Assembly (NCBI GenBank): GCA_017434025.1
Contig: JAFRGC010000079.1
Span: 1-37,991, forward strand
Reading direction: 5' to 3'
DNA: 37,991 nucleotides
Source of the DNA: Mogibacterium sp.
Lineage (GTDB): Bacteria > Bacillota > Clostridia > Peptostreptococcales > Anaerovoracaceae
Made by a program: the position numbers and the translations under genes. This document shows, piece after piece, positions 1 to 37,991 of the stretch; position 1 is the stretch's first letter; every line of letters starts with the position of its first letter. The notes under the pieces were generated by a model. It saw nothing but the letters and a program-made list of their open reading frames with translations. It was not told where the DNA came from and ran no database searches.

Positions 1-1
1 A

Positions 2-97
2 GATAAATACATACGTTATTACAACCAGAAGCGCAGCAAAGCATCCCTCGGTTACCGAAGTCCCATTGAATACCGAAAGCAGATGCTCGCTGCATAG
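2..97 (+). CDS. IS3-family transposase OrfB, C-terminal fragment
   Basis: Frame 2 is open from the window edge to a TAG stop at 95-97 and encodes 31 residues. The stretch YYNQKRSKASLGYRSPIEYR is the characteristic C-terminal end of IS3/IS150-group OrfB transposases (integrase-core DDE enzymes), where the consensus is YN..R.H..LGY.SP..Y. The DDE residues lie upstream of the window, so activity cannot be judged. The fragment is missing only because of the window edge. There is no sign of a frameshift in what is visible. Confidence 0.8.
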   Translation, partial: DKYIRYYNQKRSKASLGYRSPIEYRKQMLAA

Positions 98-101
98 AAA
101 A

Positions 102-126
102 ACTCCAGCGATTTTCTCGCTGGAGT
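102..126. terminator. Hairpin after the transposase and lpdA ends
   Basis: ACTCCAGCGA (102-111) pairs perfectly with TCGCTGGAGT (117-126) around a 5-nt loop. On the plus strand it follows the transposase stop by 4 nt and is followed by AAAAGT, not a T-run. Read on the minus strand it is followed by TTTTTCTATG, so it resembles an intrinsic terminator for transcripts leaving lpdA. It may also simply be part of the insertion sequence end. Confidence 0.5.
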
Positions 127-160
127 AAAAGTCTAACTTTTGGGGGTCACCTCACCGTCC

Positions 161-182
161 CCTGTCTCCTTCCTGTCTCCTT
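161..182. repeat. 11-bp tandem duplication at the IS/lpdA junction
   Basis: CCTGTCTCCTT occurs twice, head to tail (161-171 and 172-182). A related TGCTGTCTCC lies 20 bp further on inside the end of lpdA. It may be slippage or a remnant of the insertion event next to it. Confidence 0.6.
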
Positions 183-191
183 TGTGAACTG

Positions 192-1568
192 TTACAGTCT
201 TGCTGTCTCCATGATCGCTTCTACGAATGATGGATGCGGATGGATGATATTCGCTACTTCTTCGAGTGTCATGCCTTTGCCGATTGCAACAGCAAGCTCT
301 CCGATGAGATCGGAAGCTCTGCCGCACAGCAGATGAGCGCCGATGAGTTTGTGGTCGTCAGCTCTTGCTATCAGCTTGACGAAGCCTCTGTCGAGTCCGG
401 CGATGATCGTTTTGCCGTTAGCGGACATCGGGTACTTCTTGGAAACTACGTCGATTCCTGCTGCTTTGGCCTCATCAGCCGTCAATCCTACTACCGCGAT
501 CTCCGGATCTGTGTAGATGCAGCTAGGTACTGTTTCCATGTTGATGGTTGCTTCATTACCGTTCATCAGAGCAACTGCGCTGCGGCCCTCTGCTGCTGCA
601 ACGTGTGCGAGCTGTACTCCGCCAATGCAGTCTCCGATAGCGTAGATGCTCGGAACAACTGTCTTGTACTCATCGTCAACTTTGATGAAGCCCTTAGCAT
701 CCTTGAGGTCAGGATACTTCGCAAGGAACTCTTCGCTGAATACGCCTGCAGTGTTCGGCCTTCTGCCTACACAGAGAAGAACCTTATCGGCAGGGATCGA
801 AAGTTCCTCGCCCTTCTTATTGGTAAGGAACACCAGAAGCTTGTCGCCGTCCTTCTCGATCTTCGTGACCGGAGAGTTTACATGTACGGTAACGCCCTTC
901 TTCTCGAGGGTCATCTTGATGCTGCGGCCGATCTCCTTGTCGATGATAGGGAGCAGTCTGTCAAGACCTTCGATAACAGTTACATGATCGCCGAGGTCAG
1001 CATAGATCGTAGCAAACTCAATACCGATAACGCCGCCACCGATGATGACGAATTCAGGGATCTCTTCTCCGCCCATATTGATGAGCTCTGTGCTGTCGAT
1101 AACGCCAGGAAGGTCTTTGCCCGGAATAGGCGGCATGAACGGATCCGAGCCAGTAGCTACCATGATCCTTTCGGCTGTGACCACATCATCACCAACCTTC
1201 ACTTCATGCTCACCGACAACAGTCGCATGTCCGAAAATCGTATCTATCTTCTTCTTATTGAGCAGCCCTGTGATGCCGTTCCTGAGAGTATCGAGAACTT
1301 CGTCTTTCCTCTGTCCGATCCTTGCGCGGTTAGCTCTGAGGCCTTCCACCTCAACGCCGAGTTCTGCGCCATTTGCAGCATCACGATAAACATCGGATGA
1401 ATGCATGAGAGCTTTCGTAGGGATACAGCCACGGTTGAGGCAGGTTCCGCCGACGCGGTCCTTCTCAACGATCGCTACCTTCATGCCATGCTCCTGAGCA
1501 AAGAAAGCTGCCTCATATCCGCCAGGGCCGGCGCCGATGATCAAAAGGTCATACTGATAGTCACTCAT
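192..1568 (-). CDS. lpdA: Dihydrolipoyl dehydrogenase (E3)
   Basis: This FAD enzyme reoxidises dihydrolipoyl groups on lipoyl-carrier proteins with NAD+, serving 2-oxoacid dehydrogenase complexes or the glycine cleavage system. The 458 residues match the family's usual length. Visible landmarks are the N-terminal FAD fold GAGPGGYEA (12-20), the redox disulfide in GGTCLNRGCIPTK (C43, C48), a second nucleotide fold GGGVIGIE near 178, the IYAIGDC flavin motif near 310, and the C-terminal HPHPSFVE with the catalytic pair H445/E450. The start follows AGAAAGGT with good spacing. lplA lies just upstream on the same strand and could supply the lipoyl modification. No E1, E2 or glycine-cleavage genes are in the window, so its partner complex is unknown. 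Confidence 0.95.
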   Translation of the reverse strand: MSDYQYDLLIIGAGPGGYEAAFFAQEHGMKVAIVEKDRVGGTCLNRGCIPTKALMHSSDVYRDAANGAELGVEVEGLRANRARIGQRKDEVLDTLRNGITGLLNKKKIDTIFGHATVVGEHEVKVGDDVVTAERIMVATGSDPFMPPIPGKDLPGVIDSTELINMGGEEIPEFVIIGGGVIGIEFATIYADLGDHVTVIEGLDRLLPIIDKEIGRSIKMTLEKKGVTVHVNSPVTKIEKDGDKLLVFLTNKKGEELSIPADKVLLCVGRRPNTAGVFSEEFLAKYPDLKDAKGFIKVDDEYKTVVPSIYAIGDCIGGVQLAHVAAAEGRSAVALMNGNEATINMETVPSCIYTDPEIAVVGLTADEAKAAGIDVVSKKYPMSANGKTIIAGLDRGFVKLIARADDHKLIGAHLLCGRASDLIGELAVAIGKGMTLEEVANIIHPHPSFVEAIMETARL

Positions 1569-1597
1569 AATTGATCTTACCTTTCTTGATTGATTGC

Positions 1598-1613
1598 AGT
1601 CTCTGCAGAGACT
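1598..1613. promoter_or_regulatory. Perfect 16-bp palindrome before lpdA
   Basis: AGTCTCTGCAGAGACT is fully self-complementary and lies 30 bp upstream of the lpdA start. A second small hairpin (CCGGC-GCGA-GCCGG type, about 1647-1660) lies between it and lplA. Either an operator or an mRNA structure is possible. No known regulator site is recognised. Confidence 0.4.
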
Positions 1614-1685
1614 CCAGGGGAAAATGGGTTAATATCTATATCGCTACCGGCTCGCGCCGGATAACTACCGTGTTATACCGGAATT

Positions 1686-2684
1686 CTATTCTATTGATGA
1701 AGCGATCAGATTGATGATCTCGTACGCTATTGCTGATACCCCCTGCGGGAGTTTGAGCTGTGATACATCACCGGCATCATATCTGCAGCCTGTCAGCAGT
1801 TCCTCGATAACCGGGAAAGTCTCCGTCTCAAGGGAATCAGAGTAGATCCTGCAGGTGTCGATGTATTCGCCCTTCATCGCGAGCTGGATCTCAACACCGC
1901 CCCAGTCAAAGCGGTGCTCGATCTCCTTGCTGAACGCGATCCTGGTTCCGAGACGCCATTCCTCGGAAGTGTACTTGTCGATCAGTTCCTGCGGGATCGA
2001 CGGCAGTTCTCGTTCTTCCACGGTCCCGCCTCTGCCGCAGTACTCTCTCTCAGCTGCTCTGACCAAAGCGTCCTGCATCGCCGCTATCATCTCGGCATCG
2101 CTCGCTCCCGGCATCCTGTCTCCCAGATAGTCCGCGAGATTGACGACTCTCGACCGTACGGAAGCTACGCCTTTCGATTTGAGTTTGGCTTCTGACACTC
2201 TGAGATATTTCGTCATGTCTTCCGGCACGACATTCATCATGATCGTTCCGTGGTGATAATTGAATCCTCGGGAAGAGAAGTATGCATGGCCGGAGAACTT
2301 CCTGCCGTCGACAGTCAGATCATTCCTGCCGGTTTTCTCGGCTTTGATGCCCATGAGTCTGCACGCCAGAAGGATCACGTCGGTCTGTCTGGTGATATCG
2401 AAGAGTCCGTCGCGCGCAGCGAAAGTGAAATTGAGATTGCCCATGTCGTGATAGACAGCACCGCCGCCGGACATCCTGCGCGCAAGATACGCGCCGTCTG
2501 CCTTGATCTTCTCCACATGGCACTCTCTCCAAGGGTTCTGATTCTTGCCGATGACCACAGTGTGAGCATTCTGCCACAGGAAAAGCACCATCTCGTCTTC
2601 CTCTGCATGGAAAGTGAGATATTCTTCCGCAGCGAGATTGTCATATGGAACTGTATTGCCGGTCCTGAATATCGTGAGCTTCAT
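1686..2684 (-). CDS. lplA: Lipoate-protein ligase A
   Basis: This enzyme activates free lipoate with ATP and attaches it to the lysine of lipoyl domains (scavenging route). The start is placed at 2684 (332 aa, MKLTIFRTGN), not at an in-frame ATG 39 bp upstream, because GAGGGA sits 7 nt before it and the family begins there. The lipoate-binding signature RRMSGGGAVYHDMGN spans residues 69-83, and the catalytic lysine is in DGRKFSGHA (K129). Residues from about 250 form the small C-terminal accessory domain of two-domain LplA enzymes. It begins 4 bp after the stop of the upstream membrane-protein gene, so the two are probably co-transcribed, with lpdA downstream. Confidence 0.93.
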   Translation of the reverse strand: MKLTIFRTGNTVPYDNLAAEEYLTFHAEEDEMVLFLWQNAHTVVIGKNQNPWRECHVEKIKADGAYLARRMSGGGAVYHDMGNLNFTFAARDGLFDITRQTDVILLACRLMGIKAEKTGRNDLTVDGRKFSGHAYFSSRGFNYHHGTIMMNVVPEDMTKYLRVSEAKLKSKGVASVRSRVVNLADYLGDRMPGASDAEMIAAMQDALVRAAEREYCGRGGTVEERELPSIPQELIDKYTSEEWRLGTRIAFSKEIEHRFDWGGVEIQLAMKGEYIDTCRIYSDSLETETFPVIEELLTGCRYDAGDVSQLKLPQGVSAIAYEIINLIASSIE

Positions 2685-2688
2685 ATCA

Positions 2689-3333
2689 CTATCCCTCAGT
2701 GTTGCCGTAAGCCGGAAGGACACCTTCCTCTATGGCCTCCGTTTCAGCTTCATCGGTCTGCTCTTTGCTCGCTTCGGATGCTTCTGTCTGCTCTTCTTCA
2801 AGCTCATCAGGTTCAGCAGGTTCTTCTGTTGCAGGTTCCGGATCAAGGATCGACGGGTCGAACGGTACTGGCTTAGGATCATTCGACTTGCGGAACTTCT
2901 GTCCGTAGTACTCCAGATCGCCGTCTTTGTCGACTTTGATCTCCGCCATCCAGCGGCATTTGATGACTCCGTGGCGGTAATCCCATTCCTCGACAGTATC
3001 TTCGTATACAGAATCATCGTATTCGCTGTATCCGTATCTCTGGGCAAAGTCGAGATCGTAGTGGCTCCTCTCGTAATATGTCAGTGTGACATCATCGCCA
3101 ATGATCTCGAAATCCTCTGCGTAGTCGGTCTCAAAACGCCCCTGCAGAGCTGCTCTCATCTCTTCGACAGATCCGTAAGTCGTCCGGGTCATGTGGACCG
3201 TCAGAAAATTGATAATGAAATACAGCGCAGCAATTACAAGGACCACAGCTCCCAATACCAGCCATCTCCTGTTCTTGCGTTTGATCTGCCATTCAGTTGC
3301 CCATGCCTGAGCATCTCTTCTGTCCTGATCCAT
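2689..3333 (-). CDS. Single-pass membrane protein with acidic tail, unknown function
   Basis: The family of this 214-residue protein is not recognised. The N-terminus is polar and basic (KRKNRR near 18-23), followed by one strong membrane segment (about 25-45, WLVLGAVVLVIAALYFIINF). The topology should place the rest outside the cell. Residues 50-155 are rich in Asp, Glu and Tyr and may form one small domain. The last 55 residues are a low-complexity Pro/Glu/Thr/Ala tail (PATEEPAEPDELEEE and on), likely disordered. The start follows AGAGG. The gene ends 4 bp before the lplA start, which suggests one transcript, but nothing in the sequence ties it to lipoate metabolism. Confidence 0.75.
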   Translation of the reverse strand: MDQDRRDAQAWATEWQIKRKNRRWLVLGAVVLVIAALYFIINFLTVHMTRTTYGSVEEMRAALQGRFETDYAEDFEIIGDDVTLTYYERSHYDLDFAQRYGYSEYDDSVYEDTVEEWDYRHGVIKCRWMAEIKVDKDGDLEYYGQKFRKSNDPKPVPFDPSILDPEPATEEPAEPDELEEEQTEASEASKEQTDEAETEAIEEGVLPAYGNTEG

Positions 3334-3374
3334 CTTCTTATAACCTCTTCTCTCTGATCATTCCACCTTTTATT

Positions 3375-4562
3375 CTACCAACATTCACGATATATCTCAA
3401 GAATCTCCTGCGTTGTCATCGGCCTGAATGCACCGCCGGAAATGAAACACGACTCCGCGATCTCCGGCAGCAGTTCTTTCTCCTTCTCGCCAAATCCTAG
3501 TTCGCGCATTGTCGTAGGCAGTCCGGCTTCACGGATGAGCGCTGCAAGTGCATCGATGCCCGCCAACGCGAGATCCTCGTCGCTCGCATAGTCATTTCTG
3601 TCGAGTTCCCAGACGTTCTTCGCCCAGCTGACGAACTTGCCCAGTCCGTCTCTGTAAATATGTCTGTAGTAGACCGGATGGAGCACCGCAAGGCCTTCTC
3701 CGTGATTGCAGTTGGTGTACGCGGACAGCTGGTGTTCCATGTTGTGTGCTTCGAAATCCTTGGATTTGCCGGTCTTGATGATGCGGTTCTCTGCCAGGGA
3801 AGCGGTCCACATGATATTGCTCCTGGCCTGTATGTCCTGCGGATCGGCAAGCGCAGCCCTGAAATCTCTGATCAATCCGCGCATCAGTCCTTCTGCTACA
3901 TCGTCAGCAGGGTTCCCTTCCACAGACCAGCTGAAATAAGTCTCCATGATGTGCGAGAGTATATCGAAAGTCCCTGCCCTGAGCTGTCTCAGCGGCATCG
4001 TAAGCGTATATGCAGGGTCCATCAGCGCAAATACCGGATTCACCTCCGCATAATCCCGGTCAGTCTTGATCCTGGTCTCTTCATTGGTCAACACCGCGCA
4101 TCCGTTGACCTCGCTTCCTGTAGCCGGCATCGTGACGACAACACCGCACGGAAGGACCTCATGCGTCATCGGTTTGCCTTCCATCCAGAAATCCTGCCAC
4201 GCATCGCCGTCATATTTCGCCTGAACAGAGATCGCTTTGCAGCAGTCCATGACCGAGCCGCCGCCGATCGCAATGATGAGCGAGACATTCTCGCGTCTTG
4301 CAAGCTCTGCACCTTCGAGCATTTTGGCCAGTGTAGGATTGGACATGATCCCGCTGAACTCGATGATCCTGCAGCCTGTCTGTTCCAATACCCTGATGAC
4401 ATCGTCATACGCGCCGTTCTTCTTGGCTGAGCCGCCGCCGTATCCGACCATCACAGTCCCGCCCGGCTCAACATATTCTCTGACGAAACCTTCCAGTTCC
4501 CGGGCTACACAGCCCTTACCGAACCGTACCTTCGTCCTGCATTCCCAATTGAAATTCTCCAT
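3375..4562 (-). CDS. Iron-containing alcohol dehydrogenase (YqhD/BdhA type)
   Basis: This is a group III metal-dependent alcohol dehydrogenase that reduces aldehydes such as butyraldehyde to alcohols with NAD(P)H. The 395 residues are typical. The nucleotide motif GGGSVMDCCKA spans 100-110. The metal ligands align with E. coli YqhD (D194, H198, H267, H281) at a constant offset of six: D200, H204, H273 and H287 (in CNHGEGLA). The YGGGSAKKNG stretch (41-50) fits the BdhA/YqhD branch. The start follows AGAGGGG. It is separated from the upstream DUF937 gene by a terminator and so is probably its own unit. The natural substrate cannot be assigned. Confidence 0.92.
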   Translation of the reverse strand: MENFNWECRTKVRFGKGCVARELEGFVREYVEPGGTVMVGYGGGSAKKNGAYDDVIRVLEQTGCRIIEFSGIMSNPTLAKMLEGAELARRENVSLIIAIGGGSVMDCCKAISVQAKYDGDAWQDFWMEGKPMTHEVLPCGVVVTMPATGSEVNGCAVLTNEETRIKTDRDYAEVNPVFALMDPAYTLTMPLRQLRAGTFDILSHIMETYFSWSVEGNPADDVAEGLMRGLIRDFRAALADPQDIQARSNIMWTASLAENRIIKTGKSKDFEAHNMEHQLSAYTNCNHGEGLAVLHPVYYRHIYRDGLGKFVSWAKNVWELDRNDYASDEDLALAGIDALAALIREAGLPTTMRELGFGEKEKELLPEIAESCFISGGAFRPMTTQEILEIYRECW

Positions 4563-4589
4563 AACCGCCCCTCTTCTTATCTGGAAAAA

Positions 4590-4616
4590 AAGATGTCACA
4601 TATGAAGTGACATCTT
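4590..4616 (-). terminator. Rho-independent terminator of the DUF937 gene
   Basis: On the minus strand AAGATGTCAC pairs with GTGACATCTT around a 7-nt loop, followed by a run of T residues (complement of 4584-4590). It lies about 40 bp after the DUF937 stop and just before the alcohol dehydrogenase start. Confidence 0.85.
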
Positions 4617-4658
4617 AGTGTTTGCTGTGCTGATATAACGACAAGCATGCATCTAATG

Positions 4659-5174
4659 CTATTTCATGAGCAGCTTAGCGAGCTTGAGAACATCAGTTGC
4701 ATCAACTCCGTCCAGAAGTCCGCCTACTACGCTGAGCATATCGTCAGAACCGCGTGTCTTAGCTGTTGTCTTAGCTGTGCTGCCCATCTTGGACATCAGG
4801 AGCGGTGCCAGAATAGCCATGATCTTGAGAATTGTCTTAGTATCAATTCCGCTCTTCTTCTTAGCCTTGGCAGCTACTTCTTCCTGCTGAGCTCCGAGCA
4901 GGTGCTTTACGATCTTAGCGCCGTCATCTGTATCAACGGTCTTGAGGAACTTCGTTACATCGCTGGTATCCTGCTTGCCGTGATCGCTGAGCGCCTGCAG
5001 GAAGCCCTGCTGTGTCGACTTGTTGGTTGCCTGTCCCTGCATTCCCTTGAGAAGCATCGGCAGTACATCTTCCATGACAGCAACTGCGTCATTTACAGAA
5101 AGTCCGGTCTGATTGCTGACTTCCTCTGCTGCGCCATTGCTGAGCATCATCCTGAGAACATCATTCATATCCAT
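4659..5174 (-). CDS. DUF937 family protein
   Basis: The 171 residues resemble the DUF937 (YidB-like) family, whose function is unknown. The protein is mostly helical. It has an N-terminal segment built on MDMNDVLRMMLSNGAAEEVSNQTG, a central GFLQALSDHGKQDTSDVTKFL region (56-77), a conserved GAKIVKHLLG (85-94), a hydrophobic helix KIMAILAPLLMSKMG (about 117-131) and a C-terminal GGLLDGVD. No signal peptide or catalytic motif is seen. It sits between its own promoter (5234-5263) and its own terminator, so it is a single-gene unit. Confidence 0.8.
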   Translation of the reverse strand: MDMNDVLRMMLSNGAAEEVSNQTGLSVNDAVAVMEDVLPMLLKGMQGQATNKSTQQGFLQALSDHGKQDTSDVTKFLKTVDTDDGAKIVKHLLGAQQEEVAAKAKKKSGIDTKTILKIMAILAPLLMSKMGSTAKTTAKTRGSDDMLSVVGGLLDGVDATDVLKLAKLLMK

Positions 5175-5233
5175 GTGATCTATCCTCCTTCTCTGATCAT
5201 ATTGATCAGGCAGTCATCTACGATTACTATTAA

Positions 5234-5263
5234 ATTTTACTCGTACAGCACGCGCTGTGTCAA
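5234..5263 (-). promoter_or_regulatory. Sigma-A type promoter of the DUF937 gene
   Basis: Minus strand: TTGACA (5263-5258), 18-bp spacer, TAAAAT (5239-5234). The spacer holds a short inverted repeat, ACAGC/GCTGT (5245-5258), that could be an operator. Confidence 0.65.
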
Positions 5264-5272
5264 GAAAATGCG

Positions 5273-5734
5273 CTATTCGCGGACTACCGCGACACCGCAT
5301 TCGCGCTCCATGATCTTAGCAAACGATTTGACGCAAGTATGTACTATCCCTGTGCAGAATTTCTTGCGCTCAGGGTCCGTAAACTCATAATCATGGATGA
5401 GTTCCGGGCAGATGCTGCTGACATATTCCTTAGCGACATCATCGTTCAGTTCTCTGACCAGATCGATGCATTTGCGGAAAGCCGGATCGCCTTTGACCGT
5501 CCTGCCGAAAACTTTGCCGAGGCACATCGTAGCGCCTGCAACTGCCCCGCACACATTGCCGCCGTCACCAAATCCATACGGAAAACCAGTCGACAGTGCT
5601 ATCGCTTCTTCTCCGATACCAAGCTCGTAGTGTCTGTTGAGCACTTCGAGCACCGACTCGGAGCACATGAATCCTGTTGTGAAATTCTCAGTCGCATCAC
5701 TGAGCATTTTGTTCAGATTGACTTCCTTGACCAT
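5273..5734 (-). CDS. C_GCAxxG_C_C family redox protein
   Basis: This small cysteine-rich protein (153 aa) has the family signature: an early CSES (C24), the CGAVAGATMCLG block (C62, C71), and later cysteines C89, C109, C127, C134 and C146. Members are thought to bind redox cofactors or metal, but no reaction is established. The start follows GGAGG. It begins 25 bp after the prmA stop and is probably expressed with it. No membrane segment or signal peptide is seen. Confidence 0.85.
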   Translation of the reverse strand: MVKEVNLNKMLSDATENFTTGFMCSESVLEVLNRHYELGIGEEAIALSTGFPYGFGDGGNVCGAVAGATMCLGKVFGRTVKGDPAFRKCIDLVRELNDDVAKEYVSSICPELIHDYEFTDPERKKFCTGIVHTCVKSFAKIMERECGVAVVRE

Positions 5735-5759
5735 CTTATCCTCCTGTTGCTCTATCTGC

Positions 5760-6731
5760 CTATCGCTTTTCAGCGACTATCGCACGCCATTCACCGTCAC
5801 GCAGAATGTCCAGTATCCGGAAGCCTTCCGCCTCGATCGCTTCTCTGCATACGTCTTCTTTGATATCCAGTATACCGGAAGTGATATATTTCCCGCCCGG
5901 TCTGAGGTGTTTTCTGACTGCCGATGTGAGCCGGATCACCAGGTCTGCCATCAGATTGGCGACCACAATGTCTGCCTCATAATCGACGCCTTCTGTCAGG
6001 TCTCCGTACTGTGCCGTTATCTTCTCCTCGAGACCATTGTGGCGGATATTTTCCTCTGCAACTCTTACTGCGTCCGGATCGATATCTATCCCCAGACATT
6101 CATCGGCTCCGAGCAGCGCAGCAGCGATTGCCAGGATACCGGTACCGCACCCTACATCCAGTACTTTGATTTCCGGCTTGCATCCCCGGCCGGTTTCCTG
6201 CGCATCATCCTTTCCCAGGATCCGCTCCAGCGCCTTGATACACATCGATGTCGTCTCATGAAGACCACTGCCGAACGCCATTCCCGGATCCATCTCTATC
6301 ACGAGATCTTTCTCCGTCGGTTCGTATTCTTCCCAGCTGGGTTTGACTACGATCCGCTCTCCCACACGGGTAGGTTTGAAGTGCTCCTGCCATCTGTAAA
6401 GCCACTCACTGTCGTCCTCAGTCTCCGTTGAGAGGAATTCAATGTCGCTGTTATCGGCAGCGTCTCTCAACAGCGCCTCTGCATTGGCAAGCTCGCTCAT
6501 GCCTTGCTCATCACTGCCAAAATACAGTGTGATCTCCGGCTGCCTGTCCATGTCTGCCGTAAGTTCGTCACTGATGTAATCATACCTGTATGTATCAGGG
6601 TGTGCCAGAATATCTCTGACGTCATCCGGATCATCTATCATCATGGATGTATACCCATGATCGATCAGCAGCGCCTCGATCTTCTCGAGGTCACTTCTTT
6701 CAACGCGGATCTTGAGTTCTCTGTACTTCAT
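5760..6731 (-). CDS. prmA: Ribosomal protein L11 methyltransferase
   Basis: This SAM-dependent enzyme trimethylates ribosomal protein L11. The length (323 aa) is slightly above the usual 290-315, owing to a longer loop near 170-188. The N-terminal L11-recognition domain (1-65) leads to a linker and then the methyltransferase core with DPGMAFGSGLHETT (148-161), SAM motif I VLDVGCGTG (190-198), acidic motif GIDIDPDAV, and ANLMADLV (258-265), all in the order seen in PrmA. The start follows AGGAG. It is divergent from the TetR gene and is followed by the C_GCAxxG gene. Confidence 0.94.
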   Translation of the reverse strand: MKYRELKIRVERSDLEKIEALLIDHGYTSMMIDDPDDVRDILAHPDTYRYDYISDELTADMDRQPEITLYFGSDEQGMSELANAEALLRDAADNSDIEFLSTETEDDSEWLYRWQEHFKPTRVGERIVVKPSWEEYEPTEKDLVIEMDPGMAFGSGLHETTSMCIKALERILGKDDAQETGRGCKPEIKVLDVGCGTGILAIAAALLGADECLGIDIDPDAVRVAEENIRHNGLEEKITAQYGDLTEGVDYEADIVVANLMADLVIRLTSAVRKHLRPGGKYITSGILDIKEDVCREAIEAEGFRILDILRDGEWRAIVAEKR

Positions 6732-6848
6732 GCCTAAACGCTCCTACATCAGTGATTTCATATATATAATAGCACAATCATGTATTGAAAACTTGACTGC
6801 TGTTAGCTCTGATGTTAATCTTTTTTATTATGGAGGGAACAAGGGACG

Positions 6849-7481
6849 ATGGGAAAGATAGAACAGAACAAGAAACAGAAGAGAACCAGTCTGCTGTTCA
6901 GTGCATATGAGCTGTTCACAACGATCGGGTTCGACAAGACGACGATACGGGATATCGCCAGTAGAGCGGGCGTTGCAAAGGGAACTTTCTATCTGTATTT
7001 TGACGACAAATATTCTCTCCGGGATCAGCTGATCAGACATATTGCGAGCCAGCTGCTCATCAGCGCCTGCGCAAGCATGGAAGAATATGCCGCTCAGCAG
7101 GCGGAGCCTATCACAGTGCCGGACAAGTTTGTCTACATCATTGATTATCTGATCGACCGCGCCGATGAGAACCGTCCGATCCTCAAGCTGATCAACAAAG
7201 ATCTTTCATGGTGCCTGTTCACGGATGACATCTATGCGGCAGCTCCAGGCAGAATTGACGAGCCCGGCAGCATTGATTTTGTATCGTATATCCTCAACAT
7301 GCTGGAGGCAGATCATGTTGAGATCCGTGACCTCAGACTTCTGATGTTCACACTTATCGATATGATAAACAGTACTGTCTATGATGCGGTGCTTTTCGGC
7401 GAACCGGTAGGGATCGAGGAGTACAAGCCTTACCTCAATAGATGCATCAGACTGCTGGTCAATGACGCTATCGAAGAGTAG
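6849..7481 (+). CDS. TetR/AcrR family transcriptional regulator
   Basis: This is a one-component repressor of 210 residues. The N-terminal helix-turn-helix covers about 14-60: FTTIGFDKTTIRDIASRAGVAKGTFYLYF is in full agreement with the TetR DNA-binding consensus (…T…IA..AGVs.GtfY.YF.dK..L). The remainder is the variable ligand-binding and dimerisation domain, so its inducer is unknown. The start follows GGAGGGAACAAGGGA. It is transcribed away from prmA and ends at a bidirectional terminator shared with tyrS. No transporter or enzyme target lies next to it on the same strand. Confidence 0.9.
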   Translation: MGKIEQNKKQKRTSLLFSAYELFTTIGFDKTTIRDIASRAGVAKGTFYLYFDDKYSLRDQLIRHIASQLLISACASMEEYAAQQAEPITVPDKFVYIIDYLIDRADENRPILKLINKDLSWCLFTDDIYAAAPGRIDEPGSIDFVSYILNMLEADHVEIRDLRLLMFTLIDMINSTVYDAVLFGEPVGIEEYKPYLNRCIRLLVNDAIEE

Positions 7482-7502
7482 ACACGTACTAACGGAAGCA
7501 TG

Positions 7503-7543
7503 AAAAGACGCATCTTCGCTGATATTGCAAAGATGCGTCTTTT
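7503..7543. terminator. Bidirectional terminator between tetR and tyrS
   Basis: AAAAGACGCATCTT (7503-7516) pairs perfectly with AAGATGCGTCTTTT (7530-7543), with T-runs on both strands. It lies between two convergent genes. Confidence 0.9.
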
Positions 7544-7573
7544 TGATTTCTATCCGTAACGACCGTTATCGCT

Positions 7574-8908
7574 CTAGTTCAGAACGACCTTCTTGAATTT
7601 CTTCTTGCCCTTCTGCAGGATCAGTTCTCCGTCCTTGAAGCAGTCAAGTGTCACTGCGAATCTCTTATCTGTTACCTGCTCGCCGTTGACTCTTGCTCCG
7701 CCGCCCTGGATGGTCCTGTATGCCTCGGATGTCGATGGCTCGAGACCTGCTTCCTTGAGCAGTGCTGCCAGACCCATTCCATCGCCTTCGAACTTCGCCT
7801 TGTCCATCTGGACTGTAGGCATATCCTGAGATACTCCGCCGCCTGCGAAGATCTCACGGCTTGTCTCCAGAGCCTTCCTTGCCTTCTCTTCTCCGTGTAC
7901 CAGCTTGGTCACTTCGTAAGCAAGGACTTCCTTCGCCTCATTGATCGCAGATCCCTCAAGAGCAGACAGCCTGTTGACCTCGCTCATTGGCAGGAACGTG
8001 AGCATTCTCAGACACTTGTTGACATCGGCATCAGCAACATTCCTCCAGTACTGGAAGAAATCGTATACCGGGCACTTTCTCTCGTCGAGCCAAAGCGCGC
8101 CTTTCGCTGTCTTGCCCATCTTCTTGCCTTCGCTGGTCGTCAGAAGACCTACTGTAAGTCCGAATACTTCCTTGCCGCAAGTCTTTCTGGTCAGATCTAC
8201 ACCGGCGATGATGTTGGACCACTGGTCATTGCCGCCGAACTGTGCCTTGAGGTCGAAGTCTCTTGCCATGACCATGAAGTCATAAGCCTGAAGCAGCATG
8301 TACGAGAACTCGAAGAACGAAAGTCCTTCATCTCTGTCCATTCTGGTCTTGAAGCAGTCAGCTCTCAGCATGGTGTTGACGTTGAAGTGTCTTCCGATCT
8401 CTCTTGCGAACTCCGTGAATTTGCACGGTCTGATCCACTCAGCGTTGTTGACGCTTACTGCGAGACCCGGAAGCGGTTCTCTGTTCTGGTGACCCGGATG
8501 ATATACACCCTCGTTGCCTTCGTACTTCCACTCATCGTCGAAGTCGATGAATTTCTCAAACAGTCTCTTGAACTGTCTGCAGTTCTCATCGATAGTGTCT
8601 ATCGTCATTACCTGACGCATATCGCTGCGGCCTGATGGATCGCCGATCTCACCTGTTCCTCCGCCGAGCAGGAATACCGGAGTATGACCATACTTCTGCA
8701 TATACATCATGGTGATGACTGGAATGAAATGTCCTACATGCAGGCAGTCTGCCGTTGGGTCAAACCCGATATAGAACTTGATCTTCTCCTTGCCGAGGAG
8801 TTCTCTGAGTGCCTCAGGGTTCGTCGACTGCTCGATCAGTCCTCTCTCCACCAGGACATCATATACATTGGTGTGTTCACTAACATTGTCAGGAATAAAA
8901 GTTTTCAT
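7574..8908 (-). CDS. tyrS: Tyrosyl-tRNA synthetase
   Basis: This class Ic synthetase charges tRNA-Tyr. At 444 residues it is slightly longer than the ~420 aa common form. The HIGH motif is HVGH (57-60), the tyrosine-site motif QFGGNDQW spans 223-230, the KMSKS equivalent is KKMGKT (262-267), and an S4 RNA-binding domain ends the protein (about 375-444). The start follows AAGGAGAGG. The gene is preceded by a promoter, a tyrosine-rich leader ORF and a terminator with a competing antiterminator, so expression is likely attenuated in response to Tyr-tRNA supply. Confidence 0.96.
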   Translation of the reverse strand: MKTFIPDNVSEHTNVYDVLVERGLIEQSTNPEALRELLGKEKIKFYIGFDPTADCLHVGHFIPVITMMYMQKYGHTPVFLLGGGTGEIGDPSGRSDMRQVMTIDTIDENCRQFKRLFEKFIDFDDEWKYEGNEGVYHPGHQNREPLPGLAVSVNNAEWIRPCKFTEFAREIGRHFNVNTMLRADCFKTRMDRDEGLSFFEFSYMLLQAYDFMVMARDFDLKAQFGGNDQWSNIIAGVDLTRKTCGKEVFGLTVGLLTTSEGKKMGKTAKGALWLDERKCPVYDFFQYWRNVADADVNKCLRMLTFLPMSEVNRLSALEGSAINEAKEVLAYEVTKLVHGEEKARKALETSREIFAGGGVSQDMPTVQMDKAKFEGDGMGLAALLKEAGLEPSTSEAYRTIQGGGARVNGEQVTDKRFAVTLDCFKDGELILQKGKKKFKKVVLN

Positions 8909-8970
8909 CGATACCTCTCCTTATACTATTGATATTCCTTCTCGATCAGGCGGGCCAGCCGCCATTCTTT

Positions 8971-9000
8971 AAAAAAGCCCCGCAGTATTGCTGCGGGGCT
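8971..9000 (-). terminator. Attenuator terminator in the tyrS leader
   Basis: Minus strand: AGCCCCGCAG (9000-8991), loop CAATA, CTGCGGGGCT (8985-8976), then a run of T (8976-8971). It lies downstream of the tyrS promoter and 62 bp before the tyrS start, so it must be bypassed for tyrS to be made. Its 5' arm and loop also take part in the antiterminator helix. Confidence 0.9.
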
Positions 9001-9092
9001 CGAATCGACTTCGTTACAGATCCGGGATCACATCGCAACAACACTGCTATTCAGCATCTGAATAGTAATCATAATAGTAGATTGCCGCAACG
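8983..9092 (-). promoter_or_regulatory. Alternative RNA helices of a tyrS attenuator
   Basis: Three helices compete on the minus-strand transcript. Segment 1 (9092-9081, CGTTGCGGCAAT, leader codons 4-8) can pair with 9042-9031 (GTTGTTGCGATG), 12 contiguous pairs including G-U. Segment 2 (9046-9034, CAGTGTTGTTGCG) can instead pair with segment 3 (8995-8983, CGCAGCAATACTG), 13 contiguous pairs with two G-U, which breaks the terminator. A small hairpin, CTATTCAG-ATG-CTGAATAG, covers the last leader codons and lies inside the 1:2 helix. A ribosome stalled on the Tyr codons would cover segment 1 and free segment 2 to form the antiterminator. Confidence 0.8.
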
Positions 9093-9103
9093 ATTCCTTT
9101 CAT
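9047..9103 (-). CDS. Tyrosine-rich leader peptide of tyrS
   Basis: This 18-codon ORF encodes MKGIVAAIYYYDYYSDAE, ending in TAG. Five of the 18 residues are tyrosine, in codons 9, 10, 11, 13 and 14. It starts about 34 nt after the expected transcription start, with a weak AGG-type ribosome site (ACAGG, 10 nt before ATG). It lies just upstream of the antiterminator and terminator helices before tyrS. By analogy with the trp, his and phe leaders (established knowledge), slow translation of Tyr codons when Tyr-tRNA is scarce would favour read-through into tyrS. The peptide itself probably has no function after synthesis. Confidence 0.8.
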   Translation of the reverse strand: MKGIVAAIYYYDYYSDAE

Positions 9104-9143
9104 TAATATATGACCTGTCTTTCCGTAAATCTCAGATGTTCAA

Positions 9144-9172
9144 ACTATATCACTTAACTACTGTGCTGTCAA
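9144..9172 (-). promoter_or_regulatory. Near-consensus promoter of tyrS
   Basis: Minus strand: TTGACA (9172-9167), exactly 17 bp, TATAGT (9149-9144). The predicted start of transcription is near 9137, placing the leader ORF early in a ~230-nt leader. Confidence 0.88.
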
Positions 9173-9200
9173 ACCCAAACCCACGCCCCGTAGTACACCG

Positions 9201-9237
9201 CAAAACAAAAGACTGCTGTCTGATATAACAGCAGTCT
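9201..9237 (-). terminator. Terminator of rpiB
   Basis: Minus strand: AGACTGCTGT pairs with ACAGCAGTCT (9237-9228 with 9219-9210), followed by TTTTGTTTTG. It lies 26 bp after the rpiB stop and isolates tyrS from rpiB transcription. Confidence 0.88.
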
Positions 9238-9262
9238 CTATTTCTGTATCATGTCTGTCTGC

Positions 9263-9700
9263 CTAGAAATCAAGATCTTCGATCTCGTTGATCCTGCGCA
9301 GGTGCTTGCCGCCTTCGAATTCAGTAGTCATCCATGTATCGATGATATCGAATGCAAGCTCCTGACTGATCATTCTGGCACCCATGCACACTACATTGGC
9401 GTTGTTGTGCCTGCGGCACATTTCAGCCATCTCTACGGAAGTGCAAAGTGCTGCTCTGACTCCAGGTACCTTGTTACATGAAATACTTATTCCGATACCG
9501 GATCCGCAGACTGCGATGCCTCTCTCTGCCTCGCCGCTTGCAACAGCTTTGCCTACTGCGTGACCGTATTTAGGATAGTCACAGGATTCAGGAGAATAAG
9601 TACCTACATCTATTATCGTATGACCTTCGCTTTCCATCTTGGCTTTAATAGCTTCTTTCAGATCATAGGCTGCATGGTCACTTCCGAGTGCGATTACCAT
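9263..9700 (-). CDS. rpiB: Ribose-5-phosphate isomerase B
   Basis: This RpiB/LacAB-family isomerase interconverts ribose 5-phosphate and ribulose 5-phosphate. Its 145 residues are typical. Landmarks are GSDHAAYDLK (6-15), the catalytic cysteine in GIAVCGSGIGISISCNK (C65), RRHNNANV with H98, and the C-terminal phosphate-binding arginines HLRRI. It begins 23 bp after the first FadR-type regulator gene and is the last gene of the sugar block before a terminator. RpiB relatives also isomerise other aldose phosphates such as allose or erythrose forms, so the in vivo substrate could follow whatever the TRAP system imports. Confidence 0.93.
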   Translation of the reverse strand: MVIALGSDHAAYDLKEAIKAKMESEGHTIIDVGTYSPESCDYPKYGHAVGKAVASGEAERGIAVCGSGIGISISCNKVPGVRAALCTSVEMAEMCRRHNNANVVCMGARMISQELAFDIIDTWMTTEFEGGKHLRRINEIEDLDF

Positions 9701-9723
9701 TACGTGTTCCTCCGTATGTATTA

Positions 9724-10443
9724 TTAACGATCTGAGATCTCCTCTTCAAAGTATGTGCTTCTGACCTTATAACTCAGGCTGTGGCTGTCTTTCTGCCTGA
9801 TCGATTCAATCAGCTCTTTGTGCGCATTGATCAGTTCTTCTGATCTGTTCTCAGTGAGCATAGTTGTCACAGTCTTCAGGCGGAGCGCATATGTAAGGGA
9901 TCTCACTACTCTGTTGATCTTGTCTGCCATAGGGTTCTTGCCCATCTCGGCGATAAGGTCATGGAAACTGTCATCAGCATCAAAGAACGCTTTGACCGGA
10001 TCGTCCGGATCATTCACGGCTGCCCGCATATCATCCAGCCTGTTTTCCAGTTGATCAAGTTCTTCTTCGGTATGATGATCGATTGCCAGCCTCATCATCC
10101 CGGCCTCTGTCATCTCTCTGAGCTCCATCAGATTCTCGAAGGAATCCTGATTGAGGATTATGCCATAGACCATCGGATCGATCATGCTCTCGGTATATCC
10201 GTTACAGACGAAAGTACCTTCCGAGCGCTTGCTTTCCAGCACACCAAGATAGGTAAGGATCTTGATCGCTTCCCTGACGCTGCTGCGCGCCACCCCAAGG
10301 GATTCGGCGAGTTCCGGTTCAGGTGGGATCTTGTCCCCCGGCTTGAGTTCCTTGGTACGCATTGCATCAGTCAGCCGGTTGATGACACTCTGTACCACGG
10401 ATTCTTTTTTCAAGCTTTTCAGATAGGTTGGTGTCTGAGCCAT
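9724..10443 (-). CDS. FadR-type GntR regulator, copy 1
   Basis: This 239-residue regulator has an N-terminal winged helix (about 14-80; KPGDKIPPEPELAESLGVARSSVREAI is the GntR signature) and a helical FadR/FCD effector domain (about 95-235), where acidic and histidine residues (MELREMTEAGMMRLAID, DDSFHDLIAEM) may bind metal and an organic acid. The start ATG follows GGAG by 8 nt. An identical-looking architecture is encoded at 14000-14740; most of the DNA-recognition region and the NPMADKINRVVRSLTY stretch are shared. The two regulators flank dctPQM, which makes the transporter the likely target. The candidate core GTCGGAC lies upstream (10497-10503). Confidence 0.92.
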   Translation of the reverse strand: MAQTPTYLKSLKKESVVQSVINRLTDAMRTKELKPGDKIPPEPELAESLGVARSSVREAIKILTYLGVLESKRSEGTFVCNGYTESMIDPMVYGIILNQDSFENLMELREMTEAGMMRLAIDHHTEEELDQLENRLDDMRAAVNDPDDPVKAFFDADDSFHDLIAEMGKNPMADKINRVVRSLTYALRLKTVTTMLTENRSEELINAHKELIESIRQKDSHSLSYKVRSTYFEEEISDR

Positions 10444-10676
10444 ACCATGATCTCCTTTAGTTTAGATAGGAGTGTTGATTGTATAAAATATCGCAAGTCG
10501 GACGTATGACATACTACATGAATTGAGAATAACAGTTTGGTTTTGAATTGTCAATCTGTTTTACATTCTATTTCAAACTGTTAAACAACCAGCTTATATG
10601 TGAAGTCATTGCGCTCTCTGCAGATATTTCACCAGCCGAAAAAGCGTTATGTGGGGGATGATTTAGCTAAACCATG

Positions 10677-10715
10677 AAAACTGCTGCTGCACTATGCAAG
10701 CACAGCGGCAGTTTT
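10677..10715 (-). terminator. Terminator of dctM
   Basis: A 13-bp stem (AAAACTGCTGCTG with CAGCGGCAGTTTT, one G-T pair) around a 13-nt loop, 11 bp after the dctM stop; on the minus strand it ends in TTTT. Confidence 0.7.
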
Positions 10716-10726
10716 CTGATAAATCT

Positions 10727-12007
10727 TTAGTTGAATACTCCTGGGAGCCAGGTTACGAATCCTGGTACATATGTGATCAGCAGCAGTACCACTACGAGCG
10801 GGATGAGGAATGGCAGTACAGCCTTGTACATCTCCTCGATTCTGATATTTGCTGTCTTAGCACAGATGAACAAGCTTGTTCCTACAGGCGGTGTGCAGAG
10901 TCCGATCATCAGGTTCAGTACGAGTACTACGCCCAGATGTACCGGATCGATTCCGAACGAACCCATGAGAGGGATCAGGAACGGTACTGTGATCGTCATT
11001 ACAGCAAGAGCTTCCATGAACATTCCGATGATCAGGAACGCAACGTTCAGGATCAGCAGCATGATGTACTTGTTTGTGGTCAGGCTTGTCAGTGCGTGTG
11101 ACAGAGCGTCAGTCATGCCCATCATAGTAACGAGCCATGAGAACGCAGCAGCACCGCAGATGATGTTGAGGATGCCTGCGCCGTCAGCTACTGTCTGCTT
11201 AAGTGCCTGATAGATCTCCTGGACTGTCATGCCCTTGTAGAGAATGACGGACAGGAAGAATGCGTATACTACAGCAACGCATGCAGCTTCGGTTGGTGAG
11301 AAGATACCTGTCCAGATACCGCCGATGATGATGACCGGGGTCATGAGTGACAGGAAAGCTTCCTTAGTAGCTCTGAGGAGCTCTTTGCCGTCGAATTTAT
11401 GTACTGGATAATGTCTCTTCTTGGACATTATGAATACCAGAATGCTGGTAGCGAGAGCCAGAAGCAGGCCAGGTACGATACCACCGATGAACAGTGTTCC
11501 TACCGCAACTTCTGTCATCATGCCGTATACTACCATCGGGATCGAAGGCGGGATGATAGGTCCGATCGTTGCGCTCGCGCAGGTTACTGCGGCTGAGAAG
11601 TCAGCATCGAATCCCTCGTCGATCATAGCGTCTACCTCGATCTGTCCGAGTCCGCCGGCATCAGCTACAGCTGATCCGCTCATTCCCGAGAATACGATGG
11701 AAGCAAGTACGTTAGCATGTCCAAGACCACCCGGGATCCAGCCGATAAGAGCTGAGCAAGCCCGGAATATTCGTCGTGTGATACCGCCCGTATTCATCAG
11801 CTTCGCCGCCAGGATGAAGAACGGGATAGCCAGCAATGTGTACGATGACGCATTACCTATCATACGGTGTACGATAGCTGTTGGCTCGAAACTACCGGTA
11901 ATCATTGTAGTTGCAAGTGCGGATATAGCGAGTGAGAAACCAATCGGCACACCCATGACCATGAGTATCAGGAAGATTCCCATGACCAAAATTACTAATT
12001 TAATCAT
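10727..12007 (-). CDS. dctM: TRAP transporter large permease DctM
   Basis: This is the ion-coupled transport subunit of a tripartite TRAP importer. Its 426 residues form about 11-12 membrane segments throughout. Characteristic stretches are GVPIGFSLAISALA near the N-terminus, IVFSGMSGSAVADAGGLGQIEVDAM (conserved SG.S.A..A..G mid-protein) and the C-terminal LGVVLVLNLMIGLCTPPVGTSLFI. It follows dctQ by 17 bp and ends at a terminator. It acts with DctP, which catches the substrate outside the cell, and DctQ. TRAP systems usually carry carboxylates or sugar acids. The substrate here is not readable from sequence. Confidence 0.95.
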   Translation of the reverse strand: MIKLVILVMGIFLILMVMGVPIGFSLAISALATTMITGSFEPTAIVHRMIGNASSYTLLAIPFFILAAKLMNTGGITRRIFRACSALIGWIPGGLGHANVLASIVFSGMSGSAVADAGGLGQIEVDAMIDEGFDADFSAAVTCASATIGPIIPPSIPMVVYGMMTEVAVGTLFIGGIVPGLLLALATSILVFIMSKKRHYPVHKFDGKELLRATKEAFLSLMTPVIIIGGIWTGIFSPTEAACVAVVYAFFLSVILYKGMTVQEIYQALKQTVADGAGILNIICGAAAFSWLVTMMGMTDALSHALTSLTTNKYIMLLILNVAFLIIGMFMEALAVMTITVPFLIPLMGSFGIDPVHLGVVLVLNLMIGLCTPPVGTSLFICAKTANIRIEEMYKAVLPFLIPLVVVLLLITYVPGFVTWLPGVFN

Positions 12008-12024
12008 TGTATTACCTCCTGATA

Positions 12025-12534
12025 TCAGATCTCTGCAGCTGCGGTCTCGACCTCTGCATCGTCTGCAGCCTTGATTCTCTTGTATCCTACGTTAACGATC
12101 TGGAACAGCGACATCAGAGCGCCAATCGGGAACGGCATATAGAACCAGCCGCGAGCGACAGGAATCGTCTGATACAGTGTCTGCATTGCGTTCTGTACGA
12201 CACTGATAGCAAGATAACCTGCTATTACAAGGAAGACGAAGCAGAATCCATCCATGATGGTCAGCCAGATCGCACGCATTTTAGGCTTCATAGCATTAGA
12301 TACGAAAGTCAGTCTCATGTGCTCATCATTGTGGAATGTCATGGACATACCGATGAACACGATCCAGGACAGGCATACAAGCGTGATCTCATACTGCCAT
12401 GCAACAGGGTTGTTGAAGCAGTAACGGCTGATTACGGACCAGGTAATCAAGAGGATGAGGAATATCATCAATGCTACTGTAATGGCAGAAGCGATGTTAT
12501 TGATCACCTCGCATAATTTATCAAATTTCTTCAT
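12025..12534 (-). CDS. dctQ: TRAP transporter small permease DctQ
   Basis: This 169-residue protein has four membrane segments (about 15-38, 48-70, 90-112 and 132-152), typical of DctQ, which joins DctM to form the membrane complex. The region AWQYEITLVCLSWIVFIGMS (48-67) carries the family pattern of a glutamate in helix 2 followed by W.....G.. . It lies between dctP (116 bp upstream, with an intercistronic hairpin) and dctM. Confidence 0.92.
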   Translation of the reverse strand: MKKFDKLCEVINNIASAITVALMIFLILLITWSVISRYCFNNPVAWQYEITLVCLSWIVFIGMSMTFHNDEHMRLTFVSNAMKPKMRAIWLTIMDGFCFVFLVIAGYLAISVVQNAMQTLYQTIPVARGWFYMPFPIGALMSLFQIVNVGYKRIKAADDAEVETAAAEI

Positions 12535-12567
12535 AAGTCAGATTCCTCTCTGTTGTTTTGCAAAAGC

Positions 12568-12594
12568 TGCAAGGGCGCTTCACACGCCCTTGCA
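12568..12594 (-). terminator. Intercistronic hairpin between dctP and dctQ
   Basis: TGCAAGGGCG pairs perfectly with CGCCCTTGCA around a 7-nt loop. The following minus-strand tail, GCTTTTGC, is only weakly T-rich, so partial termination or 3'-end protection of dctP mRNA is likelier than a full stop. This would give more binding protein than permease. Confidence 0.65.
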
Positions 12595-12650
12595 ACTGTT
12601 CAGGACGAAATCCTTAAAATTTAACTGTTATTGATTCAGTTGTTCAGTCT

Positions 12651-13688
12651 TTACTGCATCGCAGCCTGAATACGTGTTACGAGATCCTCAGCCCAGTCAT
12701 TCTGTGCATAGAAGTCATCGTATACAGAAGCTGTTGCTGCCTGAAGCTCAGCGATGTCAGGATATGTAACTTCCATGCCTGCATCCTGGAGTTCCTTGAG
12801 CATTGTTTCCTGGCTGTCTACGATAGCCTTGCGGTGCTCATCACCGTATGTCTTAGCAGCTTCCTTGAGGAGGTTCTGAACGTCTTCTGGATACTTGTTC
12901 CATGATGTCAGCGAGAATACCATGTTCTTGCACTCATACTTGTGGTTTGTCATAGCAAGATACTTCTGTACATCCTGGAAGTTGTTAGCATAGATGTTGG
13001 ATACCGGGTTCTCCTGGCCATCGAATGTACCCTGCTGGAGTGCGAGGTAGAGCTCGGAGAATGCGAGCGGTGATGGCGAAGCGCCGAGTGCGTTGAAGAT
13101 AGCCATTGTCATAGCATCCTCAGGTGTTCTGATCTTCAGACCCTTGAAGTCTGCAGCACTGTTGATAGCTCTCTTGGAGTTTGTTGTCTGACGGAGACCG
13201 TTCTCCCAGTAAGCAAGCTGGATCATGTTGTGGTTTGCAAGGTCAGCTACGAGCTCGTCACCGATCTCGCTGTCGAGTACCTTATATACTGACTCATAAT
13301 CCGGGAACAGGAACGGGAGTCCGAGGGCGTTGATCTTAGGAGCAAGTGTAGCTTCCTGGCCCTGAGGCATCATCATAGCATCCAGGGAACCCATTTCGAG
13401 CATCTCTGTCATCTCAGCATTGGATCCGAGCTGCTCTGCAGCGTAGATGTCAACCTGGACAGCGCCGCCGGACTGCTCCTCTACATAAGCAGCAAAGTTC
13501 TCAAGGGAAACGTTGATCAGGTTAGTTGTTGTGTCACTGTGACCGATCTTGATAGTGAATGTCTGGCCGCCAGCGAATGCATCAGAGTCGCCGCCCTCAG
13601 CCGGAGCTGCAGCTCCACCGCCGCCACAAGCTGCGAGTGCCATTGCGAGTACTGCCATCATAAGCAGAGCTAAAAGTTTCTTCTTCAT
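12651..13688 (-). CDS. dctP: TRAP transporter substrate-binding lipoprotein DctP
   Basis: This is the extracellular receptor of the TRAP importer. Its 345 residues begin with a lipoprotein signal (KKKLLALLMMAVLAMALAAC, lipobox cysteine C21) and a short glycine/acidic linker. The DctP fold follows: TIKIGHSDTTTNLINVSLENF, a central GLKIRTPEDAMTMAIFNALGASPSPL (the arginine near 187 is the conserved residue that grips the carboxylate of the ligand in the family), and QQGTFDGQENPVSNIY. This indicates an acidic ligand, probably a sugar acid or dicarboxylate. The start follows AGGAGG. The gene has a long 5' region (311 bp) with a perfect palindrome at 13905-13919. Confidence 0.94.
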   Translation of the reverse strand: MKKKLLALLMMAVLAMALAACGGGGAAAPAEGGDSDAFAGGQTFTIKIGHSDTTTNLINVSLENFAAYVEEQSGGAVQVDIYAAEQLGSNAEMTEMLEMGSLDAMMMPQGQEATLAPKINALGLPFLFPDYESVYKVLDSEIGDELVADLANHNMIQLAYWENGLRQTTNSKRAINSAADFKGLKIRTPEDAMTMAIFNALGASPSPLAFSELYLALQQGTFDGQENPVSNIYANNFQDVQKYLAMTNHKYECKNMVFSLTSWNKYPEDVQNLLKEAAKTYGDEHRKAIVDSQETMLKELQDAGMEVTYPDIAELQAATASVYDDFYAQNDWAEDLVTRIQAAMQ

Positions 13689-13999
13689 TTTTTCCTCCTG
13701 GTAATTTAGATATCAGTGTTTCAAATACTACGTAAGATAAAACCATTAGATAGTGCCCGCATCCAGGGAAGCAATCATGCTCTCTCAGTTCATACTGCAG
13801 AACTATATACGCAACCCTTTCATAATATCGAGCGTATTATTGAGCAATATATTCTTCCCTCTGCTGACCACCACCTTTCTGACGACTCTACAATACATGT
13901 TGTCTTATGTCTGACATAATTATGTAAGGCAATAATACAATATGCTTTTACAAAAATCTACCCATTCGGGCAATAGTTATTTGTTTCACAGTTAGGGAT
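13689..13999. other. 311-bp intergenic region before dctP
   Basis: This region holds no gene. It contains the 15-bp palindrome at 13905-13919 and, closer to the upstream FadR-type gene, a weak 6-bp hairpin (TTGCCC-GAAT-GGGTAG on the minus strand, near 13960-13975) followed by ATTTTTG that may end that gene's transcript. From the palindrome to the dctP start there are about 215 bp with no recognised riboswitch or leader ORF. A clear -35/-10 pair could not be fixed. Confidence 0.5.
13905..13919. promoter_or_regulatory. Candidate FadR-type operator upstream of dctP
   Basis: TTATGTCTGACATAA is a perfect 15-bp palindrome about one central base. GT-N3-AC is the core of many FadR-subfamily GntR operators. 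Two FadR-type regulators flank the operon. The same GTCTGAC core occurs before the dehydrogenase gene (19055-19061). Confidence 0.6.
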
Positions 14000-14740
14000 C
14001 TATCTGTCGCTGGCATTATCCAGCTTGTGATAGACCTCCTCCTCATAATAACTGAATCTCACCTTGTTGCTCAGATCATGCGTATCCTTGTCCCTTATGG
14101 CTTCCATAAGCTGGCGATGTGTTTCGATCAGTTCTTCAGCACGTCCTTCCGTGACCATGATCATCACTGTCTTGAAGCGCACATCGTATGTCAGCGATCT
14201 CACGACTCTGTTGATCTTATCTGCCATTGGGTTCTTGCCCATTTCAGCGATCTTGTCATGAAACCTCTCGTCCGCAGCGAAAAATATTCCGACAGGATCA
14301 TCTTCTGATGCAACGGCGCGCTCCATCTCTTCGAGCAGATCTTCCAGTTCCTGCAGCTCCTCCGCATCGTGGTGATCGATGGCGAGGCGCATCATTCCCG
14401 CTTCTGTCATCTCTCTCAGCTCCATGAGCTTCTCGAATGAATCCTGATTAAGCAGTATCCCGTATACCATCGGATCGATCATGCTTTCACTGAATCCACT
14501 GCATACGAATGTTCCTTCAGATCTCTTGCTCTCCAGAACTCCGAGGTATGACAGGATCTTGATCGCTTCCCTGAGACTGCTTCTTGCGACCCCAAGAGCT
14601 TCAGCAAGTTCTATCTCTGGCGGCACCTGGTCCCCCGGCTTCAGCTCACCACTCGTGATAGCATCGGTCAGCCTGTTGATAACGCTCTGTACGACCGATT
14701 CTTTTTTGAGATTCTGCATGTAAGTTGGCACCTGGTTCAA
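14000..14740 (-). CDS. FadR-type GntR regulator, copy 2
   Basis: This 246-residue regulator has the same architecture as the one at 9724-10443: winged helix with GDQVPPEIELAEALGVARSS, then FadR-type helical effector domain with MELREMTEAGMMRLAIDHH and NPMADKINRVVRSLTYD. The two match at most positions over nearly the full length. The predicted start is TTG at 14740, chosen because it matches the N-terminus of the other copy and follows AAAGGAG by about 12 nt. It lies between pfp and dctP on the same strand. The effector is probably the imported acid or a phosphorylated intermediate (inference). Confidence 0.9.
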   Translation of the reverse strand: MNQVPTYMQNLKKESVVQSVINRLTDAITSGELKPGDQVPPEIELAEALGVARSSLREAIKILSYLGVLESKRSEGTFVCSGFSESMIDPMVYGILLNQDSFEKLMELREMTEAGMMRLAIDHHDAEELQELEDLLEEMERAVASEDDPVGIFFAADERFHDKIAEMGKNPMADKINRVVRSLTYDVRFKTVMIMVTEGRAEELIETHRQLMEAIRDKDTHDLSNKVRFSYYEEEVYHKLDNASDR

Positions 14741-14800
14741 TTCAGTTCTTCTCCTTTGTCCCGATTATCCCGATGTGTTGATACCCTGATCCGGCTCTCA

Positions 14801-16024
14801 TTAGTCAAGAGAGAGATGCTGTGGTACGCCTTCTGAGAAGTAAGGTTCTATCTCACCCATGATCAGCGGACGTCCGTATTTGATGAATTCATCGCTTACA
14901 TAAGTCCCGTCATTGATGATCCATTCAAGTGGAACCATGCGCTCCACATTAGCGATCTCATGGATATCGAACTGGTCGTAAGTGACCAGATACGGATTCC
15001 TTGACGTAACCTGGATCGTGATCATGCTGCCGGTGTTTCCTTCGAACGCCTTCTTGGCTGCAAGATATCCTACATTGAACGCTTCTTCCGCGTCAGTACG
15101 GGAAACGATATGCGAAGCACATCTCTGAAGCGTTGAGAATTCGATAGCTCTTGCTTTGATTCCGGTCTTCTCGCTTACCAGCGAAGCGAGATATGTACCG
15201 ACGCCTGACAGCTGTTTGTGTCCGAAAGCATCGAGTTTGTCACTGGTGCTTCCGAGCTCACAGACAAATCTTCCGTCTGCAAGCTTGATTCCCTCGGATA
15301 CCGCGATCGTGATCGAAGGTTTTGTCTTAGCAAGCTCCTGGACCTTCTTAACAAAGGCTTCAGGGTCAAAGCTTACTTCCGGCAGATAAATGAGATCCGG
15401 TGTCTTGGTTCCAAGTGCGGCAGCGGCTGTGAGCCAGCCTGCGTGGCGTCCCATGATCTCAACGATACATACAGATGTCCTGTATGGGCCGTAGCATTCA
15501 CTGTCCGCCATGATCTCTTTGAGCGAAGTAGCGATATACTTAGCTGCTGAACCAAAGCCCGGGCAATGATCTGTCACAGGCAGGTCGTTATCGATCGTCT
15601 TCGGGATACCCATGAATTTCTGTGGTTTGCCGTGCTGTGCGGCATAATCAGAGAGCATTTTGACAGTATCCATCGAGTCGTTTCCGCCATTATAGAGGAA
15701 ATACTGGATATCGTACTTGTCGAGGATCTCGAAAATCTTCTCGTATACATCCTCGTGCCCTTCGATCTTAGGCAGTTTATATCTGCATGAACCCAGAAAT
15801 GCGGATGGGGTTCTCTTGAGCAGCGAAATATCGCTTGCTGTCTTGACCTTCTCGCGCAGGTCTATGATGTCCTCGTGAAGGAATCCTTCAATACCGTAAT
15901 GCATTCCGTAGATCTTCTCCACGCCTGCATCTTTAGATGCCTGAATAGCTCCTGCAAGGCTTGAGTTGATGACTGCAGTCGGCCCCCCTGACTGGCCAAT
16001 GATAATGTTGCCTTTAATACTCAT
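14801..16024 (-). CDS. pfp: Pyrophosphate-type 6-phosphofructokinase
   Basis: This enzyme phosphorylates fructose 6-phosphate, probably reversibly with PPi. The 407 residues match the long phosphofructokinase group. GQSGGPTAVIN (10-20) binds the phosphoryl donor. Two diagnostic positions favour PPi over ATP: GGNDS (113-117) has Asp116 where ATP enzymes have Gly, and PKTIDND (141-147) has Lys142 where ATP enzymes have Gly. The catalytic TIDND is intact, and MGRHAGW follows near 190. It lies downstream of the transketolase halves, separated by a hairpin, and upstream of the FadR-type gene. Some group members act on sedoheptulose 7-phosphate, which would suit a pathway through transketolase. Confidence 0.88.
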   Translation of the reverse strand: MSIKGNIIIGQSGGPTAVINSSLAGAIQASKDAGVEKIYGMHYGIEGFLHEDIIDLREKVKTASDISLLKRTPSAFLGSCRYKLPKIEGHEDVYEKIFEILDKYDIQYFLYNGGNDSMDTVKMLSDYAAQHGKPQKFMGIPKTIDNDLPVTDHCPGFGSAAKYIATSLKEIMADSECYGPYRTSVCIVEIMGRHAGWLTAAAALGTKTPDLIYLPEVSFDPEAFVKKVQELAKTKPSITIAVSEGIKLADGRFVCELGSTSDKLDAFGHKQLSGVGTYLASLVSEKTGIKARAIEFSTLQRCASHIVSRTDAEEAFNVGYLAAKKAFEGNTGSMITIQVTSRNPYLVTYDQFDIHEIANVERMVPLEWIINDGTYVSDEFIKYGRPLIMGEIEPYFSEGVPQHLSLD

Positions 16025-16055
16025 AGTCGTTCTCCTGTTAGGTTTGCCTTTCAGA

Positions 16056-16091
16056 CTCCCTGCGGGGGAAAATCACTAACGCCACAGGGAG
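16056..16091 (-). terminator. Intercistronic hairpin between transketolase C and pfp
   Basis: CTCCCTG (16056-16062) pairs with CAGGGAG (16085-16091) around a 22-nt loop. No T-run follows on the minus strand, so it is more likely a processing or stabilising hairpin than a strong terminator. Confidence 0.4.
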
Positions 16092-16135
16092 CCTGATAAT
16101 GCAAGGAGGTAGTATATATAAAGATAGTTTAATTA

Positions 16136-17068
16136 CTAGAGAGCCTCAGCTGTTGCAACGATGTCCTCTACAGTGATGCCGTTCTTAGCGAGCAGTCTCT
16201 CATAAGGAGCAGACTCACCGAACTGATCCTGGATACCGATTCTCTTAACGATACCCTTGCCCATCTCTGCAACTACTTCGCATACAGCGCTGCCGAGACC
16301 ATTGATGATGTTGTGGTCCTCAACAGTAACGATCTTGCCGATCTCGTTGACACATGCCTTAACAGCTTCTACATCGAGAGGCTTAATTGTGTGCATGTCG
16401 AGAACTCTTGCGGAAATACCCTTTTCCTCGAGAGCCTTTGCTGCCTTGATAGCGAGGCAAACTGTATCACCGTTAGCGATGATAGCAACGTCCTTGCCAT
16501 CCTGAACCTGATATGCTTTGCCGATCTCGAATTCAACTTCTGGTCCATAAACCTGCTCCATAGCGTCTCTTGTGACTCTCAGGTACATTTGTCCATAGTT
16601 CTCAGCTGCGGCTCTTACAAGCCTGCGTGCCTGGTTGTAATCAGCCGGCATGATAACTGACATATTAGGAATAGTTCTGAGGATACCCATATCCTCGATA
16701 GCCTGATGGGATGCGCCGTCGTTAGCCGGTGTAAATCCACCGTGTGAGCAAGCGATCTTAACATTCAGGTTAGTATAGCAGATCTCCTGACGGATCATTT
16801 CACAGATTCTCATTGATCCGAAAGCTGCGTATGTTACTACGAACGGGATCTTGCCGCATGTTGCAAGACCAGCTGCTACTGCAGCACCGTTCTGCTCAGC
16901 AATACCTACGTTGATGTACTGATCAGGAAGCTGTTTTCTGAAATCCTGAGTTTTGCAGCTCTTACCGATATCTATGTCCAGAACAACGACATCCGGATTA
17001 TCTTTACCTACCGCTACGATCTCATCGCCAAATCCGTTACGGGTAGGGATCTTCTTCAGTTCACTCAT
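16136..17068 (-). CDS. Transketolase, C-terminal half
   Basis: This subunit pairs with the product of 17104-17946 to form a split transketolase, which moves two-carbon ketol units between sugar phosphates. The 310 residues hold the pyrimidine-binding domain, with the catalytic glutamate in NVGIAEQNGAAVAAG (E58) and the HGGFTPANDGASHQAIEDMG stretch, followed by the C-terminal transketolase domain (about 185-310). The start follows GAGGAGG. The gap from the upstream half is 35 bp. Two-gene transketolases are common in Clostridia and archaea. The gene order N-half then C-half is the normal one. Confidence 0.94.
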   Translation of the reverse strand: MSELKKIPTRNGFGDEIVAVGKDNPDVVVLDIDIGKSCKTQDFRKQLPDQYINVGIAEQNGAAVAAGLATCGKIPFVVTYAAFGSMRICEMIRQEICYTNLNVKIACSHGGFTPANDGASHQAIEDMGILRTIPNMSVIMPADYNQARRLVRAAAENYGQMYLRVTRDAMEQVYGPEVEFEIGKAYQVQDGKDVAIIANGDTVCLAIKAAKALEEKGISARVLDMHTIKPLDVEAVKACVNEIGKIVTVEDHNIINGLGSAVCEVVAEMGKGIVKRIGIQDQFGESAPYERLLAKNGITVEDIVATAEAL

Positions 17069-17103
17069 TTTATTATCCTCCTCGTTTTTCTAGTCATTAT
17101 ATA

Positions 17104-17946
17104 TCAGTCTATAAACTGAGCCTTGAGTTCTGCGATTGCCTGTGCGTACTGCTCATCGTTAGGAGCAACGCCGTGCCAGCCAAGCTGGTTCTCCATGAAG
17201 CTGACGCCCTTGCCCTTGATTGTAGTTCCGATCAGAGCCTTAGGATTGCCGTTCTGTGCTTCCGGTGCATAGCACTTGTCGATTGCAGCGCAAACTTCTT
17301 CCATATTATTTCCATCAAGATAGTATACATCCCATCCGAATGCCTTGAACTTCTCGCCGAGGTCTCCGTTAGGCATGATCTCGTCAGTTGTTCCGTCGAG
17401 CTGGAGGTTGTTGACGTCTACGAATACGATGAAGTTGTCGAGTTTATACTTGTTTGCAGTATTAGCTGCTTCCCAGATGATACCTTCCTGAGCTTCGCCG
17501 TCTCCGAGTACACAGAATACCTTGTAGTCCTTCTTGTTCATCTTGCCGCCGAGAGCCATTCCAGCTGCACAAGCCATGCCCTGTCCGAGGGAGCCTGTTG
17601 AAATGTCGATGCCCGGGCACTTAATCATCGAAGGATGTCCCTGCAGAGGGGATCCTTCCTTACGGAGTGTATCAAGTACTTCTTCAGGGAAATATCCGAG
17701 TGTAGCAAGGCAAGCATACTGGATCGGGCATACATGACCCTTGGAGAGGACCATTCTGTCACGGTCTGCCCACTGAGGGTTCTTCGGGTCTACGTTCATG
17801 TACTTGAAGTAGCATGCTGTGACGAATTCTGCTGCTGACAGGGATCCGCCTGGATGTCCGGACTGCGCTTTGTAGATCATATCAACGACCTTGATACGCA
17901 TTTCCGTTGCTTTGTTCTTAAGATCTTTCATGGAAATGTCTTTCAT
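17104..17946 (-). CDS. Transketolase, N-terminal half
   Basis: This is the thiamine-diphosphate binding half (280 aa) of the split transketolase. GHPGGSLSAAE (30-40) is the family's start signature. The Mg/TPP motif is GDG (148-150, in VFCVLGDGEAQEG) with the closing asparagines at 179-180 (DVNN). H71 in LSKGHV and STGSLGQG (117-124) are further active-site stretches. The start follows AAGGAGA. It is 77 bp downstream of the dehydrogenase gene and 35 bp upstream of the C-half. Confidence 0.95.
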   Translation of the reverse strand: MKDISMKDLKNKATEMRIKVVDMIYKAQSGHPGGSLSAAEFVTACYFKYMNVDPKNPQWADRDRMVLSKGHVCPIQYACLATLGYFPEEVLDTLRKEGSPLQGHPSMIKCPGIDISTGSLGQGMACAAGMALGGKMNKKDYKVFCVLGDGEAQEGIIWEAANTANKYKLDNFIVFVDVNNLQLDGTTDEIMPNGDLGEKFKAFGWDVYYLDGNNMEEVCAAIDKCYAPEAQNGNPKALIGTTIKGKGVSFMENQLGWHGVAPNDEQYAQAIAELKAQFID

Positions 17947-18023
17947 AGTGTCTCCTTCGCTTAATCTGCTTGAGGTGTGTTATATTATTGCTCCGAGTGA
18001 TAATTGATCGTTCTTCGTGTGGA

Positions 18024-18962
18024 TTAATATCCAAGGTACAGTGACTGCTTAGCAAGAACGAGGTTGAGAATGATCTCGTTGCAAGGAGTCGGGATACCGT
18101 ACTGCTCGCCAAGCTTCACTACTGCGCCGTTGATGATCCTGATCTCTGTCTCGCGCTGATGTGTTACTGCCTGCACCATCGAGCTGATTGTCTCGTCTGT
18201 AGCGCGGGATACTTCATAAGCGTGCTCCAGTTCCTCTTCGTAGTTCAGTGTGCAGCCTGCTGCGTTTGCTACTTCGATAGCTTCTTTGATAAGTCTCTTT
18301 GCAAGTTCGTTAGCATACGGGTTCTTGCTGATGAATCCATTCGGTGTTCCCAGCAGAGCGCTTACGCCGTTGATAGCAACGTTAGCGGAGAGCTTGTGCC
18401 AAATAGCGTTCATTACGTTCTCGTGTACATCGACTTCGAGGCCAGCCTCGCGGAATGCTTCTGCAACTTCCTCGACCTTAGCCATAGGAGCCTTCGGTGA
18501 ACCCATATTTGTGGAACCGTAACCAGTGTGTCTTACATGTCCCGGTGCGATCGGTGTTGCTCCGAAAGCGGTGTTTCCGATGATGATCTGCTCTTCTGGA
18601 ACTACCTTAGCGATCTCATCGTAGTTGCCGTATCCGTTCTGCAGGCACAGGATCATTGTGTGCTCGTCGATCATTGGAAGTGCGTTACGTACAGCTGCTT
18701 CCAGGAACTTGTAATGGACAAATACTATGAGAAGATCTACTACGCCGATCTCCTTCGGATCAGTAGTAGCGATCGCAGGATGGACGGAGATGGTCTCGCC
18801 ATTGCCGTATCCCGGTGCACAGCAGTCAAGAAGGATTCCGTTCTTCTTGATGTTCTCGATAACCGGCTCATAGGTGTCCAGTACGCATACTTCGTGTTTC
18901 TGCAGAAGATAGGCTGCATAGCAGCTTCCGATAGCTCCACATCCGACAAATCCAATTCTCAT
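18024..18962 (-). CDS. Ketopantoate reductase family oxidoreductase
   Basis: This NAD(P)-dependent reductase of the PanE/ApbA family (312 aa) reduces a 2-oxo acid to a 2-hydroxy acid or runs in reverse. The Rossmann motif is GFVGCGAIGS (4-13), LQNG is at 107-110, and the family's catalytic lysine is K190 in WHKLSANVAINGVSALLG, with N194 and N198. No pantothenate genes are nearby. It heads a block with transketolase, phosphofructokinase, TRAP and RpiB genes, so a role on a branched or sugar-derived hydroxy acid is likelier than pantothenate synthesis (inference). The start follows AAGGAGG. An inverted repeat with the same GTCTGAC core as the dctP palindrome lies about 90 bp upstream. Confidence 0.88.
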   Translation of the reverse strand: MRIGFVGCGAIGSCYAAYLLQKHEVCVLDTYEPVIENIKKNGILLDCCAPGYGNGETISVHPAIATTDPKEIGVVDLLIVFVHYKFLEAAVRNALPMIDEHTMILCLQNGYGNYDEIAKVVPEEQIIIGNTAFGATPIAPGHVRHTGYGSTNMGSPKAPMAKVEEVAEAFREAGLEVDVHENVMNAIWHKLSANVAINGVSALLGTPNGFISKNPYANELAKRLIKEAIEVANAAGCTLNYEEELEHAYEVSRATDETISSMVQAVTHQRETEIRIINGAVVKLGEQYGIPTPCNEIILNLVLAKQSLYLGY

Positions 18963-19039
18963 GATCAGTTTTCCTCCTTAATATTCGCGGGTGATCAGTC
19001 TAATATTGCTTTAAAAAGGTTGTTAATTTGTTACTTATT

Positions 19040-19069
19040 TGTCATATGTCTTTTGTCTGACATATGACA
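19040..19069. promoter_or_regulatory. Inverted repeat upstream of the dehydrogenase gene
   Basis: TGTCATATGTC (19040-19050) and GACATATGACA (19059-19069) are perfect 11-bp arms. Inside lies TGTCTGACA (19054-19062), the same GTCTGAC core as in the dctP palindrome. It is a candidate operator for one or both FadR-type regulators. Confidence 0.55.
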
Positions 19070-19149
19070 CTTGTATTCTATGTTCTACTTATAAAATACG
19101 CAACCTTTTTTTGTGAAAAATAATTTTTTAACAAGATTTTATACACAGG

Positions 19150-19187
19150 AAAACAAAGGAGAGGGGCATTACAGCATCCTCCTCTCC
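19150..19187 (-). terminator. Terminator of upp
   Basis: GGAGAGG pairs with CCTCTCC (19158-19164 with 19181-19187); on the minus strand the stem is followed by TTTGTTTT. It lies about 60 bp after the upp stop. Confidence 0.7.
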
Positions 19188-19247
19188 AACTGCTACTATA
19201 TATTGTTATCCTATTATATATATACATCTAATCAAGTCTGCTCTGTG

Positions 19248-19877
19248 CTACTTCGTTCCGAATATCCTGTCGCCGGCATCGCCAAGACCAGGTACGATGT
19301 AAGCGTTCTCGTTCAGATGAGCATCCTTCGCAGCGATATAGATATCGACGTCCGGATGTGCTTTGGTCAGAGCTTCGATCCCTTCCGGAGCCGCGATCAG
19401 GAACATAAGGCTGATATCCTTAGCTCCTCTCTTCTTGACGAAGTCTACAGCTGCGATCGCGCTGCCGCCTGTTGCGAGCATCGGGTCTACGATGATGACC
19501 TTTCTCTTGTCTATATCCTCAGGGAGTTTGCAGTAGTATTCTACCGGCTCGTGGGTCTCCGGATCTCTGTAGAGGCCTACGTGTCCGACTTTGGCGTTAG
19601 GGATGATCTCCAGCATGCCGTCAACAAATCCAAGTCCGGCTCTCAGGATCGGAACGATCGCCACGTCCAGGCCCTTGAGCATTTTGACTGTTGTCGGGCA
19701 TATTGGTGTCTCAATATCGACTTCCATTGTCGGCAGATCTCTGGTGACTTCAAATGCCATCAGCATCGCTACTTCTCTTGCCAGGTCTCTGAACTCTTTG
19801 CTTGTAGTGTTCTTGTCCCTCATCATCGATACCTTGTGCTGGATCAGCGGGTGATCGAATACCATTATCTTGCCCAT
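19248..19877 (-). CDS. upp: Uracil phosphoribosyltransferase
   Basis: This pyrimidine-salvage enzyme makes UMP from uracil and PRPP. Its 209 residues are the standard length. The PRPP loop is [21 protein letters not shown] (about 131-151), preceded by [14 protein letters not shown] (77-90), and the uracil-binding C-terminus ends [16 protein letters not shown]. The start follows CGGAGGT. It is 67 bp downstream of sua5 and has its own terminator. In many Firmicutes the same genes (prfA, sua5, rpiB, upp) are clustered; here rpiB is about 10 kb away. Confidence 0.96.
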
Positions 19878-19944
19878 TCGTTACCTCCGTGTTGAATTCT
19901 GTTTAGATTGTTGTAATTATATTATAAAGTCTGTCCCTCGGCCC

Positions 19945-20973
19945 TTATTTTACGTCGTACCCGGCGCTCTTGAGCATGCGGTTCATAACGCTGAAGCCCA
20001 ATCCTGATTCCTCCAGCGTCCTGATCAGGATGATATCATATCCCTGCCTGTCGAACTCGCGGAGATCAGCGAAAAGTCTGTGTGCCGCCCCGCGAACATC
20101 ATCGCCGTAGTCGATCACGGCAACTCTCTGCCCATGCTTGCGCGCCTCGAGTCCTATCGCTGTCGCTTTGACGCGGAACTCATAATCATTGCCTTCGAGC
20201 AATGTTACCTTGGCGTCCGGTGAATAATGGACATACTTCATTCCAGGTGACTTCGGTGCAAACTCTTCGTCTGCCACGCCGTCTCCCGGATCTGCGAGAT
20301 GATCTGGTTCTTCCAGCAGGTGCTTATCCAGGGCTACCTCCTTGCCGAGAACTGCTTCGAGCCACTCTCGTGTGATCAGTCCCGGTCTGAGTATCGTAGG
20401 CACCTCACCGGTCATGTCGAGAACCGTCGACTCAATACCTACATCGCACTGTTCCCCCATGATGACACCGTCTATCCTGCCGTCCATGTCCTCGAGGACA
20501 TCCGCGGCTGTTGTCGGGCTTGGTTTGCCTGAAAGGTTGGCGCTCGGTGCTGCGATCGGCCTGCCTGCTGCGCGGATAAACCTCTGCGCTGTCTCATTGG
20601 ACGGCATCCTGATCGCTACCGTGTCAAGCCCTCCTGTCGTAGCATCCGGAACGGATTCTGCCTTAGGGAAGACCAGCGTCAGCGGTCCCGGCCAGAATGT
20701 TCCGATCAGCTTGAGCGCGTCCTCGGAGATCGAAGCTCTGCCGTTACGCACCAGCGGCTCCAGGTCCATCGCGTCAGCGATATGGACGATCATCGGATTG
20801 TCGGAAGGTCTGCCTTTGGCTTCGTATACCGACCTCACTGCTTCCTGATCGAGCGCATCAGCGCCGAGTCCGTAAACGGTCTCAGTCGGAAAAGCGATAA
20901 GCCCGCCGCAGACGATCAGTTCTCCGGCTTTCCGGATATCTTCTTCACTTGTCGTTAACCTTAATGTTTTCAC
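19945..20973 (-). CDS. ywlC: L-threonylcarbamoyladenylate synthase (Sua5/YwlC)
   Basis: This enzyme makes threonylcarbamoyl-AMP from Thr, bicarbonate and ATP for t6A modification of ANN-decoding tRNAs. The 342 residues are the long Sua5 form: the YrdC-type catalytic domain (1-205; GGLIAFPTETVYGLG at 23-37, KGRPSDNPMIVH at 53-64, APSANLSGKPSPT near 142) followed by a linker and a C-terminal Sua5 domain (about 250-342). The start is GTG at 20973, only 5 bp after the prfA stop, with no clear ribosome site, so translation is probably coupled to prfA. Confidence 0.94.
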   Translation of the reverse strand: MKTLRLTTSEEDIRKAGELIVCGGLIAFPTETVYGLGADALDQEAVRSVYEAKGRPSDNPMIVHIADAMDLEPLVRNGRASISEDALKLIGTFWPGPLTLVFPKAESVPDATTGGLDTVAIRMPSNETAQRFIRAAGRPIAAPSANLSGKPSPTTAADVLEDMDGRIDGVIMGEQCDVGIESTVLDMTGEVPTILRPGLITREWLEAVLGKEVALDKHLLEEPDHLADPGDGVADEEFAPKSPGMKYVHYSPDAKVTLLEGNDYEFRVKATAIGLEARKHGQRVAVIDYGDDVRGAAHRLFADLREFDRQGYDIILIRTLEESGLGFSVMNRMLKSAGYDVK

Positions 20974-20978
20974 TATTA

Positions 20979-22046
20979 TTAGCCGAAATCTCTCATCTTC
21001 TCGGCCTGATCAGCAGCGATCAGTCCGTCTACAGCCTCGTCGATATCTCCATCGAGGAACTGCTCGAGTTTGTAAAGTGTCAGGTTGATCCTGTGGTCGG
21101 TCATCCTGCCCTGCGGGAAGTTATATGTCCTGATACGCTCCGACCTGTCGCCGGAACCGACCTGGCTCTTCCTGTCAGCAGAGATCTTGTCATTCTGCTC
21201 CTGGACCATCTTGTCGTAGAGTCTTGCCTTGAGTACTCTCATGGCCTTCTCTCTGTTCTGGATCTGCGACTTCTCATCCTGGCATGTGACAACGATGCCT
21301 GTCGGCAGATGTGTCATTCTTACAGCGGAGTCGGTCGTGTTGACGCACTGTCCGCCGTTGCCGGATGCCCTGTATACGTCGACTTTGACATCGTTCGGGT
21401 TGATCTCAACTTCAACGTCATCGACCTCCGGTAGAACAGCGACTGTCGCTGCGGATGTGTGGATCCTGCCGGAAGACTCTGTCTCAGGGACTCTCTGCAC
21501 TCTGTGGACACCGGACTCGAACTTGAGCCTTGAATAAGCGCCCTTGCCCTTGATCATGACTACAGCTTCTTTGATGCCGCCGATACCGGTATCGCTGATC
21601 TCGATGATCTCGGCTTTCCATCTGCGGCGCTCAGCATATCTCAGATACATTCTCAGCAGATCGTTGCCGAAAAGTGCAGCTTCCTCGCCGCCCGTACCTG
21701 CCCTGATCTCCAGAATGACGTTCTTGTCATCGTTAGGGTCCTTAGGAAGCAGCAGCACCTTGAGATCGTCCTGGGCTTTGGCCATCTTCTCTTCGAGTTC
21801 TTTCGCCTCTTCCTTGGCCATCTCTCTCATCTCTTCGTCATCCTCAAGATCCATGATCTCTCTCGCGTCAGCAAGGTCGCTCTGCATCTTGCGGTAAGAC
21901 TCATACGCCCTGACGATCGGCTCGATCTCAGCCATTTCTTTCATGTATTTCTGCCAGCTCTTCTGATCGGAGATGACAGCAGGATCAGCGACCTTCTCGC
22001 TGAGTTCCTGATATTTCTCAGTTATAAAATCCAGTTTATCAAACAT
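20979..22046 (-). CDS. prfA: Peptide chain release factor 1
   Basis: Class I release factor for UAA and UAG stops. The start at 22046 (355 aa, [10 protein letters not shown]) follows AGAGG by 7 nt; an in-frame ATG 30 bp upstream has no ribosome site. The stop-codon reading tripeptide is PET (187-189, P-x-T of RF1, not the SPF of RF2) and the catalytic GGQ is at 231-233 ([11 protein letters not shown]). It is followed directly by sua5. The methyltransferase gene prmC, which often lies between or beside these two and modifies the GGQ glutamine, is absent from this spot. Confidence 0.96.
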
Positions 22047-22100
22047 TTTCTTACCTCTTTCTGTACGCAAAATCAATAACGGATAGTCTCATCACTTCCG

Positions 22101-22142
22101 CTATCGTCCTTCCAGTATTCTGCGTCCAGTTCTATCGGTCAT
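22101..22142 (-). CDS. Possible mini-ORF upstream of prfA
   Basis: A 13-codon ORF (MTDRTGRRILEGR, stop TAG) lies between the aminotransferase-fusion gene and prfA. It has a good ribosome site, AGGAG with 7-nt spacing, better than many full genes here. The +1 frame across the same stretch is open and ends in TGA (reading [20 protein letters not shown] before the stop), so this may be a decayed small gene with a one-base shift or a leader ORF. Coding status is uncertain. The stop codon is UAG, which only RF1 reads. Confidence 0.3.
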   Translation of the reverse strand: MTDRTGRRILEGR

Positions 22143-22180
22143 AGTTATTCTCCTGTTAAGTCTTAAACCAATTAATTATA

Positions 22181-24358
22181 TCAGTATTCGTCGTATTTTT
22201 CCATGATCTTCCGCAGGATCGGGTCATTCACATCAAAACCGATCTCTCCCACCGAAGCGATCGGCAAAACCTTCGGCGATGTGCCGCTGATAAACGCAGC
22301 CTGGCAGCTCCCGATCTCCGCAGCAGACAACGCCGTCTCGCAAAGTTTGACACCCATATCGCGGATGATCTCGATGATCTTGCTGCGCGTGACACCGAGC
22401 AGGACTTTATCAGCCGGTGCGGTGAGCACTTCCCCATCCCTGATGAAGAACACATTGGAGCGGCTGCCCTCTGTGATCTGCCCGTTCCTGTCGACCAGCA
22501 GGACCTCATACAGATCATGCTCTCTGATCGCTGCATTGGTCGCTTCGCGGAGCGCTCTGTCCATCATCTTGATATTAGGATTGCGGCGCTCGCCACGGAA
22601 CAGTTCCGTCCTGACCCCGCTCTCATACATCTCGGCGGTCGGATAGTGGGTAGGTGTGAGGTAGAGTCTGGAATAACCTCCGATATCCGCCTCTATCTTG
22701 ATATTGTGATTCATGATGCCGCTCTCGTTCACGAGCTCATCGATGCAGCCTGCAAGATCCCCGCAGCTGAACTGCAGCACCCTGCCCATACTTGCCAGAG
22801 ACTTCTCCAGCCTTCTGTAATGGTCCTCGAGGAACACCGGCTTGCCGTCTGTGATACGGACAACCTCATATACCGAAGGCATATCGAGGCTGCCCAGTGT
22901 GACAGCAGATTTGAAGGCGCTGATCATATCCCGGACGATCGTCCTTATCATGTCCAGCGGTATCTGATTATAGTAGAAGAGCAGATACACACGTCCGTCG
23001 CGGTCCAGCTGCTCTATGTCTCTGACCTTGGCTCCGGCATCTGCGGCAGCTTCGACCAGCCTCTCAGCAAGCTCGTGATGGATCTCCTCAGTCCTCTTGC
23101 TGCCGGACTGACCTTCTGTAATGACTCTCACGTGAGTATCCAGCCGCAGTGTCATGTTGATACCGGACTGTGCGTTCTCTGCGGTGACAAATCCTCCATC
23201 GCTGCCAAACTCTCTGACTGCTGCCAGCGCCACCTGCAGTTTGCGCGAATAGAGCTTGCGTACTCTCTTCAGATTAGTATTGTAGAAGCCCCTCTTCATG
23301 AACTGAGCCAGCGTCAGCTGCTCGGTCTTGGAACAAGTCTGGTCGTAATTCATCCTGATGCGGTCGTACAGATCCACCATGCTGTGCGGCAGCACCATGT
23401 AACTGATCCTTACCGCAGGGAACAGCGTAGAAGTGAACGACCCGATGTACACGACTCTGCGGCCCTGATCGAGCCCCTGCAGTGCCGGGATCGGTCTGCT
23501 GTTATATCTGAGTTCGCTGTTGTAATCATCTTCTATTATTATACTGTCATTCTTCTCCGCCCACTCGAGGAGCTGACGCCTGCGCCCTATTGGCATCACT
23601 GCACCAGTCGGGAACTGATTCTGCGGGCAAACATAGACAGAGGTGCGGATATTCACCGGAAGCTTCTCGATCGTGATACCATCCTCGCGTACCGGTATGC
23701 AGTTGATGCTGAATCCCCAGTCACGGAAAATATTCCTGACCGGCATATAGCCCGGATCTTCCACCGATACATGTCCGATATCCATCATCTTCAGGATCCT
23801 GGCAAGATGGCTGACGAGCTGCTGCGTACCGGCACTGATAATTACCTGCCGCTGAGTGCACACGACACCTCTGGCATGGTACAGGTACTTCGCGATCTCT
23901 TCTCTCAGCGCAGGTTCGCCCTGCCTGTCGCCCTCTGTCAGCAGCTGCTCAGGCATGTCGTTGAGAACGCTGGCCATACACTTCTTCCATTTGACAAAAT
24001 CGAATGACTCCGGATCGCAGTTCACCGGTCCACGCGCGCTTTCTGTGTGACCCGCTCTGTCTGCCTGCTGTTCTTCCGGCTTCGTGATATCCGACTCCTT
24101 CCCGGCAGACGCGCCGGCACCCGAAGCAGCGTAATAGCCGGACTGCGGTCTGCTGATCAGATAGCCTTCCGCCATCAGCTGATCATAGGCGAGCTTGACG
24201 GTCGTCACGCTGATCCCAAGTGAATCAGCCATGCTTCTGAGAGACGGCAGCCGCTCTCCGGTGCTGATCCTTCCCTCACTTATCTCTTCTCTGAGATGTT
24301 CATATAGCTGTACATACAGGCTTGTTGCTGAATTGTTATCAAATTCGAACGAAATCAT
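22181..24358 (-). CDS. MocR-type regulator fused to a class IV aminotransferase
   Basis: The protein has three parts (725 aa from the ATG at 24358, where MocR homology begins; another in-frame ATG lies at 24406, and neither has a clear ribosome site). Residues 5-78 are a GntR winged helix (LPSLRSMADSLGISVTTVKLAYDQL). Residues about 115-485 are an aminotransferase class I fold as in MocR/PdxR regulators (EDDYNSELRY near 276). Residues about 494-725 resemble D-amino-acid, branched-chain or aminodeoxychorismate-lyase class IV enzymes, with NIKMMDRAL (K597) and ITEGSRSNVFF. In the MocR domain the PLP lysine of the usual GTFSKTLFP is replaced: GSFTSTLFP has Ser310. Only the class IV domain keeps a lysine. 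It is divergent from an ECF transporter gene, its likely target. Confidence 0.88.
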   Translation of the reverse strand: MISFEFDNNSATSLYVQLYEHLREEISEGRISTGERLPSLRSMADSLGISVTTVKLAYDQLMAEGYLISRPQSGYYAASGAGASAGKESDITKPEEQQADRAGHTESARGPVNCDPESFDFVKWKKCMASVLNDMPEQLLTEGDRQGEPALREEIAKYLYHARGVVCTQRQVIISAGTQQLVSHLARILKMMDIGHVSVEDPGYMPVRNIFRDWGFSINCIPVREDGITIEKLPVNIRTSVYVCPQNQFPTGAVMPIGRRRQLLEWAEKNDSIIIEDDYNSELRYNSRPIPALQGLDQGRRVVYIGSFTSTLFPAVRISYMVLPHSMVDLYDRIRMNYDQTCSKTEQLTLAQFMKRGFYNTNLKRVRKLYSRKLQVALAAVREFGSDGGFVTAENAQSGINMTLRLDTHVRVITEGQSGSKRTEEIHHELAERLVEAAADAGAKVRDIEQLDRDGRVYLLFYYNQIPLDMIRTIVRDMISAFKSAVTLGSLDMPSVYEVVRITDGKPVFLEDHYRRLEKSLASMGRVLQFSCGDLAGCIDELVNESGIMNHNIKIEADIGGYSRLYLTPTHYPTAEMYESGVRTELFRGERRNPNIKMMDRALREATNAAIREHDLYEVLLVDRNGQITEGSRSNVFFIRDGEVLTAPADKVLLGVTRSKIIEIIRDMGVKLCETALSAAEIGSCQAAFISGTSPKVLPIASVGEIGFDVNDPILRKIMEKYDEY

Positions 24359-24423
24359 GATACTATTTCGAAATCCCCAATAATTGTGCCCAACAAAAAA
24401 TGACAAAGTGTGTATTTATTTAA

Positions 24424-24453
24424 TTACAATCTGCCGATATTATAGTGTATAAC
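24424..24453 (+). promoter_or_regulatory. Candidate promoter of the ECF gene, overlapping the divergent promoter
   Basis: TTACAA (24424-24429), 18 bp, TATAAC (24448-24453). It overlaps the promoter of the MocR-type gene on the other strand. TTATA-GTG-TATAA (24440-24452) is a short inverted repeat inside both. Binding there could control both genes. Confidence 0.45.
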
Positions 24454-24467
24454 AGAGAACAGGTCAA
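24439..24467 (-). promoter_or_regulatory. Promoter of the MocR-type fusion gene
   Basis: Minus strand: TTGACC (24467-24462), exactly 17 bp, TATAAT (24444-24439). Transcription would start near 24432. Confidence 0.75.
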
Positions 24468-24512
24468 TCCGCAAAGAGCATTCATTCACTCACACTATGC
24501 GGGAGGTATCAC

Positions 24513-25067
24513 ATGAATCACCATTTTGCACAGAACGGGCAGGATAACAGAACTAAGCGACTTGTCACCACCGCTTTGATGACATGTCTTATCGTGCTCG
24601 GAACGATCTTGTTCAGAGTGCCGATCCCGATGACTCAGGGTTACATCCACCTGGGAGATACCATGATCTATCTCGGAGTCCTCCTGCTCGGCAGGAAAGG
24701 CGGTGCATCCGCTGCAGGTCTGGGCTCTGCACTGGCAGACATTCTCGGCGGGTATGCTTTCTGGGCACCGTGGACCCTCTTCATCAAGCTGGCCATGGCT
24801 TATGCCGCGGGGCTTATCATCGACAAGCGTCCTTCGCAGGGCGCCGGTAATGGCAGTCCTGCGTGGCAGATCTTCGGAATGACCATCGGCGGTATCGTCA
24901 TGTGTATCGGCTATCTGATCACCGAGCGCGTCATGTACGGCAGCTGGGTGGCTGCAGTGATCGCTCTGCCGTGGAATGTCGGACAGTTCGCAGTAGGGAT
25001 CGCGATTTCTCTCATCGTATATCATGCTCTGGTGAGGGTTCCATATCTCAGGGAGCTGCGGAGCTGA
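24513..25067 (+). CDS. ECF transporter substrate-binding membrane protein (S component)
   Basis: A 184-residue membrane protein with about five or six hydrophobic segments and little else, typical of ECF-type vitamin transporter S components. An alanine-rich helix 1 (LVTTALMTCLIVLGTILF) and the stretch GYIHLGDTMIYLGVLLLGRKGGASAAGLGSALADILGGYAFWAPWTL (split here: 48-66 and 67-94) fit the HmpT/PdxU-type group that carries pyridoxine, hydroxymethylpyrimidine or similar. No EcfA or EcfT genes are here, so it would use a shared energising module. The start follows CGGGAGGT. Divergence from a MocR/PdxR-like regulator supports vitamin B6 or a PLP-related substrate, but this is inference. Confidence 0.85.
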   Translation: MNHHFAQNGQDNRTKRLVTTALMTCLIVLGTILFRVPIPMTQGYIHLGDTMIYLGVLLLGRKGGASAAGLGSALADILGGYAFWAPWTLFIKLAMAYAAGLIIDKRPSQGAGNGSPAWQIFGMTIGGIVMCIGYLITERVMYGSWVAAVIALPWNVGQFAVGIAISLIVYHALVRVPYLRELRS

Positions 25068-25107
25068 GCTGCCGATCAGTATATATATATATAATATGTA
25101 TATTTCA

Positions 25108-25139
25108 GGATCCGGATCCTATGGTCCGGGTCCTTTTTT
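25108..25139 (+). terminator. Terminator of the ECF gene
   Basis: An 11-bp stem (GGATCCGGATC with GGTCCGGGTCC, two G-T pairs), loop CTAT, then TTTTTT. It lies between the ECF gene and the arg operon promoter. Confidence 0.9.
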
Positions 25140-25215
25140 CGTTTTTATCCGCTCGTCAGAACGCGATCGAATCCGTTATGTGCGAAAAAATATACGAAAA
25201 AGCGAATATTTATAC

Positions 25216-25244
25216 TTGTTCTTCCGGCTGTTTTCCCCTATTAT
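25216..25244 (+). promoter_or_regulatory. Promoter of the arg operon
   Basis: TTGTTC (25216-25221), 17 bp, TATTAT (25239-25244), 37 bp before argC. An AT-rich imperfect repeat just upstream and overlapping the -35 (CGAATATTTATACTTG, 25203-25218) is distantly like an ARG box, but the match is too poor to call. Confidence 0.6.
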
Positions 25245-25280
25245 AGATGTAATTTAACTGAAAAGATCGGAGGTCAGGAT

Positions 25281-26210
25281 TTGTACAAAGTATTTATTGA
25301 TGGAGCACATGGAACGACCGGTCTCAGGATCATCGACTATCTCAGCGGACGCGAGGATCTGCAGCTGCTCGAGATAGAACCGGGATACAGGAAAGATATC
25401 GATGCCCGGCTCAGGATGATCAAAGATGCCGACGTAAGCATTCTGTGTCTGCCTGATCAGGCGGCAGCTGAAATTGCTGCGGTCGCACCGGCGGATGCAG
25501 TTCTGATAGATACTTCCAGCCGTCACAGGACGAGCGATGGATGGATCTATGGTATGCCTGAACTCACAGCAGACCAGAGATCACTGATTAAGAATTCAGC
25601 AAGGATATCCAATCCCGGCTGTCATGCCAGCGGATTCATCCTTCTTGTCAGGCCTCTCATCGACGCAGGGCTCCTGGACAGCAGTGCTCTGCTTAACTGT
25701 TTCTGCATGACCGGATATTCCGGCGGCGGCAAATCGATGATCAGCCGCTATGAAAGCCCTGATCGTCCCGCATCGCTTGGATCTCCCGGTCAGTATGGCC
25801 TCTCTCAGAGCCACAAGCATCTGCCGGAAATGATCAAAATGACCGGTCTGACTCACCAGCCGTGCTTCAGCCCGGTTGTCAGCGACTTCTATAACGGCAT
25901 GGTCATGACCGTCCAGCTGCACAGCTCGCAGCTCAGCCGCCCGGCCGGCCCTGATGATATCCGCGAGATCCTCGCCGGAAGATATGCGGGCGAACCGCTG
26001 ATCAAGGTGTCAGATGAAGTACCGTCAGACGGATTCATATACTCTGATCCGATGGCAGGTTCCAATGGAATGGATCTGTATGTCACAGGCAACAGCGACA
26101 GGATACTGCTCATAGCAGTCTATGATAATCTGGGGAAAGGTGCCTCCGGCGCTGCAGTGCAGAACCTGAACATCGTACTCGGAACAGAAGAAACTAAAGG
26201 ATTACTGTAA
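25281..26210 (+). CDS. argC: N-acetyl-gamma-glutamyl-phosphate reductase (type 2)
   Basis: Third step of arginine synthesis: NADPH-dependent reduction of N-acetylglutamyl phosphate to the semialdehyde. The 309 residues match the shorter type 2 ArgC. The Rossmann start is FIDGAHGTTG (5-14), the catalytic cysteine C114 lies in SNPGCHASGF, and the active-site histidine region is SQSHKHLPEM (H180/H182). The start is TTG at 25281 with GGAGGT 7 nt upstream; no nearby ATG fits the conserved N-terminus. It is the first gene of argCJBD, 22 bp before argJ. Confidence 0.94.
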   Translation: MYKVFIDGAHGTTGLRIIDYLSGREDLQLLEIEPGYRKDIDARLRMIKDADVSILCLPDQAAAEIAAVAPADAVLIDTSSRHRTSDGWIYGMPELTADQRSLIKNSARISNPGCHASGFILLVRPLIDAGLLDSSALLNCFCMTGYSGGGKSMISRYESPDRPASLGSPGQYGLSQSHKHLPEMIKMTGLTHQPCFSPVVSDFYNGMVMTVQLHSSQLSRPAGPDDIREILAGRYAGEPLIKVSDEVPSDGFIYSDPMAGSNGMDLYVTGNSDRILLIAVYDNLGKGASGAAVQNLNIVLGTEETKGLL

Positions 26211-26232
26211 TCATGAAATAAAGGGGGAACAA

Positions 26233-27450
26233 ATGGTAAAGGTTATCGAAGGTGGAGTTACCGCCGCAAAAGGCTTTAGGGCAGGCGGGATATACAGCGG
26301 CATCAGGAAGAATCCGGGCAAGAGCGATCTGGCTCTTATAGTCAGCGATGTTCCGGGGAATGCTGCTGCCGTCTATACCAAGAATAAAGTCCAAGCTGCA
26401 CACATCGCGGTCACCAAGAGACATATCGCAAACGGCATAGCTCAGGCTGTTCTCTGCAACAGCGGCAATGCCAACACATGCACTCCGGACGGAGAAGAGG
26501 TCGCTGAGCAGGCAACTGTCATCGCAGCTACTCAGCTTGGCATCAAGAGTGAAGATGTGCTCCCGGCGGCTACCGGTGTCATCGGTGTATCGCTGCCGAT
26601 CGAACCGTTCGAAGCTGCTATGCCGGACCTCGTAGCTTCCCTGTCCTATGACGGCTCTGCAAACGCTGCTCTTGCGATCCTCACGACCGATACATATATC
26701 AAGGAATATGCGGTTCAATTCGAAGCCGGCGGCAAGACATGCACGCTCGGAGGCATTGCCAAGGGCAGCGGCATGATCCACATCAATATGGGAACCATGC
26801 TGAGCTTCATTTCCACGGACTGCGCCATCAGCCAGGAGCTCGTCAGCAAAGCGCTGCACGAAGTGATCATCGATACCTACAATCAGGTGAGCGTCGATGG
26901 AGATTCCTCGACCAACGATACCGTCGTTGTCATTGCCAACGGTCTGGCCGGCAACGAAGAAATAACTGAAGAAGGCTCTGATTACGGGGCCTTCTGCGAG
27001 GCACTGAACAAAGTCGCAGAAGAGCTGTCCAAAATGATCGCCGGAGACGGTGAAGGCTGCACCAAACTCCTCGAAGCTCATGTGACCGGCGCTCCGACCA
27101 AAGAGACCGCAAGGCTCATATCCAAGAGCGTCATCTGCTCGTCGCTGTTCAAAGCAGCAGTTTTCGCTTCGGACGCGAATTGGGGCCGCATCCTCTGCGC
27201 GATCGGCTATACCGATGCCGAATTTGACGCTTCCAACATAGATGTGTCTGTAAAGTCTGTGACTGGCGAAGTTCAGGTGTGCAAAGGTTCCGCTTCGATA
27301 CCATTCGATGACGACTTTGCCACCAAGATCCTCTCGCAGAAGTCTGTAACCGTCGAGATCGATCTGCATGACGGCAGCGAAGAGGCTTATGCGTGGGGAT
27401 GTGATCTCACGTATGATTACGTGAAAATCAACGGTTCATATCGTTCGTAA
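26233..27450 (+). CDS. argJ: Ornithine acetyltransferase / N-acetylglutamate synthase
   Basis: ArgJ recycles the acetyl group from N-acetylornithine to glutamate. Many members also make acetylglutamate from acetyl-CoA. The 405 residues match the family. The precursor cleaves itself before the threonine of AATGVIG (T114), which becomes the nucleophile. GGIAKGSGMIHINMGTM lies further on, and the C-terminus ends YVKINGSYRS, typical of ArgJ. The start follows AAAGGGGG. No separate argA is seen, so the bifunctional form is likely but cannot be proved from sequence. Confidence 0.95.
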   Translation: MVKVIEGGVTAAKGFRAGGIYSGIRKNPGKSDLALIVSDVPGNAAAVYTKNKVQAAHIAVTKRHIANGIAQAVLCNSGNANTCTPDGEEVAEQATVIAATQLGIKSEDVLPAATGVIGVSLPIEPFEAAMPDLVASLSYDGSANAALAILTTDTYIKEYAVQFEAGGKTCTLGGIAKGSGMIHINMGTMLSFISTDCAISQELVSKALHEVIIDTYNQVSVDGDSSTNDTVVVIANGLAGNEEITEEGSDYGAFCEALNKVAEELSKMIAGDGEGCTKLLEAHVTGAPTKETARLISKSVICSSLFKAAVFASDANWGRILCAIGYTDAEFDASNIDVSVKSVTGEVQVCKGSASIPFDDDFATKILSQKSVTVEIDLHDGSEEAYAWGCDLTYDYVKINGSYRS

Positions 27451-27492
27451 AGCTGCGGACGGCGTGATTGTTTTGGCAGAAGGGAAACAGAG

Positions 27493-28392
27493 ATGGTCAA
27501 TCAGAAATACATGGAGAAAGCTAGCGTCCTCATAGAGGCGCTTCCTTATATACAGCGTTTCAACCGCAAGATAATCGTTATCAAATACGGCGGGAGTGCG
27601 ATGATCGATGACGAGCTCATGAAGCATGTGATCGAGGATGCGGTTCTGCTCAAGCTGGTCGGATTCAAGCCGGTCATCGTCCACGGCGGCGGCAAAGAGA
27701 TCAGCAACTGGATGCGCAAGACAGGCGTCGAGCCTCATTTCATAGATGGACTGCGCGTAACAGATGCGGATACACTGGAGATCGCTGAGATGGTCCTCGG
27801 CAAGGTGAACAGTGACCTGGTGACCCTTGCTCAGCAGCTCGGCGTCCGCGCATGCGGCATCAGCGGCAAAGACGGCAAGCTGCTCACAGTACGCAAGGCC
27901 GAACCTAACGGACAGGACATCGGATATGTAGGAGAGATCACATCTGTAGATACGAAGATCATAATGGATCTGCTCGCAAATGATTTTCTTCCTGTTATAT
28001 ATCCGATCGGCATGGACGAAAACGGTCAGTCCTATAACATCAACGGTGACCATGCGGCAGCCAAGATCGCGCAGGCTCTCCATGCAGACAAGCTGGCCTA
28101 TCTTACCGACACATCCGGCGTATACATGGATCCGGATGATCCGGAATCGTTCATTTCCGAACTCAGCACCTCAGAAGCAGAGCAGCTCATCGCAGACGGC
28201 ACGATCTCCGGGGGCATGATCCCTAAGATCCGCAACTGCTGCAATACGATCGAGAACGGTGTCAACCGGGTGCATATCCTGAACGGAAGCATCCCGCACT
28301 GCCTGCTCCTCGAGATCTTCACTGACAGAGGCGTCGGGACCGTGATCATCAAAGAAGGAGAACGATACTATAAAGGAGGGAACAGTCAGTGA
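27493..28392 (+). CDS. argB: Acetylglutamate kinase
   Basis: Second step of the pathway: ATP-dependent phosphorylation of N-acetylglutamate. The 299 residues fit the amino-acid kinase family: IKYGGSAM (30-37), VHGGGKEI (63-70) for phosphate contacts, the substrate loop GLRVTDADTLEIAEMVLGKVN, and NINGDHAAAKIA near the catalytic aspartate. The extended N-terminal helix (MVNQKYMEKASVLIEALPYI) is the kind found in arginine-inhibited hexameric enzymes, so feedback control by arginine is plausible. Its stop overlaps the start of argD. Confidence 0.96.
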   Translation: MVNQKYMEKASVLIEALPYIQRFNRKIIVIKYGGSAMIDDELMKHVIEDAVLLKLVGFKPVIVHGGGKEISNWMRKTGVEPHFIDGLRVTDADTLEIAEMVLGKVNSDLVTLAQQLGVRACGISGKDGKLLTVRKAEPNGQDIGYVGEITSVDTKIIMDLLANDFLPVIYPIGMDENGQSYNINGDHAAAKIAQALHADKLAYLTDTSGVYMDPDDPESFISELSTSEAEQLIADGTISGGMIPKIRNCCNTIENGVNRVHILNGSIPHCLLLEIFTDRGVGTVIIKEGERYYKGGNSQ

Positions 28393-29564
28393 TGGATCGT
28401 GAACAGCTCAAAGACAAAGATCTGAAATATATAGTCCACACCTATAACCGTTATGACGTGGTAGTCGATCATGCGGACGGTTCGGTCATCACAGATGTGA
28501 ACGGCAAAGAGTATGTCGATTTCTGCAGCGGCTATGCTGCCAATTCTCTCGGATACAGAAACGAGGCCTGGCTGGCAGCTGTCACCGCACAGCTGGGCAA
28601 GGTGCAGCATACTTCCAACCTGTATTACTCAGAGCCGGGGATCCTCCTGGCGGAGAAGCTCGTAGAGAGAAGCGGACTCTGCAAGGTCTGGTTCGCCAAT
28701 TCGGGCGGCGAGGCCAATGAGGCTGCGATCAAGACTGCAAGAAAATACGGCAATACTCTTGCCGATCATAAGAAAAATACTATTATATCGCTCAAGAAAT
28801 CCTTCCACGGAAGGACGCTTGCTACTGTTACCGCAACAGGTCTCGCTGAGGCACAGGAAGTGTTCGCGCCACTCGTGCCTGGTTTTGTCCATGCAGAGGT
28901 CGATGACATAACTCAGCTGGAAGAACTGACTGCCAAGTATGACCCATGCGCATTTCTCATGGAGCTGGTACAGGGCGAAGGCGGAGTCCACGCGCTGGAC
29001 GCTGAATTCGTCAAAGCAGCCGCAGATCTGTGCCACGAGAAAGACATCCTCTTCATCGACGATGAAGTTCAGGCCGGTATCGGCAGGACAGGGACCCTCT
29101 TCGCGTATCAGCAGTATGACATCATACCAGACATCGTTTCGTTCGCCAAAGGTATCGGCGCCGGACTGCCGATCGGCGGCATCATCTGCGGGCCGAAGAC
29201 CTGCGATGTTCTTGTCCCGGGAGACCATGGCTCCACGTTTGGCATGAACCCTGTCGCCTGTGCCGGAGCGTGCGTGGTGCTCGACACAATGGACGATGCT
29301 TTCCTCGCAGACGTCCGGAGCAAATCTAAGACTCTTCGTTCCGCCCTTCTGTCAATGGCCAAAGTAAAAGGCCTTGACGGCCTCGGCCTCATGGTCGGTG
29401 TCGATCTCGACGGGATGACCGGTGCGGAAGCAGTGGCACAGCTCATGCAGGAAGGCCTGCTCGCCATCCCTGCGCAGAACAGGCTGAGGCTCCTGCCGCC
29501 GCTGACGATCAGCAGCGAAGAGCTCAGCAAAGCGATATCGATACTGAGCAAAGTTCTGAATTAA
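28389..29564 (+). CDS. argD: Acetylornithine aminotransferase
   Basis: A PLP enzyme converting N-acetylglutamate semialdehyde to N-acetylornithine. The 391 residues match class III aminotransferases. FANSGGEANEAAIKTARKYG (102-121) holds the phosphate-binding region, FIDDEVQAGIGRTG (222-235) the cofactor aspartate, and SFAKGIGAGLPIGG the Schiff-base lysine K254. Two starts are possible: GTG at 28389 (9 nt after GGAGG) or ATG at 28392. Both overlap the argB stop, so translation is coupled. It is the last gene of the operon. argG, argH and argF are not in the window. Confidence 0.95.
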   Translation: MMDREQLKDKDLKYIVHTYNRYDVVVDHADGSVITDVNGKEYVDFCSGYAANSLGYRNEAWLAAVTAQLGKVQHTSNLYYSEPGILLAEKLVERSGLCKVWFANSGGEANEAAIKTARKYGNTLADHKKNTIISLKKSFHGRTLATVTATGLAEAQEVFAPLVPGFVHAEVDDITQLEELTAKYDPCAFLMELVQGEGGVHALDAEFVKAAADLCHEKDILFIDDEVQAGIGRTGTLFAYQQYDIIPDIVSFAKGIGAGLPIGGIICGPKTCDVLVPGDHGSTFGMNPVACAGACVVLDTMDDAFLADVRSKSKTLRSALLSMAKVKGLDGLGLMVGVDLDGMTGAEAVAQLMQEGLLAIPAQNRLRLLPPLTISSEELSKAISILSKVLN

Positions 29565-29574
29565 CAGCAATAAA

Positions 29575-29598
29575 AGACCGGAGCAATTGCTCCGGTCT
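29575..29598. terminator. Terminator between argD and rpmE
   Basis: AGACCGGAGCAATTGCTCCGGTCT splits into two perfect 12-bp arms (29575-29586 and 29587-29598). The minus-strand tail TTTTATTG suits rpmE; the plus-strand tail is less T-rich. Confidence 0.8.
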
Positions 29599-29607
29599 AC
29601 TGGTTTC

Positions 29608-29805
29608 TTACAGTCCGTACTTGTTCTTGAACTTCTCAACACGTCCGCCGCGGTTAGCAAACTTCTGCTGGCCTGTGAAGAATGGGTGGCATTCTGAGCA
29701 GATGTCTACTCTCATCTCCGCCTTGTTGGACAGAGTTGTGAATGTATTCCCACATGCGCAAGTAACTTTACATTCCTTGTAACCAGGATGGATTCCTTCC
29801 TTCAT
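29608..29805 (-). CDS. rpmE: Ribosomal protein L31 (zinc form)
   Basis: Large-subunit ribosomal protein of 65 residues. It keeps all four zinc ligands (C16 and C18 in CACG, C36 and C39 in [10 protein letters not shown]), so it is the C+ form. MKEGIHPGY at the start and [12 protein letters not shown] at the end are typical. The start follows AGAGG. It is a short transcript, ended by the terminator shared with argD. Confidence 0.96.
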
Positions 29806-29930
29806 GTTGGTACCTCTTTCTGTAATAATTATTTATGAAACGTTCCATGCTGCCGATGCCATGCCGCATATGCCGGTCACAGGCGACAGCTTGATGAGTA
29901 TATCACTCAGGAACGGTAAAATCAAGGGGT

Positions 29931-30668
29931 TTATCCCTTGAATTCTTTCTTTTCTTTGCCGAAATGCAGCTCTTTGAGGCCTTCTACTTCGTCGCAGATC
30001 TCTCTCAGGCTGCAGCTGTGGCAGTCCGTCGCCATTCCTTCCAGGATCTTGGACAGTGTGAGAGTGATGTCTCTGGTCTTCTTCGCGTCGGCACGCATTC
30101 CTGCATAATCGACATCGTCCGCTGTCACGAAGATCATTTTGACCGCGACGATGTTAGGATTCTTCTTGTACTGCGCAATGTATGAGTTGCCTACCTGCTC
30201 GAACGTGATGCCCTTCCTGACTGCTTCCTTGGAAACTCTGACCTGTTCGCGGAAACTGTCGGAAGATGACCTGATCATGTATCCCTTAGGATATACATGA
30301 TACTTGACAAAATCTATGTCCTGGATCGCTCTGAACAGAGGCTCTGTGTCCTCCTCGCCTTCGCCGTCCAGAACGTTGACCTTGACAACGACTATCCTTG
30401 CAAAAGGAACACTTCCGCTGATCTGATTGAGGTCGCGCCCGTAGACCAGGATCTCGTCTTCATCGACAAAATCGCTCGATGTCACGCATGCATAGTTGAC
30501 CGCCGGCTTGTTGTCACCGCCGAGCTCATATGCTGCTTCCCTCATCATAACGAGCTGGTTGCCGCCGACATCCTCCCATGTCTTGTTCGGATTGTATTTG
30601 TAGCGTTTCGGCTGGGTATTGCCGAGCATGCCATCGATCTTCTCAATAATACTGTTGTATAGTTCCAT
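29931..30668 (-). CDS. Conserved protein, possibly acetyl-CoA synthase-like
   Basis: The family of this 245-residue soluble protein is not certain. NPNKTWEDVGGNQLVMMREAAYELGG (27-52, in two halves) and the stretch ILVYGRDLNQISGSVPFARIVVVKVNV recall short proteins annotated as CO dehydrogenase/acetyl-CoA synthase beta-subunit family, which occur beside dehydratase activators in Clostridia (recollection, not checked). The C-terminus has a cysteine cluster, DCHSCSLREICDE (C-x2-C-x5-C), that could bind an Fe-S cluster or metal. It follows the small membrane gene by 63 bp with a hairpin between, and starts after GGAAGG. The nearby CooC-type ATPase makes a nickel or Fe-S role plausible. Confidence 0.6.
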   Translation of the reverse strand: MELYNSIIEKIDGMLGNTQPKRYKYNPNKTWEDVGGNQLVMMREAAYELGGDNKPAVNYACVTSSDFVDEDEILVYGRDLNQISGSVPFARIVVVKVNVLDGEGEEDTEPLFRAIQDIDFVKYHVYPKGYMIRSSSDSFREQVRVSKEAVRKGITFEQVGNSYIAQYKKNPNIVAVKMIFVTADDVDYAGMRADAKKTRDITLTLSKILEGMATDCHSCSLREICDEVEGLKELHFGKEKKEFKG

Positions 30669-30701
30669 GTTTGACCTTCCGCAAAACTGTTAGTATAGCA
30701 C

Positions 30702-30723
30702 GCGCGGGGCCGTAGCCCCGCGC
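30702..30723 (-). terminator. GC-rich hairpin without a T-run
   Basis: GCGCGGGGC pairs perfectly with GCCCCGCGC around CGTA. Neither strand continues into T residues, so it is more likely an mRNA processing or stability element between the small membrane gene and the following gene than a simple terminator. Confidence 0.55.
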
Positions 30724-30731
30724 TGTTGTGA

Positions 30732-30914
30732 TTAGAACTTGATGTCTACCGGCTTGCGGTCGAATATCTCATTGACTCTTGCATAAGACCATGCGAGAAG
30801 CTTCTGGTCGAGGTTGAGCATATAGACCGTAAAGAGGGTTCCTGTAGCAATGCATCCGACGGTAGCGGTAACCTTGAGGACCTTGCAGACAGGACATTTT
30901 TTCTTATTCTTCAT
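30732..30914 (-). CDS. Small membrane protein next to the dehydratase, copy A
   Basis: 60 residues: a basic N-terminus with a CPVC pair (C7, C10), one membrane segment (about 13-33), then NLDQKLLAWSYARVNEIFD. It is similar in plan and in the motif LF-V----LD-KLL--------FD to the 79-residue protein at 37628-37867, which also follows a dehydratase-like alpha subunit. This paired placement suggests a membrane anchor or assembly partner for the Fe-S system. The start follows AAGGAG. It is 18 bp downstream of the activator gene. No known family is recognised. Confidence 0.7.
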   Translation of the reverse strand: MKNKKKCPVCKVLKVTATVGCIATGTLFTVYMLNLDQKLLAWSYARVNEIFDRKPVDIKF

Positions 30915-30932
30915 TGTAGTTCTCCTTCCGGA

Positions 30933-31724
30933 TTACCTGGCCTGTCCCTTCTGACGAGCGAATTCAGCAGCTCCGAGAGCTCCCATCAGCTGCGGGTCTG
31001 TCTTCAGGTTGATGACCTTGAGCTTGAGAACGTGCTCGATAGCGTCCTTGAGTCCGTCGTTCTTAGCGCATCCGCCTGTAAGTGTGATGGAATCAGTAGC
31101 GCCAGCCTTCTTAGCCATTACGAAGCATCTCTTAGCAACAGCCATCTGGATACCAGCAGCGATCTCGTCCATTGGCTTGTTCTCTCCGACGAGAGTGATT
31201 ACCTCGGACTCAGCGAATACTGTGCACTGTGCTGTGATAGGAATTACGTTCTTAGCAGTCAGGGACAGCTTGGAGAACTCAGGGAGTGTCATCTCGAAGG
31301 ATCTTGCCATTGCTTCGTAGAATCTTCCTGTTCCTGCAGCGCACTTATCGTTCATAGCGAAATTCTTTACTGTTCCGTCTGTGTCAACTGCGATACCCTT
31401 AACGTCCTGTCCACCGATATCGATGATAGCCTTAACTGATGGGTCAGTTACATGTACGCCCATAGCATGGCAGGAAATCTCGGAGATGTTCTCATCAGCG
31501 AATGGAACCTTGTTACGTCCATAACCGGTTCCGATGAGGTAAGCGAGTTCCTTGGAGGACTTGAGGCCAACTTTGCCAAGGACTTCGTCCATAGCCAGTC
31601 TTGCCGATGCCTCGGAGTTGATCTTGCTCTTGATAGTGGTATCTGCTACCATCTTGCCGTTTTCGTCAAGGATAACTGCCTTAGTGTAAGTCGAACCAAC
31701 GTCGCAGCCGCCATAATATTTCAT
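30933..31724 (-). CDS. HgdC-type activator ATPase of a 2-hydroxyacyl-CoA dehydratase
   Basis: Homodimeric [4Fe-4S] ATPase (263 aa, BcrAD/BadFG/HgdC family) that drives one electron at low potential into its partner. GCDVGSTYTKAVI (6-18) and AIIDIGGQDVKG (99-110) are the ATP-binding stretches of the ASKHA fold. The cluster ligands of A. fermentans HgdC (C127, C166) correspond to C128 in NDKCAAGTGRFYE and C167 in ITAQCTVFAESEV, a constant offset of one. A further cysteine is C85. It has a likely internal promoter (31769-31797) besides the operon upstream, so activator can be made independently. Confidence 0.92.
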   Translation of the reverse strand: MKYYGGCDVGSTYTKAVILDENGKMVADTTIKSKINSEASARLAMDEVLGKVGLKSSKELAYLIGTGYGRNKVPFADENISEISCHAMGVHVTDPSVKAIIDIGGQDVKGIAVDTDGTVKNFAMNDKCAAGTGRFYEAMARSFEMTLPEFSKLSLTAKNVIPITAQCTVFAESEVITLVGENKPMDEIAAGIQMAVAKRCFVMAKKAGATDSITLTGGCAKNDGLKDAIEHVLKLKVINLKTDPQLMGALGAAEFARQKGQAR

Positions 31725-31768
31725 GATTGTCTCTCTCCTTCTTATAAAAAGTACTATTACTGTTAGAC

Positions 31769-31797
31769 ATTATATTAACTAACGTGGATAAAGTCTA
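31769..31797 (-). promoter_or_regulatory. Internal promoter of the activator gene
   Basis: Minus strand: TAGACT (31797-31792), 17 bp, TATAAT (31774-31769), 45 bp before the activator start, in a 97-bp gap after the alpha-subunit stop. Confidence 0.6.
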
Positions 31798-31821
31798 CTG
31801 TTTTTTAACAGGTGGTAAATA

Positions 31822-33687
31822 TTACATACCCAATTCGTCATCGAAGTCTACCAGTGTCGGGTCTACCGGCTCTGCCTTCATGACAGTCCTCATGTACTCG
31901 TTGACCTTATCTCTCATGGTCTTCCTGGATACTGTTCTAGGGTCCATCAGATCGTGCTCGATCCAGATCATGTGGTGGTTACGGTCTCTGCATGTATCGT
32001 CGAGTACGCCCTGGAGTGTAGCCATGTTCTTGCATGCTACGTTCTGGTACATGATGATGATCTCTGCTCTCCAGTCTTCGACCTGTCTCCACATCTCGTC
32101 AACTACATTGTGGTATCCGCCGTTCGTATGTCTTCTCATTACCATACGCTCGTACAGTCTTGCGAGGTCCATAAGAGCTTCTTCCTTGTCTTCTGTTTCG
32201 AGGACCTTAGTGAAGTTCAGAGACTCCATCTCTACCAGGATGTTGATGCCCCAGCAGTTTGCAAGCCAGTTACTGAAGTTAGCATAGTAGTGAGCCGGGC
32301 ATGACCAGACGATTCCTCTGTATCTCATCTTGTTGCGCCATGCCTGTTCGCGTCTCTCGTATGCCTTCATCATGATATTATTGACTTTCTCGAATGTCGG
32401 CATAACACGAGGGTCAGCACCGCCGTCCATCTCGTAGTTCCACTTACGGAACAGCTCATAGGATGGTCCGATGATCTGCGGATAATCAGTCTTGTTGACT
32501 TCCCACTTCTGCAGCTCGTAAGCAGTCTCCTCGTTGAATCTCTTCATCTGCTTGAAGTAAGCATCCCAGCTCCACTTAGCTCCGGTGACTTCTTCAACGA
32601 ACTTGATGCATCCCTTGATGTCATCTACTGCGTAACGAGTAGTCTCTTCATCCTCATATCTTACCGGGAATGTCAGGTGATATACCGGCAGATCCGGGAA
32701 TCTTCTCGACATATATGATGAAGCCATTGTGGATCCATCGCAAGGCATCGAGCTGGAGATGAAGCATGCTCCCATGTGAGGCAGAGCATCGATTACCAGA
32801 GCTCCGCACTCTGAGCTAGGTACCGGACAGGTATCTGCAGGAAGGCCAAAGCTCTCAACAGCATCGATGTAAGGTACGCATGTGAGCTGGTCGATCTCGG
32901 ATACCAGGAATACCGGCATCAGCTGGTAAGGGATACCAAGGAGATCCGGGAATCCTGCCATGATCTGTCCCATCGTCATCTCGTCGAAGAGAACGACTTT
33001 CTTGTTGAGCTGGCTGGAGTTACCGTTCTTCTTATCGCACTTAGCCAGGAATACGAGGTTCTCTGCTACATAGCGGAAGATGTCGTATGTCATCAGGTGC
33101 GACATCTTGAGCGCGCTGCCCTTCTGTCCGGAAGTATTCTTGTCCATGAATCCTACGCAGCAGAAGTACGAGATCATCCATCTGTAGTAGAATGTCGAGT
33201 TGAGAGCTGGGATGAGGTCTCTGCTGAATGTAGTCAGCAGCATGAGCCACATCTTGCCCCATCTGTAGAAATCATACGCTGTGTCTGCAACGCCTCTCCA
33301 CTCTCTTCTTACAGGGACCATGTCGCCCTTGCGGTAGAGCTTACCGAGGGTTCTCTCGCCGTATAAGAATACTTCTTTGCGTTCTGCAGGACTCATTTCG
33401 ATTCCCTGCTTCACTTCGAGAGCGCATCTCTGGAGGTCGTTCTTGCATCTCTCTACCTGCTTGAGGCAGAAAGCCTTGATGTCGGCTTCCTTCGTCATAT
33501 CTACGATGATCTTGCCGACTTCCATGAGGTTCTGGCCCTGAGCCTTCCAGTCCATGTTATCTTTAGCACGCCAGAAGGAAGGGTTAGGGTATTTAGCTTT
33601 GCCGTTAGCTGCGGCTTTCTTGTTCCTGAGCTCCATCTTCTCGGCAAGAGCGTTCTTGATGCCCAATAATTCTGTGCTTAATACCAT
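31822..33687 (-). CDS. 2-hydroxyacyl-CoA dehydratase family alpha subunit, long form
   Basis: HgdAB/BcrBC-family Fe-S protein of 621 residues. Known alpha subunits are about 400-480 aa, so there is an N-terminal extension of roughly 200 residues, partly charged helices. The family core (about 230-610) has candidate cluster cysteines C287/C294 (ADTCPVPSSECG), C316 (SMPCDGS), C463 (VWSCPAHYY) and C552 (NVACKN); which three bind the cluster cannot be settled here. The ATG overlaps the beta stop (TAATG), so translation is coupled. The C-terminus, PRTVSRKTMRDKVNEYM…DPTLVDFDD, is clearly related to a second copy at the window edge. The substrate is unknown. Reductase activity of the BcrB or double-cubane type is also possible. 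Confidence 0.85.
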   Translation of the reverse strand: MVLSTELLGIKNALAEKMELRNKKAAANGKAKYPNPSFWRAKDNMDWKAQGQNLMEVGKIIVDMTKEADIKAFCLKQVERCKNDLQRCALEVKQGIEMSPAERKEVFLYGERTLGKLYRKGDMVPVRREWRGVADTAYDFYRWGKMWLMLLTTFSRDLIPALNSTFYYRWMISYFCCVGFMDKNTSGQKGSALKMSHLMTYDIFRYVAENLVFLAKCDKKNGNSSQLNKKVVLFDEMTMGQIMAGFPDLLGIPYQLMPVFLVSEIDQLTCVPYIDAVESFGLPADTCPVPSSECGALVIDALPHMGACFISSSMPCDGSTMASSYMSRRFPDLPVYHLTFPVRYEDEETTRYAVDDIKGCIKFVEEVTGAKWSWDAYFKQMKRFNEETAYELQKWEVNKTDYPQIIGPSYELFRKWNYEMDGGADPRVMPTFEKVNNIMMKAYERREQAWRNKMRYRGIVWSCPAHYYANFSNWLANCWGINILVEMESLNFTKVLETEDKEEALMDLARLYERMVMRRHTNGGYHNVVDEMWRQVEDWRAEIIIMYQNVACKNMATLQGVLDDTCRDRNHHMIWIEHDLMDPRTVSRKTMRDKVNEYMRTVMKAEPVDPTLVDFDDELGM

Positions 33688-34886
33688 TACTTCTTGCCTC
33701 CTTTCTGGAGCTTCTGGATCTTCTTGATCTCAAGCGATTCTACGAACGCCTGGAATCTGGTTCTGAGCTGTCCTGAGCCCTTAGCATTGTAGAGTCTGTC
33801 GATCGACAGTACCGGCCAGCCGTACTCATCGGACATGATGTGGCTTACCAGAGCTCTTTCGAATCCCCATAAGTCACAGTATTTCATCTGCTCATAGATG
33901 ATACCGTCTGCCTTGAATTCCTTCGCAAGCCTGTCTGCGGTCTCTCTTCTCTGCAGTACTTTGTTATCTGCGATGTAACGAGCACACTCTGAAGAGTCCA
34001 TGTACTGGCGTACGATCTGCGGAAGTGCATCCTCATCGTCTGTGAGCTCGATGACTTCTCTGCCAGGGATGGATCCGAAGCAGTGTCTGTCGAATACGAC
34101 TCTGGCACCGGCATCTTCGATCATCTTGGTGAATTCAGGGTCATCGATCTCGGATCCTACGATACCGACTCTTGCTCTAGGCAGCTTCTCGTCCGGCTGT
34201 CTGCTCTTGAGTTCCTCGAGAGTCTCCTTGAGATAAGGCAGTATCAGATATTTCGGGCAAGTATAGGTAACCAGGTTGAGGATGTGGAATTCATATCCTG
34301 TGATCACCGGATTATCTGCCTTGCGCATCTCGCTGATCTCCTGAATGATCTTGCAGACCTCATTATGCTCTGCAACAGCCTCGCGGATCGCAGCATCAGA
34401 TACATCTACGCCCAGCTTGTCATGCATGACGTCCAGAAGTCTGACTTCCAGCTGTCTCTGCATGTGTCTGTAAGAGAACTCCTCAGTCTTATACGGAACA
34501 TCAAGGTGTGTAACGAAGAAGTTTTCCTTATCGTTGCACTTGAGAATGCCAAAATGCTCATAGAATCTGTTCATCATCGAGCATGCATCAACTCCTGCAA
34601 GTCCGTCAAGGAACTGGAAGCCTCCTTCGATCGCCCTCTCCAGCAGTGCTCTTGCGTACTCGCAGACGTAGTTCGACATGTAATATGTTGAAATGTCGAT
34701 CGATCCGGTCCTCGGTGCGCGCAGCCTTACCGAAACGCAGTTGCCAACGTTCAGCAGAACTTCCGGAATGTGATAGCAAGTGTATCCCATGACCAGCTTG
34801 CCGTCTTTTCTTGCCTGTTCCACCAGTTCATTGTCTGCGTTGTCCAGAAGGTTCTCGAAGTAGATCAAATGCTTCAAGTCTTTCAA
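33687..34886 (-). CDS. 2-hydroxyacyl-CoA dehydratase family beta subunit
   Basis: Second Fe-S subunit of the complex (399 aa, within the usual 370-430 range). The three cluster cysteines fit the family pattern: C37 in GYTCYHIPEVLLN, C102 in GVDACSMMNRFYEHF, and C337 in QMKYCDLWGFER. The start is TTG at 34886 with GGGAGGT upstream. It sits between the CooC-type ATPase gene and the alpha subunit and overlaps the latter by 1 nt. It should take electrons from the activator and act on a CoA thioester, but acyl-CoA-dehydratase, benzoyl-CoA-reductase-like and double-cubane-type functions cannot be told apart by sequence alone. Confidence 0.88.
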   Translation of the reverse strand: MKDLKHLIYFENLLDNADNELVEQARKDGKLVMGYTCYHIPEVLLNVGNCVSVRLRAPRTGSIDISTYYMSNYVCEYARALLERAIEGGFQFLDGLAGVDACSMMNRFYEHFGILKCNDKENFFVTHLDVPYKTEEFSYRHMQRQLEVRLLDVMHDKLGVDVSDAAIREAVAEHNEVCKIIQEISEMRKADNPVITGYEFHILNLVTYTCPKYLILPYLKETLEELKSRQPDEKLPRARVGIVGSEIDDPEFTKMIEDAGARVVFDRHCFGSIPGREVIELTDDEDALPQIVRQYMDSSECARYIADNKVLQRRETADRLAKEFKADGIIYEQMKYCDLWGFERALVSHIMSDEYGWPVLSIDRLYNAKGSGQLRTRFQAFVESLEIKKIQKLQKGGKK

Positions 34887-34915
34887 TGTTCTAAAACCTC
34901 CCTCTCATATATCAA

Positions 34916-35677
34916 CTATATCAGTTGCATTTTCTTAAGAGCCTCTCGTGTGCCGGCCATGACCGGAGAATCCTCCGGCAGGTCGAATACGCTGATGCCC
35001 ATGATGTCATTATCAGCGTGAGCCTTGTCTTCAGGGATATAGGCAAGGATCTCTGCGGACTCGACTTTGACATAAGGAATGGATTCCTCTTTGACTCTGT
35101 TGACGATGACTCCGCACTTGTCGTACATCACGAGTTCATCTGCGACAGATTTGATGGTATCCACTACCTTGCAGCCTTTGCGGCTCGGATCTGTGATCAG
35201 GAAGAGGTGCGTGACCTTCTCCATGACACGGCGGTTGATCTGCTCGATCCCCGCCTCACCGTCGATGACTACATAATCAAAGTCGTTGGCCAGCAGGCTG
35301 ATGACTTCTTTGAGATATGCGTTGACCTTACAGTAGCATCCTGCAGCTTCCGGTCTTCCGATAGCAAGAAAGCTGAACTTCTGCTCCTCCAGCATGGTAT
35401 CGAAGATGCGGAACCTCGCCTCATTGAGCATCTCGATCGCTTCTTTCGGCCGGCCTTCTTCCACGCTGTTGACGATCTTCTTGCGGATACCGTCAAGTGT
35501 GTCTGTAGGCTCAACGCCCAGCGCTGTCGTCAGGCCGATTGCCGGATCTGCATCGATGGCCAGGATCCTCGCGTCAGGATACTCCTCTGTCAGGATCCTT
35601 ACCATTGCCGAAGAGATCGAGGTCTTCCCTACGCCTCCCTTGCCTGCTACTGTCAAAATCTTGGTGTTATCTCCCAT
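34916..35677 (-). CDS. CooC/AcsF-type nickel-insertion ATPase
   Basis: P-loop ATPase of the MinD/CooC group (253 aa). The deviant Walker A, GKGGVGKTS (12-20), keeps the signature lysine, and IDADPAIGLTTALG (41-54) is the switch region. GCYCKVNAYL holds a C-x-C pair (C114, C116), which in CooC1 of Carboxydothermus (C112, C114) binds metal between two subunits. Known members load nickel into CO dehydrogenase or acetyl-CoA synthase, yet neither is in this window. It lies 9 bp after htpG and 29 bp before the dehydratase beta gene. The placement suggests it matures the dehydratase-like complex or the possible ACS-like protein. Confidence 0.88.
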   Translation of the reverse strand: MGDNTKILTVAGKGGVGKTSISSAMVRILTEEYPDARILAIDADPAIGLTTALGVEPTDTLDGIRKKIVNSVEEGRPKEAIEMLNEARFRIFDTMLEEQKFSFLAIGRPEAAGCYCKVNAYLKEVISLLANDFDYVVIDGEAGIEQINRRVMEKVTHLFLITDPSRKGCKVVDTIKSVADELVMYDKCGVIVNRVKEESIPYVKVESAEILAYIPEDKAHADNDIMGISVFDLPEDSPVMAGTREALKKMQLI

Positions 35678-35686
35678 TATTACTCC

Positions 35687-37600
35687 TTAAAAGAACGAAC
35701 ATACTATGTCTGTGTATCCGGAAGGATCGTTGATCGGAAGTCCTGCAATGAGCAGTGCCTGATTGAACAGGACCTCACACATCTTCTTAGCTCTTTCCGG
35801 ATCATCCAGTCTGGCTCTGTCCAGAGCCAGAAATGCTGCGTGATCTACATTGAGTTCCAGGATCCTCTTGGCCTTCATTCCCAGATCCGGGTTGACTGCC
35901 GTGAAGTACTTCTCCATCTCGAAGGTGATGCCGTCGCCGCTCGACAGGCATACCGGATGAGTTCTGAGCTTGGTAGTCGCCTTGACGACATCTACCTTAT
36001 CTCCAAGAGCTTCCTTGACAAAATCGAAGGTGTCCTTGAAGGTCTCCGTCATCTTCTCATCGTTCTTGCCGTCGCCGAGGTCGAAGTCTCCGTCGATCAC
36101 CGACATGAAGCTCTTCTCTCTGTACTTCCTGAACATGTCAGGGATGAACTCATCGGTGTTGTCAGTAAAGTACAGGATCTCTATGCCGCGTTCCTTGAGG
36201 ATCTCGGTCTGCGGCATCTTGTCTACTGCATCGAGGCTGTCGCCTGCGGCGTAGTAGATGTACTCCTGATCTTCCTTCATCCTGTCGACATATTCAGCCA
36301 GTGTCACCAGCTTGTTCTCTGTCGATGAGTAGAACATCAGGAAATCCTGCAGCTCTTCCTTGTACTTGCCGAAGTCGTCAAGCGCGCAGAGCTTGAGCTG
36401 TCTGCCGAAGCTCTTGTAGAACTTCTCGTACTTCTCGCGGTCCTTATCTCTGAGTTCTTCGAGTTTGCCGCGGATCTTCTTCTCGAGATTTTTCGAGATC
36501 AGTTTGACCTGTCTGTCATGCTGCAGCATCTCTCTCGAAATGTTGAGTGACAGATCCGGAGAATCCACGACACCCTTGACGAAGTTGAAATACTCAGGCA
36601 GGAGTTCTTTGCACTTGTCCATGATCAGCACGCCCGAGCTGTACAGCTGGAGACCGCCGGAGAAATCATCGGAGTAGTACTTATACGGTACCTGCTCCGG
36701 TATGAACATCAGTGCGTCGTAGCTGACCATTCCCTCTACCGATACGGTCATCGTCTCGAGAGGAGGCAGCTCATCCTGGAATGTCTGTTTGTAGAACTCT
36801 TCGTATTCCTCCCGGGTGACCTCCGCGCGCTTGCGCTGCCACAGAGGCACCATCGAGTTGAACACTTCATATTCGAAGACCTCTTCGAATTCAGGATTCT
36901 CAGGATCGGATCCTTCTTTGATCTTCGGCTGAGGCATCAGCATCTTGATCGGGAAGCGGATGTAGTCAGAGTACTTCTTGACGAGTTTGTATATAGGGTA
37001 CTCTCGCATGTACTGGCTGAATTCATCCTTCTCTTCACCGTCTTCTCTGATGTGCATGATGACGTCAGTACCCTGGCTGTCACGCTCTGCCTCTTCGATG
37101 GTGTAGCCGCCGGCGCCTTCGGAGATCCACCTGTAAGCCTTGTCCTCGCCGTACTTGCGGCTGACGACTTCCACTTTGTCGGCTACCATGAACGCCGAGT
37201 AGAAACCTACTCCGAACTGTCCGATGATATCGACCTGATCCGCCAGGCTGGCTGCTGTGTCTGCCTTCTCCTTATCTGCCTTCTCGATCTCCTCAGAGAA
37301 CTTCTTGCTTCCGGAGAAAGCTATCGTGCCGAGATTCTTCTCGAGGTCTTCCTCGTTCATTCCGATCCCGTTGTCGCTGACCGTAAGTGTACGGTTCTCT
37401 TTGTCGAGCGTCAGGATGATCTCGAAGTCCTTGCGGCTCATGCCGATCGACGGATCAGTCAGTGCAAGATAGCACATCTTGTCGATCGCGTCAGACGCGT
37501 TGGAAATGATCTCACGCAGGAAGATCTCTTTGTGCGTATAGATCGAGTTGATCATCAGGTCCAGCAGACGCTGGGATTCGGCTTTAAACTTCTTCTTCAT
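35687..37600 (-). CDS. htpG: Molecular chaperone HtpG (Hsp90)
   Basis: ATP-dependent bacterial Hsp90 of 637 residues (typical 610-640). The N-terminal ATPase shows EIISNASDAIDK (30-41), DNGIGMNEEDL and GQFGVGFYSAFMVAD. The middle domain has SLNISREMLQ, whose arginine contacts ATP. The C-terminal dimerisation domain follows. The start follows AAGGAAG. It is packed between a small membrane gene (27 bp upstream) and the CooC-type ATPase (9 bp downstream), an unusual location that suggests it may help assemble the Fe-S enzyme, or may be just a passenger in the operon. Confidence 0.96.
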   Translation of the reverse strand: MKKKFKAESQRLLDLMINSIYTHKEIFLREIISNASDAIDKMCYLALTDPSIGMSRKDFEIILTLDKENRTLTVSDNGIGMNEEDLEKNLGTIAFSGSKKFSEEIEKADKEKADTAASLADQVDIIGQFGVGFYSAFMVADKVEVVSRKYGEDKAYRWISEGAGGYTIEEAERDSQGTDVIMHIREDGEEKDEFSQYMREYPIYKLVKKYSDYIRFPIKMLMPQPKIKEGSDPENPEFEEVFEYEVFNSMVPLWQRKRAEVTREEYEEFYKQTFQDELPPLETMTVSVEGMVSYDALMFIPEQVPYKYYSDDFSGGLQLYSSGVLIMDKCKELLPEYFNFVKGVVDSPDLSLNISREMLQHDRQVKLISKNLEKKIRGKLEELRDKDREKYEKFYKSFGRQLKLCALDDFGKYKEELQDFLMFYSSTENKLVTLAEYVDRMKEDQEYIYYAAGDSLDAVDKMPQTEILKERGIEILYFTDNTDEFIPDMFRKYREKSFMSVIDGDFDLGDGKNDEKMTETFKDTFDFVKEALGDKVDVVKATTKLRTHPVCLSSGDGITFEMEKYFTAVNPDLGMKAKRILELNVDHAAFLALDRARLDDPERAKKMCEVLFNQALLIAGLPINDPSGYTDIVCSFF

Positions 37601-37627
37601 ATTGCAATAACTTCCTTTGTTGTATTA

Positions 37628-37867
37628 TTAATAGCTCTTGCCCATGTATTCAGAATCGATCTGATCATACGGAACAGTATGAGGATCTCTTCTCTCCATG
37701 TTGTCAAAGTGATTCTTCATGAATGGCTCAACAACGTAGTAAAGCAGCTTTCCGTCCAGGTCGTAGTAGAATACGCAGAACAGTCCGGCATATGCAAGAG
37801 CCGCGATGCCGAGTGTCTTCTTAACGAATCTAACGGCTTTATTCTTTTTCTTCTTAGCCTTCTTCAT
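37628..37867 (-). CDS. Small membrane protein next to the dehydratase, copy B
   Basis: 79 residues from the second of two adjacent ATGs (37867), which is 6 nt after GGAGG; the first ATG is too close. It has a lysine-rich N-terminus (KKAKKKKNK), one membrane segment (about 18-36) and DLDGKLLYYVVEPFMKNHFD, related to copy A (30732-30914) in LF-V----LD-KLL-------- FD. It follows a dehydratase-like alpha subunit by 14 bp, just as copy A follows the same kind of system. The tail ENMERRDPHTVPYDQID-like region is polar. Function unknown. Confidence 0.75.
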   Translation of the reverse strand: MKKAKKKKNKAVRFVKKTLGIAALAYAGLFCVFYYDLDGKLLYYVVEPFMKNHFDNMERRDPHTVPYDQIDSEYMGKSY

Positions 37868-37881
37868 CATCGGCCTCCTTT

Positions 37882-37991
37882 CTACCAGCTGTCGATATCG
37901 TCAAAGTCAAGCAGTGACGGATCGAGCGGTTCTTCGCCCATTACTGTGAACATGTAGTCATTGATGATCTGTCTGATCTGTGACCTTGGAA
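37882..37991 (-). CDS. Second 2-hydroxyacyl-CoA dehydratase family subunit, C-terminus only
   Basis: An open frame runs from the window edge to TAG at 37882-37884 (36 full codons). The residues PRSQIRQIINDYMFTVMGEE and PLDPSLLDFDDIDSW align with the end of the 621-aa subunit (PRTVSRKTMRDKVNEYM, DPTLVDFDD). It is cut by the window, so its length and cysteines cannot be seen. It ends 14 bp before small membrane protein copy B. This shows a duplicated alpha subunit, probably with its own beta subunit beyond the edge. Confidence 0.8.
   Translation of the reverse strand, partial: PRSQIRQIINDYMFTVMGEEPLDPSLLDFDDIDSW

Follow-up and report, generated by a model that had tools for sequence, protein, structure and literature searches.

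A predicted tyrosine-codon attenuator before tyrS in Mogibacterium, with sister leaders at other aromatic genes

How does a member of the Clostridia control tyrS if not by a T-box? Clostridial synthetase genes are regarded as T-box territory, and tyrS of Bacillus subtilis has a T-box. The locus considered here lies in a stretch of 37,991 nucleotides, called the window below, from a 2.2-Mb draft genome of Mogibacterium sp. that is 84% complete. By contig search it is closest to genomes from the rumen and gut that carry the label Clostridiales RUG or Mogibacterium sp. An earlier note, made from the letters alone, had claimed a leader peptide and a tyrosine-codon attenuator before tyrS. We argue that the tyrS leader is predicted to be a tyrosine-specific, ribosome-mediated transcription attenuator, and we would put this reading at about 90%.

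All elements of the leader region are on the minus strand between rpiB (9263..9700), the upstream gene, and tyrS (7574..8908), which encodes a tyrosine--tRNA ligase (TIGR00234, 398 bits against a cut-off of 114). The near-perfect promoter of the earlier note, TTGACA-17-TATAGT, is present at 9172-9144 with 11 of 12 consensus matches and a TG before the -10. The 18-codon ORF, MKGIVAAIYYYDYYSDAE plus a stop, is present too (9103-9047). Its five Tyr codons are codons 9, 10, 11, 13 and 14, which read TAC TAT TAT at 9071..9079 and TAC TAT at 9062..9067. Segment 1 (9081..9092) lies within codons 4-8, just 5' of the Tyr codons. Segment 2 (9031..9046) is the alternative partner of segment 1 or segment 3 according to the folds, the permutations and the pair check. 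Segment 3 (8983..8995) is placed by folds and pair check either in the antiterminator with segment 2 or inside the terminator. Both claimed helices of segment 2 are exact. The antiterminator 2:3 (9046-9034 with 8995-8983) has 13 of 13 pairs, 2 of them GU, and the competing helix 1:2 (9092-9081 with 9042-9031) has 12 of 12, 5 of them GU. The claimed intrinsic terminator (8971..9000) has a stem of 10 bp, all paired (9000-8991 with 8985-8976), and Ts up to 8971. It is absent from a simple terminator scan and was seen by the pair check and the fold; its helix also covaries. All 13 pairs of 2:3 overlap the terminator arm, so the antiterminator and the 3:4 terminator are mutually exclusive. Two features had been missed by the earlier note. 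One is a local 8-bp hairpin, P (9047..9065, pairing 9065-9058 with 9054-9047), which covers the end of the leader ORF and is possibly a pause hairpin. The other is that the leader stop codon (9049-9047) abuts segment 2.

Consider the T-box first, a riboswitch in which uncharged tRNA-Tyr would bind the leader and stabilise the antiterminator. T-boxes do precede tyrS elsewhere in the family, in genera other than that of the window. T-box matches with E of 0.001 or less occur in 141 of its 148 genomes, 90 over the cut-off, and at least 5 among the matches listed are at tyrS, where Rfam confirms 5 of 5. The T-box is directly upstream of tyrS in G018; in G015, G064, G090 and G145 it is at tyrS with the start of the gene placed by arithmetic from a partial match. 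The genome of the window itself has two T-box matches elsewhere, both below the Rfam cut-off; judged by eye, they precede thrS and a trpB-like gene. However, the tyrS leader is occupied by a coding ORF and attenuator helices. RF00230, like every other Rfam family, has no match in the window at gathering score, and at the L001 locus no T-box appears at E up to 1. The claim that this is not a T-box therefore stands, and a T-box here has next to no probability.

The attenuator reading can be followed through the relatives. We compared 110 tyrS loci with up to 400 nt upstream. A family search supplied 30 of them and GTDB contigs the other 80, and some loci of the two sets share a genome. Less than 400 nt is available before tyrS in L039, L042, L064 and L092, and the upstream stretch of L108 is offset, its match starting at residue 29. 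A Tyr-run leader is found at 21 of the 110 loci, the window included and Mogibacterium among them. The YYY frame before tyrS in L054 was left out of the count, as it resembles the tail of an upstream gene. The leader ORF and Tyr codons that the earlier note proposed to look for in relatives are kept in some, and many close relatives lack the leader. Near-duplicates (L049, L057, L085, L106 (Mogibacterium kristiansenii)) were dropped before alignment, and 17 leaders were kept. Their ATG is 8-13 codons from the Tyr run, and the stop codon abuts or overlaps segment 2 in 14 of them. TAT and TAC are exchanged among leaders, and helix 1:2 is weak or shifted in L003, L004 and L051. On a TyrS tree built from the window and 42 selected loci (43 rows, the long branch of L104 being unreliable) 16 rows have the leader, and at least 7 changes are required. 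All but L031 of the 9 rows in the window's clade have it. Before tyrS in L038, L040 and L050 the promoter and terminator are retained and the leader ORF is gone, so these are leaderless remnants.

Such remnants, together with the many relatives that have no leader, would suit a reading without any regulation: a constitutive terminator or the end of the rpiB transcript, beside an ORF that arose by chance. The promoter alone is not significant, since the whole stretch has 2 promoter-like sites against 1.9 in shuffles, but relatives retain a similar one. The rest does not look like chance. When the 292 nt before tyrS are shuffled, an ORF of this kind (ATG start, 10-40 codons, YYY, at least 5 Tyr) turns up in only 2 of 5000 cases. 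The rpiB gene has its own terminator-like hairpin (9239-9208, from the terminator scan) between it and the tyrS promoter. The leader, the helices and the codon identity recur across genera and genes. We therefore consider an unregulated locus very highly improbable. The 157-nt leader also exceeds all of its dinucleotide shuffles in stability (200 of 200, z -4.70).

The gene order around tyrS differs between the two kinds of locus. In raw locus counts that ignore kinship, upp lies within 400 nt before tyrS at 64 of 89 leaderless loci and within 1500 nt at 1 of 21 leader loci. In the window it is about 10 kb off (19248-19877) and rpiB is the direct neighbour of the tyrS region. It seems that upp was lost from an rpiB-upp-tyrS order and that tyrS would then have gained its own promoter and switch. 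Elsewhere in the window, with all names given by eye, two similar GntR-like regulators flank an apparent TRAP transporter set (9724-14740), and a 741-aa frame (22181-24406) is an apparent MocR-type regulator fused to a class IV aminotransferase.

The three helices of the earlier note do not covary equally: changes support 1:2 and 3:4, and 2:3 weakly. In the MAFFT alignment of the 17 tyrS leaders, 89.2% of the cells in helices 1:2, P and 3:4 are paired, and both sides change in 11 of the 25 pairs, some of them in P. Their covariation score is matched by 0 of 500 shuffles. Helix 2:3 with P has 91.3% paired cells, and 3 of the 4 pairs changed on both sides belong to P. An alignment of 41 leaders from several genes has both-side changes in 17 of the 21 pairs of 1:2 and 3:4 (0 of 500 shuffles); for 2:3 the score is reached by 16 of 500 shuffles and the pair count by 263 of 500. 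The 2:3 core is nearly invariant in this larger alignment, with the pairing kept in relatives, which is expected if segment 2 must fit two partners. Cognate segments also outpair permuted ones for 1:2, 2:3 and 3:4 in 76 leaders (0 of 1000 permutations each). Within the classes tyrS, tpl (phenol-lyase-like, see below) and aroF, permutations do as well for 2:3 in 3, 54 and 0 of 1000, and in the tpl class cognate 2:3 is barely above permuted. These counts are not clean probabilities because a control with reversed segments also has a small cognate advantage, about 0.6 versus 2.2 (1:2) and 1.2 (2:3) kcal/mol, with 6 and 3 of 1000. Part of the cognate-pairing effect is relatedness, judging from this control.

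The locus has what one finds in classical ribosome-mediated attenuators: a short leader ORF that has a start and a stop of its own and carries the regulated codon in a run, a repeated codon for the pathway amino acid of the downstream gene, and a 1:2 helix that competes with the antiterminator. From this anatomy we infer ribosome stalling, the switch itself and its kinetics. RNA polymerase would start just downstream of the -10 (9144) with a ribosome trailing on the 18-codon leader. If Tyr-tRNA is scarce the ribosome would wait at codons 9-14, covering segment 1 and leaving segment 2 free. Segments 2 and 3 would then pair, no terminator would form and tyrS would be transcribed. If Tyr-tRNA is ample the ribosome would come to the stop codon, and since that codon abuts segment 2 it would cover segment 2. 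Alternatively, the ribosome would depart and 1:2 would form. With segment 2 occupied, 3:4 would fold and transcription would end near 8971.

Folding with a masked ribosome bears on this switch. The RNA was folded to the end of segment 3, i.e. cut before the second arm of the terminator, and the mask was the ribosome footprint (13 nt from the first base of the A-site codon) plus all upstream RNA. In the window 2:3 has 0.0 expected pairs with no ribosome, 9.5 with one stalled on the first Tyr codon and 1.8 with one at the stop. With the ribosome stalled on the first Tyr codon, the antiterminator is favoured in every one of the 17 leaders (6.7-11.8 expected 2:3 pairs). A ribosome at the stop leaves 1.8 or fewer in 14 of 17; in L003, L004 and L104 it does not block 2:3. 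With no ribosome 2:3 is still predicted in 8 of 17, the window's leader not among them, and in L041 it is lost with a ribosome on the third Tyr codon. If a wider pairing region is counted, 5 or more expected pairs persist with the ribosome at the stop in 10 of the 19 tyrS-type leaders. Equilibrium folds that include the whole terminator give it a probability above 0.7 in 13 of 17 leaders, the window's among them, even if the ribosome is stalled, and therefore the switch would have to be kinetic. E. coli trpL, masked in the same way and with the folds judged by reading, forms its antiterminator with a stalled ribosome but not with one at the stop. As modelled, the anatomy would fit the trp model, and some leaders would leak if untranslated.

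Is this attenuator confined to tyrS? The scope given by the earlier note holds at tyrS and is too narrow, as the leader has sisters in a wider aromatic family. A covariance model, R1, was made from the 17 tyrS leaders, with one 1:2 pair off by one column and one pair lost. It matches in 30 of 47 genomes of the genus, 17 of which have a match above 100 bits. Behind these 17 matches TyrS is found in the window and 15 others; L130 lacks it. The tyrS-type leader there (L130:1501-1654) is followed by an IS-like frame on the opposite strand (by eye), with no tyrS in the stretch. The weaker genus matches that were examined are mostly other leaders. Among the R1 matches of genus and family together, L154, L158, L175 and L186 were judged non-leaders, and L159 and L160 are remnants. 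Across 349 genomes of the family R1 matches in 73, in 18 of 92 genera. Among 36 family matches examined, 29 stand before an apparent aroF (DAHP synthase) and one each before pheA, tyrA and tyrS; 2 have no gene in view and 2 are not leaders. A later covariance model, R2, was searched against the genomes of the order and the class and matches in 97 of 393 and 53 of 391, with families other than the window's among them. The 20 order matches examined comprise 16 AroF, 2 phenol-lyase (one in pieces), 1 tyrA and 1 pheA, and all 17 class loci examined outside the window's family (L257-L263, L265-L274) hold AroF. Some of the weaker R2 class matches will be chance.

What changes from one gene to the next is the codon block. 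The aroF leaders have Tyr and Phe runs as a rule (..FAAEYYYYYFFF..). They are L172-L174, L176, L178-L185, L187-L197, L199-L200, L202, L204-L206, L239-L241, L243-L249, L251-L263 and L265-L274, and together they span several Clostridia families. AroF was identified by family models in one case (L172) and by tblastn in 27. Leaders of pheA have Phe runs (FFFSFTF in L177; also L242), and leaders of tyrA (prephenate dehydrogenase) have Tyr (L155, L198, L238). One genome has a Tyr leader, L134, before a TrpX-like ABC binding protein that is below the cut-off of that model. A trpB-motif match that overlaps this leader is weak (32.9 bits against a cut-off of 59, E 0.3) and was dismissed as a chance match. 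Phe makes up 0 of 58 run codons in the tyrS class (19 leaders, the gene being seen behind 18 and L130 included without it) and 0 of 128 in the tpl class (22 leaders, including L143 and L149 with no gene visible behind). It makes up 69 of 194 in the aroF class, where it is in the run of 26 of 28 leaders, the gene being seen behind 27 and L201 included with none visible. L142 (TTG start, TPL behind) is missing from the class table, and L181 and L182 (like L179 and L184) were left out of later tables. The codon blocks follow the downstream gene across the sister leaders, and this supports the tyrosine-codon attenuator of the earlier note. Sequence and relatives together show an ORF, Tyr codons, alternative helices, a terminator and, across the sister leaders, codons that match the gene. 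The leaders are probably one homologous aromatic family of common origin with a codon block that differs by gene.

A few single leaders may be mentioned here. In the genome of L003 a pure Phe run, FFFFFGFFFF, with one Tyr earlier, stands before aroF (L254, G032:C42:69829-69988). At L155 (about 1660-1790) an in-frame stop interrupts tyrA a few codons past the apparent start of the gene. L138 and L156 (G150) are two further Tyr leaders, and behind L156 there is, by eye, a second terminator-like hairpin.

One can imagine that the peptide rather than the codons does the work. TnaC and the Erm leaders are arrest peptides, in which the nascent chain itself stalls the ribosome; here it would do so in place of the missing Tyr-tRNA. 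VAAIYYY is well conserved inside the genus, as this would have it, and slow Tyr runs alone could stall. But VAAI is encoded by segment 1, and its conservation is explained by RNA pairing. Outside the genus the residues preceding the Tyr run vary (VAAI, NNNN, HKQA) and the Tyr run alone is common to the leaders, a pattern that fits the reading of codons better than an arrest peptide. No stall-site peptide is conserved across the relatives, and the sister leaders exchange Tyr for Phe according to the gene. An arrest peptide is highly improbable.

We return to the codon-reading attenuator and to its least expected gene. In the genome of the window a leader, MKQTRTYTAAYYYYYYRSEVAVLL, stands before a beta-eliminating lyase that is tyrosine phenol-lyase-like (L144:1562-1728, G000:C8:81061-81227). 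A PucR-like regulator frame precedes the lyase and an MFS-like transporter frame follows it (names by eye). The lyase scores 436.5 bits against TIGR02618, the tyrosine phenol-lyase equivalog, below the cut-off of 720.7, and its best NCBIfam model over cut-off is the subfamily NF009709, named tryptophanase (565.9 bits). Its best solved relatives are tyrosine phenol-lyases, 395 bits versus 331 for the best tryptophanase. Thr124 and Arg381 (C. freundii numbering), which we take to have roles in C. freundii tyrosine phenol-lyase, are both conserved in the alignment by a manual count. A site search of the same genome for AGC-N4-three-Tyr, a pattern that the tyrS leader itself does not fit, finds the tpl leader and one other site. 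The gene is present in 25 of the 47 genus genomes, full length in 24 and split in two frames in one, and 22 of the 25 have a leader on the same contig when match lists are compared. In L237 (G082:C14) a Tyr leader with two Phe is kept before broken pieces of such a gene.

A pure-Tyr starvation switch is unexpected before a degradative enzyme. For this reason the phenol-lyase of these gut bacteria may be a tyrosine synthase, working from phenol, pyruvate and ammonia, rather than a degrader. As to whether it replaces tyrA, there is no clear mutual exclusion of the two among the 47 genus genomes, which are incomplete. A PDH_N match above 60 bits is found in 13 of them, 5 of which also have the phenol-lyase when the lists are compared, and 20 of the 25 phenol-lyase bearers have no such match. 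This lack of PDH_N is what one would expect of tyrosine auxotrophs with phenol as their source of tyrosine, though the association is weak.

A broader history can be drawn up. An attenuator family borne by aroF would have spread through the Clostridia and been copied to pheA, tyrS, tyrA, the transporter and the phenol-lyase, possibly a tyrosine synthase, with essentially only the codon block exchanged and with the T-boxes of sister genera replaced. Taken as a whole we find this scenario conceivable and rather unlikely. Within one bacterial family tyrS has a T-box, a leader-peptide attenuator, or the rpiB-upp-tyrS order without a leader, so that one can trace how RNA switches have been exchanged. 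The codon-swap series (Tyr, Tyr plus Phe, Phe) on one scaffold makes the codon-reading model directly testable. From the codon blocks of sister leaders one can also read what genes such as the phenol-lyase do in the physiology of their bearers.

How does the tyrS leader compare with known systems? It differs from the T-box (RF00230), which reads the tRNA directly and has no leader peptide. The E. coli trp, his and pheA leaders and pheST (PheM) are ribosome-mediated attenuators. They share a run of the regulated codon in a leader peptide, the 1:2, 2:3 and 3:4 helices and an intrinsic terminator, and in pheST a synthetase gene is the target as it is here. They differ in that this case is tyrosine, tyrS and the Clostridia, and Rfam scans gave no sequence relation. 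Closer to hand in the literature, the passages on uORFC-8-2 describe a leader ORF with tandem cognate codons and a 3' terminator before cysS in the Rhodobacterales; this differs in the amino acid (cysteine), the clade (alphaproteobacteria) and its two prominent stems (PMC8632094). The section on uORFC-13-1 describes a leader ORF with Phe codon(s) and a terminator before aroF, in Acholeplasma and environmental sequences only (24 sequences), and mentions no Tyr run (PMC8632094). Compared by description only, uORFC-13-1 is a plausible analogue of our aroF sister leaders (PMC8632094). Among Gram-positives, classical attenuators stand before the Streptomyces synthetase genes trpS2 and leuS, for Trp and Leu rather than Tyr; for tyrosine genes of other species the RNA control named in the relevant parts of that paper is the T-box, and for Actinobacteria tyrosine operons they report no conserved upstream structure (PMC1262725). 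Ribosome-mediated His leader attenuators, in place of a T-box or repressor, are described for the Peptostreptococcaceae, Lutispora, the Erysipelotrichales and the Bacillus cereus group in the sections of a study that treat them, and these differ in serving histidine operons (PMC9413887). In the open-access papers searched we found no Tyr leader attenuator before tyrS and no such family in the Clostridia, in keeping with the view of the earlier note that the device is little described or new there. The kind of attenuator is already known; what is new is the amino acid, the gene, the clade and the unusual codon-swapped regulon.
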